A stretch of DNA of 64,000 bases, taken from Hawksworthiomyces lignivorus (lineage: Eukaryota > Ascomycota > Sordariomycetes > Ophiostomatales > Ophiostomataceae). Position 1 is the stretch's first letter. Every line of letters starts with the position of its first letter. Made by a program: the position numbers and the translations under genes. Shown in pieces: positions 1 to 64,000 of the stretch. The DNA lies in NCBI GenBank assembly GCA_002917075.1, contig NTMA01000084.1, positions 1-64,000 on the forward strand, read 5' to 3'. The notes under the pieces are model-generated. The model was given only the letters and a program-made list of their open reading frames with translations, was not told the origin of the DNA and did not search any database.

Positions 1-26
1 CGCCGCTCGCGCGCGCCCGCGGCCGC

Positions 27-2393
27 ATGTCATCGATGCCGCTGCGCGAGCGGGCCGCCGACGACTTTGCGTCGCGCGCGCCGCCCGCCATGCTGGAGGC
101 TACGACGACGAGCCCCCCCCTCAAGCCGCCGCCGCTGCCACCCAAGACAAACGAGCTCGCGGTGCCGGCGCTGCCGCCCAAGGCGGCAGCAGCCGAGCCG
201 CCCGCCAAGCCAGAGAAGCCGCGCGTGCGGCTGTACCCGCAGGTGCCGCTGCCGCCGGACGTCGTGGAGAAGTGGCACACGTTCCTGATGCCGCAGGTCA
301 ACTACGCGCTGCGGCACTTTTACCGCAGCCACCCGGAGTCCGTGGAGATCTCGCTCGAGTCCGTGGGCGACTCGCCGCGCACGACGCGGCCGACGGTCGT
401 CGTCGTGTGCACGTCCGTGGCCAAGGTGCGTGGCATCCTGAAGCGCAAGATGGGCGCCGTGTTTGAGGGCGCCAACGGCGTCGGCCTCAAGGTGTGCAGC
501 GGCCGCGTCATGCGGTCGCGCAAGAGCGACTACGCGGGAGGCGGCGCTGCAGCCGCCGCCTCCGCCTCCGCTTCCGCCGCCGCCAAGCGGAGCCAGGGGC
601 TGATGGGCGGCCATAGCGGCAGCCTGCTGGCGGCCAACAGCCAGTTCCAGCAGAAGCCGCAGAACGGCGCGAGCATCGGCGCCTGGATCGGCGACCGCCA
701 CCTGCCGCCCGTCAGCTTCGGCGGCCTGGTGCTGGTCGACGACAAGCCCTTTGGCATGACCGTGCACCACATGCTGGACGACCCGGACGCGCTGGAGGCG
801 GCGGCCGCGCGCGACAGCCAGAAAGCGCTGCGCAGCAGCGGAGGCGCCGGAGGGGCAGCAGCAGCAGCAGCAGCAGGCGCCGGCGACGACAACGACGACC
901 AGGTCGTCGAGGAGCTCGGCCAGTCGGTGCTCGACTGGTACGCGGAGCTGCAGGCGGAGGACTCGTCGGGCGCCAGCAGCAGCGGCGGCGACGACGACTA
1001 CGCGTGCGAGTTCTCGGACGCCAGCTCGTCCGTGTCGGAGACGGACGTCACGAGCGAGTGGTCGGACAGCGGCGGGGAGGACGACGAAGACGACGACGAC
1101 GAAGACGCGCGGCGCATGAAGCGCCGCACGGCCGCCGGCGGCGCTGGCGAAGACCTCGACCAGGAGGATGACGACGACGACGACGACGAAGACGTGGGCG
1201 AGCCGGGCGACGTGCCCGGCGTCGAGCCCGGCTACGGCGACGGCTACGTGGTGACGCAGCCGGCGCTGGACGACGTGGACGGCAACTTCTACCCGGACCC
1301 GGCGACGCAGGACGAGGACCACCTAGACTCGTGCGGCCTGGGCGACGTCTACGCGTCCAGCGGCGTGCGCCGCCGCGTCGACGAGCACGGCCTCGTCCAC
1401 GAGATCGACTGGGCCCTGTTCGCCTTCAAGGAGGAGCGGCGGCCCGCCGCCAACGCCATCCCGCACCTGCCGCTGGGCGGCGCTTCTGCTTCCGGCGCTG
1501 GTGCTGGTGCTGGTGCTGGTGCTGGTTCTGCTGCTGCTGCTGCGTCTGCTGCGTCTGCTGCGTCCGGCGGCAACCTGCGCCCCACCACGGTCGCGCCCGC
1601 CTCCGCCCTGCCCGGCCTCGAGGTCCAGTGCATGGCGCGCACGTCCGGCCTGCAGACGGGCCGCATCTTGCCGACCATCACGTCCGTCAAGATCTACGGC
1701 CGCGCGTCGCCGTCGCACACGTACCAGATCAGTGCGGCCGGCGTTTCGGCGTCTTCTGCCGCGGCCGGCGCCGCCAGCACGTCCTCCCCGCGCCGCCCCA
1801 TCGGCATCCCCGGCGACAGCGGCGCCTGGATCGTCGAGCGCGAGCACGGCCGCCTCTGCGGTCACGTGCTCGCCTGGAGCGAGCGCAAGCGCGTCGCCTA
1901 CCTGTGTCCCATGGACGTGCTGCTGCTCGACATCGCCGAGACCCTCGAGGCCGGCGAGGTGCGCCTGCCCGGCGGTGAGGCCGTCGTCAAGATCATGGAC
2001 ACCGAGGAGCGCCGCAGCAAGGAGGCTACCGCCGCCGCTGCTGCTGCTGCCACATCGACAGCAGCGAACCCGACGGCGACTGCTGTGCACGCGCGCGCCG
2101 CCGCGGCCCGCAGCGGCCTGGACGCGCTCAACATGAACGAGGGCTGGGACGGCTACAGGGCGCGGGCTATGCAGGAGGAGGCGGACGACGGCGACGACGA
2201 GGGCTTCCAGGACAGCGATGCCACGCGCGTGGAGGATCTCGGGGCGGCAGGAGAGAGAGGAGGCAGCTCAAATACCCATAGAGATACCCAGGATAAAGGC
2301 GGCCGCTGGCAGGAGTCGACCAAGATGATGGAGATCGTCGGCAGCATCGGCAAGGTGCATCTGAGCGGTAAAGACGTGCGGGCGCCTTGCTGA
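27..2393 (+). CDS. Trypsin-fold serine protease-like protein, possibly 5' partial
   Basis: This is one uninterrupted frame of 788 residues. The frame stays open to the left edge, so the true start may lie outside the window. The pieces match the fungal trypsin-like fold: a candidate His at residue 247 or 248 (motif MTVHHML), an Asp at 461 in IDWALFAF (the equivalent of trypsin DIALL), and a Ser at 598 in PGDSGAWI. The His and Asp blocks are separated by a long acidic Asp/Glu/Ser-rich insert (about residues 280-440). The Asp and Ser blocks are separated by Ala/Gly repeats. The N-terminus is Pro-rich (residues 25-75). No signal peptide is visible, so an intracellular role is likely. The substrate is unknown. 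A regulatory, non-proteolytic use of the fold cannot be excluded. Triad assignment is inference from motif spacing. Confidence 0.75.
1497..1570 (+). repeat. Coding GCT/GGT low-complexity tract
   Basis: A run of alternating GGT GCT and then GCT/GCG TCT codons encodes a Gly-Ala and then Ala-Ser stretch in the trypsin-fold protein. It is a slippage-prone linker between the Asp and Ser motifs. Confidence 0.8.
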
Positions 2394-2750
2394 GAGAGTA
2401 GGGCCAGGCCGGCTTCGTCAGGATCGCTAGCTGGGGATATGAATAATGTTTACGCGAAAGCTTATTTATGAAAGAATATTGTTATTAATGCTGCAACTCT
2501 GGCTTTTATATAGCACCTAGCGTGGACATAGCAGACTTTTTCTTTTTCTGTACAAATCCATACTTTTAGATATATAAATCCGTTTTTGAATATGCGTCCA
2601 AGATGCTCCCTTTTGAGCTAGAAGAAAACAAATAACACAGGCTCATTATAGCTAGCTAAATACGAAAACGATATGATATACACGTAAGCATCGTGAATGA
2701 CTTCTTTCCTTTACTTTTGTCCCCTATTACAAGACGCGCACGCCACTTTC
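2394..2750. other. Convergent 3' intergenic gap
   Basis: This AT-rich gap lies between two convergent genes. I see only short A/T runs compatible with 3' UTRs and no coding signal. Confidence 0.6.
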
Positions 2751-3476
2751 TTACAGCAGCATGTACGCGCTGCCCAGCATGGCGGCCAGCGTCACTACCA
2801 CGGCGCTACCAAGAGGCACGGAGCCACCGACGGGGCCCGCGCCAGCGCTCTTGGATGAGGTCTGGGCGGCGGCGCTGCTGGTGGTAGTGGCGCCGCTGCC
2901 AGTAGTGGTGGTGGAGCCGCTGCCGCTGCCGCTGCCGCTGCTCGAAGTCCCGTTGGAGACAAAGGGCGTCAGGTTGGCATCGCTGGTAAAGCTGGCGGTG
3001 ACGCCGGAGCTGTTTGTGCACACGCTCTGTACGCCAGAAGCAGCGCCGGCGACGAAGTTGACGGCGGCGCACTGGTAGAGGATGCCGTCAGGGCCGTCGA
3101 CGATGATGCCGAGCACGCCCTTCTGGCCGGCCCATTCGGCGGGGATGGTGATCTGGGGCTCGCAGAAGTGGCCCAGGCCAGTCTGCAGGACAATGGGGAA
3201 CACCTCGGTCCAGTTGCCGCTGGCAGTCATGTCGAGGGTGGCACGGAACAGCCAGGTGCCCTGGGGGTGCAGCAGGTCCAGGGCGACATTGTCGCCGCCG
3301 ACGTGGAAGTCAGTGACGTTGTTCTTGGTGAAGTCCGGCGTAAAGCTGCCGCACGGGCCTGTGCCCTCATCGTCGTCGCTGAAGCCGATGGTAGGCGGGT
3401 AGTCGAGGGTGAAGTGGGCGCGGACGCCAGCGGCGGCGGCCAGCAAGAGAGCCACGGAGGACGTGAGAGGAGCCAT
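2751..3476 (-). CDS. Bim1/X325 LPMO-like copper-binding GPI-anchored protein
   Basis: 241 residues in one exon. A 20-residue signal peptide (MAPLTSSVALLL...VRA) precedes a mature N-terminal His (HFTLDYPP), the hallmark of the histidine-brace copper site in the X325 (LPMO-like) family. Further candidate ligands are the His/Asp residues in FHVGGDN and LLHPQGTW. Cys in GPCGSF, HFCEPQ and YQCAAV suggest disulfides. The C-terminal third is Ser/Thr/Gly-rich and ends in a hydrophobic segment, which fits a GPI-anchor signal. Characterised relatives (Cryptococcus Bim1) bind copper and assist its uptake and lack polysaccharide oxidase activity. The gene is head-to-head with a ferric/cupric reductase across about 3 kb. 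Family identity is strong; the exact copper ligands are inferred. Confidence 0.9.
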   Translation of the reverse strand: MAPLTSSVALLLAAAAGVRAHFTLDYPPTIGFSDDDEGTGPCGSFTPDFTKNNVTDFHVGGDNVALDLLHPQGTWLFRATLDMTASGNWTEVFPIVLQTGLGHFCEPQITIPAEWAGQKGVLGIIVDGPDGILYQCAAVNFVAGAASGVQSVCTNSSGVTASFTSDANLTPFVSNGTSSSGSGSGSGSTTTTGSGATTTSSAAAQTSSKSAGAGPVGGSVPLGSAVVVTLAAMLGSAYMLL

Positions 3477-4757
3477 TGCTGGATATGTGTTGAAGTGGGG
3501 GGAAGATTGAAAGAGGTGAAGTAGAGTTGTCTTGTTATGTCAAAGACGAATTGGTTGCCGTGTGGATTGTCTAAATTGTACTCCGTAGAGAAGGTAAAAA
3601 GAAAAGAAGAGGAAGATGAAGGTTTTTAAAGCTTGCTGGGAGCTGCACGAGAACACAAGAAAATTAATATACGCGACAGACGTGAGACAATGAGAGCCAA
3701 GACACAGCTTCTTATAAAGACAAAGAGGTACCTGAACAGAGTGACATAGGAAAAGAGGAGAGCTCGGATTGCGGCAAGGGGAAAGTGAGAAACATGGACA
3801 AAGTACATAGAGAGAGAGGCTGGTTGCAGGTGAAGGGGGGGGGGGGGACAGGGAGCGGGTTAGTGGGAGAGCTTGGATAGGACCCCGAACCAGATGAGCA
3901 CGGGGCCACCGGAGCAGATAGCTCTTTGAGCAGCACGCATATCCATATGGAGTCTCGCACGTCGTATGTTTGTTTAGTACATAGTAGTAGCTCCGGAAGT
4001 ATGTAACTATCTTCAATCGCACCCTCTGCGTGAGGTGGAGCCTCAAATGAGCACCAGGCAAAGCGGTGATGCTAGGGCAGAGGCGAGAAGTATCACTAGT
4101 GCCAAACTATGGCAAAACAGCCCGGAGGAGGCCATTTGAGGTTATTTTTGCTCTACGGAGTAGGGTGCAATTTCAGACTGCGTGTGTTGCCATTTCAAAA
4201 CAACGTGCTCATCCAAGGAGAAGCTTAAAGACGATAGACTAGAAAGACTAGACCATGCTCCGCAGCTTTGGACGTGTTGCGGTGGGCAACAGCTGTGCCA
4301 AGGGGAGCCTGCGTTCCCATTGCCCTGGCCACGCCTCCTGTGGGTGGTGTAGGCCCTCATGTGCGCATAGGATACAAACAATGAGCCAGTTTTGAGCTGA
4401 TATGCTGGCTGATATGAGATTGATTGACCCCCTTCAATTGATTTGATTCATGAACGTCCATCTACAGCATCGCAAGGGACAGACCCTTCTCATCCCAAGA
4501 CCCTGGTTCAGACGAGGTCAGAACGTGGGTGCAATTAAAAAAAATCGTGACGATGGGATAGAGACTGTCTATTCTTCTCCATACGACTGGGAACATGTCT
4601 CAATTCAGCCATTGGCATCGAGAGGGCGAAGAAGACGTCCAAGCAGAAAGCAGAAGTGAGGTTCTCGACGTCTTCCTTGCTTGGCTGAAAGGAGGAGAGG
4701 CTCACGGCGTGTGGCAGGTGCTAACTCCGTAAAGTAGTACTTTCACCCTCTGAGCTT

Positions 4758-5248
4758 GTACGAGTACCTCTTTGCTCTATCTATTTCCATTGCATCGACA
4801 ATGTACCTTAATAAGGAGCAAGTACGAGTACGGCACGTCGTACACACGCAATTAGAGGGGCACCTGCCGCCCCTCCATTTGTTCTCTTCCAATATGAGCA
4901 GGTTCCAGAAAACGGGCAGCTGCTCTAGGCCTCTTTAGGACTAGACCGGCGTGGCATCTGTGGTGAGCGGCGGTGACGTCGCAGCAGTTGCGCAACTTTG
5001 AGCAAGTTGTGGCGTCTTAGCGCCCGTCCCAATCCTACGCTGCGGCATTCTTGGGGGACTACTGAGAACTTTTTTCTTATTCTGTTTTACGTGAGCTTTT
5101 TCGTTTTTCCTCTTTCTGATTTATGCTTATGAGCAGTAGTGCTGTATGTACCTTCGTAGTCGGCGTCCGTAGTTGTTTCGATTGCTTGTTCCCTGTGTCT
5201 CTGCGTGTTGCGGCCGAAATTAATGCGATCTCGTCCGTGTACTCGTAC
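4758..5248. promoter_or_regulatory. Three copies of GTACGAGTAC
   Basis: The ten-mer GTACGAGTAC occurs at 4758-4767 and 4822-4831, and its reverse complement at 5239-5248, within 500 bp of the reductase promoter side. Three occurrences of a ten-mer in so short a span are unlikely by chance, but function is unknown. Confidence 0.3.
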
Positions 5249-5557
5249 GTAGCTCGTACCGCAGGCAAACCCCACCTTCCTGGTCTTCCTGCCCTCCATC
5301 TCTCTTTCCCGTTCCAACGCAGAGGAACGAGCAAAACGCCACAAGCGATGAGAGGCAGGCAGACCCCGGTTCCCGCATCTCTGTTATCACTTTCTCAACG
5401 TCCCCTTCCGCTTTGGGCGTTGTAAACCACACGTATTAGTGCTACTTGCCTGGTTCGGCCAAACTCACCACCTTCTAGCTTCCGTAGGCGCCGTGTACTA
5501 TTGTCTTTAGCATACACGTACTACTGCAATACTTCACCCTTTTCTCTCCTGTCTTGA

Positions 5558-5577
5558 TTTTTTTTTTTTTTTTTTTT
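5558..5577 (+). repeat. Poly-T tract (T20)
   Basis: An uninterrupted T20 run lies in the pyrimidine-rich leader upstream of the reductase. It could exclude nucleosomes or simply be a homopolymer slippage site. Confidence 0.7.
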
Positions 5578-6525
5578 CCCTTTTCCTTGAACCTCATCTC
5601 TCGGCCTGACTTGACCAACCATTGCCTCCTACAGAAACCGACCCTTCGGCTACAACGGCATGGCATCTCTTCTGTGAATATCACCAATCCAAATCCTTGC
5701 GTCACTGCAACGCTACTCCGTACCGTTCTCATTTTCTTCATCTTTCTTCTCTCCTAGTCTCCTGGTCTCCTGGTCTCCTGGTCTGCTGGCTCTGTTTTGA
5801 TTTGCCGTCCACGGGATTTGTCCGCACCTCTCCCTCTGGCTGACCACATCCTGACCAACGCTTCTGGCTCTTAGACGGTTTCTTGAACGAGTTTTTTCGG
5901 CTGGCCCTTCTCCCGTTCTCTCAACCCCGTCGACAAGGGCGGTCTAGCATCCATTTTTGTTTCCTTCCCTCCTCCTGTCCCTCTTCTCACTTCATTGTGT
6001 TGCTTCGTGTGGCCCGGCTACCATCTGCAGCACACCCTCCAAGAGAGAGCATTACCCCATAAACTTGCGCGCGCTCGTTTCCGTTATCCTTGTCCTCAGA
6101 CCTTGCCAGATATAGAATCTTGCGCACCCCATCAAATAGAATCCCGCCCATTTGTTCGGTGTTCTTTCGCCCTCAAGTCTCGTTTTTCTTTCTTCGTCGC
6201 CTCGTCCTTCTCTCGTTGATCTTTCTCCTGTTCCTGTTCTTCCTTGCTTGTCCATTTCTGTGCCCATCTACCACTTATTTGGATTTTGGTACATATGCAG
6301 TCGTCATAAACCGCTCCGCATCCCAACGGACTGGACTACGACCTCTTGGCTTCGCTCTCTTCCCCCTGCGGCAGGCTTTCTTCCAGGAGATATATAGTAT
6401 AGACGACGGAAGAGAAGACAAAACTCTCGAAATATACGATTTTATTTTGTCTCCAAAACAAGAACCAAAAGAAACCACCATATTCAAGACGACCGTGGCG
6501 CGTTAGCCACAACCGACTGCCCATC

Positions 6526-8569
6526 ATGGATATGTCCATGATGATGGGAACAAACATGTTCCAGACCACCAACATGTCCTTGGCAAGGATATACTGGTAC
6601 ATCATAGCCGGCGTGGTCGGCATGCTTTTTGTCATCCGCGTCGTCAACTACTACGACTCCTGGGTCAGGTATGATGGAACCAAGCGTGTGCGGCGATGCA
6701 GCGATATAAAAATTGGCCTGCTGACAAGAACTCGTTTTTAGATTGCGGACACGCGCATCCGGCTCGCACGAGTATCCCACAAAGCCCAGAAATGCATTTC
6801 TGCAGACCTGGGCCACCCTGACCGCCGTCTGCCGGGAGATGAGCTACCCTCAATTGTATGTGCCGTTCCGCTATTTTACCTGGCTGACGCCGCCATCCAC
6901 CGGCCGGATCATCGTCCTCCTCGTCTATTGGGCTGTCATCATCGGCTTCATGTGCGCCGGCTCCATCATCAAGGACGTCGAGTTCTGGGAGCGGATCGGA
7001 TTTCGCAATGCCTGGGTCACTGTGACTCAGCTGCCTCTCCTCTACCTGCTCGCCGGCAAGACGTCTGTCATCGGGACCATCATCGGCGTCTCCCACGAGC
7101 GGCTCAACTGGTTCCACCGGTGGGTCGCCCGCACCATGTTCGTCACAGCGTCGGTCCACGGCTGGCACTTTTACAACGAATATGCCCTCGCCGGCCTGAC
7201 CTCGGAATTTTGGGAGATCATGCCCATGGGCAAGTACGGCATCGGCGCATGGAGCCTGCTGCTCTGGTCGTGCGTCGTCGGCATGGCACCGGTGCGCCAT
7301 CTCTGCTACGAGGTGTTTGTGCTCCAGCACATTGTCACCGGCGTCGTGCTGCTCTATGTGGTCTACACGCATGTGCCCGCGTATGCCCAGTACAACGTCT
7401 GGTTTGCCGTCGCTGCCCTGTGCTTCGACCGCGTTGCGCGCTTCGTGCTGCTCATCTGGCAGAACGTCAAGGGCCGCCCGAACCCCTCGCGGTGCAAGGG
7501 TGGCCAGCGCATCGGCCACCAGGCCCAGATCCGCGCCGTCGGCGATGATATCACCATTGTGACCATCAAGGACGTGCACTTCCGGTGGCGCGCCGGCCAG
7601 CATCTCTACCTGTGGATGCCCTGGATCGGCCCGCTCGAGCAGCACCCTTACACGATTGCCTGCGCCCACCAGCTGCCGGACACGTGTATTTGCAACAGCA
7701 TACAGCTGGTCGTGCGCAAGCATGGTGGCTTCTCCAAGCGCTTGCACGACCGGGCGGCCAAGCTGCAGGCAGCAGGCAAGACGACCAATTTCACCGTCTT
7801 CATCACGGGACCCTATGGCGAGCCCGCACGATGGGACATTTACGAGACGCTCGTGCTGATTTCCGCCTCGACGGGCGCCTCCTTTACGCTACCGATTCTC
7901 GAGAGTGTGCTGCAGGCTGGTCAGGGACAGCAGACCATCTGCACCAAGCGCATCGACTTCTTGCTGGCCGCCAGGAAGGGCGACGAGATCGACTACTACG
8001 TCCAGCGCCTGCACGAGCTGATCGATGAAGCCAAGCACGTCGGTATCGAACTGAAAGTGCACATCGCTGTTACCGGCGACGGCAAGGCACGATCGTCTGT
8101 GCTGCCGTTGGCTGAGAAGGCGGCCCCTATCGAGCAAGCAACCAGCACCTCATCTTCTGTCGCAGCGGCGCCGAGCGGTGGCTGCTGCCAAACAAAGGCA
8201 GCAACAGCAGCTGCAACAGATCCCGACGAGAAGAAAGCGAGCGAAGGGCCTTCCAACGCTAGAGAAATAGTGGTCTCAGACGTCGAGAAATCCGCCCTGC
8301 ATAGCACAGTGGCGCGGCATCGCGCCCCCAGCAGCCTGGCCAGTGTCGACTCTCACGTGTACCAGATGACAACGCGTCCTGACGTCGACGCCTTCATACG
8401 GGGGCCGGTCGAAGCCACCGGCGGTGAGACGTCCGTGGTCGTCTGCGGCGGCAAGTCGCTCGTAACCCGGACACGGAACTGCGTGGCCAAGCTGTCCGAC
8501 GAGCGCGCCGTGCACAAGGGGACCGAGGCCCAGGGCATTCACCTGCATGTGGAGGAGTATGATTTTTAG
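6526..8569 (+). CDS. Ferric/cupric reductase (FRE family), two exons
   Basis: Exons 6526-6668 and 6742-8569 (intron 6669-6741, GTATGA...TTTTAG) give 656 residues. The Met-rich extracellular N-terminus (MDMSMMMGTNM) precedes a first membrane helix. A ferric-reductase core follows, with paired haem-ligand His in helices containing HERLNWFHRW/VHGWHFY and LQHIVTG/YTHVPAY. HPYTI at about residue 349 is the FAD-binding motif, GPYGEP at about 404 starts the NADPH-binding part, and the VVCGGKSL block sits near 616. An unusually Cys/Ala/Ser-rich insert lies between the last two. Known FRE enzymes pass electrons from cytosolic NADPH to extracellular Fe(III) or Cu(II) before uptake. The divergent Bim1/X325 neighbour points to metal acquisition, perhaps copper. 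Which metal is reduced is inference. Confidence 0.93.
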
Positions 8570-9317
8570 GCAGCGTCTCTCTTTTTGGGATAATATTCTT
8601 TTTTTTGGCTTTATATTTAATGGACTGAAAATTACGATTACGAATGGAATGTATATCATCTTTTATAGTTTTTCCTATGGTTTGGGAATCATTTTGCAAT
8701 TGAAGCATTTGATGCTCACGATGCATATACGATGCATATACGATGCTCTTGTCCGTGCCACCGTCCCACAGTTACAGGTATCAAGTGCACTGCAAACGTT
8801 CATTTCTCACGGAAGCGATGCAGGTGCATCGAATTATCAACATACAGAGCAAAGCCAAGCGTATGAAGTGATGAACGCGCCAGCTGATCTTTTCTCTCAG
8901 TGTTGCACGAGGCTGCGGTTCTACACTGTCTAACTGCCCGAATAGGCAACTCTATACCCTCCCCGCTATGGCACGGACAAGCCCCTCTTATAGGTGCTGA
9001 TCACATTTTCGCATTGGCTTCAGGGCCTTATCGCATTGCGGGGTTGCCCAAGAGCATAATTTTTTTGTCGGTAAAATTATTGTCCGATCCCTGTAAACTT
9101 TTTTTTTTCGCCTATCGTACGCTGTAAGAGTCATCAATGGTCTGCCCTGTGGCTATGACTGTGCTACACGGCCCGACGACCAACAAAACGACGACTGACA
9201 CACGCAGTTGAAATATCCTTTTCTTCCGTGAAGAACATAGAGAACATAGATTGGTCTTTGCTGCCCGACTGATTCATTCCAGGAGGACGCATCTACCTTG
9301 TTCTGTCTCTCTGTTTC
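8570..9317. other. Intergenic gap between reductase and ArgRS
   Basis: The gap is AT-rich. It holds a small 11-bp tandem (CGATGCATATA, about 8719-8740) and, nearest the ArgRS gene, a pyrimidine-rich leader. No gene is seen. Confidence 0.6.
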
Positions 9318-11634
9318 ATGCCCTCCCCGTTTGTCTTCGCAGTCCTTCCCCGCGTCATTCGACAATCGCCTCGCCCAGTCTCTGCTCTTCGACTCGCCTG
9401 CAGCGCCTCGACGACTGCCTTTTGGCTTCAGCGACCTAGAAGCCTCCAGATCCCTCTCCACTCTACTTTGCTCGCTTCCCCGCGCCGCCAATTCACCATG
9501 GCGACGACGTCTTCCTCGTCGGCCGCTGTCGACCGGCTTACCAGCCTCGTCAAGGGCTTCAGCCTCGAGGAGGCCACTGCCGCCTACCCCAACTGCCACC
9601 CGGACCAGAACCCCTTCGACCTGTACCGCGCCCACCTGGCCAACGTGCTGACGGGCGTCACGGGCGTCGACCGCAACCTGGTCTACCCCGCCCTCCAGTG
9701 GACCACGGGCCTCGACAAGGGCGACCTGATCCTGGCCGTGCCCGCGCTGCGCGTCAAGGGCCGCAAGCCCGACGAGCTGGCCGCCGAGTGGGTCGCCAAG
9801 TTCCCGGCCGACGACCCGCTCGTCGAGCCGCCCACCGTCACCAACTACTTTATGCAGTTCTACTTCAAGCCGGCGCCGCTGGTCAAGTACACCCTTCCGC
9901 TGATCCGCGCCCAGGGTCGCGAGTTTGGCAACAACAAGTCCCTTGGCCTGCGCGACCCCAAGAACCCCAACCTGGGCCGCAAGAAGATCATCATCGAGTT
10001 CTCCAGCCCCAACATTGCCAAGCCCTTCCACGCGGGACACCTGCGGAGCACAATCAGTGGGTTTTTTTTTCCTTTTTCCGAGAGAAAATAAAATAGAATA
10101 TAACGCTCTCTCTCTCTCTCTCTCTTTCTTATACTGATGCGCCTTTCGTCTAGTCGGTGGCTTCCTCGCCAACCTCTACGAAAATGCCGGGTGGGACGTC
10201 GTCCGGGTCAACTACCTTGGCGACTGGGGCAAGCAGTACGGCCTGCTGGCGCTGGCATTTGAGCGGTTCGGTGACGAGGAGGCCCTGCGCCGGGACCCCA
10301 TCAACCATCTGTTCCAGCTCTACGTCAATATTGTGCGCCTTTCTCTGTCTATTTCTCTCCCTTTTCGACTTCTCAGCTCTCCGTCGCAATGTTTGCTGTT
10401 GACTTGCTAACCTGCTGGCCTTGCCCTTCTGCAGAACAGGGAGCTCACCGAGGAGAAGGCGCAGATCGAGGCCCTGAAGAAGGAGGGCAAGGAGGAGGAG
10501 GCCGCGAAGCTCGCCGCCAACAGCCTGGACGAGCAGGCCCGGGGGTACTTCCGCAAGATGACCGACGGCGACGCGGACGCCATGGCCCAGTGGCGCCGGT
10601 TCCGCGACCTGTCCATTGTGCGGTACCGCGAGACGTACTCGCGCCTCAACATCCACTTTGACGACTACAGCGGCGAGTCCCAGGTGCCCCAGGCCGCCAT
10701 GGACGTCACGGCCAAGCGGATGGCCGACCTCAACCTCACCGAGGAGTCCGAGGGCGCGCTGATCGTCGACTTTTCCAAGCACGTGCCCGGCAAGGAGGGC
10801 AAGCGCCTGGAGCGGCCGCTGGTGCGCAAGCGCGACGGCACCGCCCTGTACCTGACGCGCGACATCAGCGAGCTGCTGGGCCGCCACGAGCGCTACCACT
10901 TTGACAAGATGATCTACGTGGTGGCGTCGGCCCAGGACCTGCACCTCAAGCAGCTGTTCAAGATCGTCGAGCTGCTGGGCGAGAAAGACATCGCCGCCAA
11001 GTGCCAGCACATCAACTTTGGCCTCGTGCTCGGCATGAGCACGCGCAAGGGCACCGTCAAGTTCCTCGACGACATCCTGCGCGACGTCGGCGACAAGATG
11101 CACGAGGTCATGAAGACCAACGACGTCAAGTACGCCCAGGTCGACAACCCGGAGCGGACCGCCGACATCCTGGGCATCTCCGCCGTCATGGTCCAGGACA
11201 TGACCGGAAAGAGGATCAACAACTACACCTTTGACATGGACAAGATGACGTCCTTTGAGGGCGACACGGGCCCGTACCTGCAGTACGCCCACGCCCGCGT
11301 GTGCTCCATCGAGCGCCGGGCAGCGCTGTCCGCCGCCGACCTGGACGGCGCCGACACCAGCCTGCTGGCGGAGGCGCACGCCGTCAACATTGTGCGGCTG
11401 CTGGCGCAGTGGCCCGACGTCGTGCAGAACACGCTCAAGACGCTCGAGCCCACCACCGTCCTGACCTACCTCTTCAAGATGACCCACGCCCTCAGCTCCT
11501 CCTACGACCACCTCCAGGTCGTCGGCAGCGAGCCCGAGCTAATGAAGGCCCGCATGGCCCTCTACGACGCCGCCCGCATCGTCCTCAACAACGGCATGCG
11601 GCTGCTGGGCCTGAGCCCCGTCGACCGGATGTGA
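9318..11634 (+). CDS. RRS1: Arginyl-tRNA synthetase, three exons, probable dual targeting
   Basis: Exons 9318-10056, 10154-10332 and 10435-11634 give 705 residues from the first ATG, or 645 from the in-frame ATG at 9498. Both introns show GT...AG ends and branch-like CTGAT or TGCTAAC. Class I motifs are present: HAGHL (the HIGH signature, about residue 238) and MSTRKGT (the KMSKS-equivalent, about 507). The C-terminal helical anticodon-binding domain ends in LLGLSPVDRM, a typical ArgRS ending. The enzyme charges tRNA-Arg. The extra 60 N-terminal residues are rich in Arg, Ser, Ala and Leu with almost no acids and end in RRQF, which is mitochondrial-presequence-like. One gene may therefore supply both compartments. 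Enzyme identity is near certain; dual targeting is inferred. Confidence 0.96.
9498..9500 (+). promoter_or_regulatory. Second in-frame ATG, likely cytosolic ArgRS start
   Basis: This ATG lies exactly 60 codons after the upstream ATG, in the context CACCATGG, an excellent initiation context. The upstream ATG at 9318 (TTTCATGC) looks weaker. Leaky scanning could therefore yield a presequence-bearing and a presequence-free form. Confidence 0.6.
10105..10125 (+). repeat. CT microsatellite in ArgRS intron 1
   Basis: A run of about ten CT dinucleotides sits inside the first intron, upstream of the branch site. It is probably length-polymorphic. Confidence 0.8.
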
Positions 11635-11884
11635 GCGCGAGCGCATGCGGCAGAGCACGGCGCGGAAGAGGAGGGAGAGAGAGAGCCCCCGAGGGAGGTC
11701 GGAGACGAACGCTAGGGCGTGAGAATCACTGGGAAAAGGCCGAAAATAGGAAAATGAGGCGCGAGGGAGGGGTGGATAAAGGACGCCAAACGGAATGTAA
11801 AACAAGGATATCATGAATGTAATTGAACAGTGAAAAAAGACGAGGAAAAAAAATACAAAACTGCTCTATGCATATTACGCTCTA

Positions 11885-13897
11885 TTATGCCCTCTGCGCG
11901 TTCAGACGCCGCGGCCGTACGCGAATTCTGGGCTTATTCGGGCCGCCGGCGCCGCCAGCTCCTCCACCATTGCCACCATTGCCGCCGTCTCCTCCTCCAC
12001 CTCCGCCGTCTCCGTCACCGCCGCCATCATTTCCTCCTCCGCCTCCCCCACCACCGTCACCACCTCCGTCTCCCCCGTCACCACCTCCTCCGTCTCCTCC
12101 TCCACCACCACCACCATCTCCTCCTCCTCCACCTCTTCCTCCTCCTCCGCCTCCTCCACCTCCACCGTCACCACCGCCGCCTCCATCTCCACCTCCATCA
12201 TTATTATTGTTGTTGCCGCCGTCGTCGTTGTCGTCCACTGCACCCTGCAGCAGGTTGTAGGCGCGCTCGGGCATGGGCTCGGGCGGCATGTTGGCGCCGG
12301 TGAAGAAGGCGCGGGCGATAGAGGGCGGCAGGGCGCCGCCGGGGGGGGCGAAGCCGTCGCGGACGCGGGCCTCGCAGATGGCCATGAGCTGCTCGACGGA
12401 GGGGCGGTGGGCGGGGTCGTAGGCGAGGCAGCGCATGAGGGTGTGGCGCAGGCGGGCCTCGAGGCGGGCAGCGTAGGGCGCGTAGTGCAGGGGCCAGCCG
12501 TGGGTGAGGACGACCTGGGGCGCGTTGGCGGGCAGGGCGGGGTCGGCGCCGGCGGGGTCGCGCAGCACGGGCAGGCTGGCGACGGCGGGGATGCGCTGGG
12601 CAAAGGGCGGCTCCTCGGCCTGGCGCTGCAGCACGGCGCACAGCAGCACTTGGCCGGCCTGCCAGACGTTGGTCTTGTCGCCGTAGCGCCCTGCGATGGC
12701 AGCGGGCGTCTGGCCGCGATCGCGCGGCACGGCGTGGGGGTGGTCGGCGACCAGCTCCCACTCGGCGGTCCACTGCTCGGGCGCCATGTAGCCCGGCTTG
12801 CCGCGGCAGCGCAGCTCCCAGAGGGCGCGGGCGTCGCGCAGGACGTGGCGGTCGACGCGGCGGGCGAGGCCAAAGTCGACGAGCTTGAGCCGCGGCACGC
12901 GGCTGTGCTCAGGCTCGGTGCTGAGCCCGTTGGGCCGGTCGGGCGGGAACGCGCAGACGAGCACGTTGCTGGGGTCGAGGTCAAAGTGCACGAGGTGGTA
13001 GGGGCGGAGGCCGCGGGGCCGGCCGTTGTTGTTGTTGTTGTTGTTGGCATTGGGTACAACCGCCGGCGGCAGCTCCTCGGCCGCCCACCCGCGGGGCTGT
13101 TGGCTGGGCGGGTACTTGAGCGCCATGCAGCCCTTGGCCAGGCAGTAGAGCATACGCCACAGCGTCTCGTCGGGCCAGTCGAGCCCCTGCGCCGCCGCCG
13201 TGGCGATCCAGTGGCCCAGCGGGCCGTGCGGCAGGTACTCGAGCAGCAGGACGCCGTCGGAACCGTCGACGCGGCTGGCGCCCCGCCGCAGCGGCGTCGG
13301 CGGCGCCTGCGGCAGCACGCCGTGCACGGCTTCGGAGTCGTAGCCGCCGGCCAGGCGGCGCAGCTCGGCGATGGCGCGCAGCTGCACCACGTGCGGGGCG
13401 CCGCGCAGCAGCCGCAGAAAGCGCTTCTCGGCCGCCAGGCCGCGCTCGCTCTCGGGGCCCAGCGGCAGCTTGACCGCCACCTTGTGGAACCGGCCCTGCG
13501 CCGTCTGCGCCTCGAACAGCACCACCAGGCCCATGCCGCCCGCCGCCAGCACCCGCCGGAACCGCACCCCGAGGTAGAACAGGCCGCCTGCCGCCCGGTT
13601 CACCGCTGTCCGCGCCCGCTTGCGCCGCGCCGGCGTCTCCAGGTCGCGGATCGACCGCCGCTCCGCCGCCTGGAACCCGGGTCCCGCGTGCTGCCGCTGC
13701 GGGTCAGTCGGCGCCGAGAAGCCGTGGTGCAGGTCGTTGCGGTGCGCCACCGGCGGGTGCGGCAGCGCGTCCAGGTGCCCGTTGTCAAAGTGGTGGTTCG
13801 CCAGCTGGTGGCCGGTGCGGTAGGCCCCGCACAGGGCGTTGATGCGCTTCTGGTAGCGCCGCAGCGACAGCCGGTGCCGCAGGCCGTGCTCATGCAT
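11885..13897 (-). CDS. Protein kinase with variant catalytic loop and Gly/Asp-rich tail
   Basis: 670 residues from the ATG at 13895-13897. The frame continues upstream, but that part is not coding-like. Kinase motifs run in order: glycine loop AAGGMGLV, VAVKL (lysine), a catalytic loop HFDLDPSN where typical kinases have HRDLKPxN, VDFGLARR (intact DFG) and GYMAPEQW (APE-equivalent). The catalytic Asp, loop Asn and DFG Asp are retained, so activity is plausible, but the loop Arg and Lys are replaced. A poly-Asn microsatellite interrupts the region before the catalytic loop. The last 100 or so residues are almost pure Gly/Asp and end in a basic tail. It is convergent with the ArgRS gene. The substrate is unknown. 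Confidence 0.8.
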   Translation of the reverse strand: MHEHGLRHRLSLRRYQKRINALCGAYRTGHQLANHHFDNGHLDALPHPPVAHRNDLHHGFSAPTDPQRQHAGPGFQAAERRSIRDLETPARRKRARTAVNRAAGGLFYLGVRFRRVLAAGGMGLVVLFEAQTAQGRFHKVAVKLPLGPESERGLAAEKRFLRLLRGAPHVVQLRAIAELRRLAGGYDSEAVHGVLPQAPPTPLRRGASRVDGSDGVLLLEYLPHGPLGHWIATAAAQGLDWPDETLWRMLYCLAKGCMALKYPPSQQPRGWAAEELPPAVVPNANNNNNNNGRPRGLRPYHLVHFDLDPSNVLVCAFPPDRPNGLSTEPEHSRVPRLKLVDFGLARRVDRHVLRDARALWELRCRGKPGYMAPEQWTAEWELVADHPHAVPRDRGQTPAAIAGRYGDKTNVWQAGQVLLCAVLQRQAEEPPFAQRIPAVASLPVLRDPAGADPALPANAPQVVLTHGWPLHYAPYAARLEARLRHTLMRCLAYDPAHRPSVEQLMAICEARVRDGFAPPGGALPPSIARAFFTGANMPPEPMPERAYNLLQGAVDDNDDGGNNNNNDGGGDGGGGGDGGGGGGGGGGRGGGGGDGGGGGGGDGGGGDGGDGGGDGGGGGGGGNDGGGDGDGGGGGGDGGNGGNGGGAGGAGGPNKPRIRVRPRRLNAQRA
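11940..12220 (-). repeat. Coding Gly/Asp low-complexity tract
   Basis: Degenerate GGN/GAN triplets encode a Gly-Gly-Asp-type tail of the kinase. The + strand reads as CCN-rich, creating spurious Pro-rich frames. The tract is likely unstable in length. Confidence 0.8.
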
Positions 13898-14603
13898 CGC
13901 GAACCGGCGAGGTCCAGCGGCGGGCAAGAAGACGCGTGGAAGACAAAAATCAAAGACGACAAGACAAGAGCCTATTCTTGGCAAACTAGAGAGGCACAGA
14001 AGAAGCGCAGGCAAATAGGTAGAACATGATCCTGGACAGGAAGACATACATGGCACCGGATTCCACTTGCGGAAAGCCGTGCAGTCTATATATGCTCCGC
14101 TGCACCATCGTCGAGATGTGCCCCTATTTGGTAAAGGGATGGGACTCTGTAGAAGAGGAACATTCAAAAAATTACAATTTCCTTGATGAACAATAGGTCC
14201 AAGAAACAAGGCAAAGAGACACAGCCTCTAGAGGATGTCTATTTTAAATACGTGATGCCTCAATTGAACAATGGACCGCCCATATGAAAGCGACAACAAT
14301 ATTAAGAGAATAGCCTACGTTTCTTTCATCTATTTGTGTAGATCCGACAAAAGAGTCGAAGAGAGCGCCTTTGTCTCAAATATTAAAACAATACGAGGCA
14401 CTCTTCTTGGTGCGTATTTCTGTTTCATTGTATTGTCGATTATGTATAGATCCTTTCGTGAGAGGCTCGTACTTCGCGCCGTATTGGGGTTGCCTTTGCC
14501 ATACTCTCATCTCCCCCCGGCCTGGGTCGGTTTTTAAAGCGATAGTTTTACAGATGGTCCGGATTTTAACACGGCAGTTGAGCAGTCTGTATTTGTTGTG
14601 ACT
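13898..14603. other. Intergenic gap upstream of the kinase, 3' of the hydrolase
   Basis: A TATATA at 14087-14092, about 190 bp upstream of the kinase ATG, could be its TATA element. Nothing else is recognised. Confidence 0.4.
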
Positions 14604-15958
14604 TCACTCACCCCGTCCAGATACGCTATTTGACAGTCCTGCATCGTACAACGAATGGCCGATCGTGTCAAACACTTTCTGAACGGCACCCCACCTCAGA
14701 TTCCATATCCCGTCATGGTCTGCGCCCTTTATGACTGTGCTCCGGTATTCAACGACATCGCCACGGTGCTTTACGTCCCAGCACTGATCAAACCACTGCA
14801 GCAGAGGTCAGAGGTCCTTTAGTTGCTTGGGTCTGGCAAGAAATAGAAAGCGAAAACTTTGCAACGAACGTACCAGCGGGCCTTTCGAGCCTCCGTCACC
14901 TATCATGGCGTCACTCTCCGCGTAAAATACCTCGACAACCAGTCGCCTCCCGGAGGCGCGTAGAGCCTCCACCAGACGTGGGATAAGCGTGTCATAATCT
15001 CCCCAGTCGCTCCATCCATTCATGCCGTCCACCTTTTGCATGAGTAACAAAGCGTCGGTTGAGATACCGCGGACGCCCTCAGCGTAGATTCGCTCGATAA
15101 TCTTAGGCCAGAGATCCTCTTCGAATTTGGCGTCGCTCCTTTCCGTATTATTTCTCACCACCTCGACGGCTCTTTTGCGTGAGGACGTCGGCGAGAGTTT
15201 TGTCACGACAGCCTGGCTGAGGCCAAAGCAGATGCCAAGGATGGGCCCGACGTGGTTGTTTATCAATCTTGCCAGCCTGTCAGTCTTGCTGACGATACTT
15301 GCAGGGAGGGACTGTACGATAGCCATCATAGTTGAGCTCGTGTGCCCAGGCAAGATCCAAGGCGCCCCAATCGCAAGATATGGGTTCCTGGTGCTCAAAA
15401 CTTCGGGGTGATTGAGTATCAGATCCAAGGCGAAGATCGTTCCGCCGCTATGGCAGCCCAAAGAAACGCTACATATGCCAAGATGCTTGAGGAGCGCCGG
15501 AATCGCCTCTATAGATCACAGCCCGTTAGGTTCTGCGGGCATAGCTGCAATTTTCAGAGCGCGCCGCAGATGAAAATCATATCTGCATGTATTTCACTCC
15601 TAGAAAGGCACATGCAGAGCGACCAAATTCATGCAGAAATCGACGTACCCGACCACAGGCTTAGCACACGCTTTGCATCAATGGCATCGGTGCCCCCAAA
15701 TCCTGGTCGATCTGCGTTTAAGATGCGTATCTTGTGCGTCTTGGCAATCTCATCCTTGGCGATATGGACTAGGCGGGACGCTACCATCGATCCAAAAAAG
15801 AGAAAAATAGTCTCTTCTTCCGGGTTTGCTTCATTGCGGTAGCCGTAGTCTACATATTTGACCTTGAAAGGCTTAGGTCTTCCTTTCGCTGCATCGGCGG
15901 GCAACTCAAACGTCCTGCTGAATCTGGGATCATCGATATAATCAGACAGAATTGCCAT
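14604..15958 (-). CDS. Alpha/beta hydrolase-fold protein, three exons
   Basis: Exons 15958-15649, 15508-14874 and 14795-14604 (reading leftward) give 378 residues. The introns 15509-15648 and 14796-14873 both start GTACGT, and the joins restore a continuous fold. Fold signatures: DRPGFGG (oxyanion-side loop, about residue 85), nucleophile elbow LGCHSGG (Ser, with Cys in the first small-residue position), an acidic residue after the last strands, and a C-terminal ADHDGIW whose His fits the triad base. The protein is cytosolic by appearance; there is no signal peptide from this start. An alternative upstream ATG at 16090 would add 44 residues. Substrate is unknown; relatives include esterases, lipases and epoxide hydrolases. 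It is divergent from the NLR gene, with a 736-bp shared gap. Confidence 0.82.
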
Positions 15959-16694
15959 TGCGGTTGCAGTTGGCAGCGCAGCTGTGCGCCTTAAAACTGG
16001 TGTTTTCGCAAACCCGAAGTTTTGCTTGATGGTCGCAATTGAAATGTGTACACAACGGCTAAGATGTGCACTGATACGGTAGAGGTACACGTGCTTGTGA
16101 ACCCACGGATTTGTCGCGCCCGTTGCTTATAGCAAAGGAATATGGGTCACCATTGTGTGCAGTATTTACAGTTCTTTGGGCTCTTTGCGTAATACGATGC
16201 TGTAGATGTGCAGTAGATTCAGCTTTAGCCATCTATTTTAACAAATCCCTGCTGCTCCTCTACTTTCTCGTGGAGTATGCCCACTTCAGCAAACGGGGAA
16301 TTGGGCGTCGCTAGACTTTTCAGCTAAACCAATACCCAACAGTGCTCTGCCAGCCTTGTCCATGGGCACATCCGATCCCTCTTCCCCTCAGGTAGTTTAT
16401 GGCGGTGTGGGTGGTCTCTTGTAAGCTACGCACTTGGCTCTACGCCTGTGGCATTTCGAGGTTGCAGTGCCTCTTTTCTATTCCGTGCGAAGCGCCAGGC
16501 AGCGAAGAGCCTTGCAAAATGCCTTGCAAAAACTTTCAGCTCAAATCACTTGACATACATCTTTTGGTGATGCAGCTCCTCCATTAATTTTGAAATTGAT
16601 CCTTCACTTCTTCAACATGCCGCGACGTTAATTCTCGATTAGCTTCTCCGCGATAACCTTCCGGCTGCCAACGGTCGCGACAACTCTCTGAACA
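15959..16694. other. Divergent promoter gap, hydrolase / NLR
   Basis: The gap is AT-richer than its flanks, with no recognisable gene. It should carry both promoters. Confidence 0.5.
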
Positions 16695-19600
16695 ATGCGT
16701 CTCTTGGAACGCAGCGATGACGGCGAGATCTTCCTGACAGAGAACTTTCCTGATGGCAAAATCCCACAATATGCAATACTTTCGCACACATGGGGCGAAG
16801 AAGAGGTCCTCTTCAATGATCTGCTAAATGGGACGGGCAAGAACAAGCTTGGGCACGAAAAGATCCGGTTTTGCGGAGAACAGGCTCGGCGAAATGGCTT
16901 GAGATACTTTTGGGTGGACACATGTTGTATCGACAAGACCAGCAGCGCAGAGCTTCAGGAAACCATCAGCTGCATGTTTCGCTTTTACAAGAACGCAGAG
17001 AAATGCTAGTATGTTCGTTTCTATTTATTGTTCCTCGGTTTATACGCACGTTCGATAGAGCTGACAAACGACCAGTGTCTATCTCGCTGATGTGTCAAAG
17101 CTTCCCTCTGATTCCGACGGTGAATCTAATCCGTCGTGCTGGAAGCCGGCTTTTCGGAAGAGTAGATGGTTCACTCGCGGCTGGACTCTTCAAGAGCTTA
17201 TTGCTCCAACCTCGGTCGAATTCTTTTCCAAAGAAGGTGTAAAACTGGGCAACAAGAAGTCTCTAGAGGAAAGTATCTACGAGATTACAGGAATACCTCT
17301 CAGTGTCCTTCGAGGCGGGCCCCTATCTGATTTTAGCATCTCTCAGCGAATGGCGTGGATGAAGGATCGCGACACCGCACGCAAGGAAGACAAAGCATAT
17401 TCGCTGCTCGGCATTTTCGACGTTCACATGCCCCTTCTCTACGGCGAAGGGGAAGAGAAGGCGTTCAAGCGTCTCCAGAAAGAGATCAGCGAAGGTTCGT
17501 GGACCAATAACTATATTTTGCATTCATAATAGCTAACAATATAGAACAGCATGCCCAGACACTTCCAGCGCAGTGTTCAAAATCGGCTTGGAATTGCCTG
17601 GGATCACCCCGGTTCAGCACTTCGTTGCAAGAGAGGAAGAGCTTACCGAGCTACACGAGGTACTTGGCAAGGGTATTAACCGCCGCACCGCTGTGATTCA
17701 TGGCCTTGGCGGTATGGGAAAGACACAATTGGCTCTGCAATATGTGGTGCGCCACCGGGACGACTATTCAGCTGTGTTCTGGTTCAATGCTCGAGATTAG
17801 ACCACGTTGAAGCAAGAATTCGTGCGAGCAGCCAAACGCATCTCGCACAGGTTCCCATCTGTTGTCTATATCAAGAATGCGGTAGAGAGTCGTGATCTTG
17901 ACCAGACGGTTTGCGCTGTTAAGCAATGGTTTAATGTTCCTGAAAATAGCCGTTGGCTTATTGTTTACGATAATTACGACAACCTCCTATTAGAAGGAAA
18001 TAATGAAGAGAGGAATAAAATTGAGCTGGATACAGACGGAAGTGACGTCTTGGAAGGCTACGATATACGCAAGTTTCTGCCAGACGCTTATCACGGTGCT
18101 GTCCTTATCACGACACGGTCGTCCAGAATCCAATTCGCACATCGCATTCCCCTCAGGAAACTAAACCACATCGAAGAGGGCCTTGAGATTCTGTCTCGTA
18201 CGTCAGGCCGGCAAAACTTAAGCAAAGGTAAATCACAAAATTATATGAGTATAGTACGGGGCTAACTATCGTCTATAGATGCCACTGCTGTCGAGCTTGC
18301 ACAGATCTTGGATGGACTACCGCTTGCACTTTCTACTGCTGGCATGTATTTATATAATATGCCGATAACATATTCAGAATATATTCACATGTACAACAAG
18401 TCGTGGCAGAGTTTACTGGAGACAGCTCCATCGCTTGACTCGTACGACAAAACCCTCTACTCGACGTGGGATATCTCATATGCTCAGGTTAAGTCACGAA
18501 ATATGACATCGGCAATGTTGCTACAGCTGTGGGCGTACTTTGATCATGAAGACCTTTGGTTTGAGCTACTCAAAGAAGGTCAGTCAAATGGTCCACCGTG
18601 GTTTCAGAAAATGGCAAGCGATAAAATCAGTTTTAATGAATCAGTACGTGTGTTGTGTGATTATGGGCTGGTCGAGGCCGATAAGTCATCGACAAAATAT
18701 ACAACGGAATCGCCTGGTTATAGCATACATAGTTGCGTACACGCGTGGACGATACACGCGTTAAATAATATCAAGAACGACGACTTGGCACGGCTAGCGA
18801 TAAGGTGTATAAGTTCAAAAATACCAGCAAATACTGAAAGAGAGTATTGGGTTATGCAGCAGCGGCTTGTACAACATAGTGCTTATTGCCTAACGATGAT
18901 TACGAATGGTATATCAGTTGATGAAGGAGAAGAGTGGACTCTGCGGAAGCTGGGTAATCTCTTTCGACATCAGGGCCGGTTCGACGAGGCCGAGGCCATG
19001 TATGATCGCGCTCTACACTGCAGTGAGAAGACGTTTGGAGTAGACCATATGGAGACGATTTATGTTGTTGGTTGCTTAGCTATCCTATATGAGATCCAAG
19101 GCCGGTTCGACGAGGCTGAGGCCATGTACGATCGCACTCTGCAGGGCCGAGAGAAAGCGCTTGGGCGAAACCATCCAGATACGCTTATAACTCTCAACAA
19201 CTTGGGCAGCCTCTATCACAGTCAAGGTCGGCTCGACAAGGCTGAGTCTATGTACGATCGCGCTCTACAGGGCCAGGAGAAATCATTTGGGCCAGACCAT
19301 CCAGGTACGCTTAGTACTATCAACAACTTAGGTAGCCTCTATCAGAGTCAAGGTCGGCTCGACGAGGCTGAGTCTATGTACAATCGCGCTCTACAGGGCC
19401 AGGAGAAATCGCTTGGGCCAGACCATACAGATACGCTTATAACTCTCAACAACTTAGGCATCCTCTATAAAGGCCAAGGCCGGCTCGACGAGGCTGAGTC
19501 TATGTACGATCGCGCTCTACAGGGCCAGGAGAAATCGCTTGGGCCAGACCATACAGATACGCTTAGGACTATCAACAACTTAGGCAACCTCTATAAAGGC

Positions 19601-20767
19601 CAAGGCCGGCTCGACGAGGCTGAGTCTATGTACGATCGCGCTCTACAGGGCCAGGAGAAATCGCTTGGGCCAGACCATACAGAGACGCTTGGGACTATCA
19701 ACAACTTAGGCAACCTCTATAAAGACCAAGGTCGGCTCGACGAGGCCGAGTCTATGTACGATCGCGCTCTACAGGGCCAGGAGAAATCGCTTGGGCCAGA
19801 CCATCCAGATACGCTTAGTACTATCAACAACTTAGGCAACCTCTATAAAGGTCAAGGCCGGCTCGACAAGGCTGAGTCTATGTACGATCGCACTCTACAG
19901 GGTAAGGAGAAATCGCTTGGGCCAGACCATGCAGATACGCTTAGGACTATCAACAACTTGGGCAACCTTTATTACAGTCAAGGTCGGCTCGACGAGGCTG
20001 AGTCTATGTACGATCGCGTTCTACAAGGCCAGGAGAAATCGTTTGGGCCAGGCCATACAGATACGCTCAGGACTATCAACAACTTGGGCACTCTCTATTA
20101 CAGTCAAGGTCGGCTCGACAAGGCTGAGTCTATGTACGATCGCGCTCTACAGGGCCAGGAGAAATCGCTTGGGCCAGACCATACAGATACGCTCAGGACT
20201 ATCAACAACTTGGGCACTCTCTATTACAGTCAAGGTCGGCTCGACAAGGCTGAGTCTATGTACGATCGCGCTCTACAAGGCCAGGAGAAATCGCTTGGGC
20301 CAGACCATACAGATACGCTCAGGACTATCAACAACTTGGGCACTCTCTATTACAGTCAAGGTCGGCTCGACAAGGCTGAGTCTATGTACGATCGCGCTCT
20401 ACAAGGCCAGGAGAAATCGCTTGGGCCAGACCATACAGATACGCTCAGGACTATCAACAACTTGGGCACTCTCTATTACAGTCAAGGTCGGCTCGACAAG
20501 GCTGAGTCTATGTACGATCGCGCTCTACAGGGCATGGAGAAATCGCTTGGGCCAGGCCATCCAGAGACGCTCAAGACTATCAGCAACTTGGGCAACCTTT
20601 ATAGAACGCAAGGCCGGCTCAACGAGGCTGTGGCCACATACGACCGCGCTCTTCACGGTCAAATGAATTTGCTCGGGCCAGGCCATCCAGATACGCTTAA
20701 GACTGCCAATAACTTGGGCAGCCTCTATCAGATCCAAGGCTGGCTCATGTACGATCGCGTGCTATAG
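16695..20767 (+). pseudogene. HET-NB-ARC-TPR NLR-like gene with an in-frame TAG
   Basis: Four exons, 16695-17008, 17076-17494, 17550-18227 and 18279-20767, join in frame to 1300 codons. Introns are 51-67 bp and three show a CTAAC or GCTGAC branch. HET domain: YAILSHTWG, FWVDTCCIDK, FTRGWTLQEL. NB-ARC: P-loop GLGGMGKT (about residues 296-303), Walker B WLIVYDN, ITTRSSR, and GLPLAL. Then about 14 TPR units of 42 residues. A single TAG at 17798-17800 (codon 328) interrupts the nucleotide-binding domain just after the P-loop; everything downstream remains open and conserved. CAG to TAG by C-to-T change would fit RIP (repeat-induced point mutation) or ordinary mutation; sequencing error or readthrough are alternatives. 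Related intact proteins act in heterokaryon incompatibility and cell death. Confidence 0.8.
18949..20764 (+). repeat. TPR array, 126-bp units
   Basis: About 14 full units plus a truncated last one encode 42-residue kinesin-light-chain-type TPRs (pattern NLGxLYxxQGRLDEAESMYDRAL...). Units starting near 19975, 20101, 20227, 20353 and 20479 have their shared CAGTCAAGG word exactly 126 bp apart and are nearly identical in DNA. This indicates recent duplication or homogenisation; the first two and last two units are diverged. Confidence 0.95.
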
Positions 20768-20994
20768 GGCACCCAAAGAGATTAACGCAGAAACATGTTT
20801 GTGCTAATGTTCCAGCACTTGATAATATTGAGCACTTCGTCAAATTTTACATTCGTCAGGTAAAAAGTGGTCAAGCAAGACCTCTATATACTCAGTACGA
20901 AGCAAGCTTTAAGGTTGTGTTTGGCGTTGAGCATGTGCAGTATAAGAGCCTGATCAAGGAACTAAAATCTTTAGATGAAGATGGCAGAATATAG
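20755..20994 (+). pseudogene. Out-of-frame coding-like tail after the TPR stop
   Basis: Immediately after the NLR stop, another + frame, shifted relative to the TPR frame, stays open for about 80 codons to a TAG at 20992. It begins with a TPR-like GHPKRL and ends in a charged helical stretch (SLIKELKSLDEDGRI). The last TPR unit before it is short (QGWLMYDRVL). It looks like the original C-terminus, displaced by a deletion or frameshift. No start codon or clean splice join was found. It is low-confidence and not assignable to a family. Confidence 0.35.
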
Positions 20995-21287
20995 TATTAT
21001 TGCTATTTTTCTTGTGGCTGTAACCATCATATACGACCTAGGGGTCGAGGTTGATTTACATTTTTTCATGGCAATTAGACAATTCCTTCGCGATGGATCC
21101 AGATGGCTGACATGACACGATTTTGTGAGAGCATGATTGCTACTGGGAACATAGACAGCTCCATGAATTCTCTGCATGGAATAAATAGTATTGACATCGT
21201 CAGAGGTTCTCTTTCGTTCCTATTCCTCTGCTCCTCCTTGCTCTCTCGAACCTTGGCAGCCCTATATGCCATGCTTCTGGGTATTCC
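20995..21287. other. Short gap between NLR and HET gene 3' ends
   Basis: No coding signal. It lies between converging genes and probably contains both 3' ends. Confidence 0.5.
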
Positions 21288-23676
21288 TCATCGGATCTTA
21301 ATATTGTCTCGCTTCTGCAGCATGGCCGCGTACTCCTCCGTTTCGATAAAAGCCGGTTCGACGTTCCACTGCACCACGGAGCGCCGCGCGGGGATTGCCA
21401 GGCTGTCCTGCGGCTTCCCGCTGTCGCCGCCGCCGTCGTCGTTGGTCAGCATGAGCAGGTACAGGACGTGGCGGTGGCGGCCGTTGCCCATGTCGCGCTT
21501 CATGCGCTGCACGACGACAAAGTCGAAGACGCCGGACGGCAGCGTGGTGGGATGGCGCTCGTTGTTCTCGGTCAGCATGCCGATGGGCTGGTCGCCGAAT
21601 TTGCCGGCGGCGGCGGCTCCTCCGGGCAGGTAAGCCTCGCTGAAGGGGGCGGTGCGGATCTCAAAGGTGACGGCGTAGCCGGCCAGCGCCAGTACGTGGT
21701 CGTCGGCGTCGAGGTCGGCGGCGCCGACGACGGCAACGTCCAGGTCGTAGGTGATGCGGCGCGCCAGCAGGTCGGCACGCTCGTCGTCCGGGCGGTCGGC
21801 CAGCGGCAGGATGCTGTCGACGACGCTGTAGCCGGCGGGGCCCTCCCAGCCGACAAAGGACCAGGAGGGGAAATCCGGGCGGCGGCGGGGCGGGGGCCGG
21901 CGCATGCCGCTGTAGCTAGCCTCGTGGGTCCACAGCAGGGCCAGCGGGCAGTCGCGCAGCGGCAGGCCCCAGGAGAAGCTGCGCAGGCCGGAGGTGCGGG
22001 CCAGGTAGCTCAGCAGACCCAGACAGGCGTTGAGCGCGTCGGTGTCGCTGGTCATGCGGCGCGCCGTGTAGTCGCCGACGGTGAAGACGAAGAAGGACGC
22101 GGCCATCTGCCGCTGCGCGCGGTCGCTGGGGCTGTCGGCACCGGCTGTGGCCTTTTGCCGCTGGATCTGGAGGCACCAGAGAAGAAAATAATAGTCAGCA
22201 TCAGGCTGAGCAAGTTCGGTGCGAAGGGGGTTATAAACCAAAAAAAAAAAAATCAGACCCAACACGTACCGCTTTGAAGTACTCGACGGTGGGGCTCCGC
22301 TCGGTCGATAGCTGGTCCAGGAGGCCGTCCGGGTCCAGCGACTCGTCGACGGTCTCCTCGAGCCACTGCCACTGGCAGCGGAAGTGGACCTGGTCGCGGC
22401 CGAAGAAGAGGATGCGGTGGCTCAGAAACTCCTCCTGCAGGGTCCAGGCGCGCGTGCGGTGGGTGCAGGTGGGGAACTCCCACTCGGCGATGGCGATGGG
22501 GAAGATGGCGGCGAGCTCGCGGCCGTCGATGACCTCGCGGGCCTGCGGCGCGCGGCTCATACCTACCGAGGAGGAGGAGGCGGCGGCAGCACCGTCGCCG
22601 GCCGCGCCGCGCAGGCCGAACAGCGAGCTGTCGCCGTAGAAGGCGGCCAGCGTGGCGTAGGCGCCCAGGTAGATGCGGTCCATGATGGCCAGTTGCTGGT
22701 GCTTGTAGGGCGAGGGCCGCTGGTCGATGCACACGGCGTCGACCCACAGGTAGCGCAGGCCCAGGCGGCGGGTGACGGCGATGGCGTCCTCGATGGTCGG
22801 CGGCAGCGTGCCGCGCTCCAGCGCGTCGTCCGCCGGCACCACGCGGCCCCACACGTAGCTCAGCGCCAGGTAGCGGCAGCGCGGCGGGCAGGCCACCACG
22901 CGGCGGGCCTCGACGTCGATCATGCGCGTCGTCAGCAGCGCGTCGTCCCAGTCTGGCGCGCAGTCCGGGTGCCGCTCGTCGCACCGCCGCAGCCAGCCCG
23001 CCAGCAGGTCGTAGTCCACGGCGACGTCGCGGGCGCGCGCCGCCAGGCCCAGCTTCTGCGGCGGACCGCCGCCGCCGCCGCTGCCACCGCCGTTGTCGTC
23101 GTTCACTGCGCTGCTTCGGCTCGTCAGCCCAAACGACGTCGCGTACATGTACTGGTAGTCGCGCTCGGCCAGCGCCTCGGCGGCCAGCCGGCCCAGCAGC
23201 GGCTGCGCCATCACCGACAGCGACACGGCGTACCGCTGCGCGATGCCCTCGGCCGACACGTCGCGGCTCCGCAGCGACGTGCCTATGCGGTTGTAGGTGC
23301 GCAGCGGCGTCAGGAGGTAGTCCGCGTCAGGCTCCTCCGCGGCCACAGCCTTGTCCTCGGGCGGGAACACGGCAAACAGCAGCCGGCAGAGCGGGCAGGT
23401 GTCGACGAGCACGACCGCGCGGTAGGGCCCCAGGCTGCGGTGGAATTTATTGTTGTCGATGGCATTCTCGAAATCGCCAGTGAGCTGGTCTTGGATGTCG
23501 TCGCGGAGCAGCAGGTCAAAGATCTTCAAGTCTTTGCATCGCTGGCACAGCTCTCCTCCGGCTTCACCATTCTTCAGGCATGGCGTGTTGCCGCCGGGAG
23601 CATCATTGTTTGGCTCGTTTGGACAGGCTGCTGTCTGATGCCCAGACTGGCGGCATAGCAAGCACAAGTACGCCAT
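21288..23676 (-). CDS. HET-domain protein with N-terminal CCHC zinc knuckle
   Basis: Two exons (23676-22270 and 22166-21288; intron 22167-22269, GTACGT...CCTCCAG) give 761 residues. The HET domain spans roughly residues 270-435: YLALSYVWG, LRYLWVDAVCIDQ, ATLAAFYGD, and TRAWTLQEEFLSHRILFF. The extreme N-terminus reads CLLCRQSGHQTAAC, an exact C-x2-C-x4-H-x4-C zinc-knuckle spacing, followed by a second Cys pair (CQRCKDL) and CPLCRLL. A Gly/Asp/Asn low-complexity loop precedes the HET core. HET proteins trigger incompatibility and cell death in filamentous fungi; a knuckle at the N-terminus could bind RNA, DNA or protein. Domain calls are direct; the nucleic-acid idea is inference. Confidence 0.88.
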
Positions 23677-25223
23677 GACAGTTCACCGTAGACGACAATC
23701 ATGATAGAGTACAGCATGATCTGAAGATGAGGGGAAGGTTTACGAGCTAGCAGTCGTCTTTAGGCACGCATGGGAATCCTTCGAAAGTGGACTCCCCACC
23801 TCTCCATGAGGCATATATGCAGCAGCCCTGTTACATCTGGATTCCTCCATGCTCTCTGCTGACGCGCTACCAGAAGAGCAGCGATGACTCCTCCTGGGAC
23901 GGCTCGCCCTACAGCTTATGTCGAATAAGGTTGATATGTGAGCCTTTGTGGGACCATATCAATCTCCAAAAAAAATATCCACAGGTAGAAATAAGCTCCA
24001 TTGCGAAAAAGGGCTATTAATGAGGAGCTTGGGTGGCACTGCAACCCAGACCTGCGAGATGAAATAGATACAATATTTATTCTTTGCAAGATCTCAGAAG
24101 TTTCATTGAACCCACTACTTCTTTACTGACGCCATGACCCTTGTGCATGTAGTAACATCGTGCTATTTTTATAGTTCAGCCTCTTGGTAAATTTTGCCAC
24201 ACTAGGACCCATGAGGCTGAAAAGAAAACATGGGAATTTTACATCGCGTCTTCTTCTAGGATTAACAGTCAAGTAGATGCATATGTGTTAAAACTACCTT
24301 TCGTTTCACTAATCATTTTTAAATGTCTCAATGGCTTCTGTTTTCTACGTTGAATTTTAGCGAAAGCGTTTCTTAAATTTACCATTTTGATTGTTTTGAT
24401 CTTTTTCTGCTTCTCTTTCTAAGACATTGAAAATTCCCTTCTTTCCTACCACCAAATGACTTCAGACGGCAGAGGCTTTCTCCGCGGGCCGCTGTAGTTC
24501 CAGGGTGAAACAAGACGCAGCTAATCCTATTCATACAAATAAATCGAATCTAGAGACAGAAAAAGGAAAGAAACAGAAAGAGAAGAAAAGGAAGAAAAAG
24601 AAGAAAAGTTTTCTGATGTACAGTATTTATGGCCTAATCAGAAGCCAAAATGCTAGCCCACGCTCGCTACTAGGGCCGGGTGGGCCGTTCGAGCCTTGCG
24701 GCCCGGCACGCTCCGGGCTGAGGAAGCCGAGGCCATACTATCGGACTAGAGCCCGTTACAGCAACAGTCTTAAAGGACTTGAGACAAGAAAATTCGAATT
24801 ACAACATTAACAAAAAGATCACGGTGCTTCTGGGCTCCTTGCCAGCGAGCGGGATACACGTGACAAAGACGAAAAGCGAATCAGAAATCTGTCATTGTGG
24901 CTGCGATGCACAAATTGTACTCCATACCTACGTAGATATCGCCTGTACCTTGGGCGGGGCAGTTGTGCTCCCTGAATGCCACTGCGGCTGATTAGTCCGT
25001 CCTGGTAATTTTTACCATATCTCAGGTACTCCATACCTGCGTTTCGATCCTTCGTTGCGATGGCTGCCTGAAGCCTCTGCTCAGATGGCTGCTGCTAGGA
25101 TGCGAGGCTTCAGGTGGAAAAGTGCAATTTTGAGTATCTTCTCTTTCTATTTTAAGCCGGTATTTTGTTCTGCTTGTATCTTATTACTCACTAGATAGAC
25201 AACACGCAAAATCGCAGAAAGCC
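23677..25223. other. Intergenic gap with a GC-rich patch
   Basis: The gap is mostly AT-rich, with purine runs near 24560-24610. A sharply GC-rich patch at about 24655-24745 has imperfect self-complementarity (GGGCCG / CGGCCC) and stands out, perhaps as a mobile-element remnant. No open gene is seen. Confidence 0.45.
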
Positions 25224-27008
25224 ATGGCGGGGAGAATAGGGATCTTGGGTCTCGTAGACTCTATCAAGGACACTATTAGCATTATCATCTCTCTGAAAAA
25301 TTGTATAGAGGCAGCGCAGAATCAGGTTCAGGACGAGCGAGACCTGCGGCTGAGGTTTGAGGCTGACTCCCTCGCCCTCAAGGAGCTCCTGGTCGCGCTC
25401 AAGAACGTGGAGACAGTCGCGGCGCAGAATGTCTCTGAAGAGGAAGAAAAGCTCTTTTCTGACATGGCCGCCCATCTCGACGACTTGCGCTCTCGTCTCA
25501 TGACACGGATGGCCAAGATCAGCAGTCCGTCTGGCTCAGACGCCTCCTCGGCGGACGCTTCCGGCAAGTTGTTACGCATCACTTCGCGCGTGGCGTGGGT
25601 GCTGTGGCGCCGGCAGGACCTCGAGAAGCTCGAAGAGTCGTTGCGAAACTGGATTGGGAGGCTTGAAATTATCATCTCGGTCGTCCAGAGCCGCAGCCTC
25701 GGCTTTGACGATGTTTCCAAAATGGCGGCGGCCATGGCCGCTCTGCCAGGTCTGCAGACTTTCGATCGAATCAGCCTCAAGATCAAAGATTACGGCCGTC
25801 TTGCTGCTCAGCAAGTCGACGAGGGCACGTTGCTAAAGCCATTCCAAACTATCGAGTGTCTCGACCGCCGGTCTCGCCGCTACCCCGCGAACTACCGCTC
25901 TCCTGTTGTGATGGGCTCCGGCGGCGGCAGCGGGCAGGCAGCACAGACCCCGCAGCCTGTCGTGGTCGAATATACGGCACACGCCTACACCGAGAACGAC
26001 TCTGCCGAGACGGTCCACTACATCGGCGACGCCACCCGCGACCTAGCCAAGATGCTGTTTCACAGCGATCCTAATCGCACCGGAATCTTGCGGTGCATCG
26101 GATACACGCACGACGAAGCACAGCGATCATTTGGTCTGCTGTACGAGCTGCCTCCCGACGCCATACAGGCACCCGCAGATGCGGCAGGCGGCTCCGGCGC
26201 ACCATGGACAGTCCAGTCGCTGCGAGACTTGTACCGGCGCCAGCCAGCTTTTTCGCTGACGGAACGCGTGACGCTGTGCTGCGACGTGGCCAAAGCGGTG
26301 CTGTACGTGCACCTCCTTGGGTGGGTGCACAAGAGCGTGCGGCCGGACAACATTCTATTCTTCTCCAAACCGGAAAGTTCAGCCATGCAACCGGGCTCGT
26401 CAGCGGAGGCTGTGCAAGGCAGCGGCAGCGGCAGCGGCAGTAGTAGTAGCAGAGGCAGCGGCAGTGGCGGTAGCAGGAAAAGCGGAAGCGGAAGCGCAAG
26501 CGCAAGCGGGAGGAAGGTTGAGTTCCAAACGGCGCTCCCGCGATGCTATCTCGCTGGGTTCGAGTACGCGCGCAGCACCAAGGTGGCATCGGACCGCCGC
26601 AGCGACGGCGACTGGCAGCACAACGTGTATCGGCACCCTCGGCGCCAGGGCGTGGCGAGCAACAGCGAGTACACCATGGCCTATGACATCTACTCGCTCG
26701 GCGTCGTCTGCCTCGAGGTGGGCATGTGGGGCCGTGACCGAGGCACTGTGCCCCCCTACGGTGATCGGACACGGTTCAAGACCATGGGCCCAGATGCCGT
26801 CAAGGCCGAGCTCATACGGATCCTAGACGGCCGCCCCGCAGAAGGTAGCGAAGGCGCTGGCGGGAGTCGGTTGGCAGAGTTCATGGGCGACAAGTTTGCC
26901 GAAGTCGTCCGGTACTGCCTGACCATCGGTACCGGGGACGACGTATCGAGCGTCCGGTACATTCAAGAGGTTTGGCTCAAGTTGGACGAGATCCGGTGCG
27001 CGTTATAG
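25224..27008 (+). CDS. Four-helix-bundle (HeLo-like) pseudokinase, MLKL-like architecture
   Basis: 594 residues, no intron. The N-terminal 190 residues are predicted helical and begin with a hydrophobic glycine-containing segment (IGILGLVDSIKDTIS), as in fungal HeLo/HET-S-N-like membrane-acting domains. The C-terminal half is a kinase fold with all three catalytic signatures lost: the beta3 lysine region reads VVVEYTA, the catalytic loop reads HKSVRPDN (Asp to Ser), and DFG is GFE (CYLAGFEYAR). A Ser/Gly repeat (about residues 395-430) is inserted between the last two. The ending resembles a kinase C-lobe (YDIYSLGVVCLEVG). MLKL, the necroptosis executioner, has the same order of a four-helix bundle and a pseudokinase, and its bundle is regarded as related to HeLo domains. 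It is tail-to-tail (105 bp) with a kinase-ankyrin gene. Function is inferred. Confidence 0.8.
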   Translation: MAGRIGILGLVDSIKDTISIIISLKNCIEAAQNQVQDERDLRLRFEADSLALKELLVALKNVETVAAQNVSEEEEKLFSDMAAHLDDLRSRLMTRMAKISSPSGSDASSADASGKLLRITSRVAWVLWRRQDLEKLEESLRNWIGRLEIIISVVQSRSLGFDDVSKMAAAMAALPGLQTFDRISLKIKDYGRLAAQQVDEGTLLKPFQTIECLDRRSRRYPANYRSPVVMGSGGGSGQAAQTPQPVVVEYTAHAYTENDSAETVHYIGDATRDLAKMLFHSDPNRTGILRCIGYTHDEAQRSFGLLYELPPDAIQAPADAAGGSGAPWTVQSLRDLYRRQPAFSLTERVTLCCDVAKAVLYVHLLGWVHKSVRPDNILFFSKPESSAMQPGSSAEAVQGSGSGSGSSSSRGSGSGGSRKSGSGSASASGRKVEFQTALPRCYLAGFEYARSTKVASDRRSDGDWQHNVYRHPRRQGVASNSEYTMAYDIYSLGVVCLEVGMWGRDRGTVPPYGDRTRFKTMGPDAVKAELIRILDGRPAEGSEGAGGSRLAEFMGDKFAEVVRYCLTIGTGDDVSSVRYIQEVWLKLDEIRCAL

Positions 27009-27113
27009 ATTTGGGGTCTCAAACCCAGGTCGACTACCTATGTCAATTAAACAAAGCAAGAATCTTTTCATTTGTTCCCAGTATGCCATCGCCTCTGCTT
27101 CAAGCATTGTAGC

Positions 27114-30100
27114 TCAGGTTTGCTCCTCTCCATTGTGCGGCTCGTCCAATCTCGCCTTGAAAATGCGTTTCCTCCCTTTAACCACGGCCCCTACATTGTC
27201 CATAACGACATCGATTCTCTCCTGCTCGTCCGCCTCCAACTTGTCAATGGCAGATCTCCACTGTTGGCGGCTCCTATCCTCGTCGTTTTCCCCCACTCTA
27301 GTGTGGCGCTTGAGCAACTGAATCACATCGATATGGTCCAGCGCACGCGCAATGCACAGTGGTGTTAGTTCTGCCTTCGTCTCGAGATCGACATCCGCAC
27401 CCATCTCAATCAAATATTGCGCCACATTCGCATCTCCAGCCCTGACAGCTTCATGGAGCGGCGTACAGCCCGCGACATCGCCCTTGTTCACGAGCCCTGT
27501 CAGGATCTCGGCCGGGAGGAGCTGCAGGTGGGCTCGGACCTCCGCATCTGTGCTCCTGGTCATGCTGTGCACAAAGGTTCGCCCGTGCACATCCACGACG
27601 CCGGCAAGGGTGGGCAGTAAGCTCTGCTTGATGACCTCGCCGAAGACGTAGCTGAAAATTTCCCTGTCGCCCGGTTCGCGGGCTGCCCGGTGAAGGATGC
27701 TTTCGCGCAGCACGCTCTGGCGGGTCAGGGAGCATCCGCGTGCCACAAGATGTCTGCAGAACTCCGCGCCTCGCTCCCGTCCTCGCACGCCAACGGCGTG
27801 CATCAGCGGCGTCAAGCCCTGAACGTCGGGCTGGTCGATATCACGGTCGGCGAGGTTCTCCAGGCAGAATTCTAGGTACTCAAGTTCGCATGCCTTCATC
27901 GCCGCGGCATGGTGAAGCGGGGTCATGAACTCGACGTCTTGGATCTCAAGATTGGCGTGGAAGTCCTGGACGAGCGCCCGGATGACGGGCAGGCAGCCTG
28001 GCCTCGCCATGCAGTGGTGGAGAGCCGTTTTCCCCAGGGCGTCCTGCGCATCGAAGTCGGTAAGGCCGTGGCTCGCAAGGAGCCGGAGCATGCAGAGTCT
28101 TGTCTCTGTCACCGTCTCGAGGGGCACATCCGAAAAGTCGAAGCCGACTCTGGCGCGGGGGTACTTATACGTGGGTCTCGAGATGGCCGTGCACGCGAGC
28201 TGCAGTGGTGTCTGTCGAAGTTCGTCGTCCGTCCTGAGATTGACATCGGCGCCGTGATGCAGGAGCACGGCGAGGTACAGCGGCCGCAAATTACACGCAG
28301 TGTGGATGGGGGCAAGGCGTATATCGACGCCTGCAGAAGAGAATGTCTGCCACACGTCCTGAGAACAGCCGTACTCGAGCAGGGCCTGGAGGCAGGAGAT
28401 TTTGTCCCCAAGAATTGAAGCGAAAATGGGAGTCCCGTCAAGCTCGGGTTCGGGATCGACTTCATCGAAGAAGGAAAAACGACCGTCTAAGAGCTCCTTT
28501 AAAGACGGACAGTCTCTCGTTTCATCGGGCAAGAAAGCCCACTCCTGCTCTAGAGCATCTCGAAGATAGACCAGCAGTGATATCGCTGCTCTTCCAGTCA
28601 TATTCGCCAAGTATCTTATCACTCGAGCACTTAACATGTGCTTGTGCTCAGCTCCGGCATTGAGAAGAGCCAGTACTGTCTGTTTAGAGTTGTGGATGGC
28701 GGCTATTGTAAGCGGCGTCATGTTCTCAGCGTTGAACAGGTTGACATCAACTTTATACTCGTTGACCAAGAGCATAATAATCTCGGTTCGACCGAGCTCT
28801 GCAGCAATATGGATAAGTGCGTCTCCATTTGTGAACCGGACGTCCAGCACGCCTTTGTTTATTTCCACGACTTCGCGAAGATTACCAGCATCATCCCCCA
28901 CCACGGCTCTGAGAGCTTCTTGTGCCGGAACTGAAGGGGGCGGATCCGTTTCATTAATCCAAGAAGAGCAGTCACCAGTAAAGACGTATTCTTCGAATGC
29001 ACTTACGCCTTCTACTAACTCATCCAGAAGGTCATGTGAATCCAGCACGTGAAAACAAAGTTCTTCGAGCTGTGTGAGAAAGTCCTCTAGTCCACGCATC
29101 GGAGTCAAGAGGATTTCTAGTGCCCATCTATTAAGTTGTCGTATCGTAGGCGCGTTTTCGTTGTTGGCGAAGTGATCAGGCCCCAGTTTTACGCACAGTG
29201 CGCGGGCAGCTTGCGATCCTAACTGCGCCGCTTCAAGATAATAATCTAGGAACCTAGGGACGTCATTTGCGGCTAGTGATGCTAGGGCGAGCAGGCAGGG
29301 AATCTTCTCGTCGCTGGAGGTGCTGTGGCGGAGTCGGTCTTCGTACTCTTCTTTCAGAAAGCCCTGCAGCGGCTCCGGAATAGCCTCGAGGTTGTCTGGC
29401 GAGAGTGACTAGGTACGCAGTGCCGCCAGAATGTCAGCGCTGTGTTTGACCAGGCAGCAAATACTGCTAGCTCACTGCTAAAATACTCACCATGCCTTCG
29501 CTTGGTCCCTTGCGAATACGCGGCAGATAGTGAAAGCGCCAATTGAGTGGTGACCGCTCTGGAGATTTCCAGTAAAAGGAACTGGAAGTATCATATGTTA
29601 GCTCTCCACTGCGTTTCACATACTTTGACCTATATATATATTAACATACGTTATTGCCCATATCTCCAGTTCATCCAAGCGCTCAAGCACGTAATCCCAA
29701 GTGGCCGAACCAAAAACATCACGAATGTTTCTGCCAGCCTTTCTACAGTCATTTGTGAGCATGGAAAGCAGTAATAAAATACAGGGCGAGGAGCCTACTC
29801 ATTGCTAAGAAACATGGAGAGATTATCTAGCAGACGGTGTTGGTCCCGTTTTTGTGGCTCGGCGTGGACGAACAGAGTGACAGCCAAAGCCATCGCGAAC
29901 GGACGGCAGTCGAGAACCTTTGTCATGCGGATACCGAAGTTTGGCTCAGGATGTGGTTTCGTCGTGAGAAAACCCATTTCCAGCTTTTTCATCAGTATAA
30001 ATCACAACAGACGTGTTAGAGAACTTTACATACATCACCGATTTTCGTAAGATGCCGGTAGGCAAATAGCCTCTGCTTGAAGCTGTCAGAATCAGTAGCC

Positions 30101-31137
30101 GGTGGCAGAGACCTCATGTAATCGACGGCCTCTTGTTTTCCTATGTGTGCCCGTTGCTTGCTTAGCCTCTCTTTGATAAGAAAGCCCATGCCCTTCCAGT
30201 TCATTTTGCCTAGGCGCAGGTTCTCCCTCTGCTCTTCGCTCAACCGACCGTATGGCGCCGATCCAAATAAAATATAATAACCAAGGAGGCCGAACGAGAA
30301 GTAGTCTCTAAACTTGGATTGGTAGTGCAAGTGATTATGGTCGTAGACTTCAGGAGCGTTCCAGTATTCTGTACCAGGCAAATCATATCGCATGCCTATT
30401 TCTTGTGCATCTGCCGGTCGGCTGCCACCGAAGTCAGATAGTTTTGCGATAAGCTTTCCGCTACTGTGGTCCTCGAAGATTAAGATGTTAGCTGGTTTGA
30501 TGTCCCCGTGCACGATTCCAACGGCGTGAACTGCGGATAAAGCGTTTGCCACGTCGCACCATAGAGACACCTTTGTCTCTGTAGAAATATCAGCGCCTTT
30601 TCTCATTTCATGCTCGTAAAACGACTCGAGCGTGGGGTGGTCCGGATGTGCTTCTTGGAGTATCATAATGGGCTTGAAAAATGGGCCACTCGTGTTATTG
30701 TTGGGCAAGTTAGTGACCTCGAGGAACGAAACCCCGAGAAGCTTAACGATATTCGGGTTACTGCGAAGAAGATCATTTGAGAGGAGGCGTAATTCGAGAG
30801 AGAACACGGCCAGCTGTTGCATCCAGTCGTCTGCAAACGGACCGAGTTCTGAGCCGCCCCGAGGCAGTGGAATATCAATGAATTTAACTGCTAGCGACAA
30901 GTTTCCGAATACCTTGGGACACAAGCCACGAAACACCGTCATGAGCGCTCCAGAGCCCAGTTTCGTATCGGTAATCTGGAGTGCTGCAAAAGGGACCACG
31001 GTGATGTTGGCATCCGTCACGTACTCGATTAATGAGACGTAATCAATGAATGGATAGGCGCTTGCACTGCTCCTCGTGGCATAGTCATGGAATCCCGACG
31101 AGGAGCGCCCGCTGTAGATTGATAGATTTGACGCCAT
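27114..31137 (-). CDS. Kinase-ankyrin repeat fusion protein, five exons
   Basis: Exons reading leftward: 31137-30034, 29983-29799, 29742-29650, 29581-29491 and 29408-27114, giving 1255 residues. All four introns (50-82 bp) have GT...AG ends, and the joins keep one frame. N-terminal kinase: loop LGSGALMTVF, AVKFID (lysine), HGDIKPAN (catalytic Asp, Lys and Asn present; Gly replaces the Arg of HRD, so non-RD), LSDFGGSR and NAPEV. All catalytic residues are intact, so activity is predicted. A middle helical segment (about 370-590) has solenoid-like features, and ankyrin repeats fill about 590-1190 (TPLHHAAA, TPLHEAV and similar). RIPK4/ANKK1 share the kinase-ankyrin order. An upstream ATG at 31239 is possible. 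The neighbouring HeLo-like pseudokinase is a candidate substrate or partner (inference). Confidence 0.82.
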
Positions 31138-32377
31138 ATTTTGTTTTGGCTTAGAGCTGTGTGCTATTAAACCCCAGCTCGATGGCTTTTGATGCTGGCT
31201 GACTTGAGTGTCGGTGACGAAGCACACTTTTACACGCAAACTTGTAGTTAGACGGAGACAAGAATAATATCGCTTGGATCGTCGACTGTTGTATGTAGAA
31301 GGAAATCATTGTCTGAGATCCATCCGCGGGCAAGGGTCTTCTGCTAAAAGCCGACCCAAGTGGCTGTACTGTGATTGGCATATGCAGAATCTTGTGTTTG
31401 CCCGACTTCTATGATCGTTTATAACGCGTACGGAGTACACATGAGTGAGGGTCTGGGCCGCGCAGAATTACGAGGCGTACTGGCCAATGAGCCTGCTTTA
31501 CCTAAAAAAGAAGAAGAAAGAAACACGCACACATTTGCGAACCGGTCCTAACACCCACATTGGCATCCTTTTTCTCATCGTTGGCGGTATCCAAAACGGG
31601 ATGACGTTCGAAGAAAGGCCCTTCATAGAACCGTCCATATCGGCCAGCCTTGTGGAGGAGTCGATCATCAGGTACAGTAACTAACTATAGTGACATCGGC
31701 TATATGCGTAGCGTTGGTACTAGTATCCCGCCTCCAAAGGCACAGTTCCACGGCCCAAAGCGGCTGAAGCCGAAAAAACCGCTGAGACGCTGTTAAGAGT
31801 GGACAAACGAAACAATCAATGCGTTGATTTCCAATGGCATACCGTAACCTTAACAGCGACAGACAGCTCTGGCACAACGAAGTACTAGAATTGAAGCCCC
31901 GAGGACAACATCTGGTATTTCATGTGTAACGAGATAGTAGTGTGAAGTGGTCTAGAGTGTAAGAGTAGGAGTTGGGCTTAGTTGATCTTGTACTCCTGTT
32001 TCTTGAGTGTAGCCGGAGTAAGTAATGCTGTGTCTAATATCTAAAGTACGTATCTAAAGTACGTTTTTTAGCACTCATTTGTAAACTGTTTGTTCTGTTG
32101 TCAAGCTTCAGTCACGTACCAGTTTCAGTTGGGGAACAGCAGAATTACATCGATGATTCTAAATGGAAACGGTTTCGTCGTTCGTTGTTTAGTAACTTAA
32201 TTTTTTATCATTTCCTACTCTCTTCTTTCAGGCTCTGACTCTAATAGACTAACGTGCAAAAAAAAGTTGCATGGAGAGAGAAAAAAGCGCCCTTGTTCTA
32301 TCCCAGCTCTCTCACGGAACCGTCTCCGGCATCCCTTCCCGCTGCTGCACCTCTCCCGAGCATCCGCACCCTGCGCA
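31138..32377. other. Intergenic gap
   Basis: The gap is AT-rich. One TACGGAGTA copy lies at 31429-31437, and a tandem ATCTAAAGTACGT pair near 32038-32065. No gene is seen. Confidence 0.5.
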
Positions 32378-35312
32378 TCATGGGCAGCTGTCGCCCGCCT
32401 GCCGCCGCGTTACGTTGGCCGGCGCCTGGTAGTAGCGTATCCGGAAGGGGTCGGACTCGACGACGTCGTAGTCGCTGGGCTGCGTGGCGTCGCCAAAGAT
32501 GTGCAGCGCGTGGAACACGAGCTTGTACAGGCCCGGCGGCGCGTAGGTGCCGTCGGCCAGCGCGCCGTCCCACGTCGTGTTGACCGTGTCGCGCGACATC
32601 CACTGCATGGGGAACGACTTGATGGCGCCCAGCGTGTGGTAGCCGAGCACGTCCTGGATCGAGTGGCCGCCGCCGGGGGCGCCGCCGCCGCCGGCGCTGC
32701 TGCTGCTGCTGCACAGCTTAATGGGCACCAGGTCCGCGCGCACCGCGGGGCTGCCCATGGCGAAGTTGAGGTTGAGCTGGACGAGCGTGGTGCGGTTGTT
32801 GTAGCGGGGCACCTCGGGCGGGGCGGTCTCGTTGGTGCCGCCGGGTGGCGGGGGCGACGCGCCGGTGGTGGTGTTGCGGTCGGGCGGCGTGGGCAGCAGG
32901 AACAGCGTGTTGGCGGCGACGCGCGTGGCGTTGGGCTCCTTGGCGTTGGACAGGTAGGTGCCGACGCTGTCGAGCACGGTCAGCGAGCGCAGGCTGCCGG
33001 CGACGCCCAGGTAGGGCAGCGACAGCGCGGAGCCGTCGGAGCCGTTGATGGCAATGTAGCCCGAGTACACAGGGATGCGGGCGGTGTCGAGGCCCGCGGG
33101 CGGCGCGGCCGACACGGACACGATGCGGCGCTGGCCCGCGGGGATCGTGATGGTCGTGCCGTCGCCGCCGCTGCCGCCGCTGCTGCTAAAGTTGAGGCTG
33201 CCGTAGCGGCCGACCACCTGCAGCTCAGCGGGGAAGCGCGCCGGCGTGATGGCCGTCTCGGTCAGGAACGTGTACGCCGTGGCGGCGCCGACGTGCGACA
33301 GCGTGTAGATGACCGACGTGCGGCCCTTGTTGGTGATGGTAAAGTTGCGCACGGCCGCGTGGTGGTCCGAGTCGTTGAACGACAGGCTGCTGGCGCTCAG
33401 CAGCGTCGTCGCGTACGCCGCGTCGTACGCCTGCAGCAGCCCGGCCCCCTGCTGCGCCACCGGCGCCAGGAACGGCAGGCTGCGCACGCCGTCGTGGTAC
33501 AGGTTGGGCTTGGCCGTCGACGCCAGCACCGTCTCCAGCAGCTTGGGGTCGCGCGTGCCGCGCGCCTCCATGACCAGCGCGAAGATGCCCGCCACCATCG
33601 GGCACGCCATCGACGTGCCCGACAGCACCGCGTACGACCCCAGCGCCCGCGGGAACGTCGACAGGATCTGCCCGCCCGGCGCCGCCAGCTGCGGCTTGAC
33701 GTCCACCTCGAACGTCGGGCCCCAGCTGCTGTACACGCTCATGAACCCGCCCGACTGCTTGTTGTCGCCGCTGACCAGCGTCTTGGGCGACGTCACCGGG
33801 TCCGTCATCGCCACCACCACCCGCTCGCCCCGCGCCAGCGCCGCCACCCACCGCGCCCCCTGCTCCCCCGTCACCGTCGCCATGCCCTCGATGCCCTCCA
33901 CCGCCTCCACGTCCACCGCCACCGTCCCCGGCGCGTTGTTGTAGATGATCATGTACTTGGCCCCGCGCCGCCGCGCGTTCTGCGCCTTGATCGTGAAGAG
34001 GCACGTCCCCCGCCGCACCAGCACAATGTACCCCGACAGGTCCGTGCCGTTGCTGCCAAAGGGCGCGCAGCCGTCAGCCGTGTTGTTCGTGTTGTAGTCT
34101 GGCGCCCACAGCGGCAGCGTCACCCCCGTCCAGTTGGCCGGGCTGCCCGCCGTGTACCCAAACGACGTGTTGCTCGCCGCGTCGCCCGCCGTCGTGTACG
34201 TCGCGTTGGAGAAGAGCACCGGCGCCTGCGTGTTGTCCACCGACGCTACCGCCACCACCCGCTTGCCGTCCGCCGCCGTCGACGCGTAGAACAGGCCCGT
34301 CGTGCCGTCGTTGCCCGCCGACACCGTGCACGGCACCCCGTTCTCCACGATCCGCGACACCACCGTCGACCACGCCTGCTCCGACCACCCCGACGACCCG
34401 CCGATCGACGACGTGATAATGTCCGCCCCGGCCTCGTACGCCCGGTTGAACGCCGCGATCAGCACGTCGTCGTTGACGTTGCCCTGGCACCCAAACACCC
34501 GGAACATACCCAGCTCCACCCCGGGTGCCGCCCCCACCACGCTGAACGGATTGTTGCCCTGCGCTGCGATGATCCCGGACACGTGCGTGCCGTGCCCGTT
34601 GCAGTCCATCGGCGGCCGGCTCGGGTCCGGCTGCGGCTTGTTCGACCCGTTGTACGCGTCGCCCACCAGGTCGTACCCGAAGCTCACCAGGCACCCCGGC
34701 CCGAAGCACCCGCCCAGCGCCGGGTGCTCGTAGTCTACGCCCGTGTCCACCACCCCGATGCGGATGCCCTTGCCCGTGATGCCCTTCTCGCGCAGCTGGC
34801 TGACCTGCGTCATCAGGTGCGTCGAGAACGTGTCCTCCGCCGCCCGCTGCTGCGCCGCGTCCGTCCGGTTCAGGTTGCCCGCCCAGTGCACCGTGTGCTC
34901 CGGGATGTGGTACGACCGGATCGGCCACATGCGCTTCACCGCCGGCAGCGCCGTCAGCTGCTCCGTCGAGTCCGCCGACGACTGCTCGTTGTGGAACTGG
35001 ATCGACGCGCCGCGGAACAGCTTGAACGTCAGGTCCATCTTCTTGGACGCATTGGCCGCGATCACCTTGTAAAAGTCATCCGTGTCCTGGCAGAAATACG
35101 TGTTAGTTTTCTCCGCTGCTCTTCTTTTGCTTTGCCCTATGTGTGTCAGCACGTACATGGCCGTCCTCAAACTCGACAATGTAGCCACCCGGCACAATGG
35201 TCGCCACCTGGGTCTTTGTCTGCTGCAGGATTCGGCTGCCCGGACCGCCGACGGCCGCCGAGACACCGGCAGCCAGCAAGGGCAGCGACAGCACAAGCTG
35301 AAGGCCGCGCAT
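32378..35312 (-). CDS. Secreted subtilisin-like serine protease (S8A) with PA domain
   Basis: Exons 35312-35157 and 35086-32378 (intron 35087-35156, GTACGT...TGCCAG) give 954 residues. The signal peptide is MRGLQLVLSLPLLAAGVSA, followed by an I9-type propeptide (GGYIVEFEDGH...). The catalytic triad is clear: Asp in VVDTGVDYEHP, His in NGHGTHVSGI, Ser in LSGTSMACP; the oxyanion Asn is in SAGND. A protease-associated domain is inserted before the Ser block (RRGTCLFTIKAQNARRRGAKY). A C-terminal Fn3-like/DUF1034 region and several N-glycosylation sequons follow. This organisation matches fungal minor extracellular (vpr-type) proteases that degrade environmental or host protein. The unspliced reading frame extends upstream but lacks the signal peptide and is not real. 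Confidence 0.95.
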
Positions 35313-37858
35313 TTTTCTGTCTTTTTCTTATTAAAGGGAACAACAGAGAATAACAAGAAACGCCAATGAGGCTCGGCGAAATACACTAGAATGCTTTGAA
35401 TAATCTGTCTCGTTTCTATGACCGTCCCATCTCACACCTCTCAGTAGGATCGAGGGATGAGAGTGCCAAGAAAGAAACAGAGAAGCGAGAGACGAAAAGG
35501 CATATGGAGCCTCGGCCAGGAACCCCCCATTACGGACAAATCTCTCCCCATATATATGGCGGGAAGACAGGTGTCGATAGCAAGAACTGTATTGCGAATG
35601 TATTATCCCTCATCATAGCCTCCTCTTTGTTTCTTCTCCTCCTTCTGGAATTATAGATTGGGCCTCCTTCATCAGTACTGAGCTTTCGAATTTAACCAAA
35701 GACGTCGTGGAAGAAGTGTTCCTCAACGGCACAACATCTCCCCCCCTTTGTCCCTTTTGCCCTTTTAGGTAATGTATATGTCTTAGCAACTTATAAGAAT
35801 TAATTGGAGCTGGCCATAATGTTGGATCTTTTGGACCCTGCCAGCCCGCTCCGCTTGTACAAAGAGGTAGCATCGGGAGCCCCAAGGCTCAGCTTGCATT
35901 ATACTTGGAGGGGAAGAGAACATATTACGAGGTTGAGCTCTTATTATAATGCTCTTTTGTTAAGAGTCGGTGCGGCTAATTTTTACAATGGGGTTAAAGT
36001 GGGAACAAACAACCTGCAAACGCCAGCTTTCCTCTTCTATTATGCAGAATAACAAGTGGAAGAGAAGAAAAGATGTAATACCTGGTGGTGAGCGAAGAGG
36101 AAAAGTGGTCTTTCACCACTCCGATGCCCAGGACTTCTCTGAAGCTAGAGACAGAATGGAACTACTCTGACTTATGTTGGAGAAACTGAGAGAAATTGAA
36201 GACGTTGTCGCGTCTCAGAAGTGCGTTGGACTCATGCTCGTGTGATAAGAGAGCGAGGTCTAGATTCGGGAAGAGGTGGGAGAGGCTGAGGGACTTACTT
36301 CGCCATCGAAAACATAAATGAGGCTGTTGGTTGGATCTTCGAAATATCGGAGAGCTTCACTCTTCATTTGTAGCGTAAGATACTTCCAAAAAGAAAAGTC
36401 AACGAAGAAGATTAGAAAAAGAAGAGAGGAGACGTGAGAGCTGTCGTTGTTGGGCGCAGGAATGAATGCGATTGGCAAGCTCTTCCCGAATCATCGTGTT
36501 GGCTCCAACAAAATAGCTTGGGAAATATCTGTTTCCCGCTTCTATCTTTTTTGCCTTCCATTTGTTCCTTAGTCTGTCGTGCGGCGGCATGACTTAGCCT
36601 TTCTGATCCTAAGCGTATGGCAGCCGTGTGAACTGGGACTTCAACCCGCTCACTTGAAGGATGCTTCCTCTGAGATGGAGCGCTTCTGTGTGACCAACGT
36701 ACACAATCCCAATGGCAAATTAGAAGCAATAAAACAGCACTGTACACTAATTGTTCCAACAGACATGGCCGCTATCTATCCCATAGTTGGTCTATCACGC
36801 CTTTTCTTGTGTGTCTGGACAATGCGGCCCAGCATCTCAGTGAGGCGATTGTTCGCAGTTTTCCGTGTCTACCACAAGAGCTACTAAGCAGAGCGTGGCT
36901 TTTGCTTCAAGTATTGGTAATCAGGCAACAAATATTTATGAGCCGCAATGAAGAGTCCCAAGTATCTGCTCGCGTGCAGCTTCTCGATTTCGGTATGTTA
37001 ATTCCCGAATGTCCGCTTTCCACCATTTACGGAACAACATGCTTTATAATATAGACCGGATAAAAAGTAGTACGAGGAAAAGGGACAGGGTGAGGTGGAA
37101 AAAAAGAGATCCGGTGGCCGCATGGACGTCTTTCTCTATGACTATCAACTTACCCGGCTGAATCTTCCGGCATAGCATCCGTTAACCTGCTGTTAAAAAT
37201 TCACCAGGGCAGCCTTCTCTCTGCAGCTCTTGGTGTAAATCAGAAACTGCCTAACAGCCGCTTAAGCACTATCCAAGAGCTGCACAAAACAAGGATGCGA
37301 TACCTCTCTAAAGCATCACGAACAATGTCAGTGGCACAGAATGATATCAAGGATGTGGTAAAGACAGGCAATCCCTCAATTATTCTAGAGGCAATTAGGA
37401 TGCGAATAACAATTGATAAAAAAAAAAAAGAAAAGAAAAAGAAAGAAAGTCGATTCTAATTGAACATTCTGAGATGTATTTCGTATGGGCTACTGAGCGG
37501 TGTTTGGAGTAGAACTGGGACTGCGCCTGTAAGACTATCCCAAAGCATGACCGACAAATTCGACGTGACATTCAAAATCTTATCTGCAGCGTTCCTATTC
37601 GCTTTGAGCGGCGTCTAACGGCCAAGGCAGCATCTGTTAGCCCTGTCAGCCTCATCAACATCGTAGATTGGCGCTATGCAGCTTCTAGGCGCAACTTACT
37701 TCGATCGTTTTACATGTGCATACCACTTCCTTCTCACCGAAATTTATCATCTTCTATCTACACATGATGCGCATATGAAGGCAATTGCAGCTGTGCAGGA
37801 TCTTATGTTTGTGTAAAATAAAGTCAAAGTCACGATAGCAAGAGGAAGCACTGGAAAC
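35313..37858. other. Intergenic gap with possible decayed gene
   Basis: The gap is AT-rich with purine-rich stretches. Scattered + strand open segments with coding-like composition occur at about 36.8-37.8 kb (listed separately). Nothing else is recognised. Confidence 0.5.
36809..37764 (+). pseudogene. Coding-like + strand fragments, possible decayed gene
   Basis: Several open segments follow one another on the + strand in changing frames: about 36809-36995 (ending LLDF before a GTATGT), 37064-37140, 37142-37458 (about 105 codons without a stop, no early ATG) and 37513-37764. Their amino-acid make-up is less biased than random AT-rich sequence would give. They match no family I know. Alternatives are a real multi-exon gene I could not join, or chance. 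Confidence 0.2.
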
Positions 37859-39921
37859 ATGTCAAGCCGTGAGGCTCTCTGCAAATATTGTGTGCAAGTT
37901 CCATTTTATCCAGAGTACTTGAGGACACAAGTATCGACATCTTGGTCTTTAGGATCGTGGCCTCGAATTCAAGAGAGCCGGTGTCCTTTATGCCAGCTCG
38001 TGGTTTCGGCGGTGTACGAAGACCGCAGAGTCAGGAGAGTCGGAGGATACAGTCGTATCTCTGATGAAGTGCAATTAATGTGGATGGCAAACTATGGCTC
38101 TCATGAACGAGGTGCGTTCTGGCTCAGTATAGCACCTGGCGTGACCATCTGCTTTGCAGCCCAAACCGATGGCCAGCTCGTGACCGACAGTGCGGACTAT
38201 CTGCGGCACATAATCGACTCGGACATAGACATATCGCTGGCCAAGCGCTGGCTCTTTGCTTGCGTCGAGACGCACTCAGGTGGCTGTATCTGGGAGGCCG
38301 ACATTGAATTTGTGGACGCATTTCCTGGACTGCGAGTAATCCGTTTCGTCGACGTATTCGAAGAGCGGCTGGTTGAGTTGCAGCAGTTCTCTCGGTACGC
38401 TGCCCTGAGCTATGTCTGGGGCTCCGCAGAGAGTCTCCAGCTTACTACGACAAACAGGGACCGGCTTTTGCTGCCCGGAAGCATGACATCCATCTGTAAC
38501 ATGCTTCCCCGAACGATTCGAGATGCCATCTCGCTCACGCGGCAACTCGGCATCCAATATCTTTGGGTGGACACGCTATGCCTCTTGCAGAACGACAAGG
38601 AAGATACCGGCCGGGGCATCCAAGTCATGGACCAGGTGTATGAGCGCTCCTTCCTGACCATTGTCGCCGCCGACGGGCACGATGCTAACGCGGGCCTTCC
38701 CGGAGTCGGGCCGTACACACGGAAAAGCGCGCAGATCGCGCAGCAAATCCAGCCAGGCATGGCGCTCGGCTTCCGCACGAGGCTTGACCCGCTGCTTACG
38801 AACTCGCTGTATAACTCAAGAGCCTGGACGTGCGCAGAATCCCGCAGCCTGCCCCCTTCCCGCCATGCTGCTCCTTTCCCTCAGCTAACTCGCGTAGATT
38901 TCAAGAACAGATCCTCTGTCGGCGCGCGCTCTACTTTGTCGACAACAAGATGTTCTTTCGCTGCCGCGGAGACGAATTTTCCGAAGCATGCCTCGACCAC
39001 AGCCACACAGAGGTGCCACCGCAGCTCGACATGTGGTCTCTGCGGCTTGCAGACGCTGCCCGGATAGAGAGGCCGTTCTTTGACTACTCGATTATGGTGA
39101 CACACTACTCCAAGCGCGCCTTGACGTATCAGAGCGATGCCCTACTCGCCATGAAGGGCATTATGCGGAAGGTATCCGAAAAGGCCCAAGGTACCTTTCT
39201 GCAAGGGTTACCAACCGCCGCCTTGGATGCGTTTTTATTGTTCACAAAAAAACAAGGCAGCCTGCACCGCAGGCCCGGCTTTCCGAGCTATTCTTGGGCG
39301 GGATGGCGTGGCCAGATATTCATCCCGGTCTACCAGTCCAGCTGGAAAATCCAGAGCGAGGAATGGCTGGCGGATAACACATGGATTGTTTGGTACAAGA
39401 GAAGCTCGCCGGGAGCGGCGCAGCTCGTCTGGGATCCCACAGCGCGCGAGCCGCAGACGGGCGACAGGGCCTCGGACGCAGCCAGAAGGCGCTCGAATCT
39501 CAGCTGCATCCTCCCCGCAGGAGTGGAGGCCACGGAGACGGTTCCGACAGAGGAAAAGTGTCCCGCCCGGCTTCCTGCTTATTCCATTCTCGCGTTCTGG
39601 ACCCTCTCTGTGGTTTATGCGCTTGGGGACACGGAGGTGATTCTGGGCTCGTGCAAGCTCGTGGGCAGTGACGGGAGCCCATGCGGTACCATGACCCTCG
39701 ATGGATTTACAGAGAACACATTTTTTATTTCCCAGAAGTTATTTGAAGTGATCCTTCTATCCACCTCAGAAGACCGTGACGAAGGCAACACCATCTATGC
39801 AATGCTCCTGGAGTGGAACGAAGGTATAGCAGAACGGCGAGGCATTGGAAGAGTTGAGTCCAGCAAACTGAACATGAGCTTTGCACCCGGGCCGACATGG
39901 AAAGAGATCGTCTTAGGCTAG
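37859..39921 (+). CDS. HET-domain protein, two exons
   Basis: Exons 37859-38829 and 38898-39921 (intron 38830-38897, with GCTAACT branch) give 664 residues; the join restores the conserved RAWTFQEQIL motif. The HET core (about residues 175-345) carries YAALSYVWG, IQYLWVDTLCLLQND and SRAWT. CKYC near the N-terminus and CPLCQLV before the core resemble the Cys-pair leader common in stand-alone HET proteins. The C-terminal half includes the usual PSYSWAGW motif. Function: probable heterokaryon-incompatibility or cell-death regulator; specificity unknown. It has ordinary length and no disruption, unlike the NLR at 16.7 kb. Confidence 0.92.
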
Positions 39922-40457
39922 ACATACTCAACGGACTAGCAAAGCATGTTGCTCGCTCGAATACGACGGGTCCCGCACTGATGCAAAGCTCTCATGCGGC
40001 AAGTCTCTTCATTCTGGCCCTGGTTTCTTGACCAGATCGTCCGCATCTTAGTGTCTCCACCGTAAGGTCACTGTCTCTAGAGATGTGCAGAGTATGGAAA
40101 GGCTCTATTTTGCCTTTTAACAAGCCTGACACGAGACAAACTGACATGTGATTGTTAGTTACTTCTGAACTCGGGAGCTTCAAGGTGGCCAATGACTCCA
40201 CTTTAATTTACATATACTTTCGAACAGCAAACCAATCAGGGTGGAGAATTACAAAGCCTAGAATTGGCGAGTAAAATGGTGCATCAGTAATCCGTAAATG
40301 CTGTAAGCACTGAGCGAAATCTCTGGGGAAAGTATAGCTGCGCAACAAATAAACAGAAGCTGGTGCTGCGACAACCCTCCGACATCGATCGACGCATCCT
40401 CTGTGGAATTGACAGTCCCGCTCGTCCTATAAAGAAAAACCGTCTCCTTCCAAGCAG
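39922..40457. other. Intergenic gap between HET gene and BolA
   Basis: No gene or strong motif is seen. It should contain the BolA promoter. Confidence 0.5.
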
Positions 40458-40970
40458 ATGATCTGCACCGCCTGCCGTCGGCTTGCCCGGCTGCCTCCGC
40501 CGGCTGCCAGCGCCAGCCGCCGCGCCCTCTCTGCCTGGGCGACGTCGCCGGCAAGCCGCCCTCTCCTGCTGGCTGCCGCACGGCCTTCGTCCGCCGCCGT
40601 TTCCACACGCTCTCTGTCTTCCCCGTCTCCCCGCCGCGCATTCTCTGCCGCCGCGCGGGCCGCAGCGCCAGCTTCCTCCGAGCCCGCGCCAGCAGCAGCA
40701 GCCGCGGACGCAGCGGAGCCCCTGCAGAAGCCCGACTTTCTGGACGAGGCCGAGTCGTACGTGTGGGACGTGCTGGTGGCGGCGTTTGACCCGGCGGCGC
40801 TGAGCGTGCGGGACATCTCAGGCGGGTGCGGGTCGATGTACGGGATCGAGATCAGCGCGGAGGCGTTCCGGGGCGCGAGCGTGCTCAAGCAGCAGCGCAT
40901 GGTGAACGCGGCGCTGGGGGACCTGATCAAGGGCTGGCACGGCGTGCAGCTCAAGACACGCGTGCCTTGA
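40458..40970 (+). CDS. Mitochondrial BolA-like protein (BOLA3/Bol3 type)
   Basis: 170 residues, one exon. The first 90 residues are a long Ala/Arg/Ser-rich, acid-poor presequence-like leader (RRLARLPPPAAS and similar), pointing to mitochondria. The BolA domain fills the C-terminal 80 residues: VRDISGGCGSMYGIEI, where the conserved Cys is a cluster ligand in BOLA3, followed by FRGASVLKQQRMVNAAL with the conserved KQQRMVN helix. BolA3 proteins work with monothiol glutaredoxin and Nfu1 in late delivery of 4Fe-4S clusters, for example to lipoate synthase. Identity is firm; the exact partner set is taken from the family. Confidence 0.93.
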   Translation: MICTACRRLARLPPPAASASRRALSAWATSPASRPLLLAAARPSSAAVSTRSLSSPSPRRAFSAAARAAAPASSEPAPAAAAADAAEPLQKPDFLDEAESYVWDVLVAAFDPAALSVRDISGGCGSMYGIEISAEAFRGASVLKQQRMVNAALGDLIKGWHGVQLKTRVP

Positions 40971-41518
40971 AGAGGCTGCTACCGAAACAAAACAAAAAAT
41001 ACGGTGGAACAGAGTCCCGATGGTGACAGCAATGATGACGACTAGTCAAGAAAATGCATGGACAGATGAGACTGCTTCTTGTACATATACGAACATTACA
41101 GAGTATAAACCCGTTTGGATACATAGTAGATATCCGGCTTCACAATATGGGGGCCCAAATACCGAATTTCCGCTCTTCTCTAGATTTCGTTTTAACAAAA
41201 GTATATATATATTTGGATGATACAAGTTACGATGTCTGGTGATAAATAAAGGAGGCCCATATGAAAATGATCGTGGGTATAACGTATTACATGAATAAGA
41301 TGGAGAGAGAGGAAGCCGGAAAGGGGGGAGGGGACATAACATAGGTCGTACAACTCTGGCCTCCTCTCTTGGTTGCATCTGGGTCAGAAACATAAACTGC
41401 CAGAAAAACAAAGGACAACCTGCAGAATGCCTCCTCTCAAAACAAAAAGTGCAAATATCAACAAGTTTTACTTTTTAATCATCGTGCTGTGAACCGTCGT
41501 GCCTCTGTCGTCAAAACA
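40971..41518. other. Convergent 3' gap
   Basis: The gap is AT-rich between converging genes, with TATATATATA near 41202-41211. No gene is seen. Confidence 0.5.
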
Positions 41519-44209
41519 TTATAGCTCTGCCTCGGGTGCGTCCTCCTCTGCTGCCACCGCCGCCTTCGCGCTCTCTTTGCTTGCCGCCTCCTCAGCGACT
41601 GTTGAGGTGCTGTCCACGCTCGACGCGACGTCAAGTGGCACTTCATCGGCGGCCACCACCTCGTCGACGGGTAGGTGGACCGGCTCCTTGTCTTCGAGCT
41701 CGGGCTCCGTGCTGGCATGCGGCTCGGCAGCAACCACTGTCTCGCCGCTATCCTCGCCCAAGATGACGGGGACTTCTTCTGGCGCCAGCGTCGCGGCTGT
41801 GCTGTCCGCCTCTGCATCGGTCGCAGGAGCTTCTTCTTCTGCCGTCTCCACCGCCTCTACGGTGCTCGTCGTCTCGACATCAGCTGAGTCGACAGTGGTG
41901 GCCTCCTCGACTGCGTCGGCGGTCAGAGTGTCTTCCTCGGCATCGGCGGCGGCAGGTTCTGCGTCAGCCTGTTCGCTGTCTGCGCTGGCCTCTGCAGCCT
42001 CCGCAGCGTCCTTCTTCACAGCGGGCTTTTCTTCGGTGGCTACCTGCTCAGCAACAACAGTCTCGGCCTCGGCCTCGGCCTCGGTTTCAGATTCAGCGGC
42101 GGTACCGTCGGCTTCAGACTTAGCCTCAGTCTCAGCCCCGGCGCCCTCCTCGGAATGAGCAGTGCTGTGCGCCTCATCGACGGGGTCAGCCTCAGCGACC
42201 TTGGCGGCCTCGCGCGCGGCCTCGGCGGCCTCGGCGGCCTCAGCGGCAGCCTTGGTGATGTCGCTATCGAACTCGTCGCTGTCGTCGCCGGCGGTGACCT
42301 TCCAGAGGCCGACCTGCTTAAGGCGGGCGAGCTCCTTGGCGGCGGACGCGGCCAGCTGCATGGCCTCGTCCTCAATGGCCTGGCCGGCGGTCTCGGCCTC
42401 CTCGAGCCCTGGGTGGGTGACGATCAGCTGCTCGAGGTCCTGCTCCCACTCGTCGAAGCGGTTCTTGAGCTGGTGGTACTTGGCCCAGTCCTTGTAGGTG
42501 ACGCCCTCCATCCACGCCCACTTCATGCCGATCTTCTGCAGGGCCAGGTCGCGGATGGAGCCCAGGATCTGGAAGTGGTTCTCGGCCGCGCGGCTGACAG
42601 TGTCCTTCAGCTCTTTGCTGTACTCGTCGCGCCAGCGGCGCACGGCCTGTGCGCGCTCCTTGATCTCGACGCCGGCGCGCCGCACGACGACGGTGACTTG
42701 CTCCTCGCCCTCTTCGGCCGTGGCGGAGCCCTTGTGCACGGCACCGGCGATGTTGATGAGATCGCGCCGCAGCGTGATCAGGCCGCCGACGACGGCTCGC
42801 TGGAGGCCGTCGACGAGCGACTTGCCCGCGGTGCGAGCGTTGCGGCGGATCATGCGCTTGGAGATCTCTTCGATGCGCTTCTCGATCTCGGCGGCGCCCT
42901 CGTCCGCAGCCTTGGTGTACTTCTCTTGCCAGGCGCGCAGATCCTCGGCCACGGTCTCGCGGACCTGGCGGCGCTCCTCGCTCTCCTGCGGATCGGGCTG
43001 GTCCTGGTTGATTGGCTCAGGGTGCTTCAGCTTGGCCGCTTCGGTGATGCCTGCGGGCGGCTCAGTGGCGGCGACTGAGGGAGTGGCAGAAGAAGATGAC
43101 GACGATGCCGCTGCTGCTTTCGTAGAGACGACGGATTTCGTCTCTGTGGCGGCCGAGGATGCCTTTTGCGTCGGTTTCGTGAAGGACGATGGTGCGGCGC
43201 TGTGAACACTAGAGAGGAAACCTTGTTAGCTGGCTGGTCCAGAAGAACAAAAGTATTTCATAAAAGCACATACGTCTTCTTTGACGTCTGGCGCGATGCG
43301 CTGCTGTCGCTGTACAGGCTGAGTCTCTGGCCGATCTTCTCCAGCTGCGGCTCGACAGTGTCGGCATAGAGCACGCGCAGCCGAGGCCACACGGCGTCGT
43401 CCGCGAAGTCAGACACCTTGTTCCAGGTCCAGATCGCCGATGGAATGGCCGTGTCGACGGTGAAAGCGGCGGCGACCGAATAGCCCTTGGCCGCGTACGG
43501 GGCAACAAACTTGTACGCAGGGAGGATCACCTCGTAGTGCGTCTGAAGCGCGCTGTTCCGGGCGATCTCGTAGTAGGGGGCCATTGCCGCCGACGCCTTG
43601 GCCACATGGGGTCCCAGGACCTGCTCATACTGGCTGGCAGCGGCCTCCTGGGCCTTGGACAGCTGCGGCCGGATAGTCTTGTCCCACTGGGCCTGGCCAA
43701 AGGCCTGTGCCTTGACCAGCTGAGGCGCGGCGTATTTTACGGCGTAGGTGCGGGACGGCGTGAGGACGGTCTTGTCCACGGCATCGTAGTAGGGCTGGAC
43801 GACCTGGACGTAGGGCGCAGCGTACGCATCGTAGTATTTGTGGGCATATGGTGAGATGACTTGTTTCACCTGGAAGTAGGGCTTGCATATCCGGGGCGAG
43901 GTATCGTCGCACTCTTTGAGACTCGCGGGACACCGGAAGACAATCACAAATATGGAGTACCACGTGAAGAGCCTATGATGAGGAGATTAGCTTGGCCACG
44001 CGACAGTATAGAAGAAAGAAACTTTACCTTGAGACGATGCTGAACAAGCTGAAGAGAGCACTTTTTGCGGCTGACGGTTTCCGGGGCACTCCGGTGACCT
44101 GTTGCGGCGTGCTACCTCGCGCGCTGGGACTTCTGCTGCCCTTTTCCTTTCCCTGCGGCGAGCTAGAGGACCGATTGGCCGTCTTGGACGACCCGTTCAC
44201 ATTGGCCAT
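41519..44209 (-). CDS. Uncharacterised protein: membrane-proximal amphipathic repeats plus acidic tail
   Basis: Exons 44209-44028, 43972-43274 and 43208-41519 (leftward) give 856 residues; introns are 55 and 65 bp. The basic, Ser-rich N-terminus is followed by a short hydrophobic stretch (FTWYSIFVIVF). Then come about 200 residues of Pro-punctuated, Tyr/Ala-rich amphipathic segments (PYAHKYYDAY, PYVQVVQPYYDAV, PYYEIARNSAL), which recall apolipoprotein- or perilipin-like lipid binding. A helical charged domain follows (about 390-560), and the last 220 residues are almost entirely Ala/Glu/Asp/Ser/Thr. I know such proteins only as uncharacterised or with misleading transcription-factor names. 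No catalytic motif is visible. A membrane or lipid-droplet role is a guess. Confidence 0.75.
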
Positions 44210-47142
44210 AGCTGGTCAGTTCGGTCGCCTGTTCGGTGGCGCGCCGTAGACGTAGACAGCAATTAGAACAAGACGACGTTTAGAAACTGGTCGTTTGATG
44301 CAATGCCAGAGGGGGAAACCCTGCTGGGTATGACGTGCGGAGGAGAGTGTAGATAGGGAAGAGGAATGCAAAAAAAGAAAAGAAAAAGATTAGACGAGAG
44401 ACCAGCCCGCACAAGCAGAGAAACAATGACGAAGAAGAGGCCGCAAGAGGAGAAGCGCGTCGCCACTAGGAAAAAAAATAAGCAAAATGCGCTAGAGGGC
44501 CGCGGCAGCGTAGGCAGGGAGACCGCAAAAGGGAAGGGAGATAGGTAGGTGGGGGAGCTTGTCCGCAGAGGAAGGGAAGACAAAATAAAGATGCAATGCA
44601 GAAAACACAAGAGATAGGATGAAGATGTATCTGGAGATGATGCAATGGAAGAGAAGAAGAGAAGAGAAAAAGCCAAGAGTTGCTTCTCAGAGCAGGGTGG
44701 TGTTATTATGGATATGGGATAATATGGGATTATGGCCTGTGGATATGGATATGGTATATGTGTATATAATGATAAATACTACCGGGAAGGAGCGTTTCTT
44801 GTGTCAGATCGCGGAAACATGCCACCTAATTGGTTTCCAGAATTCGAGAACAGGGAAGGGACGACGGAGCTTTGCTCCTTAACGTAGCCACTTTGGGGGC
44901 AGTTGCGTCAGAGGAGGGTTAGTGCCATATTTGAGGCGTGTTAACTTTACAGAGCACATTATACACTATAATCCCATAGGTAGTATAAGCTTGCTGGTAA
45001 CTACGACTACCTACGGAGCATTAATCTGCCCAGCTCCGGGTTTGTGCTCTCTGTCGTCTGGTCTCGTTAGCTGCAGCGGCGGCTCAGAGGTGCCGTCTGT
45101 CTCGACCCCTTGTCTCAAAATCCCTCCTGTCAAGTGCTGTCCGGCTCGATTTCGAAACGCCCACAGACGCAAGCGTGGAATTCTGGAGAAGAAAAAGAAA
45201 TTACTAAAATTCTTTGGAAGCTGGTCGCTTTTTTGCAGCTAGATTTCCTTTCATCTCCGTGCAATTCAAACTCGTATTGCTATGCCGGAGAGGCCACGCT
45301 GTGGCAATCAGAGCAACGACCTGGCGATGTCATACCTAAATATGTGTTGACCAGTCTAGGTTACAATGATTGTACTGCTTGCCACTACCTGCGGCCAGGA
45401 TACATGAAGACAAATGTCCGCCAAGAAAATACAGCTTGACGTCAGACCAAACATGCCCAATCGAATTTGCAACCGTCTGAAAATTCCCTGATATGGTAAT
45501 GGGCTCCACTGCATAACATAAATTCATCGCATTTCGCACACTCCAGAGCTGACAAGCCATTGTAAGGACTCGACCTATGATTTATTGCCAGAATGTTCCA
45601 AAAAAAAAATCTTGCGCATATCGTGTACGATTGCCATAGGCAAAAATTCCCCCAAAATGTAGCATTGAAAGACACGGGCTCTGCTTGTGTTGATCCACAA
45701 CCAGTATTTCTGGAGCCCAAGGGGCCTTTTAACGCCGGCTGTATACTTGACACGTTAACCAATGGAGAACGAAAGATGAAAAGAGCTCAAAACAGCTATC
45801 TGGGAGCAGTCTTCCTTTATAAATGGCTGCCATGGCTTACATGGCAGAGCACATCTTGTTATACCTCATAATCAAAATGTCGAGCGTCAGGATAGACCGT
45901 CAACCACTGCCCACAGGATGAGTAGCCGTACGAGCAGGACTGGGCCTTCTAGAACTTGACATCGTACTACGTCAAAAGAGGCCTCTGTTTGAACAACCAT
46001 TGCTTAAATGTAGTCGAGGAGTGTGGCATGATCAGGCTACTTGTATTGTAACAGTTAACGAATATGCTCTTTTCCAGCAGTATCAGAGGAACCATGGTTG
46101 CCATCAGCAACTGGAGGGCGAATCAACGTTGTCTGACGTACAGTCGCAGCCATTTCCATGCCACTGCTTTTAGACTTTAAATACTTTGAATTCGTCGACA
46201 TGCATGGCTTCTTGCGTGATTCTTCGCCTACGCATGGAAGGCAGGCTCTGCCCTATGCCACGCCAAGTATGCAGTTTCAGTTCTTCCCAACAGCTCTCTC
46301 CCCCACACTTTGACACATTCGAAGCTGAGGAGCTGCCATGCTTGCATTCTCATAACATGGTTTGGCTGCTGAAGCATCCCACTCTCAGCAGCTGCGGGAA
46401 TTGCGTCATAGCTAGATAGAGGAAAAGCCCCATACTCTCACCAAGCTAGTACTAGGTCTAATCCACTAGAATGCAGGGCGTCTCTTGTGGGGGAAGAGCC
46501 AGGAACTTTATCAATGCGACAATGCTGGGTTTCTCTCCTCTACAATAAATTAAAGAATATTTGGCTCGGCCGATGTTAGATAGCTTCAGCCATGCAATGG
46601 TTTTTTCATTCCCATAAATATACAACACGCATTAATGCAGCCGCTGTTCTAGACTTTGGGCTGTCTCGACAGGGGGAAAGTAGCCCAACTGTCGCTTAGG
46701 TCCGGCTTAGGGCGGCAGTTGATCGCGCTCAGCTCTGTCCAGTGACTTTATTATATGAGGCAATATGTACTGCTAAGGAAGTCACCCCCCACAGCTAAAA
46801 AAAAAAAAGTAAAATAGTGGGGTATGACGCTAGTCCTTGCAGCTATGCTGCCATAGTCGGAAGGCGCGAATCATACGAACAAAAAATGGTTGTTTGCCTT
46901 CCGAATCCGTCTGCTGAATAAAAGTAAGGAAAAAAACAGAAAAAAGAAAATAAATAAAAAAGAAAAGAAAGCCAAAAGGTTCTGTTCTCTTCTTCTTCTC
47001 TTCCTTCTATTTACGCTAATTCTCTTCTGCTCTGTCGTCTTTCTCTCGGTCAATTGCATCTAGAACTAGATATCTCTGTCTCTCGACATCCACCTTTCTG
47101 CATCTCTAAATAACGATCATACCCCTCCTTTCGACAGCAACC
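44210..47142. other. Large intergenic gap
   Basis: About 2.9 kb with no convincing gene. It includes TGGATATGGATATGG-type repeats near 44740, an imperfect inverted repeat at 46686-46721, and A-rich/TTCT-rich stretches immediately upstream of the cystathionine beta-synthase start, compatible with its leader. Confidence 0.55.
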
Positions 47143-48869
47143 ATGACGTCTCATCCGTCGTCGTCGGACGGCCTGGGCAACGCGTCTGTCCTGCAGCTGA
47201 TCAACCACACGCCGCTGGTGCGGCTCAACAAGGTCCCGCAGTCGCTGGGCATCAAGGCGCAGGTCTACGCCAAGGTGGAGCTGTTCAATGCCGGCGGCAG
47301 CGTCAAGGACCGCATCGCCCTGCGGATGATCGAGGAGGCCGAGAAGAGCGGCCGCATCAAGCCGGGCGACACGCTGATTGAGCCCACGAGCGGCAATACG
47401 TGAGTGACATCTTCTGTTCTGTTTTTCTAAAAAAAAAAATACCAAGAAGCAATTCAATATGATATAACATAATATAAATACATATCTCTCTTCCCACCGC
47501 TGACACTCTGTCCAGCGGCATCGGTCTCGCCCTGGTGGGCGCCGTCAAGGGCTACAAGACGATCATCACGCTACCAGAGAAGATGTCGGCCGAGAAGGTG
47601 TCGGTGCTGCGGGCGCTGGGCGCATCGATCGTGCGGACGCCGACGCAGGCAGCGTGGGACAGCCCGGAGTCGCACATTGGGGTGGCGCGGCGGCTGCAGA
47701 AGGAGATTCCCAACAGCCACATCCTGGACCAGTACACCAACGTGGACAACCCGCGGGCGCACGAGTTCGGCACGGCAGAGGAGATCTGGGAGCAGACGCA
47801 GGGCAAGATCACGGCGGTGGTGGCGGGCGCGGGCACGGGCGGCACGATCTCGGGCATCGCCAAGGGCCTGCACAAGCACAACCCGGCCATCAAGGTGATC
47901 GCGGCGGACCCGTACGGCAGCATCCTGGCGGAGCCGGAGAGCCTGAACGAGGACCGGGCCAACACGCCGTACAAGGTGGAGGGCATCGGCTACGACTTTG
48001 TGCCGGACGTGCTGGACCGGACGCTGGTGGACAAGTGGTACAAGACGGACGACCGCGAGTCGTTTGCGCTGGCACGGCGGCTGATCGCTGAGGAGGGCCT
48101 GCTGGTGGGCGGCAGCTCCGGCTCGGCACTGGCGGCGACGGTGCGGGCGGCGCGCGATCTGAACCTGGGCGCGGACGACGTGGTGGTGGTGGTGCTGCCC
48201 GACAGCATCCGCAGCTACCTGTCCAAGTTTGCCGACGACGACTGGCTGGCGGCCAACGACCTGTTGCCGGAGGAGGACGCGGCGGTGGCGGCAACCACTG
48301 CCGTCGAGCAGCAAGAACAAAAGCAGCAGCAGACCAGGCGGCGGCGCCCCAGCGACCCCTTTGGCACGGACACGGTGCGGGCGCTGCGGCTCAAGCCGGT
48401 GACGTCGGTGCTGGCGGACAGCCCGTGCAAGGACGCGATCGAGACGATGCGCGACAAGGGCTTCGACCAGCTGCCGGTGCTGTCGGCGGGCAAGGGCGAC
48501 AAGCTGGTGGGGCTGGTGACGCTGGGCAACCTGCTGTCGTACATCTCGCACGGGCGGGCGACGCCGGCCAGCCCCGTCAGCGCGGCCATGTTCGACTTTA
48601 GCCGGCTGGACGAGGTGGTGACGGACCCGCGCGACGCGGCCACGGGCGACGCCGTCAAGGCGGCCAAGGGCCGGCGGCGCCGCCAGTTTGTCGAGATCAC
48701 GCTGGACACGCCGCTGTCGGTGCTGAGCAAGTTCCTCGAGTGGAACAGCGCGGCTGTCGTGACGGAGCCCAGCGACGACAGCGGCAGCGGGCGCACGGCC
48801 AAGCCGGTGGCCGTCGTGACCAAGGTGGACCTGCTGACGTGGATGGTCAAGGAGCTGAAGACGGAGTAG
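47143..48869 (+). CDS. CYS4: Cystathionine beta-synthase, two exons
   Basis: Exons 47143-47399 and 47516-48869 (intron 47400-47515) give 536 residues. The PLP-dependent fold-type II core shows the Schiff-base lysine in GGSVKDR (Lys55), TSGNTGIG (split by the intron), and the phosphate-cup [10 protein letters not shown]. The C-terminus holds a paired CBS (Bateman) regulatory module (about 370-530) joined by a Gln-rich linker. There is no N-terminal haem domain, as in yeast. It condenses serine and homocysteine to cystathionine, the first step of transsulfuration to cysteine, and also yields H2S. Length and motifs match yeast Cys4. Whether S-adenosylmethionine regulates this protein is not visible. 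Confidence 0.96.
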
Positions 48870-49326
48870 AGATGGAGGCGGTAGACCGCGGAAGGCAAGC
48901 TCTTCCTGCCAAAATGCAGATAGAAAGGGACAAAGTTACAGTATTATCCTGCTCGCAAGACTAGAGGAGGGCAAATGGACACGAAAGACACGCAACGTTC
49001 AACACACGCTTATGAGAACGGGTTTTATTTGGAAGTGGGGGGGAGCAAAGGTTATGTGTTATACAAATTATATGCTTAGATCATGATGCTATTATTATTT
49101 ATTCTACTTGGTAATATTTTAAATTCGTTACATGGTTCTTTATTTTTGGAGGGGTTTTTTCACCCTTCCCATGGGATATAAAGAATTAGTCGAGATGTTA
49201 GATGAAAGAGGGAGTTTCACTGATTTCAATGCTCCTCCAAGACGATCTTTCTTTGCGAAGGCCTCATTCCTCCTCTGGGCTCTTGCCCTTGTCTCCTCGC
49301 TCCCTTTCTCTCTCTCTCCCCTCCTC
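48870..49326. other. Convergent gap, CBS / SRP receptor beta
   Basis: The gap is AT-rich with A/T runs fitting 3' UTRs. No gene is seen. Confidence 0.6.
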
Positions 49327-50325
49327 TCAGATGCGGTCGGCGATCCAGCTCCACCACTTGTCGACGCCGGGCCCGTCGCCGACGAGGTTGCCGGCGAGGA
49401 CCTCGACCTCGGTGTCGAACTCGAGCAGCTGGTCAAAGGAGAAGGCGTCGGAGCCGTAGGCGCCGAGCCAGTCGTCGTCGCGCTCGTCGGCGGCGGCAGT
49501 GGCGGCGCTGTCGTCGGCGCCGACGTGGCTGCCGAGCAGGGCGCGGCTGCGGGAGCGGCGCAGGCGGCCGAGCTCGGCCTCGAGCTGGGCCTTGACGAGG
49601 GGCGCGGGCAGGGCGGTGAAGAGGTCGGCCTTGTTGGCGGCGATCAGCACGGGGATGGCGTGGGGCCCGCGCGACGACTGCGTGCCGGCGCTCATGCGCT
49701 TCTGCAGCGCCAGCAGCACGTCGTACAGGTAGGCGGCGGCGGCGGCGAGGCCGCCGTCGTCACCTTGCCCCTTTTTCTTCTCGGCGCCGTCCGATCCCGT
49801 CGCCAGCGCCCCGGCGTCCAGCATAAACACCACCGCCTGCAGCTTGGACGGCGAGTTGGTGCCCGTGCTGCTGGCGGCCAGCCGGTCCAGCGCCTGCCCC
49901 CGCAGCTTGCCGTGGCCCGGCGTGTCCACCAGCAAGAACTTTTTCGCCACGGCGCCCGCCGCGTCCAGGTCGTCGCGGAAGCTCGACGCGCCGCCGTCGG
50001 CCCGCGCCGCCAGCTCCACGACGTTGCTCGTCTGCGACGTGTGGGTGGCCGGCGGCGCTGCAGCGGCGGCTGCCGCCTTTCTCTCAGACGACGGCGCCGG
50101 GGCGCCGCCGCGCCGCTCGAGGAAGGTCAAAAAGGCCGTCTTGCCGGCGCCCGACGGGCCGACGACGAGCACGGACGGCAGGGCCACATAGGCGGTGGAC
50201 CGGGCCAGGAAGAAGTGCAGCGCAATGGGGAAGAGCAGCACGATGGCGACGCCGATCAGGAGGACGGGCGCTGACGGCGTCAAGAGGTACTCCAGGAGTT
50301 GCCTGGTGCTCTCGGGGAGCTCCAT
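49327..50325 (-). CDS. SRP102: Signal recognition particle receptor beta subunit
   Basis: 332 residues, one exon. A membrane anchor lies at residues 19-40 (VLLIGVAIVLLFPIALHFFL). The small-GTPase domain follows: P-loop GPSGAGKT (56-63), VDTPGHG (G3), and NKADLF (G4). Ala/Ser-rich and Gly/Lys-rich insertions sit between the motifs, making it longer than yeast Srp102 (about 240 residues). It anchors SRP-receptor alpha to the ER and couples GTP binding to the translocon. The short C-terminal WWSWIADRI is usual for the family. Confidence 0.93.
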   Translation of the reverse strand: MELPESTRQLLEYLLTPSAPVLLIGVAIVLLFPIALHFFLARSTAYVALPSVLVVGPSGAGKTAFLTFLERRGGAPAPSSERKAAAAAAAPPATHTSQTSNVVELAARADGGASSFRDDLDAAGAVAKKFLLVDTPGHGKLRGQALDRLAASSTGTNSPSKLQAVVFMLDAGALATGSDGAEKKKGQGDDGGLAAAAAYLYDVLLALQKRMSAGTQSSRGPHAIPVLIAANKADLFTALPAPLVKAQLEAELGRLRRSRSRALLGSHVGADDSAATAAADERDDDWLGAYGSDAFSFDQLLEFDTEVEVLAGNLVGDGPGVDKWWSWIADRI

Positions 50326-51720
50326 GGCGAAAAAAGATGTCGAGATGTAAGATGCTGGGCTGCTGCAATGGAGTAGACCTAAAAAAGAAATCGTCGATGG
50401 CTAGACACACAGAGACAGAGGAGAAGCTAGCTGTCCCAGCGCCGGTCTATAAATGCGTCCCTCGGCGTTTGAGCGCGCGGTGCGGTGATGGATTTTGCCC
50501 TTCTGGCCTTTGCTTTTGTGGCCTTTGCTTCTGGAAGCTCGAGTTCCCGAAGCCACAAAAGTCGGTCCATCTTGGCCCTATTGTGGCCTTGCGGCGTACG
50601 GTGGCCTGATTAGTGTGCTGCCCTCCCTAAATTACCGGGTCCTGCTGGCGCTACGTAGTCGTAGTCATAGTGGTCCCCTGCAGCACAACCCCCTGTAGCT
50701 CTGTAATTACCAGTAGAAATCGCATGTACGACTGCAGTGGGTGCACTTGCTATACTGAGTTTAGCGGCTTCCAGTGGGCTGTCTACCTGTAGTACGGTAT
50801 AACTACACAACGTTATGTGTCATCTATGTACTCTCTGAGTGTCTCTGAGTCTCTGCCCTCTTTCTGCCCTATTCAATCACACCCCCCCCCCTCCCCCTCC
50901 CCTGCTCTCTATTCTCTGTCCTCTATTCCGTACCTCTACCCTCTACTCTGCCTAACACAGCTGCCTCCCTCCTATTTATCATCTCTCCGCCAGCCGCGTC
51001 GCCCTCCTTTCCAGCCTCGGCGTGTGCATGGACCAATGCCAGGGCCAGCCGGCCAATGAGACGGCTGCCTCATTTTGGCCCCCCTATTTCTGCGTATTAA
51101 GCGTATTAAGCGTTTTGCTAGTGCAATTCTCCAGCGCACTGTATACCGCAATTGCATCTGACTTGTGCTGAGGGAGGAGCTACAGCGGGCATTATGCACT
51201 AAAGAGACAGAAATATTGCTCATACACGTACAGCGTAAGTATATTATAGCATATTTATCTCTGTACATACTCTGTAGTGCCTAAGTGCCTAAGAGATAGC
51301 GGCGGCAGTTTTAGTGTGGCTGACTGGCAAGGCGCAGCAGCACCATCACCAGCAGCAGCTCCAGCTGAGTGGATCAAGTAAATTAATAAGAAAAGAAGAA
51401 CAGAAAGAAAAGAAAGAAAAAAGGAAGAAAAGTAGAGAAGACGCCGCGGAGGTCGGAGTATTAACACACCTTCCTATCGCTCCGTGCTGCGTAACGGTCG
51501 TCGCAATACATTTACATACTGAAGAAAAAAAGCGGCCGCCAAGTATAGACGATACTTTTTAATTGCTACCTGCATGTGGCTGCTGCTATAGAGTCCAAGT
51601 GGCTTCACACTATTACGCACGACTCGATTCGCGTCTGTTAAACTTCCTTCGCCCTTCTTCCTTTCTTCCCTCTTCCTTCTCTCCTGCCTTCGTTCCTTTC
51701 TTGCTGTTTCTTACTTTCTT

Positions 51721-51751
<31 letters not shown>

Positions 51752-52066
51752 TCCTCTGCTCTTGGTCGTCTCCGTTCTCATCTGCATACAGAAAGGGGAA
51801 TCCTCTTACACTTCCTTCTCGTCTCTATTCTTTCTTCCCCTTCTCTCCTCTTCTCCTTTCCTCCGTCCTCCTTGTCTCGACGTCCAGCTTCGCTCGGAAT
51901 GCCTGGCCAGATTTGACGATCCTACTTCGAGTACATCTTGTAGATAGTGAGCGTTAACGAGCAAACGAATATACGACAGACGACACTTCCTCCTCGTCGA
52001 CCCTACTCCTTTTCCGTCTCTCTCTGCCCTTCCCCCCCGGGTCTCACCAACTCTGCTCCCGCATTC
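50326..52066. other. Divergent gap between SRP receptor beta and Akr1
   Basis: Contains short repeats of GGCCTTTGCTTNTG (50505-50535), pyrimidine-rich tracts and a TC microsatellite near 51721. The 600 bp before the Akr1 start resembles a long 5' leader. No gene is recognised. Confidence 0.55.
51721..51741 (+). repeat. TC microsatellite
   Basis: About ten TC dinucleotides inside the pyrimidine-rich leader of Akr1. Confidence 0.8.
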
Positions 52067-54622
52067 ATGCCTCCCAGCAATTCCAGTGATGGCGCTGCCA
52101 AGTCGGCGCCGTCCCAGCCTCCGGCCAAGGGCAATGCGGCCACACCACGGCTCACCAGCGATGTGGAGCTGAACAACCTGTCTAGCGGCGGCGCCGATGC
52201 AGCTGCCGCCGAGCCTGCCGAGCCAGACATCATGCACCTCGCGCGCATCGGCGACGTGCCTGCCATGGAGAAGCTGTTTGAGAACTCGGAATACGATGCC
52301 ACTTATACAGACGCAGAGGGCATCACGCCGCTGCATGTGCGTTCACGTCCTGCACCGGGCAGTGCCCCGTTGTCTTGACACTTTTCTTCTTTCGTCTTTC
52401 TTTCTGTCTTGTAGCTTTGCTGACTCCTCCCCCCCCTCCTCCTCCTCCAGTGGGCCGCCATCAACAACCAGTACGCCATGTGCAAGTTCCTGCTCGACCG
52501 CGGCGCCCCCATCAACCACAAGGGCGGCGAGTCCGTCGCCACCCCCCTCCAGTGGGCCGCCCAGCGCTGCCACTACTACACCGTGCACCTGCTGCTGCAG
52601 CGCGGCGCCGACCCGCTCATCACCGACTCCCAGGGCTACAACACCCTGCACATCTCCACCTTCAACGGCAACGTGCTGCTGCTGGTCCTGCTGCTGCACC
52701 AGGGCATCCCCGTCGACGTGCTCGACGGCTTCGGCCACACGGGGCTCATGTGGTCCGCCTACAAGGGCTTCCCCGCCTGCGTCGACCTGTTCCTGCGCTG
52801 GGGCGCCAGCGTCTCCGCCCAGGACGAGCAGGGCTTCACCGCCCTGCACTGGGCCCTCGTCAAGGGCAGCCCGGGCTGCATCCAGAAGCTGCTCGAGTAC
52901 GGGTCCGACCGCTTCGCCAAGACCGCCACCGGCAAGACCCCGGCCCTGACCGCCGCCGAGCTCAACACCACCGCCGCCTGGCACAAGGCCCTGCGCGAGT
53001 GCGGCTACGACGAGGACGCCAACCCGGAGCCGCCGAGCCCGCTGCCGGGAGTCGCGTATTTCCTCAAGCGCGACCGCCGCGGCTTCGTCACCAAGTTCCT
53101 ATTCCTCTGGCCGTTCCTGGTCGTCTGGGCCATGCTCGCCCTGCTCGCCGGCCTGCCCATCTACGCCGGCGTGCCCTTTGCCCTCTTCGCCGGCTACAGC
53201 CTGCAGTGGGTCGCCCAGCAGGTCGTCCACTACGCCCCGCCCGACCTGCGCCAGCTGCAGCGCACCCCCTGGCTCGCCGGCATCTTCGCCGCCTCGCTCT
53301 TCTTCGTCGGCGTCGCCTGGCTGCTGCGCGTCCTGCCCGCCACCACCTGGGCCCTGCCCGCCGTCTCGCCCATGGACGGCCGCGCGGCGGCGGCGGCGGC
53401 GGCGGCGGCCGGCAAGGAGGTCCCCGCGGCCGTCACCACGCACTGGCTGCTCAACCTCGGCTTCGCCTTCTTCTTCGCCATGACCGCCTACTTCTACGCC
53501 TCCTGCATGGCCGCCGACCCGGGCTTCGTGCCCAAGCTCAACGGCATCGCCGAGCAGAAGGCCGTCATCGACGACCTCGTCGCCCAGTGGAAGTTTGACG
53601 AGGCAAACTTCTGCGTCACCTGCATGATCCGCACCCCGCTGCGCAGCAAGCACTGCCGCCGCTGCCAGCGCTGCGTCGCCAAGCACGACCAGTACGTATT
53701 TTTTTTTCGTCTCTTTTGTTGTGATAGCAACAAGTAGCAGATACTGACCCAATTCCCAGCCACTGCCCCTGGGTGTTCAACTGCATCGGCGTCAACAACC
53801 ACCGCCAGTTCTTCCTCTATTTGATCAACATGACCCTCGGCGTCATCCTCTTCGACTGGACCGTCTACTACTGTACGTTGTCTGCCTTGTTTTGTGAAAC
53901 TTGAAAAAAAAATTGCTCTGCTAACCGCTCTAGACATCTCCGCCGTGTCCGAGACCACCTCCGACATGTGCCACATCCTCTCGCCGGCGCTGTGCAAGGT
54001 CTTTAACGCCGACGCCTTTACGCTGCTGGTCGCCTTCTGGGCCACCCTGCAGCTGACCTGGGTCTCCATGCTGCTCTTTGTCCAGTTCGTCCAGGTCGCC
54101 CGCGCCATGACCACTTACGAGAACATGTACGGCATCGACCACCACGCCGCCGGCGCCCTGCACTCCGCCTTCACCTCCACCGGCGCGCCCCTGCACCCGG
54201 GTGCCGCTGGCGGCAGCGCTGGTGCGGACGGCGCGTCGTCCGGCGGTGCGGCAGGTGGCCACGGTGGCCACGGCCACGGCCACAAGCACAGCGGCTTCTT
54301 TTCCTCCTGGAGCAAGATCCTCGGCGTCGACACCTTTATCGAGACCGCCACCGGCCGCGGCGCCGCCACCGGCAAGAACAAAAAGGCTCGCCGCAAGAAC
54401 CCCTACTCGCGCGGCTGCCTCACCAACTGCCGCGACTTCTGGTGCGACCCAGCGCCCCTCTTCGGCGCCCGCGAGACCGGCGCCGCCGTCCTCGGCGGCC
54501 AGCCCGTCAACTACACCGAGCTGTACGAGTCGCCCACCCTCATGGACGCCCTGGGCGGCGGTCGCAAGGGCGGCGGCCGGCGCGGCGACTACGAGGCGGT
54601 GGCCGCGGAAGAAGAGGTATAG
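52067..54622 (+). CDS. AKR1: Ankyrin-repeat DHHC palmitoyltransferase, Akr1 type, four exons
   Basis: Exons 52067-52336, 52451-53691, 53760-53872 and 53934-54622 give 770 residues. About six ankyrin repeats (residues 55-245) precede paired membrane helices ([29 protein letters not shown]). The Cys-rich domain ([15 protein letters not shown]) follows, then the DHHC motif (Asp503-His504-His505-Cys506) split by an intron, then further membrane helices. Yeast Akr1 carries DHYC at this place, whereas DHHC is the canonical form. The catalytic Cys forms the palmitoyl intermediate for substrate S-acylation at the Golgi; the yeast substrates Yck1/2 are known. A His/Gly-rich loop near residue 640 is a local oddity. 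It is divergent from SRP receptor beta. Confidence 0.95.
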
Positions 54623-55220
54623 GGGGTATTGGCAGTGGGGGAGAGAGATAGAAAAATAGGAGGGAGAACGGAGAGGAAGAAAAGAGAGAAGAGTGCAAAG
54701 AAGTGGGCATTAGAGGGTGGTCTGTGTGTGTCTCTCTATATGTGCATGCGTGCGTTTATATCTGGGTTCGGGACTCCGTTATGACTTGGAACGAAGGATA
54801 GACACTGTCTTGTGTCTTATATTTCCTTTTTTACTATATTTTCTTTGCAAAAACAGGGGCGCCTGTAAGCGAGGTCGGGGAAAGTTTGCCAATGCGTACA
54901 TTGGCTTCTCTTTTATCGTCTCTTTTCTCTCTTAGACTCCTCAGGGGACATACGGCACGGACTTGTGCTGTTCTGGAGGTTCGCGCGGCGCAAATGATAC
55001 GGCTTGATCTTTATATTTCTGTCTCTTTTAATAACAACCCAGATCCAGCCTGGGCGAAGGAAATGAGTGTCACTATTACCATATCTCGCTGGTCTTATGT
55101 GCATTTTGCAATCTCTGTATCTTGGGCGTGTGTGATGGGCGAGATATGTGCTGCCATATCATCTTGACAGGATGTGCGAGCAGCAGTGAACGTAAGAGGA
55201 TACGGTACGGCTAGAAGGCG

Positions 55221-55265
<45 letters not shown>

Positions 55266-55366
55266 TGCTCTATTTCAGGATCAATGACTATATATGATCT
55301 ACCCTAGCACTTCTCTTCATTCTGCTTCTTTTGCTTCCTCACTCTCCAAGGCGCCTTTTTCACCCC
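54623..55366. other. Convergent gap with AG microsatellite
   Basis: Convergent 3' ends, AT-rich, with an AG18 run at 55225-55260. No gene is seen. Confidence 0.6.
55225..55260 (+). repeat. AG microsatellite (18 units)
   Basis: A perfect run of 18 AG dinucleotides. It is the longest perfect dinucleotide repeat I noticed in the window. Confidence 0.9.
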
Positions 55367-56137
55367 TCAAAAGGTCTGCCCGTGGAAGAGGTCGCCCTTT
55401 CCGTGCGTCTTGGCGATGTGGTACAGGTCGGCCTGCCAGGCGGTAGCGGCGGCGCGGACAGCCTTGCCGTGGGCCGTGGCCTCCTGGGCGGCCGTCAGCG
55501 CGGACAGGTCGGCGAGGTCGTCCGACGCAAACTCGTGGATGGCGAGGAAGGTCGGCCGCTTGGGCGGCGCCTCACCGGTCGATGGCAGGCCCTTGAAGCG
55601 GCGGCTCTGGTCGTTGGACCGGGCGTACCGCAGCTCGTAGCGCGTCGTCCGCAGGTAGCCGGCCGGCGCAGCACGGGCCAGCGCCGGCAGGTACTCGTCG
55701 CGGTACCAGGCGTCCAGGCCGGCCGCGTCGGCCGCGTCGACCTGCTCCGTGACCAGCGACCGCGTGTGGCCCTTGCCGCGGGCCGTCGGGTCAAACACCT
55801 GCGCAATGTTGTAGTAGCCCACGCTGAAGCTGGCCAGGTCGTAGCACAGGCCCGAGCCCGGCAGCAGCTTGCTGGTTACCGAGATGTTCTTGAACTCCTG
55901 CGTCGTCAGGAAGCGGATGTCGTCCAGCGGGTAGATGGACAGGTACGGCATCGGCACCGCGCCCTGGTCGTGGTGCTTGAAGCGGATCGCCGAGTCCACG
56001 CCGCTCGTGTTGATCACTTCGGCAATGTGGTCCGTGTCGTACCAGTGCATGAACGTCTCCTCGTCCAGGATGTCTGGCTGCGTGATCTGGGACTGCACAA
56101 AGAGCAGGCCGGGGCCCTTGATGTTGCCGGTATCCAT
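55367..56137 (-). CDS. EthD-like protein with two tandem barrel modules
   Basis: 256 residues, one exon. Two halves each resemble the EthD / dimeric alpha-beta barrel fold: FMHWYDTDHIAEVI in the first half (residues 29-42) and LDAWYRDEYLPALA in the second (about 150-163), each with a trailing beta strand (YLSIYPL, FLAIHEF). EthD proteins often accompany degradation or polyketide pathways, some as cyclases. A monomeric pseudo-dimer would follow from the tandem halves. Substrate is unknown; no catalytic residue is certain. It is divergent from a shorter EthD gene at 57.2 kb. Confidence 0.78.
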   Translation of the reverse strand: MDTGNIKGPGLLFVQSQITQPDILDEETFMHWYDTDHIAEVINTSGVDSAIRFKHHDQGAVPMPYLSIYPLDDIRFLTTQEFKNISVTSKLLPGSGLCYDLASFSVGYYNIAQVFDPTARGKGHTRSLVTEQVDAADAAGLDAWYRDEYLPALARAAPAGYLRTTRYELRYARSNDQSRRFKGLPSTGEAPPKRPTFLAIHEFASDDLADLSALTAAQEATAHGKAVRAAATAWQADLYHIAKTHGKGDLFHGQTF

Positions 56138-57210
56138 GGTCTGCGGCGGTGATGGCTACGAAGAAAGGAGAGGAGGACGGGAGTAGAGAGAAACTTTTGC
56201 TGTCTGCCGACGGTGGAAACGGCTTTCTGTTTCGAGGCGGATGATCTACTTCTCTCTTCTCGCCTTGGCATCTCCATCTGTCTCTCGAGATGGCTTACGC
56301 TCTTATAGCAAACTGTGGTCTTCTACGCAGATCATTCTTCAATATGCCGGCGATTCGCATCCATTCACAAAAATCGCATCTCCGCACCTTCGTCCGGAAC
56401 CAATTTCAGTCATGGGTACCTTAAAAGCTGGGGAAGGGGGAATAAGACAGAAGAGGAAATGCAGAAAAGAGGGAGGCTAACGCCAATTAATGTTCCGGGA
56501 GGTGGTCGGGCTAGGCCAGTGCTTGTGGTTAGCCTGCCTATTTGCCACGGAAATGCATCTCCATGATGCCAAAGCACGCCCGGGAGTTTTTAACCTCTTC
56601 TTCTTCCCCCCCCCGCTTCCTCTGCTCCGCTCCACCTCCTCTCTCCCCCCTTCCCCCTAGTTGACTTCACTTTCATGTTACGACTGCTCTTCTATGTACT
56701 TTAGTTTTCATCTATGTCTTAATGTACTGCCTATTCTGTATGCAGAAATCAAGAGGCAGCTAAGAATAAGACACCACGAATCTCCACATACTCGCTGACT
56801 CTCTTTTTGCAGATACACGAGTCAAGACGGATCCACTCCATGCTCCCATCCGCTGCTATAAGTTGCCCATGTCCCCTTTGGTCGACGGCCTGTCTCTCTT
56901 TCACCATAGCTTGGCAAGCCCTGAGCTCATAGGTAGCATGTCGGCCGGGTAGCATTTCCCTTCCAGCCGTAAACTCCAGCAGAGCAAGCGAATCTCTCTG
57001 CTCATTTCCCCCTGTGTAGTATAAAAACGATTCCGACTCCTGGTTCGTCTAGCTGGCGGCCCGTAGCTCGTATGTGACCCATCTGTAGCTTGTAGCTCGC
57101 ACGTAGATCTGGAGCTGGAAACCCGGCTCTTCGGATCGTCCCTCGTCTGCGATCAACTGCTTCTCCTTCCCATTCCCATCCATTCACGTGCATCACCTTC
57201 ATCTTTACCA
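56138..57210. other. Divergent gap between two EthD-type genes
   Basis: The gap is C/T-rich near 56600-56670 and AT-richer elsewhere. It probably holds both promoters. No gene is seen. Confidence 0.5.
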
Positions 57211-57719
57211 ATGGCCGACGTCCCCCGTCCTATAGGCCCGGCGCCATCGTCCGCCGGCAAGTACGTCAAGATCACCATGTTCCTCCGGAAGCTGCCGCAC
57301 GTCTCCGACGAGCACTTCCACGCCTACTGGGCAAACAACCACGTCGCGCCCGCTCTGCGCAACAAGACCTTCCGCGAGAAGGTCCGCCGCTACAACCAGC
57401 ACCACATCACGCCCGAGACGCGCGAGCAGGCCAAGGTCTTCGGCCTGCCCGTGCTGGACTACGACGGTGTCGCCGAGATCTGGGTCGACAGCGTCGACGA
57501 CTGGATCAAGGCCGTCACTGACGAGCAGCTAGTCAAGGACGTTGACGGTAATATACTCGGTCCCGGAGCCCCTCTGGTGCAAGATGCTAACTCGCAGCTC
57601 CCTTAGGCGACGACCGCAATTTCCTTATGACGCCCATCCACGTCACGGTCGGCTTCGACCACTTGATCATCGGCGGCGACGAGTGGAAGCCCTATAATAA
57701 GGTGGATAGCCGGCTATAG
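57211..57719 (+). CDS. EthD-domain protein, two exons
   Basis: Exons 57211-57547 and 57607-57719 (intron 57548-57606, GTAATA...CCTTAG with GCTAAC branch) give 149 residues. EthD signature: KITMFLRKLPHVSDEHFHAYW followed by HVAPAL, FGLPVLDYDGVAEIWVDSVDDWIKAV, and a C-terminal strand pair reaching GDEWKPYNK. Length is right for one dimeric alpha-beta barrel subunit. Related fungal EthD proteins act in aromatic/polyketide dehydration or degradation; the role here is unknown. It is divergent from the longer two-module relative. Confidence 0.85.
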
Positions 57720-57927
57720 GGGATACAAAAAGGACGTTAGGAAAGGAGTTGGACAGGCCGTGGTAAAAGAGAAAGCTTTCAATCCAGCTTATTGTATTAG
57801 GCATGTCGCTTTGTTGAAATCTTTGTACATAAAACCCCAATAAATTATAGACAAGTACGCTCTTGTCTTTGAAAGGAAAAAAAAAAAAAAATGTATGGCA
57901 TCCTTCCCTGTTCTTCCCAGCACTGTT

Positions 57928-59503
57928 CTACAAGTCCCGCATCACCTCCCCGACGGCTCGCGCGGCGAGCCGCCGCCGCTGCGCGGGAGGCAGGCCGGCG
58001 CCCATGTCGCGGACCGCCAGCAGCTTGTGCATCATGTGCTCGATGTCTGCGGGATCACCGCTGCCAGTGCGGGCGGCGGTGCTGGCGCCGACGCTGGCCA
58101 CGTCTCTCTTGGCGCCGCTCGCCTCCTCCTGCGCGCCTTCTCCGCCTTTTCTGCCATTGTCGTCTTGGTCTTCGTCGCTGTCGCCGCCGCGGATGCCGTG
58201 GCTGGCCTCCCAGATGGCCTGCTTCAGCCCCGCAAAGTCCTCGCGGTCGAAGCCGAAGTCGAGGTTGGCCGGGTCCAGGTCGTCGAGGTCGTCCGCGTCC
58301 AGGTCCTCAAAGTTGTCCTCGAACCCGGCCGGCCCCGTCGTGCGCCGCGCGTGCTGGAACGCGCCGAAGCCGTCGTCGTTGTCGCCGCCGCCGTCGTCGT
58401 TGTCGCCGCCGCCGTCGTCTTCTTCTTCTTCTTCTTCGTCCGCCTCCCCGTCGAGCAGCCCGTTGCCCGCCGCCGCGCTCCAGTCGTTGGCCTGCAGCGC
58501 CTCCAGCACCCGCGCCAGGCCCGTCTTCTCGCCAAACTCGTTGGGGCCGGCGGCCCCGCCGCCGCCGCCCGCCTCCAGCAGCACAAACTCCAGCCCCGCC
58601 GCCGCGCACGCGTCCTCCCACGCGTCCACCTGCGCCTCCGACGGCCCCGCCGCCCCGGCCGCCGCCACGCCCACCACCAGCGCCACGCCGTCCCACGCGT
58701 CCCCGTAGTACATGTAGTCAGCGTCGGCATCGTCACCACGCGCCTCGCCGTCTTTCGCGCTGCCGGCGTCGCTGTCCTTGTCGCCGCCGCCGCCGCCGCC
58801 GCCGCTGCTGCTGTTGTCGTCGTCATCGTCGTCGCCCAGCAGATTCGGCCCGCCGCTCAGCCCCTGCCGGATGAGCCGGCCCACTTGCGCGATCAGCTCG
58901 TGCTGCTGCCGGTGGGGACCGTCCGCGGCGGCGGCGGCGGCAGCGCTCGGGAGGCTGTCTGCTGCGGCATCGTCCTCTCCGCCACCGCCGCCGCCCACGT
59001 CCACCACGACTACCACACCGCCTAGGGCCGCACGCACCTCGCGGGCCTCGTCGCCCAGGAAGGCGTCTGCCCACCGGCGGGCGGCATCTTCCGGTGATGG
59101 CTGCTGCGGCGCCTCACTAGTGTCGCCCTTTTCCTTTTCTACTGCCTCAGTCGCCTCGTCTTCACCATCACCTTCGACCGCCACAGCGTCTCCGCCCACA
59201 ATGTCCAGCCACACCGGCACGCGCGCGGTGTAGTATGGCGTGGTCAGCGGCAGCTCGTGCGTCGTCCCGGCCAGCGCGCCCGTAGCGGGGGACGGCTCTG
59301 GGTGCGAGCCGGAGAGGTCTGTCGGACGCGATCAGCTGCATCAGCAAACGGAACGTCTTGTTCAATGTCCAGGCCCTGGAAAAGCTGTGGCACAGCCTTC
59401 TCTACAGCTTCGGTGGGGGTCTACCTTTCATCACCCGGCTCAGATGCTCCTGCCCCTCTGGTAGCGCCACCGCCAGAATGCGGCGGGGGTTTTGGATCTC
59501 CAT
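57928..59503 (-). CDS. Adaptin-binding p34/Irc6-like protein, two exons
   Basis: Exons 59503-59425 and 59318-57928 (intron 59319-59424) give 489 residues. The N-terminal Ras-like adaptin-binding fold starts with MEIQNPRRILAV and holds the distinctive L(T)TPYYTARVPVWLDIV stretch after a GTTHELPL loop. The Asp/Glu/Gly-rich middle breaks the fold, which resumes with GVALVVGVA and LEFVLLEAG. The C-terminal helix carries the conserved MHKLLAVRDMGAGLPPAQRRRLAARAV block, typical of the family. In yeast and mammals Irc6/p34 (AAGAB) aids clathrin-adaptor assembly and trafficking. There is no GTPase P-loop in the usual form, as in the family. Confidence 0.8.
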
Positions 59504-60146
59504 TTGCCGACTGTTCGTCAAGAGTCGGATCAGGCCGAAAACAGTGACAAATAGAAAAATGGGCAGACAAGGGGGAGCCAAATGGCTTCTATGTATAGCT
59601 GTCGGAAAATTTTAAAAAGATTAGATGGCTACGGAGCACAGCTCGACGATCCAAGGCTCCAGTGAAACATCTCTGACTGAGAGATCTTATAGTGGGGGCA
59701 AGCAAGCTCCATCTGTCAGCTTTAGAAATAGCAGTATTAGAGCTTAAAAGCTTACTACGGTGAATATAGTGTTATTTATAGTGTGTTGCCACTTCAACTC
59801 AAGCTGCAGCAATGCCGTCTTCAATATTTCTTCAGCGTCTCAAAAAATGATCTCAATATAAAATTCTGCGCCAAGAAACGCCTATCTGCCTCCATATACT
59901 TTCCTGTCCAGGGGAGGAAACAAAACCCCCAAAATACGGGGGCAGTATGAAAAATAGATATAAATGGGGAAAGGGACAAAACCCTCCCAAATAAAAAAAC
60001 ATAAACGACTAACAGAAATCAGACTTGAGACAAAGCTCAACTGCGGCTTTTCCAACCGATCCTGAACAGAGTATATATATATATACACCCCTTTTTCATC
60101 ATCTTTTCTTTGGATCTATCGTCTCTTCTTAATGCAATTTTTTCTT
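59504..60146. other. Intergenic gap
   Basis: The gap is AT-rich, with TATATATATATA near 60071-60083. It lies between the 3' end of the transporter and the start of the p34-like gene. No gene is seen. Confidence 0.5.
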
Positions 60147-63100
60147 TTAAGACTGCTCTCCGTCGAGATCAATCAGGTTCTTGTCCTCGTAGGCCTTCTT
60201 GGCTAACTTGGCCAGGGCATCGTAGTCGCCGCTCATGTCGCACATTGAGCGGAACACGCCGTCCGTCTTCTGCATCAGCTCCCATGGGTGTCCGAACTCC
60301 ACAAGCGAGCCTCGGTCTAGAACCAGCACCTTGTCGTAGTCCGCGATCGTCTGCAGGCGATGCGCAATTGTGACGATCGTCGACGTCAGCTCGCGCAGCG
60401 TCTCCTGGATCTTGGAGTCGGTGGCGTAATCGATCGAGGCCGTGGCCTCGTCCATGAGCAGAATCGACGAATTCTTTAGCAGCGCGCGTGCAAGGCACAA
60501 CAGCTGGCGCTGGCCTTGGGAAAGATTCGTTCCAGACTCCGCGACCGACGAAGACAGATCCAGGAAGATGTTCTTATTCGTCGCCGTGGGCGTAGGTGGT
60601 GCCGTGTCCGCTGTCTCCGCTGTGTTGTTGACGGTGATGGTGACACCGCCGTTTTGGGCTGCTGCGCCTGCAGGCGGGGTCGCCACACCAGGGCTTGACG
60701 GAATGGATTCGTCCTGGCCGATGAGGTGTACGCGGCGAAGGGCCGCAAAGATCTCCTCGTCTGTGTAGATATTAAAGGGGTCCAAGTTGCTGCGGATCGT
60801 CCCCATGAATAGCGTCGGTTCTTGCGGCACGATGGTGATGGCCTCGCGCAGATCGCGCAGTCCAATGAGACCAATGTCGATGCCGTCGATGAGAACTTTG
60901 CCCGTCTCCGCCTCCAGGGCACGGAAGAGCGCCAGAGCGAGCGAGCTCTTGCCGGCGCCGGTGCGGCCCACAATGCCGACCTTCTCGTGCGGGGCAATGC
61001 GGAACGTCAAGCCGCGCAGCACAGGCTCAAGCTCGGCCCGGTACCGCGTCGTGTAGTCCACAAATTCAACAGCACCTTGGCTGGGCCAGTTCGCCGGCGG
61101 GCGGCTGTCCTCGATAACGGCGGGGGCCTCCTGCTCGACGTCGAGATATTCCTTGATCCGCTCGACCGAGTTCATGTTCTGCTCGTTCATCGAATACAGG
61201 CGCACGAGCCAGAGAATGTTCTCGGCAAAGCCGATGGCATAGCTCAGCGAGATACCCGCAGATCCGGCATCGATGACGCCTAGGCTCAGGATCACAAAGA
61301 CGCCTGCGAAGAACGCCACGAGGTCACCGAGGACGTCCGTGCGGAATGCGAGCCAGCGGTTAGCCGCCCACAGGTAGATGAAAGGGCGGATCTGCGAATT
61401 GATGCGCGACAGGTTATCGCGCACAAACCGGCGCTCGTCGCCGTAGGCTCGAATGGTCGTGACACCCGAGAGCGTCTCGCCAAACTGCTGGAACAAGGGG
61501 CTGCGCTGCACCGACTCGAGGCGCTTCAGGTCGCGCGAGGAGGTCAGGTAGAACTTGCCCAGGAAGAAGTAGAGGGCCGTAATGAACACGCCAGCAATCA
61601 GGAAGCCGGGTGTGACCATGGCGATTAGAACCAGCGTGATGACGATGCCGAGCGCGCATGTCATGACGCTGATGGCAACAGGCGCCACTTCTTGATCAAC
61701 GGCCTCGAGATCTTTGCTGAACCGGTTCATCATCTGACCAAGCGGCGTCACGTCAAAGAACTTAAACCGCGCAAAGGACACAGAGTGCATCAGCTTGCTG
61801 TGAAGCTTCCACGAAGCCGTCAGGGAGCCGTAAAAGATCCACAGGTCCCGAACAAACGCAAACATGGATCCCGCCAGGCCAATGATGGCCAGGATCAAAA
61901 TGTAGTACTGGGCGTTGACTTCTGGATGCATGGCAGCCGAGAGCGCCGAGTCAGCCTGGAAGACGGTCGAGTTCTTTGGCATCCACGTTTGTGGAATTAT
62001 TGTGATGTGGTCGGCCACGCTGGGAGAGAAGACGTGAGACAGGGACCGGGTAATAAATGAGGCCTGGCCAGCGCTGACCTGCGCCAGCGAAGACATAGTT
62101 GAGTTCCAAGACGACGATGCAATGGCTGCCGCAGCATCAATGCTTTCTTCCGCATATTGATTCGACCATTCTTTAATCCAGAGGTTGGACGCCACGAGAC
62201 TGAACTGCTGCGAACAGAAGACAAGAGCAGCGATCAACCAGAACCACCAAGAGCCCATCGAGGTCAGGTACAACTTCATCACTGGCCACTTGACTGCGCC
62301 AGTTACTCTGGACTCTTCGAGCGCATCTTGCTTTTTGCCGCTCTTGTTCTTGCTGGCCTTCTTGTTTGCATTTCCATTGCTGCTCGGTAGCGACGGGTCG
62401 GCAGCGCCACCGTTGTCGATGAGCGTTGCGCTGTCGCCTCTCTCGGCTTCATCTCCCACACTCGAAGGAACGCGGGAGGGTATGCGCGAGATGTCAGCAG
62501 CACCCGCCATGGATTTCTGCTGAACCTCTTCACCAAGCTTTCCAGAGGCGATAACCTCTTGCGACGGCCCTTGGGCTTCGATACGGCCGTTGTTCATGAC
62601 GACCACGTAGTCTGAGAAAGGAACACAGAGCGAGATATTGTGCGTAACCAAGATGCAGGTGCGGTTGCGCATCAGCGGACCGCGAATGCAGTTGTTGAAA
62701 ATCCACTGAGCAGTATGCGAATCGACAGCGCTGAGGCAGTCGTCCAGAAGCAGGTGGCGAGAATTCGAGTAAAGGGCCCGGGCAAGCGAGATGCGCTGCT
62801 TCTGGCCACCGGACAGCGTAATGCCCTTTTCGCCCACAAGAGTGTCGTCTCCGTTATCCAGCGTTTCGTTGAGGTCGTGTTCCAGAGCGCAAGCCACAAT
62901 AACGTCTCGATACCGCTGCTCGTCGAATGGCGAGGCGAACAAGATGTTCTCTTTGATAGTAGCATTTACCAGCCAAGCCTGCTGGGCAACGTAAGCACAT
63001 GTTTCCGCAAGGCCCGTCTCAGGGTCCGGTCGCACGTCCTCCCGGCTCCGGCCGCCAGGAAGGAAGACGCGGCCGTTGATCAAAGACATTTCGCCAAGTA

Positions 63101-64000
63101 AAGCCATCAGCATAGACGTCTTTCCAGAGCCGGTAGGACCGGTAATTACGTTTAGCTTGCCGATTTCAAAGTTCACGTCCAAGTCGAGAAGGCGGAAGGC
63201 CATCGAACCGTCATCGGCCACAGCAGTTTTGCTACCCCAGATAAAGTTGGCCTTATCACGGAAACCAATGACACGCTGCCCAGTAGTCTCGTCGATGTTG
63301 TCCAGGCCGAGCTGGTCAAATTTCTCTGTCTCCTCTTCAGAAAGAAACTCCTCGATACGGTCAATGGAGACCTGGGACTCTTGCACATGAGCAATCATGT
63401 CACCAAGCTGATCCAGCGGATACCGAAGCAGCATAAACAAGGAAATAGCTGTGAAGGCGACGGAAGGATACAGCGGCCGTTTCTCAACGATGGTGTAGAT
63501 GAGGAAGCAGCAAAACGTGATGAGAATGGGCACCGCGTTCCAGATGGCGACGGCGCACGCCCAGATGACGTAGCGCTTCCGCAGAGCTTCGAGCTCGGCA
63601 CGCCGCTTCTCGTCGACGATGTTGCTGAAGCGCACCTCCCAGGCGAAGTATTTGACGATGCGAATGTTCTGAAGGATCTCGTTGGTGGTGTGAATGCGCT
63701 TGTCAGTGGCAGCCATGATTGCCTTTTGGGTCGAGTTGAAGGCCTTGGCGAAGCCGATGTTGACAGGGAGGAGCAAGGCCATGATGATAAATCCAGGAAT
63801 GGCACTGGGACCCATGACGCGGTAGAGCAAATACACGGACACGGCAAGCTGTGTCGGGGCAGCAGCAAGAAGGAAGTGCAGGTACGACGTGACCTCCGAC
63901 ACCTTGAAGCTGTCAACCGACATGAGATTGATGATGGTGCCAATATTTGCCTGCTCATCGGAGCTGTCCTTGTCCTTGTCGCCGTCGCCGTCGGCCGGCG
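60147..64000 (-). CDS. ABCC-type full transporter (Yor1-like), 5' end outside window
   Basis: The frame runs off the right edge, so the N-terminal transmembrane domain is partly missing; at least 1284 residues are visible. The first visible segment (ANIGTIINLMSVDSFK) is typical of ABCC TMD1. NBD1: Walker A GPTGSGKTS, signature LSGGQKQRISLARAL, Walker B LLLDDCLSAVDSH. TMD2 has about six helices, then NBD2: Walker A GRTGAGKSSLAL, signature NLSQGQRQLLCLARALL, Walker B ILLMDEATASID. A Pro/Thr/Ala-rich insert of about 60 residues lies before the second signature. Yor1-class pumps export organic anions, oligomycin and xenobiotics at the plasma membrane. The substrate here is unknown. Confidence 0.93.
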   Translation of the reverse strand, partial: PADGDGDKDKDSSDEQANIGTIINLMSVDSFKVSEVTSYLHFLLAAAPTQLAVSVYLLYRVMGPSAIPGFIIMALLLPVNIGFAKAFNSTQKAIMAATDKRIHTTNEILQNIRIVKYFAWEVRFSNIVDEKRRAELEALRKRYVIWACAVAIWNAVPILITFCCFLIYTIVEKRPLYPSVAFTAISLFMLLRYPLDQLGDMIAHVQESQVSIDRIEEFLSEEETEKFDQLGLDNIDETTGQRVIGFRDKANFIWGSKTAVADDGSMAFRLLDLDVNFEIGKLNVITGPTGSGKTSMLMALLGEMSLINGRVFLPGGRSREDVRPDPETGLAETCAYVAQQAWLVNATIKENILFASPFDEQRYRDVIVACALEHDLNETLDNGDDTLVGEKGITLSGGQKQRISLARALYSNSRHLLLDDCLSAVDSHTAQWIFNNCIRGPLMRNRTCILVTHNISLCVPFSDYVVVMNNGRIEAQGPSQEVIASGKLGEEVQQKSMAGAADISRIPSRVPSSVGDEAERGDSATLIDNGGAADPSLPSSNGNANKKASKNKSGKKQDALEESRVTGAVKWPVMKLYLTSMGSWWFWLIAALVFCSQQFSLVASNLWIKEWSNQYAEESIDAAAAIASSSWNSTMSSLAQVSAGQASFITRSLSHVFSPSVADHITIIPQTWMPKNSTVFQADSALSAAMHPEVNAQYYILILAIIGLAGSMFAFVRDLWIFYGSLTASWKLHSKLMHSVSFARFKFFDVTPLGQMMNRFSKDLEAVDQEVAPVAISVMTCALGIVITLVLIAMVTPGFLIAGVFITALYFFLGKFYLTSSRDLKRLESVQRSPLFQQFGETLSGVTTIRAYGDERRFVRDNLSRINSQIRPFIYLWAANRWLAFRTDVLGDLVAFFAGVFVILSLGVIDAGSAGISLSYAIGFAENILWLVRLYSMNEQNMNSVERIKEYLDVEQEAPAVIEDSRPPANWPSQGAVEFVDYTTRYRAELEPVLRGLTFRIAPHEKVGIVGRTGAGKSSLALALFRALEAETGKVLIDGIDIGLIGLRDLREAITIVPQEPTLFMGTIRSNLDPFNIYTDEEIFAALRRVHLIGQDESIPSSPGVATPPAGAAAQNGGVTITVNNTAETADTAPPTPTATNKNIFLDLSSSVAESGTNLSQGQRQLLCLARALLKNSSILLMDEATASIDYATDSKIQETLRELTSTIVTIAHRLQTIADYDKVLVLDRGSLVEFGHPWELMQKTDGVFRSMCDMSGDYDALAKLAKKAYEDKNLIDLDGEQS

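Follow-up and report, generated by a model that had tools for sequence, protein, structure and literature searches.

Does a pseudokinase gene that lies tail to tail with a kinase gene in the fungus Hawksworthiomyces lignivorus form a signalling unit with its neighbour, and could that unit work like MLKL with its kinase? Fungal necroptosis-like death is known via NLRs and amyloids, and the original prediction for this locus read the two genes as a necroptosis-like pair. We examined them within a window of 64,000 nucleotides (contig NTMA01000084.1, positions 1–64,000), to which all coordinates refer unless another locus is named.

Results

Two adjacent genes carry a dead and an intact kinase domain

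Gene 1 (25224–27008, plus strand) is a single, intronless open frame encoding 594 amino acids, with a putatively HeLo-related bundle ahead of a pseudokinase. Gene 2 (27114–31137, minus strand) encodes a kinase, a middle region and ankyrin repeats in a model of 1255 amino acids. The coordinates bear out the predicted tail-to-tail arrangement, in which the genes are separated by a gap of 105 bp (27009–27113).

The pseudokinase domain of gene 1 spans about residues 197–594 (25812–27005, plus strand). As had been predicted, this kinase fold is without the beta3 Lys, the catalytic Asp and DFG: the family alignment places a dead catalytic loop, HKSVRPDN, at residues 369–376 (26328–26351, plus strand) and GFE, in the context LAGFEYAR, at the DFG position (residues 445–447; 26556–26564, plus strand). 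A homolog search found 41 homologs of gene 1, 22 of which were aligned with it in alignment A1; row counts below refer either to the close (narrow) family of 23 rows or to the close and wider families pooled (42 rows). The catalytic Asp is replaced in all 23 close-family rows and absent from every one of the 41 family sequences, of 42 examined, where the motif could be located. GFE stands in place of DFG in 23/23 close rows and 40/42 pooled rows, the remaining two having GWE and GYD. The beta3 column holds Met, Ile or Thr throughout the close family (23/23), and 14 of 17 wider relatives retain the Lys. Conservation also marks two candidate phospho-switch serines in the pseudo-activation loop (26589–26603, plus strand): S456, nine residues past GFE, is present in 23/23 close rows and 41/42 pooled rows, and S460 in 22/23 and 24/42, respectively. 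A Ser/Gly-rich insertion (residues 385–434; 26376–26525) lies between the catalytic loop and GFE, and at the corresponding point several lichen relatives in alignment A1 carry an acidic insertion.

Gene 2 was modelled with five exons on the minus strand (31137–30034, 29983–29799, 29742–29650, 29581–29491 and 29408–27114), of which the acceptor of intron 1 and the stretch 29649–29409 are uncertain; relatives align over the kinase and ankyrin parts. Its kinase domain, at about residues 50–330 (30148–30990, minus strand; Pkinase, E = 4.9e-20), contains the AVK Lys (30883–30885), HGDIKPAN (30487–30510) and DFGG (30424–30435), all on the minus strand, and ankyrin repeats occupy 27291–28844 (minus strand; Ank_2, E = 8.2e-39, seven Pfam stretches), which agrees with the predicted intact-motif kinase with an ankyrin tail. 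Among 25 gene-2 relatives (P0043–P0052 and P0087–P0101, weaker matches omitted), HGDxK is kept in all 25 and DFG in 24, the other one having DFS. Two of these relatives, P0092 and P0100, were scanned whole and contain kinase and ankyrin models alone at E 0.01; the first and last exons of gene 2 gave no NACHT or NB-ARC model up to E 5. RIPK4 and ANKK1 have a similar layout, a kinase followed by ankyrin repeats. Gene 2 differs from them in the long middle region that separates its kinase from the repeats, and in that no RIPK appears among the best 60 of 241 matches of its kinase profile, within which IRE1 is the best solved match (2.4e-20).

Other features of the window are recorded here as observations in their own right. 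A subtilase with PA and fn3-like domains (Peptidase_S8, 1.3e-46; 32378–35431, minus strand) adjoins gene 2, and the long plus-strand frame lying over it is probably an artefact. A TPR array at 19097–20728 consists of 13 similar 126-bp units with 90% matches, a pattern seen in repeats that evolve in concert; just ahead of it, at 17065–18262, are small ORFs that look HET- and NB-ARC-like by eye and have no Pfam model at E 0.01. At 11888–14227, on the minus strand, a further ORF matches the kinase model weakly (Pkinase, 3.3e-6) and has a long tail rich in Gly and Asp.

The N-terminal bundle is probably related to HeLo domains through a wider family

AlphaFold2 and profile matches delimit an N-terminal helical bundle in gene 1 at residues 1–206 (25224–25841, plus strand), with predicted helices at residues 3–31, 36–66, 72–100, 112–172 and 178–195 (33-row alignment, mean pLDDT 77.3). 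The first helix (25230–25316, plus strand) is hydrophobic on the Kyte–Doolittle scale, with an 18-residue maximum of 1.63 at residue 5. It stands where HeLo/4HB domains have their membrane helix, and by analogy with HET-S, whose HeLo domain permeabilises liposomes (PMC12881547), it may have a membrane role.

A comparison of this bundle with those of HeLo proteins and MLKL had been proposed, and it came out in favour of a HeLo relationship in part. A helical bundle is indeed predicted, and the narrow-family profile matches the HET-s HeLo structure (E = 0.002, profile positions 53–138), but the predicted fold is not specific and the Pfam HeLo model stays under its cut-off on gene 1 (E = 0.1; 12.8 bits against 23.2). 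Among six close relatives scanned, P0003 alone matched Pfam HeLo at E 0.1 or lower, also under the cut-off (E = 0.0019); of four wider relatives scanned, P0026 and P0027 exceeded it (2e-11 and 7.9e-10) and P0031 and P0041 gave no match. The narrow family aligns with these wider bundle-pseudokinases over both domains (hhalign, E = 4.6e-56), and the HET-s HeLo domain is matched at 1.4e-7 by the 42-row profile that contains the wider family and at 3.4e-6 by the wider set alone. On this transitive profile evidence we regard gene 1 as probably HeLo-related, through the wider family more than directly, and not as a Pfam HeLo member.

Fungal HeLo/HELL effectors such as HET-S and HELLP resemble gene 1 in having a helical bundle, predicted in gene 1, with a hydrophobic N-terminal helix, in falling within the same profile superfamily, and in standing in a two-gene arrangement of effector and controller. 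An NLR controls the HET-S/HELLP effectors by amyloid templating (PMC12881547, PMC7889193), whereas the C-terminus of gene 1 is a pseudokinase and its neighbour is a kinase with no nucleotide-binding model. The available text of a 2025 review mentions fungal HELL-kinase/pseudokinase proteins (PMC12881547), which makes the layout of gene 1 a known one; that same text gives no family name, GFE or conserved kinase–ankyrin partner. A literature search that reached few subscription papers turned up no account of a fungal GFE mark or of the conserved kinase–ankyrin partner. Many distant relatives of gene 1 are fungal DUF7580 (PF24476) proteins that combine this model with a GFEYAR motif. Gene 1 itself does not reach the DUF7580 model, even at E 5, and the five DUF7580 matches of the H. 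lignivorus genome are other genes, with no GFEYAR seen in the four examined.

The two gene families are linked in distant fungal classes

Relatives of gene 1 and gene 2 were searched for separately, and two sequences were taken to share a contig when contig size and source were the same, irrespective of orientation. Seven of 23 gene-1 relatives (P0002–P0024), and likewise 7 of 25 gene-2 relatives, are by this measure on a shared contig: P0002/P0096 (contig of 8359), P0005/P0091 (44096), P0009/P0051 (24315; tags L6R38_006150/006149), P0012/P0049 (91418; Q9166_006323/006322), P0014/P0048 (28820; Q9218_003177/003178), P0016/P0092 (104435; Sphaerosporella) and P0019/P0100 (89316; LTR17_016119/016120). 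Locus tags are consecutive in all four pairs for which both are shown; the two pairs listed first and the Sphaerosporella pair show no tag pair. The named hosts are Xanthoria and Villophora (Teloschistaceae, Lecanoromycetes), Sphaerosporella (Pezizomycetes), Elasticomyces (Dothideomycetes) and cf. Caloplaca, which we take to belong to the Teloschistaceae, Lecanoromycetes; Teloschistaceae supply three of the five named pairs. One contig holds both genes in 5/5 named assemblies where both were found, and in a sixth species, Gallowayella weberi, P0017 and P0095 come from two assemblies with differing tag prefixes. Conservation of the pair in relatives, a check named with the original prediction, is thereby borne out.

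Over eight pairs, gene-1 and gene-2 distances correlate (r = 0.94, 0 of 20000 permutations; three gene-2 sequences partial), as is expected of any two vertically inherited genes, and the two trees disagree inside Teloschistaceae only. No same-contig partner was found for 16/23 gene-1 and 18/25 gene-2 relatives in a search where a number of contigs are short and every database cluster is represented by a single contig. Because long gene-2 contigs from Fusarium (5.4 and 5.5 Mb), Meristemomyces (307 kb) and Aspergillus (174 kb) have no gene-1 match, the pair may have been lost or broken in these lineages, and database clustering can hide partners. Gene 2 of the window is nearest to two proteins (47%) from Fusarium, a member of the Sordariomycetes, so the window pair may, judged from sequence, add a fourth class to the Lecanoromycetes, Pezizomycetes and Dothideomycetes. 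We conclude that gene 1 and gene 2 are a real, conserved two-gene unit and that their pairing goes beyond chance.

Related genes elsewhere in the H. lignivorus genome

Four queries found three genes of the gene-1 kind in this genome: the one in the window and one each on contigs C151 and C37. The C151 protein (P0130, 634 amino acids, motifs HKNIRPET and LVGFDIFR) matches gene 1 over pseudokinase stretches only (43% and 33%), reaches Pkinase at E 0.018 and has no HeLo model at E 1. Its gene lies in divergent orientation to kinase exons that contain HRDVKPGN and SDFG (Pkinase, 2.6e-42) and run toward a WD40 ORF (3.9e-57; L028:1433–6253, C151), and these exons and the WD40 ORF are likely one gene. 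The C37 gene (L029:3–1937, minus strand) combines HeLo (E = 1.6e-5) with a degenerate pseudokinase in one ORF, truncated where the contig ends. Two of the three genes have a kinase locus with repeats beside them, the third, on C37, being bounded on one side by the end of its contig. The C151 locus may parallel the window pair, with a different type of repeat. On contig C132 (L021:1078–2934), one ORF carries DUF7580 (E = 6.4e-21) and then a subtilase domain (1.7e-7), an arrangement reminiscent of the S8 proteases that control fungal gasdermins according to the available text of the review (PMC12881547).

The likeness to MLKL lies in the pseudokinase

The best solved matches of the 42-row profile include PERK (5.9e-8), MLKL pseudokinase chains (best 1.1e-7), the HET-s HeLo domain as given above, HRI (2e-7) and full-length MLKL 4btf (6.3e-7). 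MLKL HGKIRSSN...LAGFELRK aligns with fungal VHKSIRSDN...LAGFEYAR, free of gaps from GFE through the conserved Ser nine residues later. MLKL is not among the best 60 of 156 matches of the narrow-family profile, and IRAK4 ranks over it when 15 wider sequences are used alone. In full-length MLKL 6lk5 the bundle part scored 0.0 bits against the fungal profile, and the match between the fungal family and MLKL is therefore a pseudokinase match.

Animal MLKL, which acts with RIPK3, shares with gene 1 an N-terminal helical bundle (predicted in gene 1) ahead of a pseudokinase, and a kinase as genetic partner. In the available text of the cited papers, GFE is the DFG equivalent of MLKL orthologs (PMC6013482) and replaces DFG in MLKL (PMC5104457), as it does in gene 1, and the LAGFE flanks are common to both. 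MLKL differs in retaining the nucleotide-binding beta3 Lys, K230 (PMC6013482), which the close family of gene 1 lacks and most wider relatives keep; moreover, its bundle is hardly matched by the gene-1 family sequence, and its partner is RIPK3, whereas that of gene 1 is an adjacent ankyrin-bearing kinase nearest IRE1 among the best 60 of 241 matches. The idea of a necroptosis-like pair is supported in part: GFE and the conserved kinase partner are in keeping with it, and the poor bundle match, the missing nucleotide-binding Lys and a partner nearer IRE1 than RIPK among the matches listed are points of difference. The gene pair perhaps works like MLKL with its kinase; we do not identify gene 1 as MLKL.

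Discussion

Our best explanation, in which we have slightly better than even confidence, is that the gene 2 sensor-kinase and the gene 1 pseudokinase-effector belong together as a single conserved signalling unit. That the two kinase domains are under opposite constraint, and that their genes are linked, points to a sensor kinase paired with an effector that has its pseudokinase as the switch. Domains assigned by profile and prediction, opposite conservation, linkage in relatives and matching gene distances are what we observe; a sensor role, a direction of signalling, phosphorylation and membrane attack we infer, as follows. Gene 2 would act as sensor and give out the signal: its middle region and ankyrin repeats would detect or bind something, and its kinase would be turned on or off. 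The gene 1 pseudokinase, dead yet folded, would restrain the HeLo-related bundle and read the signal from gene 2, most likely via a phosphorylated pseudo-activation loop (S456 and S460) or else by direct binding. Once switched, the bundle would oligomerise, its N-terminal helix would attack the membrane and the cell would be killed or compartmentalised. HET-S and MLKL are the models from which bundle release is proposed to attack the membrane and from which S456 and S460 become switch candidates.

The same observations can be read in other ways. The pseudokinase could regulate the active kinase as an allosteric partner or serve it as a scaffold, as STRAD does with LKB1, and the bundle could be only an oligomerisation or docking module, in development or stress signalling with no killing. 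Linkage, matching distances and opposite conservation fit such a role equally well, and gene 1 is well conserved (42–51% identical in pairwise comparison across the three named classes), whereas many incompatibility effectors evolve fast. Against this, the N-terminal helix of gene 1 is hydrophobic and its bundle groups by profile with HeLo domains, that of HET-S being able to permeabilise liposomes (PMC12881547), and we consider a non-killing scaffold unlikely. It is also conceivable that gene 2 restrains gene 1 instead of activating it, keeping the effector silent until loss of the kinase or its inhibition by a parasite releases death in the manner of a guard or antidote. Selection would favour keeping a possible killer tightly linked to its controller, and the linkage and distance evidence, which is that of our best explanation, fits either sign of control; the MLKL model is one of positive control by phosphorylation (PMC6013482), and we regard restraint as improbable. 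That the genes are chance neighbours, or hitchhike within a gene-dense immune region, might be supposed of two domains common in fungi (142 kinase matches are listed for the H. lignivorus genome, exons counted), but the same-contig pairs of named fungi from three classes, together with the consecutive tags, largely refute this, leaving it a very slight probability.

A separate matter is ancestry, which does not bear on how the pair works. We give an even chance to convergence, in which fungi fused a HeLo bundle to a decaying kinase and GFE arose separately. The lack of MLKL among the best narrow-family matches listed above, the ranking of IRAK4 over MLKL with 15 wider sequences alone and of PERK over MLKL with all 42, the zero score of the 6lk5 bundle and the loss in the narrow family of the beta3 Lys that MLKL keeps all fit convergence; the prevalence of GFE among the fungal rows with MLKL-like flanks, the beta3 Lys of most wider relatives and the place of MLKL among the best matches of the pooled profile speak against it. 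A bolder proposal, which we advance tentatively and think rather doubtful, is that the GFE-bearing HeLo-pseudokinases of fungi and animal MLKL descend from one ancestral bundle-pseudokinase switch. The necroptosis relay would then not be an animal invention, and fungi would keep it as adjacent pairs in which an active kinase with interchangeable sensor repeats (ankyrin, perhaps WD40 at the second locus) drives the effector with neither NLR nor amyloid.

Linkage of the two families in distant fungal classes points to a two-part switch of long standing, which may serve cell death. Such a pair, in which a sensor-repeat kinase and a pseudokinase resembling MLKL have stayed side by side across several ascomycete classes, would amount to a simple two-gene necroptosis step, a version that is testable in yeast or Podospora, and with the GFE mark shared by a fungal family the origin of MLKL would become an answerable question.
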